64,000 nt of DNA from Ischnura elegans (taxonomy: Eukaryota; Arthropoda; Insecta; Odonata; Coenagrionidae): contig NC_060259.1 in NCBI RefSeq assembly GCF_921293095.1, positions 48,465,812 to 48,529,811 on the forward strand, given 5' to 3'. Every line of letters begins with the position of its first letter. Positions within the stretch are counted from its first letter, which is position 1. Shown here in pieces: positions 1-64,000 of this stretch. Below the pieces are notes generated by a model. That model made no database searches, was not told where the DNA came from, and was given only the letters and a program-made list of their open reading frames with translations. The translations under genes and the position numbers were made by a program.

Positions 1-62
1 TTTATGATAAAATGAGTAAGATATTTTCGAAAAAATGCCTGAAACTGGCAATATGGCCGCCG

Positions 63-588
63 CACAGTGGGCGGAAATCGGAAAAAGCCGGACAAAATTA
101 CAAAATGGCTTTTTTTTAGTTATAAACTTGAAACTTCGCGGGTATACTCAAAATTGATTGAAATTTATGGATATGTACTTCATTTGACATAGATCTCACG
201 CGCTACTGAGATACAGAGGCTCAAACGTGATCAATTTGTAACTGTACGGTAAGAATTTATCGATGTAATACTTTAAGATTACGGAAAATTAAAGAAAAAA
301 CCCTATGCCAACGAATTATGTGGCTTTTTATTCCGCAAGAATCCACCCATAACTTCACTATTTACATACTTTGGAATATTTTCAGAGAAAATTGAATACG
401 GGCGTTTTTATGGAAATTTGATCACGTTTGAGCCTCTGTATCTCAGTAACGCGTGAGATCTATGTCAAATGAAGTACATATCCATAAATTTCAATCCTTT
501 TTGAGTATACCCGCGAAGTTTCAAGTTTATAACAAAAAAAAGCCATTTTGTAATTTTGTCCGGCTTTTTCCGATTTCCGCCCACTGTG
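63..588. mobile_element. Non-autonomous Transib-like DNA transposon
   Basis: Both ends are the same inverted repeat of about 172 bp (63-234 and 418-588). It starts CACAGTGGGCGGAAATCGG, and the two arms differ at only a few positions. The element is flanked by a perfect 5-bp GC-rich target duplication CGCCG (58-62 and 589-593). A terminus beginning CACAGTG with a 5-bp GC-rich duplication is the signature of the Transib superfamily, whose transposase is related to RAG1. From each end, CACAGTG is followed by 22 bp and then ACAAAATTA (92-100 on the left), which matches the recombination-signal nonamer at 6 of 9 positions. The 183-bp centre has no reading frame, so mobility would depend on a transposase made elsewhere. 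The superfamily call rests on ends and target duplication only. Confidence 0.75.
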
Positions 589-1344
589 CGCCGGTCAGTA
601 AAATTAGCTAGATATTATTAAAGCTTTCTTAGAATATTATTTGAAAGATGCACTTTCCAATGATCCAAATAACGTCGGATTATAGTTGAGCTATAAACAG
701 GAGGTAAATTTTTTTACAGATAAGAACTTGTTCAGTGGCTCAACACCCAAACCAGAGCCCTGTAAACAAACCGAGATGGGGTTAGGTCTACACCTACAAA
801 AAGGCATGTCTCCCTGCACTCCCGCTACTGGGTGAGGGGTGACACACCACTAATTGCCTTTTAGCTCCGTCTTATCGAACAGCAACGGCAAACGGCCTGA
901 AATACTTCCTTGGTTTTAAGGGTAGGTCATGGCAATGGATGATTCCTACAAGCCTTGTGTGTGTGTGTGTGCTTCGTGCCTCGGTCTTGTGCTTTTTAGT
1001 GTCCTGGCCTCGGCGAAATATCTTGTTTGTTGACTGCACTAGGCCCAGCTGTTTTTCGGTGTGTCCTTGAGCCCATTTATCCATTTTCGCTCACAATAGC
1101 TACTACGGAATTTCAACTTTTTGTGTAAGTTGTTGCCATATTGACAGATTTCCTTTATTAGTAGTTGGTAATTTTTGCCTTCGCATGAATGTGGGAGTAT
1201 AATTTGTTAGTTTGCGTGACATTATTATGTCTGAGTGGTGCGTTTTTGGGAATCCTTTTGCATGGTGGTGACTGATCTCCCCTTGCTAAACACATTGAGG
1301 TGGCTCGTGGGGTATTATATAGATTTAGATACACGTGAGATGAC
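589..1344. other. Intergenic, no gene recognised
   Basis: No convincing coding frame is visible. It contains a short (TG)8 run at 956-971 and a pyrimidine-rich stretch near 780-850. A 70-codon open frame on the - strand (872-1084) crosses the TG run and shows no recognisable domain. Confidence 0.5.
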
Positions 1345-1972
1345 TTAGAATGTGCTGCTAACGTGTGGGAGCCTTACAAAGTAGGGCCGAAAGCTGAAAT
1401 AAATTAAGTACAGCGCAGGGCGGTCAGATTTGTGATCAGTTGTTACGATAAGAAGTGCAGAGTTTCCAATACATTATGCGAGCTAGAATGGGAATCTTTT
1501 CAGGAACCTTTATCGAAGTATAAGCTAAATTTAGGGAAGAGTCCTTCTTCTCAGACGACGTGAGGCATATCCTACATTTTCCGTTGTACTATGGTAGATG
1601 TCATCACGAGAAGAAAAGAAAAAAAAGACTGCAAAACAGAGAAATTTAAAATGTCATTCTTTCCTCGCACTATTAAAGATAGCAACTGTGTCTTAGTTGA
1701 TAAAATTAATGCCGTTGCTCGCTATTACGACTCATTGCGTGTTTTTTTGTTTTTCTTCCATTGTTGTAACCTACTATGGATATATAAATATAGAAATTAC
1801 AAACTATTGGCAAGATTTGTAATTGCATGAATATGCAGGTATTTTTTGCTATCATGTCTTATGTTTCTATGACCTTACGGTGTGCATGTGGCGGCTCTTG
1901 CATGCTACATGTTGGTGATTGATCAAACGCCCTAGAAGTGGATCAAAGAGTATTATGCAAATGTAGATGTAG
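1345..1972 (+). mobile_element. LINE (non-LTR retrotransposon) 3' end, decayed
   Basis: Translation across several frames gives the C-terminal signature of Jockey/CR1-type LINE reverse transcriptases: ECAANVWEPYK near 1350, VQRRAVRFV at 1408, then FKMSFFPRTIKDSN near 1645, equivalent to the usual 'SFFPRTIREWN' motif. In-frame stops occur after GPKAEIN and near 1560. The fragment ends in ATGTAGATGTAG at about 1961-1972, like the short tandem tail of such LINEs. The copy is strongly 5'-truncated and has no upstream reverse transcriptase core, so it is an inactive relic. Clade assignment (CR1 or Jockey) is inference. Confidence 0.7.
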
Positions 1973-2089
1973 TTTGGTTCCATCTAGCGATTTGATCGTT
2001 GGATTATTCTTCCTTATAGGATAGTCCTCCAAAATCGCTGGCACAGTAATGGCTTCGCCTGGTTTCGCTAGCTAGTGGGCCCTTTTCGT

Positions 2090-2811
2090 ATCTATAGCGT
2101 TAAGGTGTTTTACCCCGTCCTATCCCTTCCAACCCTTTCCCTACCCCAGAGGCGTCGTCGGGCTCCTATCGCGGCGGCGCCTCTTTCCTTTTCCCTTCCT
2201 GTCCTCGCCCTCCCCGAGTGATCGGACGTATCAGTTGAATTACTGGGTTCCGGCCCCGGTGCGTTTTATCCTCGAAGGGCACCCCTGAGCCCTCATTTCT
2301 TCTTCTTGTAGTTTGGTTCCCCTGCCATTTCGGCTCTCTCTGCCTCGCTTTCTTCCCCTCCGTTCTTTCCATTCGCCCCTCCCTCCGCTACCTACCCTCC
2401 CTCTCGCGCTGCACTGCGCCAGATTCTTTTGCGAGACCCTGCTTCGGGCGAGGAGCGTGTCCCTCCACTTCCCCTTCCAAGGCGCTGTCTCCCTTGCCTC
2501 TTCCTTCCACGCCACCCCCTCAGCCCGCCGGCCACTATACGCACATTCGCTACGGTGCCACTCGACTCCACTCCTTCATTTTCGCAGAAAGCACGCGCCA
2601 AAGTTTACGAGTCTGGCCGGCGAGAGTTGTCCAATGACAGCGCAAAAAGAGGGGAGGAGAATCCTGCGCCAGCAAAGTTTGCCGCCGATCATTCTCCCCA
2701 AAACGCACCTCACACACTCGCCTAGCCAAGCAACGTTGTCACAGTTATATGAATCACCGAAACAAGCCGGAGGCTTTTACATTGAGGGAAGAGTAGCTGG
2801 AAAGAAATGCT
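2090..2811. other. C/T-rich, locally GC-rich island without clear gene
   Basis: The + strand is dominated by runs of CCCTTCC and TCCCTTCC with scattered CpG, unlike the AT-rich surroundings. It leaves a 168-codon open frame at 2313-2819 and others on the opposite strand. The predicted products are low-complexity Pro/Leu/Arg strings with no domain, and open frames are expected by chance where TA is scarce. It could be a CpG-type promoter of an unseen gene or an old repeat; the sequence does not decide. Confidence 0.4.
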
Positions 2812-3144
2812 TCCATTAATTACGTGAGGCATTTAGGGGGCGGGGGTTAAGCCGAATCTCACCAATCTTAAGTGGGGGGTAGGGGGCTTCCTAGCAAGTA
2901 TCGTGTAATTTTTTCCCCGAAAAAAACATTCTTAAATACTAGTCTTGCCTAATCTTAAATAAATATAAGCTAACAATCAATAATAAAGCGAACGCAATGA
3001 AGCGTCGATGAACGTATTTACGCTGTAAATACGCATTTTGATCAAACTAACGTTAGATTAGAGGGAGGGGATCGAGCCAAATCTCACGATATCTCACTAA
3101 GGGGGATCTCAAAATAGCAATTTTCCCCTCACGTAATTAATGGA
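2812..3144. mobile_element. MITE, 333 bp, 18-bp terminal inverted repeats
   Basis: The ends are perfect inverted repeats, TCCATTAATTACGTGAGG (2812-2829) and its complement (3127-3144). Just inside both ends lies a G-rich block next to a phrase like 'GCC-AATCTCAC' (near 2852 and 3075), in the same direction both times. No transposase frame exists. Several arthropod DNA-transposon families have termini with this ATTACGTGAG-like motif; I cannot fix the superfamily because the target duplication is ambiguous. Confidence 0.6.
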
Positions 3145-3769
3145 CGCTCCCTTACCTTCTCCGCGATGTTTTCTCCCAGGGGCGGTCCGGGGTGATTGGG
3201 GCCCTCGGCTGTGGTTCACTATCGGGCCCTCCTTGCCTGGGGATTCGTGGGTCCTCTCCCGGATAATTTTAGGAAATTACATGCCCGGAAATGAATTTTG
3301 AGCCTATTCTGGCTTTAAAACCAGATGAAACTTAATAAATAAAGCAATATTGTAAAAAAATACTATGAATAGTGGGAATTTCATATCTTTTAAAATTAAA
3401 TACTGCATTGTTATTCTATTATCTATTTATTGAATTTGTTACATGAAACTGCAATGATATCTAAAAAATCTGAAATAGCCTTCTCGAATAGCCCTTTAAA
3501 AAAGCATGAGGTTCTCTTTTACCTTCCGACTCTTCTATTATATTTATTTTTCATGTAATCTTTTTACGCTGAGTATGACTTTTTAATGACTGTGAATGCT
3601 GTAAATAAAGCAAATAATGAAAGAGCAGAATTTTATAATGAAAAAATAACTCCGATTCGAGTAATCATAAATGCTTCACGATGGACGCGAGCGCTGTGAG
3701 GGCCCCCTATGCTCCGGGCCCTCGGCGATCGCCGATCTGCCCATGAATTCAAGTAAGGTAATTTGCATT
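3145..3769. other. Intergenic with two GC-rich blocks
   Basis: Two GC-rich patches (3175-3265 and 3680-3745), each containing GGGCCCTC-type words, bracket about 400 bp of AT-rich DNA. They could be decayed ends of one hAT-like element (CAGGGGCGG at 3179), but no 8-bp target duplication is visible. No gene seen. Confidence 0.35.
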
Positions 3770-4416
3770 TACATTATCATTAGGCCCACACCTCCCATGA
3801 ACTTACTTTACTCCCCAATAACTCGAGGCTATGGAACAGTATTTTCTTTTTTTTGCTGAAACGTTTCCCTGTGCCCAATGTAAGCGCAGAACTTGTATTG
3901 TCTGCAGTAACAACCGAGATATCATTCCATCGAACAATACTACGACTTAGAGCTTCATCAAATGCTTGTTTTCATGTTCCTCTCGGTTATATGCCGATAG
4001 TTTTACTATATTCTATCGGACACTACTCCGTTCTATTTTCAGGGATGGTTCCAGTGTAAAAAATACTTTTTCTTTCAAAACAACAATTAGTCAGTGACAA
4101 AAAATTCTTTTTAGTTCAATACAGTAAAAAGTCTACAGGAAGAAAAGTAATTATCGAAAAACATACGATGATTAAAGGGTTCAGTGATAGCCTTGTGAAA
4201 TCGCAGAAAGACACTTGCTTCCAAGCCTAACTTCCGATCGAAGTAATTTCGATGAAAGTAATTTTCTATCGCCTGGTTGAACCTTAAAGCCGTCTGAAGA
4301 ACATAAGTACCAAAGTTTAAAGCGAAATCTAAAAGGCTTGTTTTTAAGGAACATGTTTGCACTGTTGTGACCAAAGTAAGGTACCGTTTGCTCGTCAATT
4401 CACAAATGATGCGCAA
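3770..4416 (-). pseudogene. piggyBac transposase relic (catalytic region)
   Basis: Read on the - strand, a 101-codon frame (4416-4111) ends with RKLGLEASVFLRFH and FNHRMFFDNYFSS, the segment around the second catalytic Asp of piggyBac transposases ('FFDNYFSS'). Further along, in shifted frames, come TGTIPENRTE and SIVRWNDISVVT (about 4056-3940), both standard piggyBac stretches after that Asp. MGGVG (about 3803-3785) sits where the third catalytic Asp ('GGVD') should be, here with Gly in place of Asp. Stops and frameshifts break it. A further 98-codon - strand frame upstream (4740-4444) could be part of the same relic, but I see no motif in it. Confidence 0.65.
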
Positions 4417-5040
4417 ATATTCCGAATTGTAATAATTTTTAATTCAAGTCGACAAAAAGAGGTCATAAATTACAAATCTGTCATTTTTGCCCAGATAGGC
4501 ATTGTCAGAAAAGTGTACATTATTTTTATGAATCAAAATATATTTTGGCTCAATGATTTCTGAACCAAATAAACGCCTTATCGTCTTCCTTCGACCGATA
4601 TCTTGTCGTGGAAGTCGTTGATATTGCTGATTCATGAAGTAAGGAAGGATTAATTCGGAATGAATGTACAAAGTTTTGTGTTCCATTGCACCCGAAATGC
4701 TTTCATGTATATATATGTATTCATAGTCGTCATTTGTCATAATTCAATCTCTAGTGATACAAATTTCAATTAAAAACTGGAAAATACGTTATACTCTGAG
4801 AAAATATTCGCTTTGACTCATTTCTTTCAAACCGTAATGCATCTCTATTTTATATTGGATTCAGGTCAAATAATATATCTCATTGGAAACATAATATATT
4901 AGAATTTTAACTATCAAATATAACGACATTTGTCATGTACGTGGCATAAAAAGGCGTAGAATTATATCTGACAGTAAAAACGGCATATTCCTACGAGACG
5001 GCAATATAAGGTAAAGCGGGTTGCATAACTATATATAGGT
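4417..5040. other. Region between piggyBac relic and piggyBac-type MITE
   Basis: Contains an open - strand frame of 98 codons (4740-4444) without a recognised motif, then AT-rich non-coding DNA. It may be the decayed 5' half of the adjacent piggyBac relic. Confidence 0.3.
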
Positions 5041-5430
5041 ACCTAATTCGGCCGAAGTTGCGAAAACGCAACATTATGTTCCCGGTCCGATTTTCACTTA
5101 ATATTGTCTTCCTGACGATATATAAGCTGTAAAATCTATTTATTGAAAATTTTAAGTCCATATGGACGAATGAAAAACTTAATAAAGGGAATAGTTCCCC
5201 TTAGGAAAAATTATCTTTCTTGCGTAACAGGTGACTTGATAATTGACACATGTTGTGTATTTTTTAAAATATCAAAATGCTTATGAAGTGTCAGTAAATT
5301 AAAAATCAGTTTAAACTTACGTTTCTTGAAAAAAGCGAATTCTGTATGAATAAAATTCAATTGAAACATTTTTTTTTGCATTTCTCAATAATGTCGCTTT
5401 TTCGCAACTTTGGCCGTAAATGAGTTAGGT
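5041..5430. mobile_element. piggyBac-family MITE with hairpin termini
   Basis: The left end reads ACCTAATTCGGCCGAAG, then a hairpin GTTGCGAAAACGCAAC (5057-5072). The right end, complemented, reads ACCTAACTCATTTACGG, then CCAAAG and GTTGCGAAAAAGCGAC. These match the piggyBac-type termini at 62981-63085 (TTAACCCATTTACGGCC followed by a hairpin). The outer TTAA has become CTAA on both sides. The roughly 320-bp centre has no coding frame. Confidence 0.6.
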
Positions 5431-7640
5431 TTCTGACTTTAGACAAACGACTTCCGAATGGTCGACTATCCGCTCGGTACGGAGCGGTTTATGACGCCGA
5501 TAAGGACACACAGCCAAATACTTAGAAAACGATCGTAACTCACACTGCGTTATTCGAAGAATTTCCCCTCCGAATATCGTACTAGCCATCTTAAAACTTT
5601 GTGGTGAGTAAAATAACCATATATGCAGAATTTGGCGAGTAATTTTACTTGTTTCTGGAGCGATTGTCGCAGTTCAGTGTTACTAAACATAAATGCTAAG
5701 ATAATAACATTTTTTACTTTCCTACAGTATATTGGGAATGCATGTATAAAATACATTGTACTGTCACTTTCAAAAGTTTTATGACAAAGTTCGTGGCGCC
5801 ACTTCTGCTTGTCGAGGCATTTTAGTTTGCCATACTCTTTCCATTTTCCTTGGCTAATCACCGAAAATATTTCGTTTGCGCATGAGTATTTATTCACTCA
5901 GAGAGAGATGTTACTTGCAAAATGATCCGTCTGTTTCTATTTACGTCGAATTAAACGATCATTTTGTGTGCATTTACTGCGTACTTTCCACAGTTTTCAG
6001 TGTAGGTTTATATTTACGATATTATAAAACTTCCTCTGCAAGCAGTTGCGATGGCCTAGTGGAGTAAACGAGCGACTGTGATGGTGATTGTTAACAAGTT
6101 ATACCAACATTGAGAGCCCAACACCAGTCGTGTACCCGAGGTCCGCCAAACAGTACCCGGGGTCTGGTCGACCGTGTGCGCTATGAATCACGATTCGCCC
6201 TCGACTCTAAAAAATCATCACAGAAAAGTAAGCGTAATTTGTAATTTTTTATTACAGTTCGATTTCTACGTGTGATTTCATGAAAAAAAAAGAGTCCACT
6301 ACTTTTCCATAGGCAGTGACCGCGAATTAATGCCTTTAAATATTAATTGGGGATTATAATTAATGCAGCAAAAGTATAAAGTCAATTTTACCACTTATGC
6401 GTGATTAAAAATACCTAAAATCAATAAAAGCTAATTTTACGGAACAGGCGGAAAGCATATAGGAGCTAAACGTGTCGAGCAAGGTGTTTATGATTAAAAT
6501 TCCTTCATTTGCATTGCGGTCGGGCATCTATTTTTCTGAATGAGAATGTTTGAGGGTGGAATGCAGTTGTTCGGGTTTTTCTAAACTCCGCGAGAGCTGA
6601 AGGTATGTGGATGTGTTTGTCCTTGCATAAAAGCTACAACTGGTTTACGAACGACGTAGAATCAATGTTTCCCAATATTATTCTACCTGTAACTCGATCA
6701 CCGATGCCTGTAAAATCAGTTAGCAGAATATCTTTCTGATTGTATTTCGCCGATTGGGACTGAACATTGTCACCATAGTACCCCATGTCTCAATAGGGCT
6801 CATCAAAACTCGACTGGTCTTTTTTCGTGGCATGCTACTCCTTTAAAACTTGCGATGTTGTTTTAAAAATTTTGGTATTAATTAAGATAAATAAAGATTT
6901 AAAAATGGGGAAAATTGATACAGCTGTTTCAATTATTACAAGAAATGTGATGCTACCGAAGAATGATGAAGATAAAATGGATCGACAGTGTAAATAATGA
7001 GAAAGTGCCATGAATACTGCGAGGAAAGAGAATTCTTCTATAAAATTTAATGAGAAGACAGGACAACTTAGTTGACAACATTTTGAAGAATGAGTATCCG
7101 ATGAAATAAACACATAAGGATAATTGGAAGGGAAGAAAGGCAAGAGATTGCTCTGAACGAGTTTCATAGGACAGGTTATAACGCTAGCAAAAGTATAGAG
7201 GAATGAAGAGCTACGTCAAACCTATCTTTGGATTGCTGAATAATGATGATAATGAGTGCAAATTTTTTTGCGTGAATGATTTTGACGGAATGGAACTGCC
7301 ATTAAAATTTAAACCAAAGTTAAACTTTAGATATTCGTTTACGTAATCTTACAATTTGCGTGATGTGGTCACTTTTGTTCTTCGTCATCGCGTTCATAAG
7401 TCAACGTTCATATTTAGTGTAACCCTGCCTATTGAAAAAGTAAGAAAATGTTATGTTCCTTGTAACCCATCATCAACACTGTCATAGCCGCTTAGGTTGT
7501 ACGATAAAGACCACAAGGAAGGAAATGAATAGAAGACGGAATAGCGCGAGATAATAAAAATTACAGTTTGTTCGACTTGAAGCCCTCCTGCAGACTCAAC
7601 GAGGCGGAACGTGCAGTAGGGAAAGTCAACAACGATAGTA
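5431..7640. other. Intergenic, mostly featureless
   Basis: AT-rich. Apart from the dispersed-repeat fragment at 5840-6085 I see nothing I can name. Open frames of 110-115 codons on the - strand (5550-5897 and 6835-7167) carry no domain. Confidence 0.5.
5840..6085 (-). repeat. Dispersed repeat X, partial copy
   Basis: Matches the opposite strand of the X copies at 30815-31651 and 31913-32805 and lies in the same direction as the copy at 48421-49070. Shared landmarks are TTTGCG-GTGA, CACTCAGAG-GAGAT, GTGCATTTACTG and GCAAGCAGTTG. The last is followed by GATGGCCTAGTGGAGTAAAC, which contains a good match to a polymerase III box A (TGGCCTAGTGG, about 6051-6061). A convincing box B is not seen in this copy. 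Confidence 0.55.
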
Positions 7641-7800
7641 GGGACACGTGAATGTTGCGCTATTTTGGGAAGACATTATTCTAATGCGTCCATATTCCTC
7701 ACTCATTCCGGTAGTAGTCCTTTTCGCCCAGCCAAAAATTTACCCCTCTCTGAACGGAAGGCTTACCCCCTACCACCTCCCTACCCACCTCACTACGGTG

Positions 7801-7808
7801 TATATAAG
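7801..7808 (+). promoter_or_regulatory. TATA box, candidate aquaporin core promoter
   Basis: TATATAAG at 7801-7808 is followed about 30 bp later by a pyrimidine-rich CCTTAGTCC (7831-7839), a plausible initiator. An E-box CACGTG lies upstream at about 7645. It is on the same strand as the aquaporin, 1.5 kb before its start codon. The link to that gene is inference from position. Confidence 0.45.
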
Positions 7809-7832
7809 TCGGTAGGGCCTTCAAGGCTTTCC

Positions 7833-7981
7833 TTAGTCCTACAACCACACGTCAAGAACTGAGGGTAGAGGTGTCATTGCAGCGGTGCAGGTTCAACTTT
7901 CGATATCGTGATAGGTCTATAGGTCTGGCTCTTCCGACTGCGGAGGCAATCTTAAGGACACCATATTTCGAAGATTTTAAG
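7833..7981 (+). other. Possible non-coding first exon of the aquaporin gene
   Basis: If transcription starts about 30 bp after the TATA box, the first good donor is AAG|GTAACA at 7981/7982. A matching acceptor, TTTATTTACAG, ends at 9312, 28 bp before the aquaporin ATG. This would give a roughly 150-nt leader exon and a 1.3-kb 5' intron (7982-9312). Purely a splice-signal model. Confidence 0.35.
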
Positions 7982-9340
7982 GTAACAAATATTTTTATCT
8001 GCATATTATACCCAACTGGTATTCCCATGAAGGCGACCGTAATCGCCTTATTTTCTTTAAGAGCTCATAGTTTGTCAATAATGGTGTTTTCCGTATGTGC
8101 ACCATCGGGAAACTTTGAATGACGAGTGGCGATTTTGAGTTCATCTTATTATTTTTACAGTTAAAATTATTGGGATGCTTTCAGTGTTTCATGTTTTACG
8201 TACTATATATTAGGGGGCATTTGGCAATCGGTGTCTTTGCAACGCTGGGACGATCCTCTTTATCATTTTGTAGTGATATTTCCTAAAGGTGCTTCATGTA
8301 TGAGAGACTTGTAGCATTGTAGATTATTTTTGCGATATAAATCCCAAGTCAGTAATCCTGGAGGGTTTCGGTTTCGAAGCTGAAGACGCGAGTTTCCACC
8401 TCCGTATTTTACACGTGGTGGTGAAATTATTTGATAGATCTTGGAAGCTTTGATATCCCAGTGGATTGAGTGCTTCTGAACTGTACGTTAAGGACGCTGC
8501 ACAAGGTGAAAGATCGTGTGAATTAAATCATTCATACTGTCATCGGTCACGGGATCATACAAGCAAAAATAGTACTCGTTTAAATTTTCATTGAATGATC
8601 ATACGCTTGACGGTTTATTCAGGAATTTTTTCCGTTATGCACTGCAAATTATTTATTTTGCATGATAATTCGCAATGAATAGAGACTTTCAGAGTTTCGG
8701 ACTAGGCTAAACGCGAGGGTACTTCGTAGACTTCTAATTTTCCCTCTACTTAAAAGTAAAGCTGCATAATTTCCGTAGATGCATTTTTAAGTCACATTTT
8801 TATTTCTACGAGTGAGTCTATTAGACTTCATGTCTATCCATGTCGTATATGGAGATAAATTTATTTTAATTCAAAGAACACTATTTAAAGCTAGGAGCAT
8901 GAGAACGTTTCATGTTGGCATGGTGGCATTTCCATGATGGTGGATCGACTTACAGCTATCAAAAAAATGTGCCATGTTAATTCTCTCCTTGAAATGGTGT
9001 GTTCATTAATGGCGTTTGGGTTGATTCTCTCCCTTCATGTGCATTAGAGGATAAAGCATTGTATTTTATCTTGTTGCTTGGTGAAGGCCTTTTTAAGTCT
9101 CATTAAACTGCTATTGACGTACTATATTTACTATTCATTCGCTGTCTCTGGCGTGTCTTCATGGAATCGACTCAACATATAGGAATGTAAAGAAAAACCT
9201 TATGAATACGCTTGAATTTAATATTGTACGGCCCAAGTTTCAACGTAGTACGCCATTATCTGGCACATTCTATGTAAATGTTTTATACGCACCATCTTCC
9301 ATTTATTTACAGTATTTACTTGTGGTTCACCCGCTATATA

Positions 9341-9562
9341 ATGAGTACTACGGGTAGCAGCTCCCTTTTGAAAAACTTCGTTGGCGTTTCGGATGTGTCC
9401 AACCGCTCCATATGGCGAGCCCTGGTTGCAGAATGCCTCGGCACCTTTTTCCTGGTGCTCGTGGCGTGTGGTTCGACGTCCAGCGGATGGAGTGAAGATT
9501 ACGCCCCCTCAGTTCTCCACATCGCTCTCTGCTTCGGACTTACCGTCGCTACAATGGTTCAG
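9341..9562 (+). CDS. Aquaporin coding exon 1 (residues 1-74)
   Basis: Encodes the cytoplasmic N-terminus and the first two membrane segments ([15 protein letters not shown], then [15 protein letters not shown]). Phe65 is the first selectivity-filter residue. The donor is TTCAG|GTGGGT at 9562/9563. Intron 1 is 1080 bp and holds no recognised element. Confidence 0.92.
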
Positions 9563-12500
9563 GTGGGTACTCAGATTGATTCGTTCAGGTTTATGTGTTC
9601 GAGGAATTTGCTCCAGGGTGCTGCATAGGAGACTCAATTCCATCTCGTAGAAGGCTGTTTCCTGTGGCTACTTCTGTCGTTTTTAAACTGTTTTGAAAGA
9701 TGTCCGCGGCGCGGTGATGAGTTCATTTTGATCCACTTTCTTCTAATTTTGTTCGGTATAAAGTTAGTAATTACGAGGAGTGGCATAGAATAGTTTTGAA
9801 TTTGATAGATCATATTAACATGCATTTAAATTTCGGTGACTACCCCTAATTGTATCTTATTTCCCCGTGAAACTCTATTGAATTGGTCAATCAGTGACGC
9901 GAGAGGAGACTTTTGGCGGCCGCTTGAAATGTGCGTTAGACGACAACAAATTTAACAGTCGAGCATCCTTTTTGGTGGTATTTTGAATTTCCTAATGAAT
10001 TAGGTAGTTTTCTTTGTTCATATTCATTGCTTTATATCTTCTCTTACTTAGAAAAAATATAAATGTTTTCACAACATAGACTAAAATAATTGAAGTAAAA
10101 TTTAGCTTCATAGTTTCTTGGATTGCATAATTGCAGGCGGGATAAGTAGAAAGACTGGAAAGAATCTCTATTTTAAATTCTAATTGACTTTGAAAGTGAA
10201 GATTATCTATCCATGAATGATGCCATTCTGAAACAAACTGACTTATCGCTTTCATACTAATGCAAGTGGATTTCCTGGTTAAGGAGCTTAGTAAGAACAT
10301 TTTTTTTTGTGAATCATAAGTTTGTATTGGAACGTTGATGAGTTTTAACGGAAGACGGAAGGGGTTGCTTTGGCGCAAGGAACCAAGTGTATTTTATTTT
10401 TGATGTTTGTATTTTTTATGCAAAATATTTACAAAAACCTGCTTTTGTTACCGCAAAACTATACTTATGAATGTTAAATTCATTACTGCATGAAGCCTAA
10501 GTTTTTGCACAGCCGAGTGGAACCTAAATGTAACTTGAAAGTTATGAAGTATTCGCAACTTCTGCGGTTTGCTTTGACAGCTCGTCCAGCAAACGCAACG
10601 CACCACCACATATGTATTTTAACTTTTCTCAATTCTTATCAGGTGACGGGGCACGTAAGCGGTGGTCATATAAACCCCGCTGTCACAGTGGGGCTGCTCG
10701 TCTCCGGCCAAGTGACTATTCTCCGTGCCTTACTTTACATCCTGGCGCAGTGCGTTGGTGCGCTCGCCGGTGCTGGTATTCTGAAGGTGAGTAATATATG
10801 CAACCTCTCTTGGCAAGCCCAATATAACGAAAGCGCATAACGAAGTCCCATCAGCTGCTATATAGTCGAGTTAGAGGAAAAAGTTGAGTATTGGATATTG
10901 TTAACAGATTCTTCATCGATAGATATCCTACGTAAAAATTTCAATCCCAATTATCTTCTGAAAAATGAAAAAGAAGAAATTTTGTGCTTTCGCATTAAAT
11001 AGCACAAAGCTTCCATTTAATTTTTCATAACGAATCGCTTTAACGAAGTTACGCCTGAAACCATTCAATTCTCTTCTGAATATTTTCTTATTCTATGCTG
11101 TAATATGAAGTAAACGGTGTACATGAAAGACATATTTTAGAAGAAAGGAAGGGGAAATTCAACCCTAGACCAAATAGATTTTTATTTAACCCTTATTACC
11201 AATCAGCACTATGCATAAATTTTTAATGCGATCTATTCAAAGAGGCCTCTTTTTGTGTCTAGCAGTTCTCAGTCGATCGTTATCAATTTCTTTTTTATTG
11301 TTGTACCGATTCTTGAGACTATGCATTTCAACTTATTACCAGGTTATTTAGAATCACTTGCTCTATCAATGGGAATTCGGAGTGTGCTTATGTAATCGTT
11401 AATTGCCACCCGTAGTCATAGTTAGACCAATAGAAAATTCCTTTCTGGCTGCATTCCTTGGATTGTTTGGATTGCTTTTTAAAAGTACTTAATTCTTGGA
11501 GAACACGCCACCACATGCATTTTTAAAAAAAGCTTGCTGCTCGAAAAAATACTGCTTACGTGGAATTACGGTAAATTACGGCTCGCCTTTCGGCTGAAAA
11601 AGTAAATATTCAGCACATATTCACGATAACTTAGTCCAGTCTGTTGATCTGTCTTTTCTGGGCTATTTATAATGAAGACAGCAGTCGCTAGCCAATGTCA
11701 GCAGCCGCGAATCAATCGTATTACTCTAATTTAGATGGCTATCACTTTTCAATTTTGGAATTACTGCTATCTTCATTTCTCCCTTACTTAATTATATTTG
11801 ATAAGGTTTCTTACTCGCAATCGCAGATCAGAGGAAACCTAAATTACGTACTTAGTGATGACCATAATCGCGTAAGCCATGTCACAATTTTCATTAGAAA
11901 AACTGGCCTTTTCAATTCAATTTAATAATGCAAATGCAAAATAACTTGTTTTCATCACAATATTAAACTGCTGCCCTATTCAATTGGTAATGATTTATAA
12001 TTACTATGCAATAATATAGCGCGTGATACTGCAGACCTTCGCCGCCTACTTAACGGTAGCCCCAAAAACTATCTACTTTTAATCAAGGATTCTTGACTTT
12101 CAGGCGATAACTCCGAGTGAAATAGCAGCCTTGGGACTTGGCAGTGTGTCTTTGGGTCGGTCCGTGACTGCAGGACAGGGTCTTGTCATCGAGGCTCTCA
12201 TTACTGCTGTCTTGGTGTTTGTGGTGCACGCAGTCTGTGACTTGAGCTCCGAGGAAACCAGCGGTTGCTCAACTGTTGCAGCATCCCCTGGACCCCTAGT
12301 CATAGGTCTGGCGGTTGGCACCTGCCACTTGCTTGCTGTAAGTAGAGGAAAAGGCTTCACCAGAGTGGAAAAAACTAGAAAATTGTATGAGGAATAACTT
12401 GCCAATGATTTCAATTCAATACTTAAAAAAAGGACTATGATGGGTCCAACGAGTATTGTTTATTTAATACATTTATATAGCAAGTTATTAATTATCTTTA

Positions 12501-14139
12501 GTCGTGAGAAAAGAAAGATTGAAGAGCCATTTAAAATGACAATGAATTTCTCTGAACACATCTTAGTGTACAGCAAGAAGTTTTTCGAACGAACTGAATA
12601 ATTCCTGCATGCAGAAATGATCTCTAACGTTGCATTCTTACACCATTGCTTTGACAGTTGCTCAATCAGGATTTTCTTTTCCAGGTGCCGTACACTGGCA
12701 GTGGCATGAATCCCGCTCGTAGCCTCGGTCCCGCCGCTCTCGCCGGTAATTGGGACCATCACTGGGTGAGTTAGTTGTACCCATTCCCTGAAAACCATCC
12801 CTTTGCCTCATTTTTCGAACATGATTAACTTTATACTTCTCGTATCCTGAATTTCGTATGATGACTACTCTTTGGCTAGCAGAAGCCACGCTGAACTAAC
12901 TTCTACAGATTCCCACGATGGTTTCTTCAGATGACCTCAACCCTCATTTCTTAATGCAGCAATGCTGAAAAACATTTTTTGTATCTGTATTAACCGTAGT
13001 TTTGATGAATGCGTAAATGTCCTAGGCCTTTGTATTGTTACATAATAATTGCTGAAATTCGTTTTGCTATTTACTATTTAGTGTGTCGCACATTATTTTC
13101 AGCATCTCATTTAATCGTTTCAACCAACTCTGGTTTAACTGTCTCTATACTATACCTACAATTCGCTCCTTAATTTAGATATGAAATTGGCCGCAATACC
13201 GCTACCTCTAGAGAAGGTGACGCCATAACATATTTAATTTCAATATTTTTTTTTATTTTATCGTGACCAGATTTTCTCAAGTAAATACACCATTGCAATG
13301 GACTTTTGGGCGTGGTCAGATGGTCTCTTTGACAGCCGCAAAAAAATTATTTATTTCACTTTCCTATGTCAAGTTCATTGCGAAAGTGTTACTTCCTGAT
13401 GTATGGATTGATTGGTTAGTACGAAGAAAAGATTCTCAATTGGTCCATCAAAATCGTTGTCTTGACTACTCCCTTATTGTGTATCTGTCTTCATTACATG
13501 CTTGGTTAGTAAATGAACGCATCTATTTCCTGGATGAAAGGAGATGTTGCTGTACTTCCTATAATTATTCTTAGTGTTGAGTTGGTCGCATTTTGAGCTC
13601 GTTAAAAGCATAATATTACCTGCTAATGAATTGTTTTGTGGTCACCATTCTTTGAGAAATTATGAAGGATTCTATTTTCCCTCGCAAAACTATAAATCTG
13701 TTTCTTCGTAAAGTGTTCTCGGGATCACCTCCGGGTCAGGAACTGCATGACTGGCGTCGTTGAGATGGCCGCGTCGGAGATAAAACTTCGGCAGTTGTGC
13801 AGTTCCTAACCCGGTGGCGATCCAGAGAATAATTTAAGAAGTCTATTCACTGGGAAAGGAAAAGAATCTTTCTTGTCCATCTGTGGTTACGTATGTCCAT
13901 GTCATGACCTTCTTTTGGACAGAAATCAATTATATGATGCTATTCTTCCATGCTCATTTGCCGTTTGTGGAAGATTTCTCATTATCGCTTAACCCAATAT
14001 TTGCTTGTAATTATAGGTGTACTGGATTGGACCGATCATTGGTGCAGCGCTCTCCGCCATTATTTACAAGTATATGCTGAAATCAACGAAGAAATTGGCA
14101 GAGATTACACAGCATAACATCGAAATGGTTCACCAGTAA
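9341..14139 (+). CDS. Aquaporin (water-selective MIP channel), five coding exons
   Basis: Join 9341-9562, 10643-10786, 12104-12337, 12685-12765, 14017-14139. It encodes 267 residues, the usual length for insect DRIP/PRIP-type water channels, and every intron is phase 0 with GT/AG ends. Six hydrophobic segments fall near residues 26-45, 57-74, 100-121, 148-168, 186-201 and 229-248. The two half-helix motifs are HINPAVT (NPA 85-87) and GMNPARS (NPA 209-211). The selectivity filter by alignment to AQP1 is Phe65, His197, Ser206, Arg212, expected for water rather than glycerol. Ser206 replaces the mercury-binding Cys of AQP1. The ATG at 9341 was chosen because an in-frame ATG at 9278 lies before the likely splice acceptor at 9312. 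Function: osmotic water transport across the plasma membrane. Paralogue assignment (DRIP or PRIP) is not settled. Confidence 0.93.
10643..10786 (+). CDS. Aquaporin coding exon 2 (residues 75-122)
   Basis: Carries the first NPA signature, [13 protein letters not shown], and membrane segment 3. The acceptor is TTCTTATCAG at 10642 and the donor AAG|GTGAGT at 10786/10787. Intron 2 is 1317 bp. Confidence 0.93.
12104..12337 (+). CDS. Aquaporin coding exon 3 (residues 123-200)
   Basis: Encodes loop C, membrane segment 4 ([16 protein letters not shown]), loop D and segment 5 ([12 protein letters not shown]). His197 is the filter histidine typical of water channels; Cys196 sits beside it. The acceptor is TTGACTTTCAG and the donor GCT|GTAAGT. 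Intron 3 is 347 bp. Confidence 0.92.
12685..12765 (+). CDS. Aquaporin coding exon 4 (residues 201-227)
   Basis: An 81-nt exon with the second signature, [15 protein letters not shown], including filter residues Ser206 and Arg212. The donor is TGG|GTGAGT at 12765/12766. The 3' half of this exon and about 380 bp of intron 4 reappear, diverged, at 51878-52553. Confidence 0.93.
13716..13829. repeat. 114-bp inverted-repeat element in aquaporin intron 4
   Basis: The left arm (13716-13746) and right arm (13798-13829) are about 31-nt inverted repeats: TTCTCGGGATCACC, then CCGGGTCAGGAACTGCA, against a complement with four or five changes. The 51-bp centre is GC-rich relative to the intron. It folds as a long hairpin in RNA and is most likely a small MITE remnant; no clear target duplication was found. 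Confidence 0.55.
14017..14139 (+). CDS. Aquaporin coding exon 5 (residues 228-267, stop)
   Basis: Encodes the sixth membrane segment ([18 protein letters not shown]) and a short polar, Lys-rich cytoplasmic tail ending in TAA at 14137-14139. The acceptor TTGTAATTATAG ends at 14016. The 3' untranslated region runs to about 14680. Confidence 0.92.
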   Translation: MYWIGPIIGAALSAIIYKYMLKSTKKLAEITQHNIEMVHQ

Positions 14140-14654
14140 CTCGACTACTCAGCCGGCGCATGATATCAGCACTCAAATACCGAATGATGACAAAGCTGTC
14201 CCACGAAAGGGATGAAGATGCCCTTGAGAGCATAATTTCGGTGATAATTTTACTATTGTTTCATTACTTCCACCCTTCGCTGACAATGGAAGTAATACTT
14301 TTAGATTTATCTTAATTGAAAAATTTTGTGTTTGGAATATTTCATTTTATGGTTTTTAACATGAGAATGTGATCATTGGAAAAATAATTTTTCAAGGATG
14401 TAGTAAATAGCTTTTTAAAATTTATTTGTTCATGGTAACTTTTGCAAATTGTTTTAACCTCGGAAATGAAATGGTTTTTCAATTGGGATGTTAACAAAGT
14501 GGCGATTTTTAAAATTGTGAGAAGCGAATGAGATATTTCGTAACTTTAAATATGTAGGAGTAGAAGAGCAAGAGCAATAGAAGTGGCATGATAATACTTG
14601 TTTAAAAGTTCTCAACTGCTAGTCCTTGTGTCGAATACTTTGAATATATATTGT

Positions 14655-14660
14655 AATAAA
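14655..14660 (+). terminator. Polyadenylation signal of the aquaporin gene
   Basis: AATAAA, 516 bp after the stop codon and followed within about 30 bp by T-rich DNA, in an AT-rich 3' untranslated region (14140-14680). It is the best downstream signal on this strand. Confidence 0.6.
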
Positions 14661-14689
14661 TCTTTTTAACACAATATTTTCTCCTTTGA

Positions 14690-15554
14690 TTTCCCCCTTT
14701 TTCTATTTATTAATTATTAAAGTATTACTTCAATTATAAAGTATTGACTTTAGTAGCATTCACAGGCTTCCACTTTCCCTAATAAATTTGACCAGCTGCA
14801 TTACTGCAGATTACATTGTCATCGTGTAGGGGAGAGCGGGGTAATAGCGTACATTTAAGCATCTCTATTTTATATTTTTCAATTGAAAACTTCAAGGAAA
14901 GAGGCCATCATACTATTTGGAAGAGAACCCGATTTCCCACCAATTATTTGCTTCATGTTTGGAAAACTTAACTTTGAGTATTACACCTATTTTATACTGC
15001 ACGGGTACCACTGTAATAATTTCCTGGACTGTAACGACAATTTACTGTGTCGTAACCATCAGAGGAAATTGATCAACTGTCCCAAAAATTTACCATTTTC
15101 ATATTTATGACTAAGAAATTCCCTTCCTCACATATATTGAATCAGGATCAGAAGTAGTACATGTTAGACTAATGTTTCACACATTTGATGGGATGATATA
15201 AATAACAAATAAGTAACTGAGTTAATGACTTCTAATTCCATCCTAAAATATATATAGCGTGGCGTAGTTAGAGGTTCGCAGAGGTAGGAATGTCTTCATT
15301 GGTTGTGCCACTCGATTTGGATTTTCGAAATACATATCACAAATAGTTGGACTTACTTACTTCCATCATTCACATCAACGAAATCTTTGTAACCTATCCA
15401 AAAGGTTACACAAGAAATCGTTTGCGTAAGTAATACAACTACGTATGTATGATCTTAGGGAAAATAAGAAATAATTGACATTACTATTTAACGCCATACT
15501 ATACTGTAAGGTACTAACTACATAAGGCTAGAATATTCCTTCTGAAAACCTATA
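14690..15554. other. Intergenic between aquaporin and Helitron
   Basis: AT-rich. Contains GGGGAGAGCGGGGTAATAGCG at about 14829, a phrase echoed at 17869 (ACCGGGGTAATACCG), probably the end of a small repeat. No gene seen. Confidence 0.4.
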
Positions 15555-15589
15555 GTTTTTTCATTTTTTGCGTTGCGTAAGTGTACAAA

Positions 15590-15849
15590 GATGACTGTTT
15601 TCCGACGCGTGAACACGTGACGTATTATTGTCCATGTGTGAAACAGGGAAAATCCAAATTGATTCCATGAACTTCTATATATTGACTGGGCTGGCAATTC
15701 ATGGTCATCGCAAAAGTCAGACGCACCATATATTGTAAAACCTTAAAATCGAATGGTAAATCCGCTGGAATCATCGGTATATACGGGATCAAAACATCCT
15801 CTCCTTTGTATTTTACCTTGATGATCGTTGCCTCAATGACGTAAAGCAT
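15590..15849 (-). pseudogene. Helitron Pif1-like helicase, C-terminal end
   Basis: A 74-codon frame reads ADLPFDFKVLQYMVRLTFAM and then INLDFPCFTHGQ. After a break comes YVTCSRVGK (about 15625-15590). This is the end of Helitron/Pif1 helicases, which normally reads 'LPFxFKRxQFPVRLAFAMTINKxQGQS...PCFSHGQLYVACSRV'. The conserved KAQGQ segment is degraded to CQPSQ. Confidence 0.75.
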
Positions 15850-16744
15850 TAAATTGAGGTTAAGGTTGATTAAATTTCCGCTTCATGATTACAACTGTCT
15901 GTAAATTGTGCGGTGGTAGTGCACGCAATTATGGTGAATTAAAAAAATCTGTGCAATACTTGACTAAACCATCCTGATTTATGACTGTGTCACCTGATTT
16001 GAAGGAAAATAATTCTCCTGGAAGAAAATTCTGAGTGATCTAATTAAGAACATCAATATCTTTGTTTTTCGACACCAATATCGCTCGTTCTCTCAACCAT
16101 TTATGGCTTTGAACTGTAGCGATATTTTTGGAAACAAATGCTGAATGATGTCCTCTTTGTAGTCTGTGAAGTTATAGAACTCTTTTTGTAATGTGATGAA
16201 TCCGGTCAAGGTGTCATCTGCAACATTACCATTTCCAATGACTTATAACTCCTTCAAAACGCTATTGTAGAGTGATCTTGTTGCAGAAACACTCGCATGT
16301 TAGTTGTCAAATCTAGTTACTTTACGAACCACCACAAATTTGATGATTTTAGGCAGACGTTTATGTCGTCATCAAAAGTTGAGCGGAGAATAACTGGAAG
16401 GGTTTAGTGAAATCACCTGACAACAAAATCATAGCACCACGAAAAACGTTTTGGTCGTCCAGACGATCTTTCAACGTCTGTCTACTGCCTCCAGTGACCC
16501 CATATGGACCATCGTTCATTCGTCCAAAACGATCTATTGGTATACCTGTAGAACTTCCATCACTGCACTATTTTAGGCTATGTTTCAAGCTGGTATTTCG
16601 CTGATTTGCATGCTTAATGGTAATTTCAAGGCAGAATGTGAAGTTCATCCACCTTCTAACAAAATTGCTGCTATTCCAGTTGATGCTACAAGCTAGGGCA
16701 ACTTCATTTTGAGATCTGATCCTCGCCAATAGCAATGAAGTTAG

Positions 16745-16978
16745 TTACGTTTTTCCAGTCCCAGCGGGAGCGTCAAGTAAGTTCCTCTCAAAGGATCCAG
16801 TAGTCACAGCTTCTATTAACGTATCGTTCGCAATCCTTTCCTGTTGATTAAATTGTGGAATATTTTTCCGAACTGTTCTGGCCAATGCTTCAGTGATATA
16901 CTGTTTTACTGTTAGTAACTCGTTGTTAAATGCATCGCGCATTGGACGATTGGGTGCTGTTATGCCCAAACATGACAA
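16745..16978 (-). pseudogene. Helitron Pif1-like helicase, Walker A segment
   Basis: A 77-codon open segment contains LNxEQRxA-like FNQQERIANDTLIEAV, then LLDAPAGTGKT, the ATP-binding P-loop of Helitron and Pif1 helicases, at its end. The next block continues in other frames as far as 15850 and is heavily decayed. Confidence 0.75.
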
Positions 16979-17380
16979 TTATTTATTTTCTATTATTACA
17001 CACATGTCTTCTATCATGATTAATGTCTCATTGTCAATTCATAACGTCGTTTATAGTGCAGGAATGAATGTTTGGCAGAGTACGCGATGCAGAAAATCCT
17101 CTGACATGTCATCCCTACGTTTAACCGTCAAATCTTTCCGATTCCAGGGGAAACATGTCGATATGATAATAGCACAAAGGTTAGATTTTAATGCGGCTAT
17201 TAAGATATGATGGAATCCTTGAGCGTATCATCCCAATGAGAATCATTCTCGAGCAACAGTAATAGTTAACACGCCTCACGGTAAGTCTCGCAGAGATGTC
17301 CATGGATGGTTCTCAGTTGTTGAAACGATGTCAGACCGCGAACATTCATCAACAACAATCGAAGATAGTAACATTCGTCG

Positions 17381-17983
17381 TTACTTTGATGTACTGTGTA
17401 AATACGACCAAGAGAGTCTCAAGCAAGTAGCTACATTTTCAACTGGTGTTCCTTGTTTCCGACGCTGAAATGACGTCGATGATGCGTTCCACGTGTAATA
17501 GCGTGGCATATCCGCATGCAACAAATTGCGAGCGTAAACATCTGTTTGACAAACTGAGAAGAAACTTGTGAATATGGTCGATAGTGAACGTTCCGCTCTG
17601 ACCGCCGCGTTCTCTTGATTGAAATGCACACGCTGTCAATTTTCTAGATAATGTGCCAAATGGACTACTGTAGGGTGTCTTTTATGGACCGCAAAGGAAA
17701 ATATACGCCGAAGTGCTCCGTTGCTGCTTACATAGCGACCCAACTATATTGAAACACTTCGCATTAGCATTTGTTAGCAATAAAGGTCTCTTGAGTATCG
17801 CTTGGAACACTTACCGTCAACCATACAGGGTGAGTTGTTGTTGGGAATTCCGCAAGGTACACATAGGTGAGACCGGGGTAATACCGTACGGCGGGGAATA
17901 CCGTGAACCATAATTTCAAATCCACAAGTGTATGTCGTGAGCGCTTGGAAGTGCTGAAAGGAAAGCGAAACCATTAAAGACAA
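17381..17983 (-). pseudogene. Helitron replicase/helicase linker region
   Basis: Contains GIPNNNSPCMVDGKCSKRY (cysteine-rich motif), then after a frame break VHFNQENAAVRAERSLSTIF, VCQTDVYARNLLHADMPRYY and TWNASSTSFQRRKQGTPVE. These are diagnostic for the conserved central region of arthropod Helitron proteins. Three overlapping frames share it through indels. Confidence 0.75.
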
Positions 17984-18277
17984 TATTAGAGCTTCTGCTT
18001 TTATGGAGGTGTATTTGACGAGAGTTCTTCTGCTTTTCCACCTTTATTTACAATTTAAAGGCCAACTCTATCTCAGATAAGTGAAACATGTTACAAACAT
18101 GATGTTTGCAGGAAAGATGTTACTGGAATTGTTTACGGCATGATAACTACATTACTATGTATTAATGATGCTGCCCTTGTCCTTGTACCTGCAATTATAT
18201 AAGAAGTGTAACATTATTTCTGAAATGAATACAAATTAGAATTTCATCATTATGTGACAAAATTATGTTATAATGAG

Positions 18278-18700
18278 TTAAGTGGACATGAAATTTTCCT
18301 GCACAAAATGTGTTTCATCAAATGAATTCATTTGTAAACAACTGTCAAAATGTTGATTGTTAGCTAAAAAGTGTTTTGAATCATTTCCGATACGAGAACC
18401 AAATGATCGTAATGGATATGGTGGAGGCAACAATTGTGGCGATTTCACTTTTCCATCAGCACAACATAGATTCACTGCTGTTTTTTTTAAGCGTAAGGGT
18501 ATTGCAAAATAGTCTATATTTCCCCAATTTTCACTGATTTTTCGGCACATAAATCTACTTCCGGATCGCAGTTGAAAGCTTCTCGTTCCAGGATCACATG
18601 AGCACAGTGCCTGCGGAATCGTACAATTTCATTGCGTCGTGCTCGCTGCTTTTCTTTTTGACGTGCTAGAACACGCCTATTTTCTCCATTTTAAGTCACT
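18278..18700 (-). pseudogene. Helitron N-terminal region
   Basis: A 90-codon frame carries LCCADGKVKSPQLLPPPYPL, the cysteine motif that opens the Helitron-like N-terminal domain. Upstream in another frame is a charged RQKEKQRARRNEIVRFRR-type stretch, also usual there. It ends at 18278 and is separated from the next block by about 300 bp of noise. Confidence 0.7.
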
Positions 18701-19119
18701 CTATAAATGTGCCATACAGATACGACAGTTACTATTATTTGTCTCTCGCTGGTCATCAGTTTGGTTATCAGGTAAGGTAGCTCGTCGCACATTTGAGTGC
18801 ACTCGTAGTCCTCAGTTTGGTGGTCTTCTCGTTGGTATTGTAAACGATCGAAGGAATGGAAGTTATCGCGCACTTGTCAGTAAAGAGTATTGCTATGCCA
18901 AACTAGACGAACAAATTATTTGCTTTAAATAAATAATACAACCGTTAGTAACGAAATTAGCCTAAAATGAGTGAATAAAGTTTTCATGCACTAATTTTGT
19001 CAATAAATAATGACAGAAGAACTTTTCCACTTTGATATAACAAAGTAATTAATGTGTGAATAAGCATAGAAAGAAAATAAATCCAAATAAATAATTTTAG
19101 AAAGAGATGTCAATTCGTG
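18701..19119. other. Spacer between Helitron and Penelope fragments
   Basis: AT-rich DNA with no recognised motif. The 97-codon + frame at 18639-18932 overlaps the Helitron N-terminal relic antisense and is probably fortuitous. Confidence 0.4.
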
Positions 19120-19768
19120 CGTAGGTTTCCGCGGCGTTGTTCACGATGACTGCTAATTTTCGGGTTATCCAGGCGCGTCTGTCGTTTATGGTCGACAACA
19201 GTTTCGAAAGCCATCCTGCTTTCGTCTTCAGGTCGAAGGTGAGAAGTTCTCATTTTTTGCCGTCCTATATACCACTGGCCGATCTCCCTCTGTGCGCTGA
19301 TTGGTCAGCACTATCTTCCACACGTTGCTGATTGGGTAGCCGTTGTCCCTGTTTATATTTTGTGTTTTGTGAATTTCAATTGCTTCCCTGATTTGCCTTG
19401 GGTAGAAGCGAATCTCTTTTGCCACTATCTCCGCTTTTTTCGAAATCAATTTTATGGCCCGCCTCACTCCAAACATGCTCTACAATGGCAAACAAGTGCA
19501 GTTGTTTTTCATTAGTGGCTCTCACATGCTCCTTCATCCTTGTCGCCATTCCTCGGCATGTTTGCCCAACATATGATTTTCCGCAGGAGTATGGCGCTGT
19601 GTACACGCCTTCGCATAGCGCCTGCGGGATACGATCTTTTGGTCAAGGTACTTACTTACAATGTTTTGCAATTGAACCTTGTGACCACGTCATGCTTCCT
19701 CGGTATCCTAGCAATACATTCTAACACTCCTGCTATGAATGGAATTGTAAGCCGTACAATAGCAACAG
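19120..19768 (-). mobile_element. Penelope-like element 3' fragment 1 (GIY-YIG endonuclease)
   Basis: On the - strand, LTIPFIAGVLECIARIPRK and VVTRFNCKTL (the linker after the reverse transcriptase) lead into a GIY-YIG nuclease: YTAPYSCGKSYVGQTCRG, MKEHVRATNEKQLHLFAI, EHVWSEAGHKIDFE. After a frame break come EIRFYPRQIREAIEIHKTQN and RDNGYPISNVW. This domain normally nicks target DNA for Penelope retroelements. The reverse transcriptase is missing; truncation falls exactly where the 67-bp satellite begins. A hammerhead-like fold follows (19194-19231). Confidence 0.8.
19194..19231 (-). ncRNA. Hammerhead-ribozyme-like motif at Penelope 3' end
   Basis: Reading the - strand: core CTGAAGA, one extra C, a 6-bp stem GAAAGC/GCTTTC with loop AGGATG, core GAAA, a 2-bp stem III (AC/GT) with a four-base loop, then GTC with cleavage expected after the C. 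This is the order of the minimal hammerheads known from Penelope-like elements. The inserted base and a poor stem I make activity doubtful. Confidence 0.4.
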
Positions 19769-22700
19769 TACGGAGTAAGAAAAAAGCGAAATGACACTAC
19801 AGAATTGAATTTTATTGCCATAAACACTATTTCAGTACGAAGTAAGAAAAAAGGGAAATGGCACTCCAATATTATATATTATTGCTGTAAACACGATTTC
19901 AGTACGAATATGGAAAAATGCAAAATGACCTTCCGGAATTAAATTTTATTCCTATAAACACGATTTCAGTACGAAATAAGTAAAAAGGCGAAATGCTACT
20001 CCAGAATTCAATTTTTAAGCTATAAACACGATTTCAGTACGAAATAAGCATAAAGGCGAAATAAAACTCCAGGATTGAATTTTATTTCTACAAACATGAG
20101 TTTCGTCCGAAGGAAAAAAATGCAAATGACTAAAAAGAATTGAAAATATATAATATAAGCACGAATTCAGAACTATGTAAGAAAAATGCAAAATTGCACA
20201 CCAGAACTGAATTTTGTTGCTAAAAACACAATTTCAGCAAAAATAAAAAAACGCGAAATAAAACTCCAGAATTGAATTTTATTGCTATAAACACGATTTC
20301 AGTACGAAGTAAGGAAAATGCGGAATGGCACTCAAATATTAAATTTTATTGCTCCAATCACGATATCATTTCGAAGTAAGAAAAAAGCGAAATGACACTA
20401 CAAAATTGAATTTTATTTATATAAACACGATTTCAGTGCCAAGTAAGAAAAAAGCGAAATGGCACTCCAGAATGAAATTTTATTGCTATATACAGGATTT
20501 CATTACGGAGTTGGAAAAATGCGAATTGACCTTCAAGAATTAAATTATATTGCTATTAACACGATTTCAGAACGAAATAAGTAAAAAGGCAAAATGTCAC
20601 TCCAGGATTGATTTTGATTACTACAAGCACAATTTCAGTCCGAAGTAAGAAAAATGCAAAATAACTTTACAGAATGAAATTATACTGCTATAAACACGAT
20701 TTCAGAACAAAATAAGTAAAAAGGTGGAATGGCACTCCAAGATTGAATTTTATTTCTACAAGCACGATTTCTGTCCGACGTAGAAAATGCGAAAAGACGC
20801 ATAAGAATTGAATTTAATTGCTAAAAACACGACTTAAGTACGAGGTAATAAAAATGTGAAATATCACTCCAGAATTAAATTTTACATCTATAACACGATA
20901 TCAGTACGAAGTATTAAAATTGCGAAATGACATTCGAAAAAAGAATTTTATCGCTATAAACAAGATTTCAGTACGAAATAAGTAATAAGGCGAAATTACA
21001 CTCCAGGATTGAATTTTATTTCTCAAACACGATTTCAGGAAGAATTTAGAAAAATGCGAAATTACCATCCAAAATTGAATTTATTGCTCTAAATACAATA
21101 TTAGTACAAAGTAAGAAAAAAAATGACATTAAAGAATTGAATTTTAATTTTATAACACGATTTCACTACGAAGTAAGAGATTGCGAAATACAATCCCGAA
21201 ATGAATTTTATTGTTATTAAAACGATCTAAGTACGAAATAAGAAAAATGCGAAATGACACTCCAATATTGAATTGGAATGCAATAAGCACGATTTTAGTA
21301 TGAATTTAGAAAAATTCGAAATAACACTACAAAGTTGAATGATATTGCTATAAACACAATTTCAATACGAAGTATGGAAATTCCGAAATGACACTATATA
21401 ATTGAATTTTAATATTATAAACACGATTTAAGTACAAAGTAAGAAAAATGCGAAACGACACCCAAATATTAAATATAATTGCTATAAACACGATTTGAGT
21501 ACGAAGTAACTAAAAAGGTAAAATGGCACTCCAGAATTGAATATTATTGCTGTAAGCCCGATTTCAGTAGGAAGAAAGGAAAATGCAATATGACCCACCA
21601 AAATTGAATTTTATTGCTATTAGCACAATCCAAGTACGAAGTAAAAAAATGCTTAAATACCCTCCAGAATTGAATTTTATTACTATACACAAAATATCAC
21701 TACGAAACTATCACAATACGAAATAACATTTCAGAATTGAATTTTATTTCTATAAACGCGATCTCAGTACAGAAAAGAAACATGTGAAATGTCACTCTAG
21801 ATATTCTTATTGCTATAAACAGGATTTCCGTACGAAGTAATAAAAATGCGAAATGACACTCCAGAATAGAATTTTATTCCTATAAACATATTATCAGTAT
21901 GAAGTAAGATAAACGCAAAATTAAATTCCACAGTTAAAACTTAATGATATAAACACCATTTGAGTGCGAAGCAAGTAAAATGCGAAATGACACTTCAGAA
22001 TTGAATTTTATTTCTATAAACACGATTTCAGTACGAAGTAGAAGGAATGCGAAATATCACTTAAGAATTGCATTCTTTTGCGGTAAACACGATTTCAGAA
22101 GGAAGTTTGAGAAATTTGATATGACATTCCTGAATTGAATTTTTTGCTATGAACACAACTTCAGTACGATGTAAGAAAAACGCGAAACGACTCTCCCAAA
22201 TTGAATTTTTTGCTATGTACACAATTTCAGTACGAGGTTAAAAAAATGCGAAATATCAATCCAGAATTGAATTTTATTACTTTAAACACGAATTCATTGC
22301 AATATAAGTAAAAGGCAAAATGACACTGCGGATTTAAATTTAATTGCTCTCAACTAGATTTCAGTACGAATTAAGAAAAATGCGAAATGACGCTCCAGAA
22401 TTGAATTTCATTGCTGGAAACATGATGTCAATTCGAAGTACGAAAATTTCTAAAAAGATTCTCCTGAATTCAATATTAATGCTATAAACACGTGCTCAAT
22501 ACGAAGTAAGAAAAATGCGAAATGACATCCAGAATTGAATTTTAATACTAGAAACATGTTTTCAGGATGAAGTAAGAAAAATGGAAAATGACATTGCAGA
22601 AATGAATTCTATTGTTATAAATACGACATCAGTACGAAATACGAAATGTGCGAAATAACACTCCAGAATTGAATTTTATTACCATAAACACGATTTCAGT

Positions 22701-25700
22701 ACGAAGTAAGAAAAATACTAACATGTTATTCAGGATTGAATTTTATTACTATAAACATGGTTTCAGTCCGAAGTAAGGAAAATGCGAATTGACGACTTGA
22801 ATTCAATTTTATTGCTATAAACACGAATTAAGTACGAAGTAAGAAATATACGAAATTACATTCAGGAATGAACTTCATCGATGTAAACACGATTTACGTA
22901 AGAAGTATGAAAAATGCGAAATGGCCCTCCATGATCGAATTCTATTACTAAAAATAGGAAATTAGTATGAAGAAAGAAAAATAGGAAATGACACTCAAGA
23001 TATTAATTTCTTTGCTGTACAAACGATTTCAGTAAGAAGAAACAAAAATGCGAAATGGCACTCCAACAATGAATGTGATTGCTTTAAACACGATTTCAGT
23101 TGGATGTAAGAAATATTTGAGATGACCTTCAAGAATTGAATTTTATTGCTATGAACACGATTTCAGCACAGGAAAGAAACATGTGACGCACTACAATTGA
23201 AGTTATTGCTATAAAGACGATTTCAGTTCGTAGGAGAATAAATCAATATGACACTCCAGAATTGAAAATAGTTGCTATTAAAAGATTTCAGTACGAAGTG
23301 AGGACAAAACGAAATGAAGCACTATTATTGAAATTTTTGCTAAAAACACGATTTCAGTACGAAGTAAGAAAATTTCGATATGATACTCCAAAATTAAATT
23401 TCGTTGATATAATTACGATCTAAGTTCGAAGCAAGAAAAAAGGCGAATGACACTCCAGAAAGGAATTTTATCGCAATAAACACGATTTCAGTACGAAGTA
23501 AGAAAAATGCGAAATGACATTCAGAATGAATTTTTTTGTATTCATCACCATTTCATTATTAAGTAAGAAAAATTCGAAATGACACAGCCGAATCGAATTT
23601 TACTGCTATCAATACGATTTCCGTGTGAAGTAAGAAAAATGCGAAATGATTTCCATGATTAAATTTTATTGCCATGAACACGATTTTTGTGGTAAGGAAG
23701 GAAAATTTGTAATGACCTTCCAGAATTGTATAATATATGCAATTGCTCATTACGAAGTAAGAAAAATGCGAAATGACATCCAGAATTGAATTTTAATGGT
23801 TCATAAACGATTTCAGTTCGAAGTAAGAAAAATCGGAATTCACACTCTGGAAATGAATTCTATTGTTATAAATACGATATCAGTATGAAGTAAGAAAAAT
23901 ACGAAATGACAGTCCAGAATTGAATTTCATTGCCATAAACACAAATTCATTCCGAAGTAAGAAAAATGCGAAATGGAACTCTACAATTGAATTTGATTGC
24001 TATCAACACGATTTCAATAGGAAGTAAGAAAAAAGCGAAATGACACTCCAGAATTGAATTTAATTGTTATAAACACGATTTCAGTACGAAGTAAGAAAAA
24101 AACACAATGACGCAATGTCATTGATTATTATTGCTATAAACACGATAATATTTCAAAGCAAGAAATATTTGAATTTTGAATGACCTTCCAGAATTGATAA
24201 ATATTGGACTTTATTATAAAATGAATTGGAAATATTGGACGTCCGATTTCAGGACGAAGTGAAAAAAGCGAAACACACTCAAAAAATTAACTGTATATCC
24301 ATAAACAGGATTGCAGTAAGAAGTAAGAATAAAATTACGTACTAGAAATTACGTACTTATATTTGATTGAAACTCGATTTCAATTCGAAGCAAGAAAAAA
24401 TTGAAATGACCGCCAAGAATTAAATTTTATTGTTATAAATACGATTAAAGTAGAAAGTAAGAATCGTGCGAAATGACATCCAGAATTGAATTTTATTCTT
24501 ATGAATACGATTGCAGTACGAAGTAAGAAAAATGCGAAAAGACCTTCCAGAATTGAATTTAATTGCTATAAACAAGATTTCAGTACGAGATAAGTAAAAA
24601 CGTAAAATGTCACTCCAGAATATAATATAATTGCTATAAACATGAATCCAGTCCGAAGTAAGAAAAATGCTAAATTACGCACTAGAATTGAAATTTTATG
24701 CTATAAACACGCATACAGCACGAAGAATGGAAAAATGCGAAATGACACTCCAGAATTGAATTTTATCGCTATATACACGGTTGTATTATATAGTATGGAA
24801 AAAGGGATATGGCACTCCAGAATTTAATTTTATTGCTATAAACATGATTTCAATACGAAGTACGAAATGCTGTAAATGAATCTCCAGAATTTAATTATAT
24901 TGCTATAACCACTTTCTCAGTACGAAGTAAGAAACATTCGAAATTGCACTACAAAATTTTATTTTATTGCTATAAACACGATTTCAGTACATAGTAAGAA
25001 AATGTCAAAATGAAAGTCCTGGATTGAATAATAATGCTGTGTACAGCATTTCAGTCCGAAGTAAGAAAATGCGAAGTGATGCATCAGAATTGAAATTTAT
25101 GGCCAAAAAAATGAATTCAGTACTAACTGGGAGAAATGCAAAATCACACTCCAGGATTGAATTTAATTGCTATAAACACGATTTCAGTACGAGGTAAGAA
25201 AAAAGCGAAGTGCACATTAGAAATGAATTAATTATATTTCTGCAATCACGATTACAGTATGATTAAAAAAAGTGGAATGACGCACTAGAATTTTGTTTTA
25301 TTGCTATAAAACTATTTCACTACGAAGTATGAAAAAAGCGAACTACACTCCAGAAATGAATTTTATTGCTATAATAACGATATCAGTACGAATTAAGAAA
25401 AAAACGAAATGTTACATTAGAATTGAATTTTATTGCTATAAACATGATTTCAGTACGAAGAAAGAAAAACGCGAAATTACACTGCCGAATTGAATTTTAT
25501 TTCTATCAACCCGTTTAACAGGACGAAGTGAAAAAAATGGCAAATGCAAATCTAAATTTGAATTTTGTTGTTATAAACATGATTTTAGTACGCTTTAGGA
25601 AAGATTCGAAATGACACTCCAGATATATTTTTTTTTGCTAGAAACATGATATCAATACTAAGTGCGAATAGCTCTAAATGAATGTCGAGAATTGAATTTT

Positions 25701-27640
25701 AATGCCTTAATTCACGATCTCAGATCGATGTAAGAAAAAGCTGAAATGACACTCCAGAAATTATTTTTATTGCTATAAACACAATTTCAGTACGAATTAG
25801 GAAAAAGGTGATATAACGCTCTAGAAATGATTGTTTTTGCTTGAAACATGATTTCAGTACGATTAGCGAAAAGCTCCAAATGAATCTCCAGAATTGAATT
25901 TTAAGGCTATAATCACCATCTCAGTACGATTTAAGAAAAATGCGAAATGACTTGCAGAATTGACTTTTATTGCTATAAACAAAATTTCACGACGAAGTAA
26001 GATAAATGCGAAATGACACCTAAGAATTGAATTTCAATGTTTATTAACACTTTTTTCGTACGAAGTATGAAAAATCGAAATGACATTCCAAGATTATATT
26101 TTACTGCTTTAAACACTATTCCAGTATAAATAAAGAAAAATGCGAAATGGCCCTGATGAATTTAATATTATTGTGATAAACACCATTTCAGTAGGAAGTA
26201 AGAAAAATGATAAATGTCACTCAAGGAATGAATTTTAGTACTTTCTACAAGATTTCAGTACGATGTAAGGCAAATTTGCAATGGCTTTAACACATTGAAT
26301 TTTTATGGTATTAGTACGATTTCAATGCGAAGCAAGAAAAATGAAAAATGATGCACTAGAATTGAATTTTATTGGTAAATACACGATTTTAGTATGAAGA
26401 AAGAAAATGTCGAATGACACTCAAGAACTTAATTTAATTTCTTTAAACACGATTTCATTAAGATGTAAGAAAAACGCAAAATGGCACTCCAGGAATGATT
26501 CCATATCTAAAAACACGATTTCACAAGGAAGTGAGAAAAAAGCTAACTACACTCCAGAAATAAATTTTATTCGCAATAACACAATTTCACACCGATTAAA
26601 AAAAATGCGGAACGACGCTCTAGAGTTGACTTTAACTGTTATAAACACGATTTCAGGACGAATTAAAAAAAAGTGAACTACAATCGAGAAATGAATTTCA
26701 TTCATATAATTACGATTTTAGTACGAATTAAGAAAATTGCGAAATGTCTCACTAAACTTGAATTTTATTGCTATAAACAAGATATCAGTATGAAAAAGAA
26801 ATATGCTAATAGACCATACAGAATTGAATTTCTTTGCTAAAAAACCCTATTTCAAGACGAATTGAAAGAAATGTGAACTGACACTCCAAATTCGAATTTT
26901 GTTGTTACAAACATGATTTCAGTAGGAATTAAAAAAGATGCAAAATGACAATCCAGAAAAGAATTTTATTGCTAGAATCATGATTTCAATACGAAGTACG
27001 AAATGTTGGAGATGAATTTCGAGAATTTAATTTTAATCCTATAAACACAATTTTAGTACGAAGTAAGAAAAAATGCGAAATGACACTCAAGGATTGAATT
27101 TAATTGCTATAAACTCGATTTTAGTGTGATGATAGAAAAATGAGGATGACACTCAAGAACTTAATTTTATTGCTATAAACACGATTTTAGTAAGAAGTTG
27201 AATGAATTTTTGTGCTTTAAGCACAATTTTATTATGATGCAAGAAAAATTTTAAATGACCTTAAAAAATAGAATTTTATTGCTACAATAACGTCATTGTG
27301 AAGTAAGAAAAATGCAAAATGATGCACTAGAATTGAATTTTTATTCTATAAACGGGATTTGAGTACAAAGTAAGGAATAAGCGAAATAACACTCCATAAT
27401 TGAATTCTATAGCTATAAACATGATTTTAGTACAAACTAAGAAAAATGAGATACGAGACTACACAATTGAATATTATTGCTATAAAATCGATTGCAGTAC
27501 GAAGTAAGTTAAAAGTCGAAAAGACATTCCAGGATTGAATAATATTGCTCTCAAAACCATTTCATTTTGATGCACGAAAATTGCGAAATGACGCAGCAGA
27601 ATTGATTTTATTGCCATAAACACGAATTCAATACTAAAGT
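19768..27640. repeat. 67-bp AT-rich satellite array, about 117 monomers
   Basis: A tandem array of a 67-bp unit; the period was measured between the GTACG words at 19768 and 19835. Anchors seen in most copies are GTACGAAGTAAGAAAAATGC, GAAATGACACTCCAGAATTG and TATAAACACGATTTCA. Copies differ by many substitutions and small indels and show no obvious higher-order period by eye. Every open frame inside is periodic and not a gene. The array is bounded on both sides by Penelope-like fragments in the same (-) orientation. No spacers of unique sequence occur, so it is not a CRISPR array. Confidence 0.93.
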
Positions 27641-27644
27641 AAAT

Positions 27645-28658
27645 TCTGATCATCAGGCGATGAATGAAATTACGGAATTGGTTGTCAATAATTATACTCG
27701 TCCAACCTCCCCCATCCACCAGAGTAGTGGGGGAGGAGGGTGGAGCTGACGTCAGCTGAACTCTCACCCCTGTCCTTGAGCGGCGAGCGGACTCTTCTTC
27801 TTATCTAGCGAATAACCTTGTTGGTAACATATTCGCCGTTTTCTCTTCCGGAAAACGGTTTTCCACGTCTGGCTGTGTTTAACGCCGTCAACTCTGTAGA
27901 GATATCGGGGGCATTTTTCAATCTCAATACCCTCCCGAATTAGTCGTCCATAATAGAATTTCTCTTGGGCTAATACCTGCGTCTCGTCGATTAAAATTCG
28001 ATGCCCATCTTCCGAGTAAGCATGCTCCGCTATCGCCGACTTCTCCGTGTCACGATGTTATATCGCTCGTTTGTGTTCTTTAATACGGGAAGTCACGGAG
28101 CACCCTGTCTGCCAAACGTAAGATTTCCGCATGAGCGCGGGATTCTATAAACGCCTTCTACGTTGAGTCTTGTGGTGGGCGTTTATTCGGAATTCTTGCG
28201 TGGCGATGGATGAAGGCTTCCGAATGTTCGTTCTGTCTGAAGGTTTCTTTCACGCGATCATCTTCTTTCTTCAGAGCGCAATCGTCAGAAACCACTCTGG
28301 CCCTATGATGGAGTGTTTTCATGACCGATGCTTTTTGTTGCGGATGATGGTGGGAGTGCGCGTGGAGGTAACGGTCCGTGTGTTTTACTTTTCTGTAGAC
28401 CGCGTGTCTCAGGGATCCGTTCATGCCTCTCTGCACCAGTACGTCTAAAAAGGGTAGTTCTCCATTCATTTCTATCTCCATGGTGAATTGGACGGATGGT
28501 TGGATGATGTTGAGATGATCGGCGAATTCTTGTAGCGTGTCTTTTCCAAGTGGCCATATGACAAATGTATCGTCAAAATATATAATCCAACAAGATGGTC
28601 GAAGCTTGCTCGAGGCCAAGGCGTCTTCTTCAAAATGCTCCATATTGAAGTCGGTATC
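27645..28658 (-). mobile_element. Penelope-like element fragment 2 (RT core plus GIY-YIG)
   Basis: The - strand frame 28700-28158 opens (after a junction at 28658) with NMEHFEEDALASSKLRPSCW and YFDDTFVIW, the reverse transcriptase active site of Penelope elements. FLDVLVQR and 'VYRKVKHTDRYLHAHSHHHPQQK' blocks follow. It then jumps straight to EGVYRIPRSCGNL, the GIY-YIG start (about 28150), skipping the usual 60-70 residue linker. After a frameshift it continues AEHAYSEDGHRILIDE, REGIEIEKCPRYLYR and a basic tail. The 3' end reaches CTGATGATCAG at 27646-27656, then satellite. Stops and a frameshift make it inactive. Confidence 0.82.
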
Positions 28659-28875
28659 ATCCATCGCCACGCAAGAATTCCGAATAAACGCCCACCACAA
28701 GACTGCACGGAGAGAAGGGATAAAAACAAGCCAGTGGCCAATGCCACCATCCCATACGTCGCGGGAACATCTGAGAGAATTTCCCGTGTGCTGAGAAAAG
28801 CAGGCATCGTGACGCGGGACAGATCATTAAAGAAGATGAGCGACTTGTTTCCGGTGAAACTTTTGGTACAAAACA
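28659..28875 (+). mobile_element. Penelope-like fragment in inverted orientation (RT-GIY linker)
   Basis: The + frame reads IHRHARIPNKRPPQD, then ATIPYVAGTSERISRVLRKA and KKMSDLF, the linker between reverse transcriptase and nuclease in Penelope elements. Its first 46 bp (28659-28704) are a perfect inverted copy of 28166-28211 in fragment 2. The linker it carries is the segment missing from fragment 2. Confidence 0.75.
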
Positions 28876-30830
28876 ACAACATTTATTGCTCTAAATATCT
28901 CAAGCAAACAATTTTTGTGGCAAAAATTAAAGGTCTTTTAGCAGCTGTAGTGATTGACTCCACAGTAGACACAACCAACCTTAAATTTTTAAAGCACTGA
29001 TAATAGCAAAAATTACCAATTTTTATGCCTTATAAATATGTCATTTAATGCGACACATGGAAAAAGCATACTAGTGGCATAAATACAATTGATGGATATG
29101 CATCTGAAATATTTAACGTTAAACACATATTTCAATGAGGTGCTTAATATACCGCACGCCATTGACATTATTACATTTACCCTGAGATTACCTTTGACAT
29201 AGTTCGAACCAATTAAATTGACTTACTTTCTTGTGAATTATGAATGAGGTCATTATACAGCTTGGATCATTTGAATGACATTACAAAAAATAAATATGTG
29301 TCATTAAATAATTCACAATATATATAAGCAACATACTGGAGATTATTTCGTGTAAAAACTTAACCTATATTTAAGAAATGAAATTATAAGCTCGGCTGCA
29401 TATGACAATAATATGAATCGTGCAAAATTGAATTAAAGAAATTATTAACACTCCAGACAGAGATAACTTAGTTTTAAAAGTCTGAGCCATGCGTTGAGAT
29501 CTCCAAAACCTATTCCTATGACGAAAACTTTTATAATTTAAAGATTCAACGAGAATAAATGTAATTAATTTACAGAAATGATATTACGGATGATTATTAA
29601 ATGGTTTATTTGATAATTATTTTTGTCCTCAGATAGAGGGAATTTCATAATTCTAACACTCAGATCTTTCTTGTATACAAACAAAACGTAACAAAAATAC
29701 AGGAAGGTTTTCCAGTGTCTTGGAGTAAATTGATTCTTGGATATCTGAGTTTTGGAACTTTAACCCATCCTCTGGTAGCAGTTACTGCCTTTAAGTCCTA
29801 CTGGAGGTCATATTGTCACGGCCATACCTGAAATCATCTCAGAATAGCATTTCTTAAATAATTTATTATTCATAGAAACATTCATTACATTTCGGTAAGA
29901 TTTCTACTGTCCCAGGTTCCGGCAATAATGCGAATTCAAAACAAAAGATCGATTCCGTCGATAGTCGATATAATTAAGAAGTTTGTTGGGAGAAAATTGA
30001 CTTCATTATCGTAACACTCTTCCTAGAAAATTTAACAAAATTTCTGTCCAAACGACGTAAACACAGCCTTAAAATTGATTTACATACATTTTTACTGAAC
30101 CGCGTCAAAGACAGAATTATTTTTAGCTCATGAAATAAGAAATCCAAAATTGTAGCAGTTTTCCACTTTTCTGCTTATTATTGGATCTGTAAACCGGTAT
30201 GTATCGATATTTACTGTTAATGCATCCATACTTCAAGATTTCCATTTAGTGGGTGAATGGGAAACAAAAAGATGTACCTATACATTGAAAATTCGTAGTT
30301 AGCCCTTTTTTACCTTCAGTTATTACTTCTAAGTATAAAAAATGAAAGACCATGTCAAAATTCGTTCCTTATGTTAGTACCGAAAACCTATTCCTCACAT
30401 CAACATAATAAAAATATAACACAAATTATTCTAAATTGATAGTACTGCTAAGTACTACAAATCTACAACCCGGTAATTTTTAAATAGTTGTAAAGAAATT
30501 CATGACCCTAACATCATCTACAATGATATCTACAACCCACAAATCTACAACCCGGTAATTTTTAAATAGTTGTAAAGAAATTCATGACCCTAACATCATC
30601 TACAATGCGTGTTTCTTGTAATATTATAGATCCATCACAATTATTACTAGGACGAATGCCATTTCCTCTTCAATTGCACCAAGCATCAAATTTCACGCCC
30701 GTCCTCTTGCAAGAGATAAACCCACTCTCCGAGCGGATGCAAAATGGTCATTATATCCATCTCCTAGCACTTGATGCAGTTATGTTTCCGTTTACTTTAC
30801 TAGGCCATCACAACTGCTTGCATCATAGGT
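28876..30830 (+). repeat. Dispersed repeat A (carries decayed host exon at its right end)
   Basis: About 1.95 kb also present, inverted, at 49070-50865 (copy B), and in part at 40850-41972 (copy D) and 57230-58450 (copy C). Landmarks include GTGTAAAAACTTAACC, ATCGACTATC-type words and the ATCATCTACAATGCG end. The last 190 bp (30640-30830) align with the unknown terminal exon of copy D on the - strand but are full of changes. The block runs directly into repeat X. Confidence 0.7.
30458..30606. repeat. Local tandem duplication, period 82 bp
   Basis: CAAATCTACAACCCGGTAAT and the following bases to ATCTACAATG occur twice without a mismatch (30458-30525 and 30540-30606). Copy B has this segment once, so the duplication happened after the A and B copies separated. 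Confidence 0.8.
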
Positions 30831-31651
30831 TCATAAATCGGGCAATAGAAAGCAAAAGTGAAAAAATGGGCATGCACACAGAAAATGCACACGAAATAAT
30901 AGTGAAGTCTAACAAAAATCGAAACAGAACGACCAATTTATAAATAATACCTTCATCAGAGTGCCCATACCTGTAAACGCTGTATTTTCGGTGAGTAACC
31001 AAGGAATACAAAAAGAGTAAGGGGAACTAAAATTTCTCGAGAAGCAGAAGTGGAGAAATAAAATTTACACTAAAACTTTTGAAAGTGACTGTAGCTGTAT
31101 GCGATGTAGCATCCAAGATATATCTCAGTCTTAGCGAAACGCAACGGCCTCTAGGGCCAGCCTATGCACCGCTAATGGATCACATCGAGACCCACAAAAT
31201 GACAGTAGTGACAATCGAAAGGTCATTTTTCCCTCCCTTGGCCACTTTCAAATCGGCCACTTGTAAATCTCAAGACAATTTACAGGAATTTATCTTTAGA
31301 ACATAGCCTCTTCTAGCCTTCGCGTAATTTGCGTTAATAAAAAATCCCCATGTGTCTCCAACTCTAGAATTTAGTGGGAACGGAAAAGTACTAGAAGAGG
31401 GAATGTATGTGTGTGTTGTTTATTCTTTATCCTCCGTTGTAAAGGCCTTAAAGTGCTGTTTACGGGGATGTTCGGAATAAATAAATAAAACATATAAATA
31501 GAAAGAGTTGAAAAGAAGAAAACTCGAATGTTACCCATCCAAGGTCTCTCTCAACTCAAAATAAACAGGGCATAGAGACGAGAGTGATTCGCATTACTCT
31601 TGGGAAAAGATGCGTTTGCGGTGATACAGTTTACGGCGAGAAAAGGTGCGT
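30815..31651 (+). repeat. Dispersed repeat X, copy 1
   Basis: Begins GGCCATCACAACTGCTTGCAT and ends near GAGAAAAGGTGCGTC. It is repeated in direct orientation about 240 bp downstream (31913-32805) and inverted at 48421-49070. Short frames inside vary between copies and carry no known domain. Confidence 0.7.
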
Positions 31652-31912
31652 CGTCACCGTCGGGTTACGGTCACCCTCTTTTGCAAATCCGTATACTTCA
31701 AAATGTACTAGCCATTCATCGAAATTATACGTCTACCTATTCCCAATTCCTAACTTTTATATGACTCAATATCGTTAAAAAAGTATGCCAATCTGTTGCA
31801 GCGAATTTTAAATGATTTGAAATCTATGAAAAATACAAACGAGTGAATGACTCGAAAAAAATATTTACCATGTTTACCACGCCTGTGCTTCGATCTCACA
31901 ATCACCACCATG

Positions 31913-32805
31913 TCTGTCGCACGTTTACTCCAGTAGGCCATCACAACTGCTTGCATCGTAGGTTTCATAAATCGACCAATAAAAAGCAAAGGTGAAAACA
32001 GGGGCAGGAACACATAAAATGCACAGAAAATAATCGTTAAATCTAACATAAATCGAAACAGAATGATCAATTTGTAAGTAAAATCTCCCTCTGGGTGCCC
32101 ATATCTTCACCCGCAAACGCAATATTTTCGGTGAGTAACCAAGGAAAATAAAGAGAGTAAGGGAAACTAAAATGTCTCGAGAAGCAGAAGCGGAGCAACA
32201 AAATTTGCCCTTAAACTCTTAAAAGTGACTCTAGCTATATGCGGTGTAACATCCTTGATATATCTCACTCTTAGAGAAACGTAATGACCTCTAGATCCAG
32301 CCTATGCGCCGCTAAGGGATCACATGGACACCCTCAAAATGACAGTAGTGACAATTGAAAGGTCATTTTTCCCTCCCTTGGCCACTTTCAAATCGGCCAC
32401 ATGCAAATCTCACGACCATTTAAAGAAATTTATCTTAAGAACGAAGCCTCTTTTAGCCTTATCGTACTTTGCGTTGTTAAAAATTCGCCATGCGTCACCA
32501 TCTCTAGAATTTGGTGAGAACGGAAAAGTACTAGAAGAGGGAATGGATGTTTGTGTTGTATATGGTTTATCCTCCGTTGTACAGTCCTTAAAGTGCTGTT
32601 TACCGGGATGTTGGAAATAAATAAATAAAATAAATAAGAAGAAAGAAAGTTGAAAAGAAGAAAACTCGGATGTCACCCATTATAAGGTCACTCTCAACTC
32701 AAAATAAACAGGGAATAGAGACGAGAGTTATTCGCATTACTTTCTGGGAAAAGATGCGTTTGCGGTGATACGGTTTACGGTTGTACGGCGAGAAAAGGTG
32801 CGTCC
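31913..32805 (+). repeat. Dispersed repeat X, copy 2
   Basis: Similar to copy 1 over its whole length, including GGTCATTTTTCCCTCCCTTG, ACTAGAAGAGGGAATG and AACTCAAAATAAACAGGG. Its left edge reaches further, to a segment shared with 5840-6085 that holds a box A-like TGGCCTACTGG on the - strand. A tail fragment recurs at about 39015-39075. Confidence 0.7.
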
Positions 32806-32975
32806 GGTAATTTTAAATGCTATCGCTAACAGGAAAGAACAGTAATAACATGCGCAATAAGGTTAAAGGCTTAGTAATTCGTAAAAGGCTTTTTAAAAGG
32901 CACTTGCGGATCTTATTTAAGGTATCAGTAGAGCCCCACATATCAAGTAATGTTTGTTATTGTGGTTTCAAATCT

Positions 32976-33153
32976 ATGAGTCGCAACCAAATGCGGGAAC
33001 TATAGACTATAATTACGTTTGATGACAAGTCTACAATGGAATGTTGTAGGGAAAAGATGAAAATACGCTTATTTGTTCGGCATTTCAAACGGTCAATGCA
33101 TTATTGGCTAAAAATTACAATTATAGACCTAAGATAGTGGTTGATGAAATATC
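32976..33153 (+). pseudogene. piggyBac transposase fragment (short, + strand)
   Basis: Starts ATGAGTCGCAACCAAATGCG and is an inverted, more decayed copy of 34364-34541. Translation in shifting frames gives MSRNQMREL and TFDDKS, the piggyBac segment before the first catalytic Asp. It ends abruptly at the start of other repeats. Confidence 0.55.
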
Positions 33154-33232
33154 AGTTTTTTTCAGTTTCTTTGCATATGATTTTATTTTTATTGATGCGC
33201 GCGAGGCATTGACAGCACCAGCGTGATAGATA

Positions 33233-33590
33233 GGGATGCAATATCTGGTTTACTATACAAAATGACAATATTTACGATCACATTATAGATGCCTTTCATT
33301 AAAATATGATTCCCATCGCATCCCGCTGATTATGTCCAATTATGCTGCTGATTATAGCATCACTTACGGTTATGAAGTGAGAGGATCACTACATAATCAA
33401 CGTATAAAGAAAATTTACATCAAAATCTGTTTTCTCAAGCTTACAACATGAGACAACATTCACGTTATACATGTATTGTAACAAGGAAAATAGCGGAATA
33501 TGTATCTGTAACGCCCGAACGCCCGTAAATTTTCTGCTCACATGCAACGTGCCCATCAGCGCATTTTACCTGATTAGATTATTTCCTATC
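33233..33590. repeat. About 350-bp direct repeat, left copy
   Basis: GCAATATCTGGTTTACTATA through GAACGCCCGTAAATTTTCTG and on to AGATTATTT is repeated at 35911-36272 with only a handful of differences. The ends do not have TG...CA or a tRNA-primer site, so these are not obviously LTRs. The 65 bp just before (33168-33232) recur alone at 62033-62094. Confidence 0.8.
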
Positions 33591-33879
33591 CTCATTGTTT
33601 AGGAGCAAAGTTTGATTTGTGGCGCAGGAGTTCAAGGCCTAGTACATGTAAATATAGATGCCGCTTATTGCTTCTTTTTAAATTCCACTGAGGAAAATTT
33701 TGGGTGCTAAGAGAAAATCATTTCAGTGCAGTAATATCGATTAGTGTAAAGAAAACAGGCATCGGCCTCCCTTTCGTAGATATTTATGCTTAATATTTTC
33801 GTACCTTCTGATAAATAATATGAACTCCTCCCCTCGTGTTGTTCATTGACAAGTATACGTCAGCTTACATTTTTAAACA

Positions 33880-34545
33880 ATTGGTGCCATTTCTGTCCGA
33901 ACGTTTGTGCGGAATAAAAAAGGAGATTTTTCTTAGGCTACTCCATGAAATAAAAGTGACAATTGGACTTCCAGAGCTGAGGTCTGCAAATGCAAATAAA
34001 CTTTAAAAACTTTCATCACCACCTGCTACTTTCAGCTCTTCAGGACTATGTTTTGTACTACTCTACATAGTTCCCACCACAGTTAATCATCATAAAGTTC
34101 TTCTGCAAGTTCCATAGATGTATAGTATCTGCCAATTGACACATTCGCCCGGAATTCTTTATTGGGACCACCAGACGTTTCATATTTCTTTTGAACCTCT
34201 GCTTGTAGATGATTCATTAATTTTTCCTGCATAATATTCCATGTTGAAAACATACCGCTCGTCACATTCGGTAAGCATTTTTATAAGACTGCAATACTTC
34301 CCTAGCTTTTCTTTCATGACTTCTTTGAATGAATATTTGATCCTAAGCAACGATATTTAATCAACCACTATCTTATGTCTATAATTGTAATATTTAGCCA
34401 ATAGTGCATTGACCGTTTCAAATTCCGAATGAATAAGCGCAAATTCATCTTTTTCCCTCCATCTTTCCCTAATAGACTTGTCATCAAACTTAATTATAGT
34501 CAATAGTTCCCGCAATTGGTTGCGACTCATCGCAGAAATGTGTCA
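33880..34545 (-). pseudogene. piggyBac (PGBD-like) transposase relic, catalytic core
   Basis: The - strand from 34541 reads MSRNQLRELLTIIKFDDKS, EKDEFALIHSEFETVN and YRHKIVVD, the piggyBac region leading to the first catalytic Asp, then a stop. TECDERYVFNMEYYAGK follows, then (new frame) VSIGRYYTSMELAEELYDD, equivalent to 'CDNWYTSxPLAEELL' with the second Asp lost. The last blocks are PEELKVAGGD and SPIVTFISW. At least three breaks; inactive. It belongs to a different lineage from the 43.9-kb element. Confidence 0.7.
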
Positions 34546-35910
34546 TCGCCTTCCAAATTTACATGACCTAAAATTATGCAAATCAAACTTACTTTAGCCT
34601 TGCTTAAGGTTGGCACAATATTAACACCCCAATAAAACATTATTCTTATACCAAATCCGCTTTAGAATTCCCAAGCTGGTTCAGCTCCTTCATTTGTATG
34701 GTGAAAAATCATGTCATGCAAAAATAGAAAAATTTTATAAAATACTCGCATACATCCTTTACCCTACCAGCCGGTTGTAAGCCTTACTCTTCCCGCAATA
34801 TATTTTGAATATGGTTCGACTAGTTTCACAAAGAAGGATCACCTACGTATTGTCTTCCTGTTTCTCTAATGTATCCGATATTTTTACTACACCCACTTCC
34901 TTCATTGGTATCATTTTCACCATTCGAACTGATACGCTAGCATGGTTTTCAGTTTCACACACTGTCATTGCTGATTTATTCTTTATAACTAGTAATGACA
35001 CAATGATAATCAAAATAGTAATACAAAATAGAATTCATTATATGTTTGCCACTTTATGTTAAGTATTTATAGAATATCTGTATTCATGTATTTCAGTTTT
35101 TCCAAACCTTTGAGCATCCATAAAATTTTGAAAGCAGCGAAAATATTTATAAAATACTAACTGAGGTATAAATACGATGGGATAATTAAGAAAGCCATTG
35201 ATTAATGGAATATTAAAAATGCATATATATTAGAAGATCAAATATTAATCAATGAAATCACGTAAAATGAAGAAGGAAGGTGAAATATCAATGCACAAAG
35301 TAATTTTCTACAGACCTTTATAGGTCTTTAGCTTCTTGCATGAAGGGTTCGTACAAATGGGTTGTTTTTTATTCTGTAGCAGTTAGCTTTTTCAGTCAAT
35401 AAAATACTGAAAATTCACGTCGATAATATGGTGTTAAACAAAAAACTCCCAAATTAGTTCCACACTTACCCTTCAGAAGTAGGAATTCAGATAGAATAAC
35501 CTATTGAGGTCCTTTCAATCTAAAGTCACCTCATAGCAGCATAATTGCTCTAGGTATAAACATAAAGGCCACAATTCACAAATAGCTCAATAGACAGCTT
35601 GTTACGAAGCGTAAACTTCCACCAAATAACGCTTGACTATTGCTTTATTTTACCTATCCCAGGTGAGGCCACGCTCCAACCCTCTCCTCCTCTGGGCCAA
35701 GAAGAGGTAATTAAGGGATGTAATCTTCATTGCATACATTATATCATATTTTTAACAGTGAGTCTTGGGTGGCGGTGGTTCAAATCACGCTGCCCCTGAA
35801 GGGTGAGTGTGAAGGTAATGGGTAAATGTGCTGGAGTTATCAATGAAGCCGAGGTCTGGACATCTTTTTGCATGCATACCGTAAAGTAAAAGTTGCACCA
35901 GAGAAAAATC
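34546..35910. other. Intergenic
   Basis: AT-rich with no supported gene. Around 35755-35805 a GGTGGTTCAAATCACG phrase resembles a polymerase III box B, possibly the tail of a SINE, but no box A partner was found. Confidence 0.4.
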
Positions 35911-36272
35911 GTTGCCGCAATATCTGGTTTACTATACAAAATGACAATATTTACGATTACATTATAGATGCCTTTCATTAAAATATGATTCCCATCGCAT
36001 CCCGCTGATTATGTCCAATTATGCAGCCGATTATAGCATCACTTACGGTTATGAAGTGAGAGGATCACTACATAATCAACGTATAAAGAAAATTTGCATC
36101 AAAATCTGTTTTCTCAAGCTTACAACATGAGAAAACATTCACGTTATGCATGTATTTTAACAAGGGAAATAGCGGAATATGTATCTGTAAGTCCCGAACG
36201 CCCGTAAATTTTCTGCTCACATGCAACGTGCCCATCAGCGCATTTTTTCTGCTTAGATTATTTTCTCCATAC
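35911..36272. repeat. About 350-bp direct repeat, right copy
   Basis: Near-identical to 33233-33590. The two copies flank the piggyBac relic, 2.68 kb apart, and differ by scattered substitutions such as GCTGCTG/GCAGCCG. Flanking bases differ, so each may be an independent insertion, or the whole interval may have been bounded by duplication. Confidence 0.8.
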
Positions 36273-37732
36273 CGTTTGAAGGAAGTAATGTTTTTCTCTA
36301 ACAGATCTTAAGTTTGCGAAACTTGTCATATTATTCAAACTTTAGTGAACAATTTGAAGGAATTTCCTGAAATTCTTCTTAGCGTGGGTCTAGAGTATTC
36401 TCACTCCTAATCTTAGTGATGTACGAATTTTTTACATTTATCTGTACTCAGTTGCAAGTCGTTCATAATGCAGGCTAGTAGAAAAAATCGCATGAATACA
36501 GATTTTGACGCTGCATTCGTCAAGTACAAGAATGAAAGAATATTTGAATTATTTCTTTTCAGGTAATAAATTAAGTATATGAATAATGCGTGCTTGAATC
36601 TTTTGAATGTGAGAGAAACAATGTTTTCCTGGTTTTAAGTATGTTTAATTTTTTCGATTTTATATGTTTTTTTCCGGCCGTTGCCAGCCAGCTACAAGCA
36701 TGAGCATCCTAACTGCGGATAGCATCTGTTTGAAATAGGTAGGCCTGTTTCGCGTAGGGTTTTCATGGAATATTTTCCTATTTATCGTACTATATCGGCC
36801 AATTCCTGTAATTGGCGTAGAACGTACAAAATAAGTTAAGTAGTCACGGCCGAATTCATAGAATTCTGGTAAAACACGCTAGTAGGGCGACTGACTTAGT
36901 TGGATACTCAGACTTTTAAGTCGCTTACTAAGGAAATGGTATTAATGGATTCTATTAAGTGACCTACTAATTTAGTATGCTATGAGCCAGCTAGGTAGCT
37001 TATACTTGATAGCGATTTGTGTTCAACCCGTAGGGCTACGCATGGCAACACTGAATCCGACTCCTCAGCGGCGCGGAGTATTCTTAAAACTTCAAAAAAG
37101 AGAAATTGATTCATAAAAGTCCATCGAAATTTTTTTGGTAATGGATAATTCGACGTGAAGCCATCACAGATACAGTTTTTTATTGTTGCTCACAAAAATT
37201 ATTCTATACCATTGAAAAAAGATAGAGTTATGAGTACTACCGAATCATTTTAAGTAAGAAATTCAAATCTGTGAGAGTGGTGACGGATAGTTTTAACTAG
37301 AGGCATATGTTAAAGGTTATTATCTATGCATCAAGGGAATTTTAATCTCTCTTCTTGCTACAATCTCTTGATACAGGCAATATTTTGTTAGGAAAAAATT
37401 AAACTTTGAAAAATAATAGTTATGATAGCAAGTTGTTACAGGTAATATATTATAATCTAAAAATCATACTTCTACAAATAATGGGTATGAACGTAATTTA
37501 TGATAAGCATTATAGGGAGCAAATAATACTTTCCACTAGGTTTACGTTGGTTTCAAATGGGAAAATCGCCGTATTAATACTATCACTCGTTTCCACAAGT
37601 CGTGGCAATTAATAAAGATTATCAACGATTGTATTTTCGCATCTTTAAGCATTTCATTACTTTGTGTGAAAGAAATCGTTTCCCTCTACTAGAGCATCGT
37701 GGAATAGTATTAATCCTAAAGATTACAAAGCA
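36273..37732. other. Intergenic
   Basis: AT-rich, with no gene, RNA or repeat structure that I can support. Open frames stay below 70 codons. Confidence 0.4.
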
Positions 37733-37740
37733 ATCGAAAT

Positions 37741-38276
37741 TAGGGAAGGTCAGATCGGATACCGCGGATATTACCCTTCATTGGATACATTGATCCAAAG
37801 TCGCGGAAGATATTGGATCTGGATCCGAAATTTTAAATAATAGCTTCAGTGAATGCAACGTCCCACAAGGGTGGAAAGAGTTCCGAGTCTCTCTTCGAAT
37901 GTGCCGTCGCATGCGATTCTTGTCCTACACCACTGGTTATTCTATATTATTTCATCCGAAGATTTTTCTTATTTTCTTTTCCAAACCCAAGCGTAACTGT
38001 TTAGGTCCTGAGCATGTAAAGATGTTTAAAAAACAACCAGAAAACCTATAAAAATGATTCTTAATTTATAACATTATTAAAATTTGTATGAATATCTAAA
38101 AAGCATTCCTTCGATTGTACGTAGCCAGATTAAACTTCAATAATTACTTCGTTTAATAGCAGGTATTTGAAAATGCATTTGGATCCGAAAATATCCCATC
38201 CCAAAGATCCGGCTCCGAAAATCAAGGATCCGATCCGAATCGGATCCGAAAAAAATCCTGGATCCATCAATCCCTA
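37741..38276. mobile_element. hAT-type non-autonomous element, 536 bp
   Basis: Ends TAGGGA...TCCCTA are flanked by a perfect 8-bp target duplication ATCGAAAT (37733-37740 and 38277-38284), the hallmark length for hAT elements. The last 110 bp are a dense run of GGATCCGAA-type words (38180-38265), echoed more weakly inside the left end. The centre has no coding frame. Confidence 0.75.
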
Positions 38277-38284
38277 ATCGAAAT

Positions 38285-39333
38285 ACATTAATGTGAAGCA
38301 ATTTCATAGAGATCATGCGAGTGTATTGAATATACCTGCATTTGCATTTCCTAAAATGGTCATGCTCTCATTCATTTTCGATACTTGTCTAGTTAATGAG
38401 CTCATTGGGGAAAAAGACGCTGTGAATTTAAAAATTAAGGCAGTTTGGAAGTCATGAAACGTAATAGAAAAACTACATCACGAAAAAATTAAGATTAAAT
38501 CGTTCCCTTCATTATTTTGTATATAATTATTGGTAATACAAATAGAAATTTATTTATCGTAGATATTAGGTATTGAATTACATTTTATGCTTGGCGGAAA
38601 TTTCCTTACGAGAATAGCGTAACCTTTTTTTCTCATTATTTTTGCTAAAACATGTTTATAAATGACAGTTTCCAGATGACAAGATGATGGTTTTTCGTTA
38701 AAATTTTACATTAATTGGACTTCAACGGCCGTTATATACACACGCAAACGTACATATATATGTACACATGTCTTGCGAGATTCTTTGTGTCCCTGAGGAT
38801 GATAAAACTCTCTCCTTTGTTTTAAGAGGAAAACTTTTATCTGGTCAGTAGTACACGATACTCTATCGGAATATAAATAAGAATAGAAATGATTGTTCCT
38901 TTCCTCAATGTTGCTTGAAAATTTTTCTTTGAGCCAATGAAAAATTTTATGATTTAAAAAGCTCTATTTTTGCTTATCTACAACAAACCTGCACGAGTTG
39001 AAATGAAGGAAAGCCAATCGTCCAAGGTCACTCTCAATTCAAAATAAACAGGGCATTAAGACAAGGGTGATGCACGTGGATTTTTAAGAACTGGTGTATT
39101 ATCGTTGTGTTTGGTAATTTAAAATGTTATTGCTATAGGAAACAGCAGAGATAACATGACAAATATGGTTTACGGCGTAGAAGTTCGTAGAAAAGCTTAT
39201 TTAGAGGCGGTTATGGATTTTTTCAAGCTGTTTGCACAGCCACACGTGTCAGATAATCTTGATGCGTGCGTCAACTGATTTTCATTTATTTTTAATCAAC
39301 AGTAATAATTCCACTTGGTTCTCAGATTCATTG
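38285..39333. other. Intergenic
   Basis: AT-rich; a short palindromic run ACGTACATATATATGTAC near 38750. At 39015-39200 sit pieces of the X tail (AATAAACAGGGC) and of the sequence upstream of the 32.9-kb piggyBac fragment. No gene. Confidence 0.4.
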
Positions 39334-39341
39334 GAAGAAGT

Positions 39342-39527
39342 CAGGGGTGGATCCAGGATTTCTTTCTGGGAGGGGCACAAGCAAGGCTGTATCCGGGATT
39401 TTGTTCAGGGGGGGGGGCACAAGGATACCTCGTTATACAAAACGAACGAAATGATAATGGGACTGTATTAAAAATCTTGCATATTGGCACGTGCCCCCGT
39501 GACCCCCCCCCCCTGGATCCGCCTACG
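39342..39527. mobile_element. hAT-type MITE, 186 bp, 8-bp target duplication
   Basis: Termini CAGGGGTGGATCCAGG and (complement of the right end) CGTAGGCGGATCCAGG are flanked by a perfect GAAGAAGT duplication (39334-39341 and 39528-39535). G-runs sit inside the left end and C-runs inside the right, typical of the GGATCCAG-type hAT MITEs common in animals. Overlapping open frames through it are artefacts. Confidence 0.85.
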
Positions 39528-39535
39528 GAAGAAGT

Positions 39536-40849
39536 GGTATAATACCGCAAGTGTTAATTATTTTCTTCATTTTTATCCATTCGGTGCACACAATATTTTA
39601 ATGTCAACTGCAACGCAATGATAATGCTACCTATTACGTTTTTGCAAGCTTCCTAACACTTGATTCTAAATTAAACCTAGTCAAGAAAAAAACCTAAGGA
39701 ATTTAATTACGACAAAGGTATTCGCTGGGTTAGGAAGAAGTACCGAAACTGATTTGTGCCCCAATTTCAAAAAATACAATCATCCATTTTATTCCATATG
39801 AAAAGACATAAAAGTTATTATTTGTGCTTTGACTGAAAATGCGAAAATTTATTGCTCTAGTGAACACTTTACTACTCTACGTCCATAATGTATAGATTTT
39901 CTATGGACATTATGATCCAGAGATTAGGTAACTACCTAAAATAAGCAAAATTTAATTTTGTGAAACTTTTTGGAGGGAGAACATGTGCGTCATTTTCAAC
40001 ACAACAGACCCATAACTTGCATTACAGAACTCATTCTCATTTTAGTGATTGTTTTAGTTGATGAAATTAATTTTACAAAATTTATCACAATTTTATTAGC
40101 AAACATTGGCACTAAGAGCTCTATTATCACAAATGATTGTAGTTTACGACCTTTGACGCTAGTAAGTTTTCTTAGCGAAAATTGTAAGCCAAATATAAAA
40201 GTGAACTTTGTATTCATATGCATAACTTGATATTTAGGACCAAAACTTCACTGTCGTTCTTTTTAATTTTTTACGATACTTATACCCTTCCAATTTAATA
40301 ACTATATTATCACTTATTACTCATTTGATTTATTATATCTATGGCTATATTGCAATAAATCTCAATGAGTTCCTCGCATCAGGTTACCTGTCAACTGAAA
40401 AATTGTGGCCTTCTTTTTGTAGCAAATGTGCTGTGGCGTTTGAGGACAACTGAATTTTATTACACTCCTCATCTAAATAGTTAATATGAAGTAGGAATGA
40501 ACATTCCATAGCTGAGTGCTTATTAGTTCCAGAAATAAAATGTACCCTATTCGAAGAAGAAAGCGAAACATGTTACGTAACACAAATTACGTATTTTGAA
40601 ATAAGAAAATGAATGTCAATTGCAATGTAAAAATACCAACGTAGATTGGTGAATTTATAAGAACTAAACGAGCTTAATCTGAAATATTTATTGATAAAGT
40701 TTTTTTATGATATACATCATGAGTCACACAACGTGGGATAACTGTGATAGATATTTCCATTTGACTCCAAATAGCTTGAGAAGCTTAAGTAGTTTGAAGG
40801 TAATACATTAAATTCTGGAAAAATTTGTTCACAATAATATGGGTAAACA
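39536..40849. other. Intergenic
   Basis: AT-rich. Opposing frames at 39970-40230 have no domain. No repeat partner noticed. Confidence 0.4.
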
Positions 40850-41684
40850 AGGCATAAGACAGAGAAATTTGAAATAGGTTACTTTGAAAACACTGAGCGT
40901 TGAACTCTCCAAAACCAGTTGTTAAGATGATGAGTTGGAAATGATGGAACAGACACCCACCTTCTGCTTCAATCTACTGCCGTTGAGTCGTGCTGGAGTC
41001 CACGGTGATACCTGAAAAAATCCCAAAATGTAGTGTCTCGTTTATAAATTCATCGTAAAAACACTGAATCAATTTTCGTGAGTTAGCATGTTTCTACCTA
41101 CGCATGTTTCGGCTCATAGTGGTAAATTTAAAGCAAAAAAAGAACTGAAGTCAACATTCGGTATAAATAAGGAGGTTTAGAAATAGCAAGTGCTTTCAGT
41201 GTGTTAAAACTCGTTTAAGTAAATATGAGAAACGGATGGCCAAATTTTTTCCCCATTGACTAAAAAGTAACCTGTTACATCGATTTAAATAAATTTTCAC
41301 TATTCCTCGAGTATGAAATTATAATTTTATGCAATTAAGAAAACCAATAATTGGACTTAGCAGTTTTCATAATTTTCGCTCATTTGTATCTGTCGACCCA
41401 TATGCATCGCCATTTTTTGTAAAAGCATCCGCACTTCCAGATTTCCATGCAACAAATTAACAGAAACCAAAAATAACATATCTTTTGAAACATCGTGGTT
41501 TGCCATTTTTTAACCTCTAAATCTAACTTCTGAATAAGAAAATTTAAAAAAATGAAGCCTTGTTCTTTAAAATTACACCAAACATATTCCTCGCATCAAT
41601 TACTATACCAATAAAAAAACATAAATTTATTCAGAATTACAAAAAAAATCTTGAACATATTTTCTTCTACAATACGTCTTTCTT
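40850..41684 (+). repeat. Dispersed repeat, copy D (3' flank of the orphan exon)
   Basis: Parallels repeat A from about 29470 onward. Shared landmarks are a GAGCGTTGAACTCTCCAAAA-like word, 'CTGCC-TTGAGTC', and CCTCGCATCAATTACTA. It continues without a break into the exon at 41685-41972, for which it would be the 3' untranslated and downstream region. On the - strand GAATAAATTT at about 41632-41623 supplies a polyadenylation signal shortly after the stop codon. Confidence 0.6.
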
Positions 41685-41972
41685 CTACTCCAATTTTTCA
41701 GGCTCATCCTGTGTCGGTGTGGTGAAAATGGAGAATTCCGCATCGGGTAAGAGATCCATCAGGGCCATCACCAGGAAGGGAGCTGCTGCCTCGTTAATTG
41801 GACCAGGCATCACCTCCCACTCGTGGCCGTCTTTCAAGAGATACACCCATTCTCCGATCGGTTCCAACATGGTCATTAGCTCCTTCTCCTCCCACAAGTT
41901 GCCGTTCTGCTTGTGGGTCAAGATTGCTGTGACCATAAACATATTCACCGCAAACCGACCGCGGTCAAAAAC
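41685..41972 (-). CDS. Terminal exon of an unrecognised host gene (95 codons, partial)
   Basis: On the - strand an acceptor TTTATATAG precedes a 95-codon open stretch with a TAG stop at 41687-41685. The product runs VFDRGRFAVNMFMVTAILTH, LWEEKELMTMLEPIGEWVYL, HEWEVMPGPINEAAAPF, then an acidic tail ending DEPEKLE. Balanced codon use, globular composition and a nearby AATAAA argue for a real exon. The same exon is found decayed in copies A (30640-30830), B (49075-49250) and C (about 58380-58450); only this one is open. Any upstream exon would have to lie beyond the Penelope fragment at 41988-42930, so the gene is probably a 3' fragment. I do not recognise the family. Confidence 0.5.
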   Translation of the reverse strand, partial: VFDRGRFAVNMFMVTAILTHKQNGNLWEEKELMTMLEPIGEWVYLLKDGHEWEVMPGPINEAAAPFLVMALMDLLPDAEFSIFTTPTQDEPEKLE

Positions 41973-41987
41973 CTATATAAATTTTAG

Positions 41988-42930
41988 GAGTACTCAAGAA
42001 AGTGTTCCTGTGACGAATCACCAAGAAGACGGGCAATGGAATGACTCTTTAGTCCGTCTGCACCTATTTATTGCCAAAAGGCGCGGAAGTCGTTGGTTTG
42101 GGGAGACTATCATAACTGCGTCATGGATGATGTCAGGATAGGCGGATGTTCCTCTTCAGCATCGAAGAAAGAAGGATTTAAACGAAAACGTTTTAACATC
42201 TAATCAAATCACCAATGAGAAGGAGGATCAGACGGAAACAAGGGCACACGCAGTAATTCCGTTTGTGTCTGGCACCTCAGAGAAGATTGCTAGGATTCTA
42301 CGACAGCACTACGTCGTGACAAGATTCACTTGTGTCACCAAGGCTGGCGATGTGCTACCGGGTCCAAAAGACGTTTTGCCGCACGACATTCAAGAAGGTG
42401 TCTATAAGGTGCCATGTCATGCGGCAAAGACTACATAGGAGAGACATGTAGATCAATGAAAGTGCGCATCCAGGAACACAGAAGAGCCACAAAAAATAAG
42501 CATATTCAGCTCTCCGCCATTGCGGGGCATGCATAGAGCGAACCCGGACACCAGATATTGTTTGACGAAGCAACAGTTGTTACAAAAGAAAATAGATATT
42601 TTCCCAGGCTAATAAAGGAGGCTATCGAAATATTCAAGACACCGGAAAACATGAATAGAGAAGACGGCTACCCTCTCCACAGCTAGTGGAAGAGGGTCAT
42701 ACGAGAGAAAAGAAGATGGACCAATCAGCATCCAGCATGAAAAATTGGCTCCAAAAATGAACTATATAGGTCACCAAAATTGAATCCCGAGATCGATCTG
42801 AATACGCCGGTTGGAATACCGGAGAAACTGTCGTCACAAAGAAAATCCAAGCGGTGAAACCCAGAAACATGGAGACACAATCTAGACAACGCCGCGGAAA
42901 TCTACGCATCAAAAAGAAGCGTCATATCCA
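41988..42930 (+). mobile_element. Penelope-like element 3' fragment 3 (RT end, GIY-YIG)
   Basis: Begins in the reverse transcriptase tail (VTNHQEDGQWNDSLVR), then the linker AVIPFVSGTSEKIARILRQ and 'VVTRFT', then a GIY-YIG nuclease: EGVYKVPCH, DYIGETCRSM, IQEHRRATKNKHIQLSAI, SEPGHQILFDEAT, IKEAIEIFKTPENMNREDGY, and a basic tail. A stop after AGHA and several frameshifts inactivate it. It is on the + strand, directly abutting the 5' side of the orphan exon. A hammerhead-like motif lies near its end. Confidence 0.82.
42798..42835 (+). ncRNA. Hammerhead-like motif in Penelope fragment 3
   Basis: CTGAATA, then CG, a stem CCGGT/ACCGG with loop TGGAAT, then A and GAAAC, a 2-bp stem III with four-base loop, and GTC. 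The layout is the same as the motif at 19194-19231. The core G after CTGA is T here, so the ribozyme is probably dead. Both copies are followed by the same phrase, CAACGCCGCGGAAA. Confidence 0.4.
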
Positions 42931-43895
42931 CCTATATTGTTATTTGATAAACACTTACAACATTCACATTGTTTTTTCCAAGTATCGTAAAAACTTAAAT
43001 ATAACCTTTTTGTTAATTTATATTTTGCTCAATAAACTTAAAAAGTACGTTCGTCTGGCAAATTATTCTTTATTCAATACTTATACAAAGTAAAATATTC
43101 GATTAGTGGTAGTTTCGTGGGGCCAAGAACCACCCAGATACCGAAGGGCGACCCTTTTTCGAACCCTTCCTCGGGCTCTCAGAGATAATCTGGGTAGGGA
43201 GACGGTCGCCACAGCGTGAGGTGACCACTGCCGATATGATCTGTCTTAGTACATTTTTTACTTTACTAATTCTAATAGTGGGAGGTAAATAAATACTCCT
43301 ATCATACTCATTGCCGTTGAGCGATAAAATACCTCTTTTGATCGAGGTTCTACGATGAGAAATAAGGATTTTACGAAAAGTGATAAAATTTACGCTGATT
43401 GCCTCCACTGAATTGGCTACGCCAGAATTTGGTGAGGGAAGGGGGGAACGCGAAATTCCCTTTTTCTCCTCCAGCCCCATTTCTTAGCTTGTCCACGCGT
43501 ACGAGTGTATCCGGAATTCTGGTGACGAGGTTTCGCAAAGGTGTTTGGCAGAGTGTGAGTTTTCACCGACCTGCACCAATTCATTTATTCTTCTACATTT
43601 CCATAACTGCATGAGAGCCACCTCTAGCGTGTTTGTCAAGGGGTGACCAATCACCAGGATCACCACCAGTGCATTGAAAAATAAAAGCATGTAATCTACA
43701 TCAGCATAAAATTCGTTGATTTAAAATTTGAAACAGAGAAATATTATAAGTAATGGATTGCAATGCCTTCGCTAAGAAAAATAGTTGAATGCAGGTTAGT
43801 TATATAGTATAGTTAGTTATAACAGGCTCTTTGATATTTTCACGTTAATCATGGATTTATGCTCGATACACACACTTTTCTGGCAGAGTTTAGCA
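42931..43895. other. Intergenic before the piggyBac element
   Basis: Holds a 125-codon - strand open frame (43480-43103) rich in Arg/Ser/Ile with no domain I know, in a more GC-rich patch. It could be a decayed repeat. Nothing else supported. Confidence 0.35.
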
Positions 43896-46800
43896 TTAAC
43901 CCATATTTTACCAGCGTGTGTTTAAACACACGCTGAGTATGCGGAAATTAAAAAAATAATTTCTAGCCACTCATGAGAGGCAACCATTTTCTAATTACTT
44001 TGACTCATTCTTTGAAACTTCTGAAGGCTCATTACATCTTGTAGTACAGCCTACTATCCCCAGGTTGGCCACCATTGAAAAAAAATATTACCCCTGCATG
44101 TGTAAATTGAAAGGCAAACTGTTTAACCTTCATCTTCTTGAGAACACCAGATGCGAGCATAAAACTTTTCCTGCCTTTATACATTCGAATGTTGAGGAAA
44201 TATGATGTTAGTAAAGTATTTCCCGTGAAGATAATTGAAACACTTCAATGAAAGCGCAAACTTTGCGTGTGTTTAAACACACGGTGGGATAAACCGCTAC
44301 TCTTCCCTAAACCAATTATGGTATTGCCTTACATTGTTTAGCTGTCTGTAAACGTCTCAGATGAGTTATTCTTTGCTCACAATGTATTTCAAAATCATTG
44401 TAACTCGATGCCTGAGATAATTATGAGGTTGAAGAGCTAAAATATAATCCACGTACTTAGTTTGAGATTCTCGCTAAAATGTAACTCTTGCTCCTCATGG
44501 CTGGACACTATATATATAAATGACCGACCCAAGGGTACCTGCCATTGCATTTTGCAAGCTTGGCAGCTGTAGACCAAGTGTTCGTAAGTTCTGTGCTTCG
44601 TAGTTGCCCAAAAAATTTCCTAAGTTTAAATTATTTTAGCTCATCCATTTGTTGGCTGTGCAACACAGTGGATCCTGAGTACACCTTCGCAGTGTCGACA
44701 AACATCAAAAAACGGTAAGAATTGCAAATATTTATTCACTTCCTCATTGAAATAGTTTTTAGGTGTCATGATGCCATCTCAAGCTGTGTTTAGAACTTAG
44801 AATCAAAATGTTCGATCTCTTTTACGTCAGAACTCAACACAGAAGACATCTTATTTGAACTCTACAACTTGGATGACAATGATGAACGAGGGCGAGAAAT
44901 TGATGGAGCAAACACTGTAGATGTGGTTATTCTTCCAGCAAGAGATGGTGACTGCTCTGATGAATATGATGCACCTGAGGAATTTGAGACTCCAGAGTGC
45001 ATAAGGATTTAGGCAAAGGTGTCCTAGCCCAATGAGGTGAGGTACGTCTTGACACTAATCACGGTAAAATTGATTTACCACTTTTTTCTGATGACTGTTC
45101 CTCAATAGGCTCAAACAATAATGAGGTTGGATCTGATTTTGATATGTCTAATGAAAAGAATGGGCAAAATTGTCATAGCAAGAGAAGGAAAGTAGCTAAG
45201 AGTTCAATCAATGTTTGCTCGGCCACCAACACTCATAAAGAATTTAGCTATTTAGAGGTAGGTAGTTACCGTAAGAAAGATAGATCATGGAATAAATTAA
45301 CTCTGAAAACAAATAACATGCCACCTTCAGAGCCTGTTCGAATGCAGCCAAAACCAGAGTTATTAGATAAAAGTCCTTTGGAAATGTTCAAGAGGGTTTG
45401 GGACGAAAATTTTGTGAATATGATATGTATAGAAACAAACAAGTATGCTGTTCAGAAAGGTTTATCAAATGCTGAATTTTCTGTGGACGATTTGTACAAA
45501 TACCTTGGTGTGTTATTACTTTCTGGCTACTGTTGTGTTCCATTCAGACGTATGTATTGGGAAACCAAACGAGATACTTTCCATTCTCTAGTTGCTGGAT
45601 CAATGAGCCGCAATAAATTTGATTTGATTCACAAATGCCTTCATTTTAATGATAACACCCAGATAGATAGCACTGATAGGATTTACAAAGCTAGACCTGT
45701 AGCAGATCACATGAATAAAAAATTTACCGAGATCATAGAATGCTTCGGTAGTGAGTTTTCTCTGGATGAGGGTATGGAGCCATACTTTGGGCGTCATTCA
45801 ATGAAGCAATTAATTAGAGGAAAGCCCATCCGTTTTGGTTGCAAAATATGGTGTGTTACGACTTCAAAAGGATACCTTCTTAAATTTAGTGTTGACACAG
45901 GAAAAACAGACAGACCCAAAGGCATCTCTCTCGGTGCCCAAGTGACAGAATCCATGTGTGTAGATTTCCTTCCTCCTGGTTCAAAGCTATTTGTAGACAA
46001 CTTTTTTACCTCACTTTCATTGCTAGAAAAACTGAAAGAAAGTAATATAAACTGCATTGGAACAATAAGAAAAGACCGCATTGAAGGAGCCCCTGTAGTA
46101 GATGTGAGCAAGGAGGAACATGGTGCATTCTCCGCAATCACTGATAAGAACAGTCCCATTTCACTCATTCGCTGGCATGATAATGCACAAGTTACTACTG
46201 CCACAGACATGGATTCAAAAACTGTATTCGGCCTTAGCTCCTGCACCCGTTGGAATTCAAAGTATAAAAAACATATGAAATTATGCCAGCCACAAATTGT
46301 GAAAATGTATAACCATGGCATTGGAGGTGTAGATTTATTTGATCAGCAGCGCGCAGTGTATCGTGTGAAAATAAGGTCAAACAAGTGGTACTGGCCTTTA
46401 TTTAGATTTTGTCTGAACAGCAGCATTATTAATTTGTGGCATATTTTCCGAATAAACAATCGGAAAAGCAATCAAATTGATTTTTTGAGAGAGGTCGTTA
46501 TCGGGCTACTGTCAAGTGATACTCAGCCTAAATTAGTAGCACCAAGAACAATGAGACAAGCTATAACAGATGGAAGGTTTGATGGTTATAATCGCTGGAT
46601 TAGTAAAATTAAGACCCATCGGCGGTGTGGTCACTGCGGTAAAAGCTCAAAGTTCATTTGTGAAAAAGTTCAATGTGGGCGTACACCCTGATTGTTGCTT
46701 CAAGGAGTACCATGTAAAATATCAGTCCAATTAGTGGTATGCCACAAAAAAATTTTCGAAATATAAATGGAAAATTTTGTAATTTGTACTACTGTAAAAT

Positions 46801-47179
46801 ATAGAAATGCATTCTAATGTGCAATGTGTAAGTTTTTATTGAGCATGAAAATGTATGACTTCAAATTATGATGCTTAAAAAGAAATAGGCTCATATAATA
46901 AGGGTGAAACACAATGTCTTATTAGTTGTTTGTGTAATAAAATTGTGTAGAAAACTCACGTTTTTTTTTATTTTGCACTCTGCCCTCACATTGATCGCAG
47001 GCAAGTCTGATCTGGGCTTTATCCCACCGTGTGTTTAAAGACACGGGCTCTCCCAGCAAAAGTACGACGTTCTGATTTTTTTAACTATTTTTCCCATAGC
47101 AAGTAGTACAAATAGAGCAGCATACCAAAAAATCAGTTACCAAATAGGTAAAAATGTGTTCCGGGATAATATGGGTTAA
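43896..47179 (+). mobile_element. piggyBac element, full length (3.28 kb)
   Basis: The outer TTAA at 43896-43899 and 47176-47179 is the piggyBac target-site duplication. Inside are matching ends, CCCATATTTTACC on the left and CCCATATTATCCC (complement) on the right. A palindrome CGTGTGTTTAAACACACG lies 15 bp inside the left end (43915-43932), recurs at 44266-44283, and once more as CGTGTGTTTAAAGACACG at 47028-47045. The two inner copies carry a further shared CGGTGGGATAAA, making subterminal inverted repeats. A transposase gene fills the middle. It has the full architecture, but the gene is frame-shifted at both ends. Confidence 0.88.
45144..46691 (+). pseudogene. piggyBac transposase, nearly intact (515-codon frame)
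   Basis: DDE/D transposase that excises and inserts at TTAA. Catalytic aspartates are visible at D208 (SLDEGMEPYFGRHS), D285 (KLFVDNFFTS) and D397 with D400 (GIGGVDLFDQ). The N-terminal dimerisation region starts about residue 80 (MFKRVWDENF). An acidic N-terminus (about 44835-45012) is open in another frame and stops at TAG 45010-45012. In the main frame a TGA at 45033 blocks extension, so the 45144 ATG is simply the first after it. At the C-terminus RRCGHCGKSSKFICEK starts the cysteine-rich DNA-binding domain but ends at CGRTP. The missing HPDCCFKEYH part lies just downstream in another frame, so one indel has cut the domain. Probably inactive, but the catalytic core is undamaged. Confidence 0.85.
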
Positions 47180-48059
47180 TGAAATCCATTTTCTTCTTTT
47201 TATTTATTTTGCAATATCTTTTGGCTGAGTTTAACTGATTACAAAGGCATTGATTGCAAATTATTTCTTTATTCCATGACACATTTTACTGCAAATTGAC
47301 AAATCCCATCTTTCTTTCAATTTTTATACTTTATTTCTATTTATACTAAACATACGGCTATTTATACACGATAATAGCCGGAATAGTTCATGATCATATC
47401 AAACTACCATTTATATCTTTCCGAAAATGTAAACATATGTTATTGAGGTTACCTCAGGGCAAAAACATGATATTTGAGTTGTCTCTATCCAATTTCTGAG
47501 GGTTTTTATCATTCAAAATCTTAAAAACAAAAGCCTTCAAGAAGTGATAGTCTGAATAAAAGAGTGACAACAATTGTATTCCCCGAGTGAGGAACGTTAT
47601 TTCATTACGCATTTAATTAAAATATATTGTAAAATTTTATGAAGGATATTTGTTGCTTGGGTTGTTGGGAAGTTGTTTTTACAATGCATGGTGAATTCGA
47701 ATTTCGCTGTCGGATTCAAGTTCTCAAGAGAAGACAAAATCATGCATTAGATGATACCAACCTCCATACGCCAGAGAATTTAATATTAAATAATGAATTT
47801 GATATGACGGAAGAAACTTTTTCATTTTCTACGTTATAACAGAATGGGCCATTACTCGTCCCGCTATCATGCATACAAATCAGGGTAACAAACTACCCCT
47901 ATTCCAAAAGTATAATGCTTACGGTAATGCATACATTTTGTATTCTTTGAAGAGGCACGCTTAAAGAATTCAATAATTAATTTTCGTGCAGCTTTAGTTA
48001 CCAACTGTGGTGAAGAAGCTATGACCGTTAGCAAAAGGCAAACAGTGCATGGTTTATAA
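47180..48059. other. Intergenic
   Basis: AT-rich DNA without gene, RNA or recognised repeat. Confidence 0.4.
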
Positions 48060-48420
48060 GTGTAGAAATCATTTTTGGTTTTACATCCTGCGCGAAATGA
48101 AATGAATATCTAACATTAATTAGCTCAAAATATTTGTAACCATAAATGAATGAATAACTCTTAATTGTAACGCGATGGCATATTTAAGCCTACAGATAAT
48201 CATTCCCATGAGGCTTACGCTGCAAATGTTTTTGCAGTTTCCATTAACAATACCGCATAAGACAGCGGATCGGTAAAAATATGTTTTTTTTAAATCCTCT
48301 TGGCTCAACGAAAGTTGTGTTGTGGTGTAACTGGTCAAAAAAAGCCTGAAAAGTGTTAAAACTGTACATGAACCCCTGACCCTCCCTCAAATGGGATTAA
48401 GGGCAAAGGATGGCGAAATT
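48060..48420 (+). repeat. Partial copy of the inverted-duplication arm repeat
   Basis: Matches 60180-60540 in the same direction, with TTTTACATCCTGCGC, AATTGTAACGCGATGGCATA, CATAAGACAGCGGATCGG and ACCCCTGACCCTC as landmarks. It ends at GATGGCGAAAT, where repeat X begins, so the X/B block joined or inserted there. Confidence 0.7.
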
Positions 48421-50865
48421 TTTAAATATTTTATTTCCAACTTCCCCGTAAACAGCACTTTAAGGCCTCTACAAAGGAGGATAAACAATATACAACACAC
48501 ACATCCATTCCCTCTTCTAGTACTTTTCCGTTCCCACCGAATTCTAGAGGTGGAGGCGCAGGTTTTTTTTTAATAACGCAAAGTACGCGAAGGCTAGAAG
48601 AGGCTTCGTTCAAAATTTTAATGTTCTTTAAATTGTCGTGAGATTTGAAAGTAGCCGATTTGAAATTGGCCAGGGGAGGGAAAAAATGACCTTTCAATTG
48701 TCACTACTGTCATTTTGAGGGTCTCGATTTGATCACTTAGCGGTGCATAGGCTGGCCCTAGAGGCCGTTACGTTTCGCTAAAAGTGAGATATATCTAGGA
48801 TGTTACACCGCATATAGCAACAGTCACTTTCAAAAGTTTTTGGGCAAATTTTGTTGCTCACTGAAAATATTGCGTTTGCGGGTGAAGATGTGGGCACTCA
48901 GAGGGAGATTTTACTTACAAATTGATAATTCTGTTTCGATTTATGTTAGATTTGGCTATTATTAATTAGTGTGCATTTACTGTGTACTTGCCCCTGTTTT
49001 CACTTTTACTTTCCATTTCCCGATTTATGAACCTATGATGCAAGCAGTTGTGATGGCCTAGGAGAGTAAACGGAAACATAACTGCATCAAGTGCGAGGAG
49101 ATGGATATAATGATCATCTTGTATCCGATCGGAGAGGGTTTATCTCTTACAAGTGGACGGGGATGGAATTTAATCTTTGGTTCAACTGAAGAGGAAATGG
49201 TATTCGTCCTAGTAATAGTGATAGCGATGGATCTATAATATTAGAAGAAAGACGCATTGTAGATGATGTTAGGGTCATAAATTTCTTTACAACTATTTAA
49301 AAATTACCGGGTTGTAGATTCGTACCACTTAGCGGTAATATTAATTTAGAATAATTTGTGTTATATGTTTATTATATTGGTGTGAGGAATAGGTTTTTGG
49401 TGCTAAAATAAGAAACGAATTTTGACTTGGTCTTTCATTTTTATATTTAGAAGTAATAACTGAAGGTGAAAAAGAGCTAACTACGACTTTTCAATGTATA
49501 CATCCTTTTTTTCCTATTCACGCACTACATGGAAATCTTGAAGTGTGGATAGTCTTGAACAGTAAATATCGATTCATATCGGTTTACAGATCCAAAAATC
49601 AGCAGAAAAGTTAAAAAATGCCATAATTAATGGTTGTCATAATTGATATACTAAAAATAATTGTTTCTTTGACGCGATTCAGTAAAAATTTATGTAAATC
49701 AATTTAAAGGCTTTGTTTACGTCAATATGGAAAATTTTTGGACAGTTATTTTATTAAATTTTTTCGGAAGAGTGTTACAATAATTAAACCAACTTTCTCC
49801 CACCAAACTTCTTAATTATATCGACTATCGACTGAAGGTCTCTTTTGCTTTGAATTCGCATTGTTGCCGACCCCTGGGTCGGTAGAAACCTTACCGAAAT
49901 GTAATCAATGTTTTTATGAATAAAAAAATATTTAAGAAATTTAAATCTGGGATGATTTCAGATATTGCCGTCACAACGTGACCTGCAGTAGGACTTAATG
50001 GCAGTAGGTGGACTAAATGGGTTGGAGTTCCAAATCTCAGATATCCAAGCATCAATTTACTTAAATGATTGAATTTTTCATCTTAGGATTAGGTTTTGGA
50101 GATCTTAACGCTTGGCTCAGACTTTTAAAAGTAAGTTATCGCTATCGGGAGTATTAAGGATTCTTTAATTTCATTTTGCACGATTCACATTATTGCCATG
50201 TGAAGCCGAACTTATAATTTCATTTCTTAAATAAAGATTAAGTTTTTACACGAAATAATCTCCGGTATGTTGCATAAATATTGTGAATTTTTTAATGGCA
50301 GATATTTGTTTTTTTTAATGTCATTCATATAATCCAAGCTGTATAATGACTTCATTCATAATTCAGAAGAAAGTAGGTCAATTTAATTGGTTCGATCTAT
50401 GTCAAAGGTAATCTCTGGGTAAATGGAATAATGTCAATGGCGTGCGATATATTAAGCACCTCATTGAAATATGCGTTTAATGTTAAATATTTCAGATGCA
50501 GATCTTTCAATTGTATTCATGCCACGAATATCTTTTGGAACCATGTAAATACGAATTCAGCCATGAATGAATTAAAGTTCATATTTTTGCGTAAAAAAAT
50601 TTATATTTTGTTTTTTTTCCTAAAAGCTATATTCTTTCACTTAAATTATCTTTAAACTCTTCTATTATTATGCTATTTCCATGTGTTGCATTTAATGACA
50701 TACTTATAAGGCATAAAAATTGGCAAATTCTGCTAAAAGTCAGTGCTTTTAAATTTAAGGTTGGTAGTGTCTGTGCTCTGGTGTCAATCCCTACAGCTGC
50801 TAAAAGACCTTTCATTTTTGCCAAAAAATTGTTTTCTTGAGACATTTAGAGTAAAAAATTTATTA
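48421..50865 (-). repeat. Dispersed repeat B (inverted copy of X plus A)
   Basis: Reverse-oriented counterpart of 28876-31500. X occupies 48440-49070, the decayed host exon 49075-49250 and the A body 49250-50865, so order and junctions are the same as in A. Landmarks include TTGGTTCGATCTATGTCAAAGG and TTTATGCCTTATAAG-type words. The pair forms an 18-kb-spaced inverted repeat with about 2.4-kb arms. Confidence 0.75.
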
Positions 50866-51877
50866 TTATCATAACAGGTACAAAACTCAGGTTGACGAAT
50901 GCGTTATTAAGCCACGCGGATTATCTTCGCATTCAAGGAAGGTATTGCAGGATTACGTGTTTCTAAATGCTACAAATTTAGTTTATCATTCCGGAATAAC
51001 TATGATCTTAGAGAAATGATAAAAACAATGGCCGACAGGCTTAAGGTGCAGCGAAGAGATTTTAGGATGCTACAGCTCGATGATTCATCTGGGGTTGAGC
51101 TTTGAATCAATACAGACTACAAGGTAAAATGCCAGCCAGCTTTATATATGCAATCACGTCGACTTCGGGAAGAGGTTAGATAAGAAACCAAGGGAGTTCA
51201 ATCTCAACTAAATTACTTGATATGGAGACCTGAAAAATAATCATCTATAAATGCGTGTAATACCATTTTGAATAAAAAAAAGACATTAATCTTTCTTTTT
51301 ATTTGCTGCCGCTGCCTATATCTTTCTTTCCGATCAAGAATCAGCTGATTACTGTAGCTCTTTATGAATTTTCAAAAAGTTTTTTCTCAGTGGATCTCAT
51401 TCATTATTTACAACGATGATTTGCTAGCCGCACGTTAAATGTATGGTGATGTTCAATTAATTGCATCTTCGGTTAACTAATAAGACATTACGCTTATAAA
51501 TCGGTGGGGTATATTTTTAAATGGTTTTTTAAATGGTCATTAATAGTCGAATAACAGGCATTGAACCACCGTTTTTTGCTGCAAGCAATTTTTATGCTTA
51601 ATTGAAAATCTAAATTTTTTACCACGTTAGGTCTTTGACCTCGGACCCAGTCTTTTGACCTCGGTAAAAACCTAATTTCTTGGAGAAAAGATTAACTTTC
51701 CCCGTATTAAATATCTGTATTTCCGTGCATCGCCGTGTATTTTGTTATGTTATAATAAGAGTAGGTACAATCCTATTTTAGTTGAGTTTTTTCTTTGGAT
51801 TTTTCCGTTAAAATATTTCGAAAAACAACTATTAATCACAGAAAATGGTTTCATATTGCAGTAATGTTTATTCTCTC
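50866..51877. other. Intergenic
   Basis: No supported gene or repeat; AT-rich. Confidence 0.4.
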
Positions 51878-52553
51878 CGCTCTCGCCGGTTATTTTGACC
51901 AGCACTGGGTGAGTTAGTTGTAACCATTCCCGGAAAACCATTCCTTCGCCTACTTTTCCAAACGTGATTAACTTTATACTTCCTTGCATTTTGACTTGAA
52001 TATTTGCCTGCCCTTTCTGAACCTCGCCCTCGTCTTTAAACTCTCCGCCCCCCTTTTTTGGAATGAAACCTACCATTATGCAAAAGATTCCAGCCAATGG
52101 AGTGGCCAGTTCATAGGCCGAGGTCCTTTGCCTGCGTTCTTGGATCTACACAAAGCTACACAAAGGGAAGATCAAGATTTCATTGGAAAAGAATTAGAAA
52201 GACTAAGCAGAATATTCAAATAGCAATTTGTATCGTTGGAATTGTTATTTTTTTAATAATATTAATTTCTGGCTTTCCTAATTGGATAACTCCTCTTGGG
52301 CTAGCGGAAGCCACGCTGAACTACCTTCCACAGATACCAACGCTGGTTACTTTAGATGGCCTCAACCCTTATTTTTTAATGCAATAATGATGCAAAATAT
52401 ATTTTGTGTATGTATTAAAGGTATATTTTCTGCGTGCAGAAAAGTCTTCGGCCTTTGTCTTCTTATACAATTATTGATGACATTCTATTTGCTGTTTACT
52501 ATTTAGTGTGTCGCAGATAGTCTTCAGCATATGATTTAACCGTTTCAACCGAC
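51878..52553 (+). pseudogene. Duplicated fragment of aquaporin exon 4 and intron 4
   Basis: CCGCTCTCGCCGGT (51878) continues as codons for ALAGYFDQHWV and a preserved donor GTGAGT. This is the 3' half of aquaporin exon 4, which reads [11 protein letters not shown] in the gene. About 80 bp of intron 4 follow, then a foreign insertion (51983-52281). The rest of intron 4 then resumes at GGGCTAGCGGAAGCCACGCTG (compare 12876), up to GTTTAACCGTTTCAACCGA (52553; compare 13127). The NPA motif and everything upstream are absent, so this cannot make a channel. Confidence 0.85.
51983..52281. repeat. Insertion splitting the aquaporin pseudo-fragment
   Basis: About 300 bp of sequence shared with the inverted-duplication arms. 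The first part (TTTGCCTGCCCTTTCTGAAC to GCGTTCTTGGATCTA) matches 54379-54525. The second (GCTACACAAAGGGAAGATCA to TTTCCTAATT) matches 61369-61498, i.e. the opposite orientation of the same repeat. Two halves of one repeat are therefore joined head-on. Confidence 0.7.
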
Positions 52554-53606
52554 ATTGATGAATGTTATAATATTTTCCTTAAAAAATGTTCTAGATAAAA
52601 TCTCGGCCAGTCTCGCAATTTTGTCATTATACCGCCACTAAATTATTGCTACTATATGAGCGCAACACCCCACTGTTCGATTACCGATCGTACAATCACA
52701 ACCAATATCGTAATATACTGTCTGGTCCGGTCCCTTCTGATTAATATTTTATATAGCAATTATATTTCCCCTTTTTATGTCTGGATGCCACTGACACTCT
52801 ATATCCTCTCATTCTCTAAAAAATAACTTACTTTCAGCTCAATGTTTTTATCTAGAATCTCAGCTAAATATGATAAGCTCTACCTTACCTGATAACTCCA
52901 AGTAAAAATTTTCCAAATCACGTCGAAAATATTCTTGAAAGTCTAAAATGCCAGAAGCTGACATCTCCTTAAACTCTCTCTTACTCCGTTTCCAGCGCTT
53001 GTTTTCAAATTCTGCTCTCAAAGGAATTTTCGCAGCATTCTCTTGCTTTTTTTGCATTTATAAGCTGCTCACTGATATCAATATCACAATCGAGCCGTTT
53101 TCCTAAACTGTTATTAAGAAAAGATGCTATCCTGCATGATGTTCCTGTTTTTGGCAACATTTTATTACCCAGCCTGTAATCTAAGAAGTGTACCACCCAT
53201 CCACAACCCATCTTTATTTAGTCACGAAACTCGACTGATTCGATTCCGCAGTTATCAATTGAGCTCTCTTGCCTCTCAACGCTGGCATCACCACAATGAA
53301 TTTTAGATAATTTTCTAATGATGACACGGCATACCGAAATTCCCTATCTAGAATTAAAATATCACCCTTTTCCATGAAAGTCTTCATTGGATGTGGATTG
53401 AAAGATGATTACAGAATATCGGCATCGTTTTGTAGTTGGAATTGAGCCGGATTTAATGACTTTGGACCACAAAAAATATTATGCTCCTTTGAAATCAATT
53501 TTTTATTATTTTATCATCAATTCCGTAAATATAAAACTTTTGCGATTAATTCAGTACTTTTATTTTTATTTCGAACATCTTTACTCTGAGAACGGTTTGT
53601 ATTGTA
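52554..53606. other. Intergenic
   Basis: AT-rich; no gene or repeat supported. Short opposing frames near 53005-53306 look fortuitous. Confidence 0.4.
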
Positions 53607-53614
53607 AATCTAGT

Positions 53615-53888
53615 CAGATCCCCCCCCCCTTCTGCTTCAGACAATTTTTTAACTTTAATGTATTTTATTTATTTGGATTTATAATACTTATAGAATAGTG
53701 TAAAGACTAATAAAATATCCATTAGAAGGCCGTAAAACTCACCATTTTTAACCATTTATCTTAATTTTTTTCTGGTGAAGGGCCCTCGCACCTCCCGCTC
53801 ACCCTGGCAGGTGTACCACACCCCCACACGGCCCAGAAATATTTGTGCCTGAAACCACCCATATCCGTAATTACTGGCTGCGCCTCTG
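53615..53888. mobile_element. hAT-like MITE, 274 bp, 8-bp target duplication
   Basis: Flanked by a perfect AATCTAGT duplication (53607-53614 and 53889-53896). The right end, complemented, begins CAGAGGCGCAGCCAG, a terminus common among animal hAT-like MITEs. The left begins CAGATCCCCCC, so the inverted repeat is reduced to CAGA. It lies at the outer edge of inverted arm 1. Confidence 0.65.
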
Positions 53889-55920
53889 AATCTAGTTACT
53901 TTTGATGGTTCATTTTAAAATGTGAGACCTCATTACACTAACTGGAGTACAGTATCGGAAAATTAGGAAAGCCAGAAATTAATATTATTAAAAAAATAAC
54001 AATTCCAACGATACAAATTGCCATTTGAATATTCTGCTTAGTCTTTCTAATTCTTTTCCAATGAAATCTTGATCTTCCCTTAGTGTAGCTTTCTTGCCTT
54101 GCCCACAAAAAACCTGTTTCTTATTTTTTGGAAAGTAACCCTTTTCTATGTCACTCTCGTCATAGGAAACAGCGCCCTCTCCCAACTTAATGTTTTCCGT
54201 TTTGTTTTGCATTCCTCTCCCTTTTAGTCCCTGTTGAGCCCCACTTACCGCGTGTATTCCCTTTTTAATCAAAATCTTCCTTGACCACCGACACTCTGCA
54301 ATCCCTCAACGGGTCAGCAAAACCCCCTAAACCATTCATGCTCTCTCTGCCATTTTTTTCATCCCTAGTTCGTTATATATTTGCCTGCCCTTTCTGAACC
54401 TCGCCCTCGTCTTTAAACTCTCCGCCCCCCTTTTTTTGGAATTAAACCTACCATTACGCAGTAGATTCCAGCCACTGGAGTGGCCAGTTCATAGGCCGAG
54501 GTCCTTTGCCTGCGTTCTTGGATCTAAAAATATTGCGAACAGTACAACATTTTTTCTAGTACTCTGTAAATGTTGGAAACGTCTATTTTTAACGCATACG
54601 AGACTCCAAAACAGGGACAAGTCTGAATGCGCATTCCTTTTTATTTTCTACCAACTGCCAATCAATGTTATCGATGATAAGCGCCGTCCTAGGATCACAA
54701 GAAGAATGAATTTTGCTTTTTTTGTGGGGTTAGAAGGGGAGGAGTGTGGTGAGAGGGGACGGGAGCAGCTGGCCGCTCTTCTATCCGCGACCCTGCGTGG
54801 GGTTTGCAATATTTTTTTCGCGGACGCGCACTCAAGTGTGGCATTTTGTAGCTTAATGTTCGCAGATACGTCAAAATGCACGAAAGTTTTTCGTTATGAG
54901 TAGTAACTCGGCACACTCTATGAGGAATGACTATAAAATATTTTATATTTTCGCCATCCTTTGCCCCATATCGCATTTGAAAGAAACGGTCAGAGGTTCA
55001 CGTAGAGGTTTCACATTTTTAAGGCCTTATTTTTGATCAGTTACACAACAACAAAACTTTCATTCATCCAAATGATTTTTAAAAAATTGATTTTTCCGAT
55101 TCCCTGTCTTATGCGGCATTGTTAATGGAAACTGCAAAAAAAATTGCAGCGTAAGCATCATGGTAGTAATAATCTGCAGGCTTCTATATGCATTGCGTAA
55201 TAATTTTGAGTTAATCATTTATTTATGGATATTATGGTTATTGGTTCATTTATGGCTTTTCGCGCAGAATGTACCAGTCCAAAACCAATTTTTAGTCAAG
55301 GATAACATGTTATTCATTACCGTATTGAGTTTCAGCATTAATAAAAGATTTTTTAAATGTGCAACATAAATTTATAAGTCAAAACTGCAGACTACAACCG
55401 ACCTGTTGAAGAGCCTTTTCGCAGAGTTCCACTGAGTGGCTGTAATGTCAACTATCAATGATTTCCACAAGGCAAAGCCCTCATATTCCCCCGCTGTTAG
55501 GGAATAATTCCCTGAGAGAAAAATCAAATGATAAGTTTTCAGAATGTTAAAAAAAACTTCCACCAAATGTAAAAAATTGGCATTTGTAGGAGTGTCTCCG
55601 TGCTCGTTAAATTTAGGAGTGGCCAGAAAACAGCAAATTTTTGACGTTAATAAAAAGCACCGGTGAGAAGGAGAAAGTTTGATTTTATCATATACAAAAA
55701 ATAGGGTATTATTTTGTATGATTTCTTTGCATGTTGTCGTTCGCAAAGTTTTGCATTTAATATGCACTCTTTTCCTGAAAAAATAAACTAAAAAAACGAA
55801 ATCTCCTGATATCTTTAATTTCTCCACTTTCACATGAAATATTAAGCAAAAAGCCATAATATCCCTCATACACGTAAGAACGCGGAGACTGTCTACAACT
55901 TCCAATTTTACATTTTAATC
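53615..55920 (-). repeat. Arm 1 of a large inverted duplication
   Basis: About 2.3 kb that matches the reverse complement of 59560-61838 throughout. Checks include ACGATACAAATTGCCATTTG (arm 2: CAAATGGCAATTTGTATCGT), the GTGTGGCACACC-like region and TTTGCGAACGACAA. Its longest frame (177 codons, - strand, 55905-55372) and the 83-codon + frame of arm 2 (59698-59949) encode similar peptides (KIKLSPS, FLATPK, NILKTYH), which I do not recognise. Whether it is a decayed protein or a shared accident is open. Confidence 0.8.
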
Positions 55921-56038
55921 ACATCTACAGAGGGGAAACAAATTTTGTAAACTCAACTGAGATTTTTTAAAATGGCCTCGACATTGCGAGAATGTGTTAG
56001 CCGATATCGCTAATAAAAAATAGCTGGTCTTAAAAAAC

Positions 56039-56413
56039 ATGCGTGATGTAAGAAAATACATTACACAAGAGCCTGCAGTTGGAGAAATGTTATGCGAAGT
56101 AGTGAAGTGCATTAAGTTTCTCCAAGTATTTCTAATAACAACAGCGACAGCAGAACGGTCATTTAGCGCTCTTAGACGTATAAAATCATATCTTCAATCA
56201 ACAATGGGACAGAAACGATTGAATAACTTGGCTGTTCTCCATGCCCACCGTGATATTTTGGATGAATTGGATATCCGTCCAGTCATCAACGACTTTATAT
56301 ACAGTAATCCGGTCAGACGGTGGACATTTGCACCACTCCAAAGACACTCTTGCACTAACAATGGTATTTATAGAAATATTAAAAATCTTTATAAAACAGA
56401 TAAATACATATAG
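56039..56413 (+). pseudogene. hAT transposase C-terminal dimerisation domain
   Basis: A 124-codon frame contains FLITTATAERSFSALRRIKS and then 'TMGQKRLNNLAVLHAHRDI', the hAT-family dimerisation domain (usual form 'P.S(T)A.AERSFS.LRRIKTYLRSTM.QERLNGLALL.IHR'). It should be the last 80 residues of a transposase of 500 or more; the catalytic domain is not visible upstream, where all frames are closed. It sits in the loop of the large inverted duplication. Confidence 0.82.
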
Positions 56414-57229
56414 AATGTTACATTTTCAATTTCAAAATGTTAGTGATATGTCAGTTATCTATTTATATATTATGATTATATCTATATTTCGTGCTATAGC
56501 ACTGTATTATTTATTTTCAAGTACTTCAGTATTTTTACCGTGTAAGACCCAATTAAAACCCGCTTTTTACATCCTTGTTGACTGAAAGTATTAGGCATAC
56601 TTAATAAACTTTCCTATCTGTATTCAAGGATTGACGTTGAGATATTGTTTTAATTAAATGAACTCGGTGTCTTCTTCAAGGTAAATTTAAATAACTACAA
56701 CACTTATTAATCAAAGTGCTATTGCTGAGCAATAGCAATATTTTATGCTTTATTTTTTTTATGAAAGCTTAGGATTTATATAAATATAATTTTAGTTTGT
56801 TCAGAGCTATATATATTCACTGCTCTTTAATACTCTCTGAGCGTAATTATAACTGTAAATGAAAATTGCTTTTTAAGAAAATGCTGTGCTGTTAATATTT
56901 CATTTCTTTTTTCAAACCCAAAAAATGTGTCAGGCTTGTAGAGTTTCCGAAGTCTCGAGTTATAGAGAGTCGAGTTTTCAGGGTTCTATTGTTGATCATA
57001 TGACCCCTCTTAATGGCTTTAAAAAAACTTTCAAACTCACTATTTTTCATCTAAATTCAGAAAATTTCCCGGGGCAAGTCCCGCGATATGGCCCCCCCAA
57101 TATTTTTTATAAGTCGGCGCCCCTGAAGCGTATCCCAATACTTGGAATATACCAACAGATATTCGTAGCATAAGAAAAATCAATAATACTTAATTATAAT
57201 AATTTTAATTCATTTACGCGACATATTAG
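56414..57229. other. Loop spacer
   Basis: AT-rich. A short GC-rich stretch at 57068-57125 (CCCGGGGCAAGTCCCGCG, then CCCCCCAAT) may be a MITE end. No gene. Confidence 0.4.
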
Positions 57230-58450
57230 ATATTATATCGTGTAAAAACTTCACTTTTATTCAGTAAATTAAATTTAAAGTTCAGCTTGACATGACAATC
57301 ATATGGAACGTGCAAAACTAAATTAATGAAATATGTTATGCTCCCGAAAAAAATAACGAGCTTCAAAATATTTGACCAAGCGTTGAGCTCTCCAAAATTT
57401 ATTCTAAATATAAAACGTAGAATTATTTAATGATTCATAAAGAAGTAACGTAATTCATTTGCGGATTTGATATTGCGGATGTTTATTTAATGGTTCATTT
57501 TATATTTAATTTTTCCGTCAGACAGAGTAAATTTCTAACACTCAGTTCTAAATATAGGAAGGATTGTCAGTTTTACGGATTAAATTAGATGCTTGGTTAT
57601 CCGAATTTTGGAACTGAAACCCACCCTCTGGTAGCACTTACTGCCAATGAGTCGTACTTGAGGTCACGTAATCACGGCCACACCTGAAATCATCCCAGAC
57701 TTAAATTTCCTAAATAATTAATTCATCGCAAAATTTATTGAACAAATTTCGGTAAGATATCTACCGACCCAGTTTCCGGCAACAATGCGAATTCAAAGCA
57801 AAAGAATTTCTCAGTCGACAGTTGATATAATTAAGTATTTTGGTAGGACAAAAGTGATTTCATTATCAAAACACTCTTCCGAGGATATTTAACAAAGTTT
57901 AAGAAAGTAAGACATCAAATTGATTTGCATAAATTGTTACGGAACCACGCCAAAGAAACAATTATTTTTAGCACACTAAATAAGAAAACCAATAATTGTT
58001 ACAGTTTTCATCTTTTATGCTTATGTGGATTTTTAGACCCATATGCATCGATATTTATTGTAATGGCACCCGCATTTTAGATTTCTACGTAGTGGGTGAA
58101 CAGGAAACAAAAACATGTATCAAATGAAAAGACGTAGTTAACCATTTTTACCTTAATATATTACTTCTAAATATAAAAATAAAAAACCAAAATCGAAATT
58201 AATTCCTTAATTTATCATCTAAAACCTTTTCCTCACATCAATATAAAAAAATAAATAACACAAATTATTCTTAATTGCCATCACTGCTATGTTGATCAAA
58301 TCTGCAACACAATAAGTCTTAAATCATTGCAAAAGAAATTCATGAAATTACTATCATCTACAATGCATATCATTTATACTACAATTTCTCAGGATCCTCC
58401 TGTGATCCTCCTCCTGTTGCGGGGTGGAGAAAATTAACATCTCCGCATGT
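57230..58450 (+). repeat. Dispersed repeat, copy C
   Basis: Same orientation and order as A: TATCGTGTAAAAACTTCAC, CAAGCGTTGAGCTCTCC, ATGCGAATTCAAAGCAAAAG, ACACTCTTCC, then the decayed exon end CTCAGGATCCTCCTGTG (about 58390), matching copy D. It lies within the loop between the inverted arms. Confidence 0.65.
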
Positions 58451-58846
58451 GATAAGATACCCCTATTCCTCCAGACACCGACTGAAAATGACAATAAAAA
58501 ATTCCTGCATTTTAATGTGAACATTTACATGATATACTCATGAAAGAGTTTAAAAATTCTTAGCTTCGCGGGTCTGCTGCTGCTGTGGAATAAAATTGAT
58601 ATTAAATATTATATAGATTAATATGATACCAACAATTTAAGTGCCACGTAAAGCATTAAATAAGATGAATTACATAAGGAATTTTTCTTGCGAAAACGGG
58701 TTTTCTAAATTCAAACAGAAATAAATGATTTAACTCATATTCAAAAAATATTAACACATTATTTTAAATATTGAATGCATCACCTAAAATAATGTACTTC
58801 ATAGATTTTCTTACTTCTCTGCGTTGTCTCTGTAGCGTAAAAAGCA

Positions 58847-58887
58847 GAACGCTGGTAAAAAATCCACGCGATTTTTTACCAGCGTTC
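58847..58887. repeat. Perfect palindrome, 18-bp arms, 5-nt loop
   Basis: GAACGCTGGTAAAAAATC, CACGC loop, then the exact complement. Such perfect short hairpins are rare by chance in AT-rich DNA. Confidence 0.8.
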
Positions 58888-59188
58888 TTACCCAGATAGA
58901 GCACTTGGTGTAAGACACATACATTATAGCCGAATTAAGGGGGCTGTATACCACGTAATACAGCTGTAATACATGTGTATTGTACAAAGTGTGATGCCTG
59001 GGTACGGCTGACTTGTATTTGAGAGGAGAATTGGAAAAGGGAAATATAAAATTAATTGAAATGTCTTGCCATTTCGATTGGTACGCAGGAAACTCTGGTT
59101 CTAATTTTAAGAAGAAGATATGGGACTTGCTTTAATTTGTTCACTCATATTTGAATAGAATTGAATTTTCTGCAAACTTAATATTTAA

Positions 59189-59221
59189 GTAAGAGCGATG
59201 AAATTAATTCATCGCTCTTAC
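59189..59221. repeat. Perfect palindrome, 14-bp arms, 5-nt loop
   Basis: GTAAGAGCGATGAA, ATTAA loop, then the exact complement TTCATCGCTCTTAC. It is 302 bp from the first palindrome and unrelated to it in sequence. Confidence 0.8.
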
Positions 59222-59559
59222 TGGGGAGACAAAAGGGTTAAGGACATGAATAAATTCAATCTCATTTCTTACGAATACGTCAAATAAAGGAGATATCTAT
59301 ATTTATAAATTAAAGTATATCTTCAGCACATTTTATGGAGGTACATTGTTCCAAGAGTAAATATAAAATATCAATGGCATTACTCGCATCACATTCTTTC
59401 GCAAAGCATAAACAATAATCAGAAATAAAAACAAAGTATTCTTTGACGAAGTACTGCAGCCTTCCGCAATATGGCTTTGGAATATTAGCAAAATTCAACG
59501 AAAATATCGCCGGTTATATCTTGTCGGAAGACATGATGATGAGTCACTTTGTGAAACTA

Positions 59560-61838
59560 AAATCTATTAAATAAGGTAATGAAATGTAATCCGTTAGTTA
59601 CTTCCACACTTAATATTTCGTGTGAAAGTGGAGAAATTAATGATAGCAGGAGATTTCGTTCTTGAGTTTTTTTTTTCAGGAATAGAGTGCGTATTAAATG
59701 CAAAACTTTGCGAACGACAATAGGAAAGTAATCATTCAAAATAATATCCTATTTTTTGCATATGATAAAATCAAACTTTCTCCTTCTTACTCGTGCTTTT
59801 TATTAACGTCGAGAATGTGGTTTTTTCTGGCCACTCCTAAATTAAATGAGCGCGGGGAAACTCCTAAGCATGAAAATGTTTTGCATTTGTTGGAAGTTTC
59901 TTTTAACATTCTAAAAACTTATCACTTTATTTTACTCTCCGGGAATTAATTCCCCATCAGCGGGGGAATATGAGTGCTTTACCTCAAGGGAATAATTGAT
60001 AGATGACATTACAGCCACTCAGAGGAAGTATCTGCGGAAATGCTCTTCAACGGGTCGGTTGTAGTTTAAAGTTTAGACTTAAAAATTTATGTTGCATACT
60101 TTAAAAAATCTTTTATTAATGCTGAAACTCAATACCGTAATGAGCAACATGCTATCTTCGACTAAATTTGGTTTTGGACTTTTACATCCTGCGCCAAATG
60201 CAATAAATACCTAATAAACATTAGTTCAAAACTTTTTGTAACAACAAATGAATGAATAACTCAAAATTGTAACGCGATGGCATATTTAGGCCTAATGATT
60301 ATCATTGCCATGATTTTTACGCTGCAATTTTTTTTTTGCAGTTTTCATTAACAATATCGCATAAGACAGCGGATCGGTTAAATCGATTTTTAAAAATCCC
60401 TTTCGCTCAATGAAAGTTGTATTGTGAAACTGTTAAAAAATAAGGCCTTAAAAATATGAATACTCCACATTAACCCCTGACCCTCTCTCAAATGAGATTT
60501 AGGGCAAATGATGGCGAAAATTTAAAATATTTCATGGTCATTCCTTATCGAGTTTGCCGAGTTAGCATTCAATAGGACAAGACTTTCGTCCATTTGGCGT
60601 ATCTGGCGAACGTTAAGCCACAAAATGCAACACTTGAGTGCGCGTCCGCAAAAAAAATATTGCAAACCCATGCAGGGTTGCGGATAGAAAAGCGGCCGGC
60701 GGCTACCGTCCCCTCTCGCCACGCTTCTTCCCTTCTAACCCCCCGAAAACAGCAAAATTCATTCTTCGTGTGATGTTAGGACGGCGCAAATCATTGATAA
60801 CATTAATTGGCAGATGGTAGAAAATAAAAAGTTATGCCAACTCAGACTTGTCCCTGATTTGGCGTCTCGTAGGCGTTAAAAAAATACGTTTCCAACGTTT
60901 ACAGAGCACTAGAAAAATGTTGAAATGTTTAGATCCAACAGCACAGGCAAGAGACCTCGGCCTATGAACTAGACAATCCAGTGGCTAGGATGTACCAAAA
61001 AATAAGAGGTTTAATTCCAAGAAAAGGGGGGCGGAGAGTTTAAAGACGAGGGCGAGGTTAAGAAAGGGCTGACAAATATATAACAAACTTGGTGTGAAAA
61101 AAATGGCAGAGAGAGAATGAATGGCTTGGAGGGTTTGGCTGTCCCATTGAGGGATTGCAGAGCATCGGTGATCGAGAAAGATTTTGGTATTAAAAAAAGG
61201 CAATCCACGCGGTAAGTGGGGCTCAACAGGGACTAAAAGGGAGAGGAATGCAAAACAAAACGGAAAACATTAAGTTGGGAGAGGGCGCTGTTTCCTATGA
61301 CGAGAGTGACATAGAAAAGGGTTACTTTCCAAAAAATAAGAAACAGGTTTTTTGTGGGCAAGGCAAGAAAGCTACACAAAGGGAAGATCAAGATTTCATT
61401 GGAAAAGAATTAGAAAGACTAAGCAGTATATTCAAATGGCAATTTGTATCGTTGGAATTGTTATTTTTTTAATAATATTAATTTCTGGCTTTCCTAATTT
61501 TCCGATACTGTACTCCAGTTAGTGTAATGAGGTCTCACATTTTAAAATGAACCATCAAAAGTAACTAGATTCAGAGGCGCAGCCAGTAATTACGGATATG
61601 GGTGGTTTCAGGCACAAATATTTCTGGGCCGTGTGGGGGTGTGGCACACCTGCCAGGGTGAGCGGGAGGTGCGAGGGCCCTTCGCCAGAAAAAAATTAAG
61701 ATAAATGGTTAAAAATGGTGAATTTTACGGCCTTCTGAGGGATATTTTATTAGTCTCTGCACTATTGTATGAGTATTATTAATACAAATAAATAAAATAC
61801 ATTGAACTTTAAAAATTGACTGGTGCAGCGAGGGGGTC
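59560..61838 (+). repeat. Arm 2 of the large inverted duplication
   Basis: Reverse counterpart of 53615-55920, with small indels. A segment (60180-60540) is also found alone at 48060-48420. A 74-codon frame at 61248-61472 (ENIKLGEGAVSYDESDIEKG, QREDQDFIGKELERL) is shared with arm 1 (-) and partly with 51983-52281; no domain recognised. Confidence 0.8.
61572..61838. mobile_element. Arm 2 copy of the CAGAGGCG MITE, one end lost
   Basis: CAGAGGCGCAGCCAG at 61572 is preceded by ACTAGATT (61564-61571), the complement of the arm 1 target duplication. Homology to arm 1 stops in the G-run near 61830-61838, before the second target duplication. The duplication breakpoint therefore lies inside the MITE. 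Confidence 0.6.
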
Positions 61839-62980
61839 AAAATTGAGGGTTAGTTTCAGATGAAAATGGGCAACAGTTGCATCAAAACAAAATCAAAGAG
61901 ATGATATTCAGGGAGTAGTAACCAGGGCATTTTGGCTGAGTACTGCTGATTTTCGGTAAGATAAACTTCCATCTCAGGATATTATTGGAAAACCAAACTC
62001 CAACTGAAAGTACTTATATTATCCATCATTCTTTGCATATGACTTAATTTTTATTGATTCGCGCGAGGCATTGAGAGCGCCAGCGTGATAGTGTATCTTC
62101 TGAACTGTTACAACATAACTTATTATTGTTGCTAAGCATTGTTCCTAAATATTTATATAATTGCTGCTATGTGTTTTTGATACATATTTCCATCATTCTG
62201 GGATATTTGGGGGAGGAAAATGTGGAATAGAAGATGAAATATGAGGAAAATTAATGAACGAAATTGCGAAAAAAAGAAAAAAATTATTATTTTTAACCGT
62301 TTGTTTATAATTTGCGTAGACTAACAGCTACTACATCTACCTAATTAGCATTAGTTTTCATATTTTAGAACTTTTCACCTCTGTTAACTCTTAGAAGGAA
62401 TGTAAATGCGAATATAATCCTTGTCGTCCCTCCAAATTATTAAAAAGTTATAAAAAAAATGGGAGAGAAAAATCCCGAAAATGGTGAGTGATAGGGAAAA
62501 AGAGACATCATATTCTGACTCAGGAGGTAATTTTACATAAGTATCAGTAGGAATGGTATTGAAGCTAGAGCAAAAATATTTTATGCCGTCCGGTTGTAAT
62601 TGAATAGTGCGTAATAATGCTTTATTAAATTGAATTGGCAGGTAAAATTAGGCGTTCTCCCACATATGCGTGTTAAGCTTTACTGCACTACGCCAAAAAA
62701 ATGCCAAGCGCATTACCCGACTCGCGAGTAGGACGCAGAAATGAAAGGAGAGGAAGTGTTCTGGCCTTTTTTTATCGGAGCCTGAAGAGGAAATTTCAAC
62801 GGAAAAAGTTTTCATTCAATATGACTGTTTTTCATCTTTCTATCAAACATTCTTGACAATTATTTAATTTTTTTCTGGTGAACATTTCCAGCAAGTAATA
62901 CCGTTCAAGTTTTTTTGGCTCTCACTTACTCTTTAAACCAAGAATTTACTGCTATGTACAGAACGGATACAGCACCTTCC
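61839..62980. other. Intergenic
   Basis: AT-rich. 62033-62094 (TTTGCATATGACTTAATTTT to GCCAGCGTGATAG) matches 33168-33232. Nothing else recognised. Confidence 0.4.
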
Positions 62981-63019
62981 AATGGTGCATCTCCGCACCT
63001 TAGGCCGTAAATGGGTTAA
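62981..63019 (-). mobile_element. piggyBac-type terminus facing left
   Basis: Complement reads TTAACCCATTTACGGCC, TAA, then hairpin GGTGCGGAGATGCACC. It is the same terminus as at 63042 but opposite in direction, ending in TTAA at 63016-63019. The rest of the element to which it belonged is not visible to the left. Confidence 0.6.
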
Positions 63020-63041
63020 CCCATGCGTAAATGGGTTACGG

Positions 63042-63085
63042 TTAAGCCATTTGCGGCCGAAGGTGCGGAAACGCACCATTTTTTA
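63042..63085 (+). mobile_element. piggyBac-type terminus facing right (5' end of the next element)
   Basis: TTAAGCCATTTGCGGCCGAA followed by hairpin GGTGCGGAAACGCACC (63062-63077). It begins 190 bp before recognisable transposase sequence, so it is probably the 5' end of the element that runs off the window. Confidence 0.65.
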
Positions 63086-63273
63086 ATTAGTTCGTAAAAA
63101 ATATCTACTCCGTTATTTAATAGTTTTTCCATGGTTAATAATTCAATTAATGGTACCCATATTTTAAAATCCATTTTCTTTAAAAGTTTTGACGTGTTCC
63201 AAAAAAGGTATCCAGTCGTCTGATAAAAGGGACTAATTTTCTAAGATAGAAAAAGAATATTGATGCTGAGATT

Positions 63274-64000
63274 TTGCATCGTCCGATATCTAAAGAGAAG
63301 CAATACGACGAAAAAATAAGACGGGAATTTGGAGGTATGTCTCCATCTGACATTTTCTTCTTGTTTCTTGATGACGAGGTTTGGGAGGAAATGGTATATT
63401 TTCAAACAAGTATGTTACTGATAGCAATGGGCGTCAGTTACAATAAGTATTGCAGACTTGAAAAGTTTCTTGTGATTTTGAGTCTCTCTGGGCATCATGT
63501 GCTCCCGCAGCAGAACCTGTACTTATCTAATGATATTATAAAGGTAAACGGGTTGAATTAGTTCGTCAAACTATGAGTAGAAAGAGATTAAAAAATATCC
63601 ACCTTTTTTCTCGACGAATCGGACAAATTTGCAAAGCTGAGACCAATATTTACTATGTTGAATGCTACTTTTTTGCGTTCTGGAATTTTTTCTCATAACC
63701 TTTCTATGGATGAGCAAATGGTTCCGTATTTTGGACGCCACTCTGCGAAAATGTTGATATGAAATAAACCGGTTTGATTAGGGCTCAAATTATGGTGCCT
63801 TTGCTCTTCAGATGGTTACGTCATCCAATTTTTTTGTATGGAGGGGCTAAATAAATCAAATTCTTATGGAGTGAAGGTAGGATTAGGAGCTATCGTTGTT
63901 TCACATTTCTTGAAAATAATTCCCGATGTTACTCAGCATCAGTGATTTTTTGACAACTTCTCTTATACACGTTCCTTGTTTCGAACACTGAAGGAAAGGC
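63274..64000 (+). pseudogene. piggyBac transposase, decayed, truncated by window end
   Basis: A 95-codon frame carries YFQTSMLLIAMGVS, RLEKFLVILSLSGHHVLPQQ and LYLSNDIIKV. Shifted frames continue RQTMSRKRLKNIHLFS, then NLSMDEQMVPYFGRHSAKM (about 63702-63757, first catalytic Asp), stops, GLKLWCLCSSDGY, and FFDNFSYTRSLFRTLK at the window edge. In the last, FFDN holds the second catalytic Asp. It belongs to a different family from the 43.9-kb copy, sharing only core motifs. Inactive. Confidence 0.8.

Follow-up and report, generated by a model that had tools for sequence, protein, structure and literature searches.

A 526-bp element with Transib-type ends and its long-armed relatives in the Ischnura elegans genome

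The element at positions 63-588 and its surroundings

The stretch of DNA analysed here, referred to as the window, comprises 64,000 nucleotides (C19:48465812-48529811) of the 1.72-Gb genome of Ischnura elegans. Close to its left edge lies a short element whose ends are of the type found in Transib, a superfamily of transposons related to RAG1, the antibody-gene recombinase (Table 1). An earlier note on this DNA had described two inverted repeats of about 172 bp that both start with CACAGTG, the heptamer of the vertebrate 23-RSS, followed after a 22-bp spacer by a nonamer-like ACAAAATTA, within a CGCCG target duplication. All of these features were recovered at both ends of the element; the left end starts at 63 and the right end, read along the minus strand, at 588. 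The two repeats are identical at 53 of 53 and then at 114 of 118 aligned positions, with one 1-bp gap.

With up to 3 mismatches allowed, the terminal 18 bp matched the window at the two element ends only and had no match in 100 shuffles. A loose heptamer pattern matched 13 times, both element ends among them, so the heptamer alone is weak evidence for an element.

Table 1. Features of the window, with positions counted from its first letter.
Feature	Position	Strand	Basis
Very probable internally deleted Transib element, 526 bp	63..588		sequence; Transib membership via relatives
Target-site duplication CGCCG, left	58..62		sequence
Target-site duplication CGCCG, right	589..593		sequence
Outermost 172 bp of one parental arm (left part)	63..234	+	164/172 identical to L031 arm
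Outermost 354 bp of the opposite parental arm (right part), directly adjoining the left part	235..588	-	327/355 alignment columns identical to L031 arm
Right inverted repeat matching the left arm	418..588	-	arm alignment
Heptamer CACAGTG, left	63..69	+	sequence
Heptamer CACAGTG, right	582..588	-	sequence
Nonamer-like ACAAAATTA, left, after 22-bp spacer 70-91	92..100	+	sequence
Nonamer-like ACAAAATTA, right, after 22-bp spacer 560-581	551..559	-	sequence
Part of an aquaporin-like gene in an open frame	10478..10840		MIP, E 4.9e-20
Tandem array	19766..27198		67-bp unit repeated about 111 times, 67% matches
Presumed Penelope-type reverse transcriptase fragment in an open frame	28158..28823	-	motif resemblance; no Pfam match
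Apparently complete piggyBac element	44273..47038		DDE_Tnp_1_7, E 5.6e-71
hAT transposase, C-terminal fragment	56024..56413		Dimer_Tnp_hAT, E 2.2e-06

Among the other features of the window, the piggyBac element has TTAA on both sides, a 551-residue open frame and ends identical at 16 of 16 positions (ACACACGGTGGGATAA), the best of 242 TTAA pairs scanned. Searches for the exact telomere repeats TTAGG and TTAGGG returned 0 matches each.

Comparison with the arm of L031, one of eight long copies that were read (L031-L036, L040 and L041), showed that the window element consists of parental arms that abut exactly at 234/235. Its terminal 53 bp show at most one change against the arms it was compared with, the shortened right end of L020 excepted, and its positions 173-355 differ from them by 9-13%. 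The 28-mer spanning the junction, with up to 3 mismatches allowed, had one match in the genome, the element itself, indicating a single deletion derivative and not a member of a MITE family. Positions 63-588 almost certainly represent one copy, internally deleted and non-autonomous, of a long-armed Transib transposon, and this copy may never have transposed in its short form.

The earlier note had labelled the element a MITE, which would make it one copy of a short fold-back family amplified in trans. Its small size, inverted repeats and exact duplication agree with such an origin, and six more short copies, between 917 and 1377 bp long, were examined; their end-to-end match, however, stops at different places. 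A full-length search (40 scored of 2467 candidates) gave an end-to-end match only for the window copy. With the deletion junction unique in the genome there is no amplified short-form family, the MITE label was abandoned, and an origin as a true MITE is regarded as very improbable.

One copy of 1001 bp, L020 (C1:147665436-147666436; duplication CGATG), keeps only 27 bp of terminal repeat at its right end, which is without the nonamer-like block and has a unique junction. This copy was considered as evidence that the block is dispensable and was rejected as such, because, with the junction unique, the short end can be explained by a deletion after insertion.

For the window copy as a deletion derivative, the following course of events is proposed. 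A Transib transposase from the same or a sister family would bind the ~35-bp terminal block and cleave at its CAC end with hairpins forming on the flanking DNA, the reported mode of HzTransib cleavage, and the element would then be pasted into CGCCG, generating the 5-bp duplication. The interior and most of one arm would have been lost either in place after insertion or during repair before one last jump, two routes that are not separated by the present data.

Target sites and transposase in the wider family

The first 27 bp of the element, with up to 3 mismatches, matched 1900 times in forward and 1898 times in reverse orientation in the genome (~3,800 ends), and a reversed-pattern control gave 0 matches. 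Among the ends listed, 74 on C1 were exact, and 22 inward-facing pairs lay less than 10 kb apart there, with lengths of 917-6830 bp; 12 of these 22 pairs measure 4.4-4.9 kb. A second, related type of end (35 bp, with 3 mismatches allowed) had 2203 and 2194 genome matches on the two strands and 0 in the control; these counts overlap with those of the window-type end, because only 3 of those bases distinguish the two types.

Target duplications were inspected in 33 end pairs (11 found via arm similarity, the other 20 pairs from C1, and 2 out of 6 listed for C2), a sample biased to young copies in that 22 pairs were chosen by exact end sequences. Exact 5-bp duplications were found in 29 of the 33, and no pair had a match at length 3, 4 or 6-10. 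The 5-bp duplication of Transib is therefore the rule in this sample, and a majority of duplications of other lengths, which the earlier note had named as evidence against its reading, was not found. The other four pairs showed CGTCG after an extra G (one), one mismatch (two) or inverted flanks (one). CGNCG, named as the Transib target preference in one study (PMC4735498), accounts for 20 of the 29 exact duplications, and the CGCCG of the window element is such a site. When left and right flanks were mixed between different pairs, equal 5-mers occurred in 121 of 1056 combinations, because the targets resemble each other. Matching 5-bp duplications were present in all of six 4.5-5.5-kb copies with the same ends as the window element.

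Beyond CGNCG, a weak wider target preference was seen in 93 ends (L001-L093) at -12 to -6, of up to ~0.5 bits per position. The L031 target is itself a repeat: when its two flanks were joined through a single 5-bp site and used as a query against the genome (40 scored of 1286 candidates), paralogues ran across the join, as at C4:114452146-114452245 (100 bp, query 53-152, 95%). The left flanks of L031 and L036 are 89% identical over 53 bp, and the 12 bases adjoining one end recur in L032, so one repeat seems to have been hit by insertion more than once.

Pieces of the transposase were found in L034, a relative that shares the ends of the window element, is 5520 bp long between them and has the duplication CTATG. 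Its open frames match most of the length of PDB 6pqn, labelled 'DNA-mediated transposase' and taken here to be HzTransib, over residues 8-144 (E 1.1e-21), 141-212 (E 4.6e-12), 212-280 (E 1.2e-15) and 339-483 (E 9.6e-40). The earlier note had assigned the element to Transib, had proposed a search for longer elements with a Transib transposase between such ends, and had named relatives with a non-Transib transposase as counter-evidence. The search led to L034, 5.5 kb long, the pieces it encodes are those of a Transib transposase, and the assignment is sound.

A derivative of a RAG-like (RAG1L-RAG2L) transposon would also fit a CAC start and 5-bp duplications, which are common to RAGL elements (PMC7204232). 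However, the protostome RAGL end consensus given there (CACTWMCAAACKTYKBB) does not fit CACAGTGGGCGG, and the L034 protein matches the transposase chain 6pqn with high significance; the probability of such an origin is considered negligible.

The catalytic residues of HzTransib, published as D126, D225 and E436 (PMC6941560), fall on D, D and E of 6pqn with a constant offset of 17. Aligned by eye with this offset, L034 has D, N and E at these positions, and the N at the second catalytic Asp suggests that its transposase is probably dead. No working transposase of the window element's own family was seen among the eight long copies, seven of which have N-terminal pieces only and no C-terminal transposase exon. 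In Pfam, the transposase pieces were not recognised above the cut-offs (RAG1, E 0.11, was below its own), and an upstream open frame had no match. A profile of the N-terminal region from six copies revealed no nonamer-binding domain in the PDB; its only matches were 6pqn (E 0.011) and, at E 0.14 and above, weakly scoring chains of unrelated proteins, most of them T4 lysozyme.

A genome search with the C-terminal exon produced 4173 candidates; 150 were scored, and these yielded 150 matches. Among the matches listed, only L034 itself and C2:47004078 (90%, one stop), a stretch that shows one window-type end, reach at least 90% to the L034 exon, and the others lie at 47-72%. For the N-terminal exon there were 2644 candidates, and the 150 scored yielded 153 matches; by coordinates, and among the ends listed, this exon is enclosed by at least 7 further pairs of window-type ends, for example at C1:20905077-20909848 and C2:8282305-8287081. 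Open exons also lie between ends of the related type, as at C1:111854919-111859128 and C1:162171838-162177161. Open exons for both the N- and the C-terminal part were found close together in other families (e.g. C19:7472586-7473254 and C19:7474162-7474572), which makes a transposase source in trans plausible for the window family.

One sister family (L046-L051), at 65% in the C-terminal exon, has CACAGTGGTCTGAAATCGGAAAAAGCT ends; both ends were found in 5 of 6 stretches, with matching 5-bp duplications in 5 of 5. Here the transposase exon and the CACAGTG ends lie within one element, and L053, at the same locus as L046, matches 6pqn with E 1e-41. Transposase sequence related to Transib and the RAG1 core is thus found between such ends both in L034 and in this sister family. 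Ten further transposase groups were picked from the C-terminal exon matches and followed, in two copies each, for ~2 kb beyond the exon. In F4, F5, F7, F8, F11 and F12, the copies cease to be homologous no more than 5 bp from a CACAGTG end. The F10 end was placed by motif only, because its copies share flanks; F13 has an end in one of two copies, and F3 and F6 showed none in the 2 kb beyond the C-terminal exon. Since some of the ten groups have one common end sequence, they may not all be separate families.

Conservation along the ends

Twelve ends yielded ten distinct 45-bp sequences, some of them close variants and all of common descent, so that the following counts are not independent. CACAGTG, a CAC start with an RSS-like heptamer as in Transib, is present in all ten and is invariant at 7/7 positions. 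Invariant positions amount to 12/22 in the spacer (mean majority 0.93), 5/9 in the nonamer-like stretch (0.81) and 0/7 in the next seven bases (0.63), indicating that conservation extends to about position 35 and then drops. For the sampled ends this supports a continuous conserved Transib block of ~35 bp rather than islands of heptamer and nonamer. Within the window family, 87 sampled ends are 98-100% uniform at positions 1-27 and 96-100% over the nonamer-like block; the heptamer is identical in 87/87, which is not an independent test in ends selected for up to 5 mismatches in the 27-bp end.

A bipartite RSS, in which heptamer and nonamer are recognition islands and the 22-bp spacer sets the distance only, was weighed against this block. 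CAAAA at positions 31-35 is invariant in all ten distinct ends and always stands at the 22-bp spacer, and eight of the ten score 7/9 against the nonamer consensus ACAAAAACC (shuffle chance 0.4-1.8% at spacers 22-24, three ends tested). The window family and F10, in contrast, reach only 6/9, F10 doing better at spacer 10. A shuffled window end attains 6/9 at spacers 22-24 in 4.4% of trials, and the window end itself is equally good at spacers 10, 11 and 30. As the spacers are also equal at both ends and not a 12/23 pair, and the spacer is as well conserved as the nonamer-like stretch, the bipartite arrangement is considered unlikely.

Two islands with a freely varying spacer and a 12/23 pair, as in vertebrate RSSs, were thus not seen. 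Of the 23-RSS label given in the earlier note a resemblance is retained; the 22-bp spacer at both ends, the 6/9 nonamer and a spacer as conserved as the nonamer-like block depart from it. The heptamer and nonamer had been expected to be conserved best; this held for the heptamer and failed for the nonamer. This calls for caution in taking short A-runs in single elements for nonamers. With thousands of Transib ends in several families, accompanied by their duplications, this one genome is a natural data set on the end positions that matter.

Long arms and comparison with known systems

The arms of the eight long copies measure 769-1465 bp. L031-L033 are near-identical and uninformative on arm homogenisation, which leaves L034, L035, L036, L040 and L041. 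Over the outer 760 bp, with gaps ignored, the two arms of an element are 98.8-100% identical, and the best arm of any other element reaches 96.1-98.2%; in all five, the arms match each other better than those of any other element compared, which suggests conversion between the arms of one element. Over 900 bp with gaps counted, L036 shows no such advantage (98.0 within, 98.2 to another element). Judged from these alignments, conversion would be the simplest reading of the within-element identity, and the homogenised arms offer a testable case of it.

Around one element, at C1:114687675-114692254 (L076, L077, L114 and L115), the flanks are exact inverted copies over 1,472 bp at 100%, either a large palindrome or an assembly artefact.

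A more tentative proposal, possible but on balance doubtful, is that of a fold-back Transib whose kilobase arms are rewritten from each other, by fold-back priming or gene conversion after transposase breaks, giving rise both to shrunken copies such as the one at 63-588 and to flank-carrying palindromes such as that at C1:114687675-114692254. If true, this Transib family would be an engine of inverted duplication.

Compared with an ordinary Transib copy, the unusual feature is the long, self-matching arms of the parent elements; otherwise the window element is ordinary. Hztransib of Helicoverpa zea, as described in PMC1852546, likewise combines a Transib transposase, a 5-bp duplication (GCTCG) and TIRs called long; it measures 3518 bp, whereas the window copy has 526 bp and is non-coding. 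A literature search for 'Transib' with 'long terminal inverted repeats' returned no paper, yet that same text calls the Hztransib TIRs long. Transib elements with a heptamer, a nonamer-like sequence and symmetric 20-22-bp spacers are already on record (PMC8355894), like the 22 bp at both ends of the window element; the parent elements here have 0.77-1.47-kb arms, near-identical within an element.

Insect Transib MITEs resemble the window element in being short and having a 5-bp duplication. In PMC9033116 and PMC5199201 they measure 75-564 bp (mean ~482 bp) with TIRs of 13-57 bp, in contrast to the 172-bp repeats and single-copy short form found here. Galileo, a fold-back element with TIRs of up to 1.2 kb (PMC2775673), shares its long TIRs and fold-back shape with the parent Transib elements, but it belongs to another superfamily, the P superfamily, and makes 7-bp duplications. 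The vertebrate 23-RSS differs from the window end, which has a 22-bp spacer at both ends, a 6/9 nonamer and a conserved spacer, and is like it in the same heptamer CACAGTG and in an A-run near the right distance.
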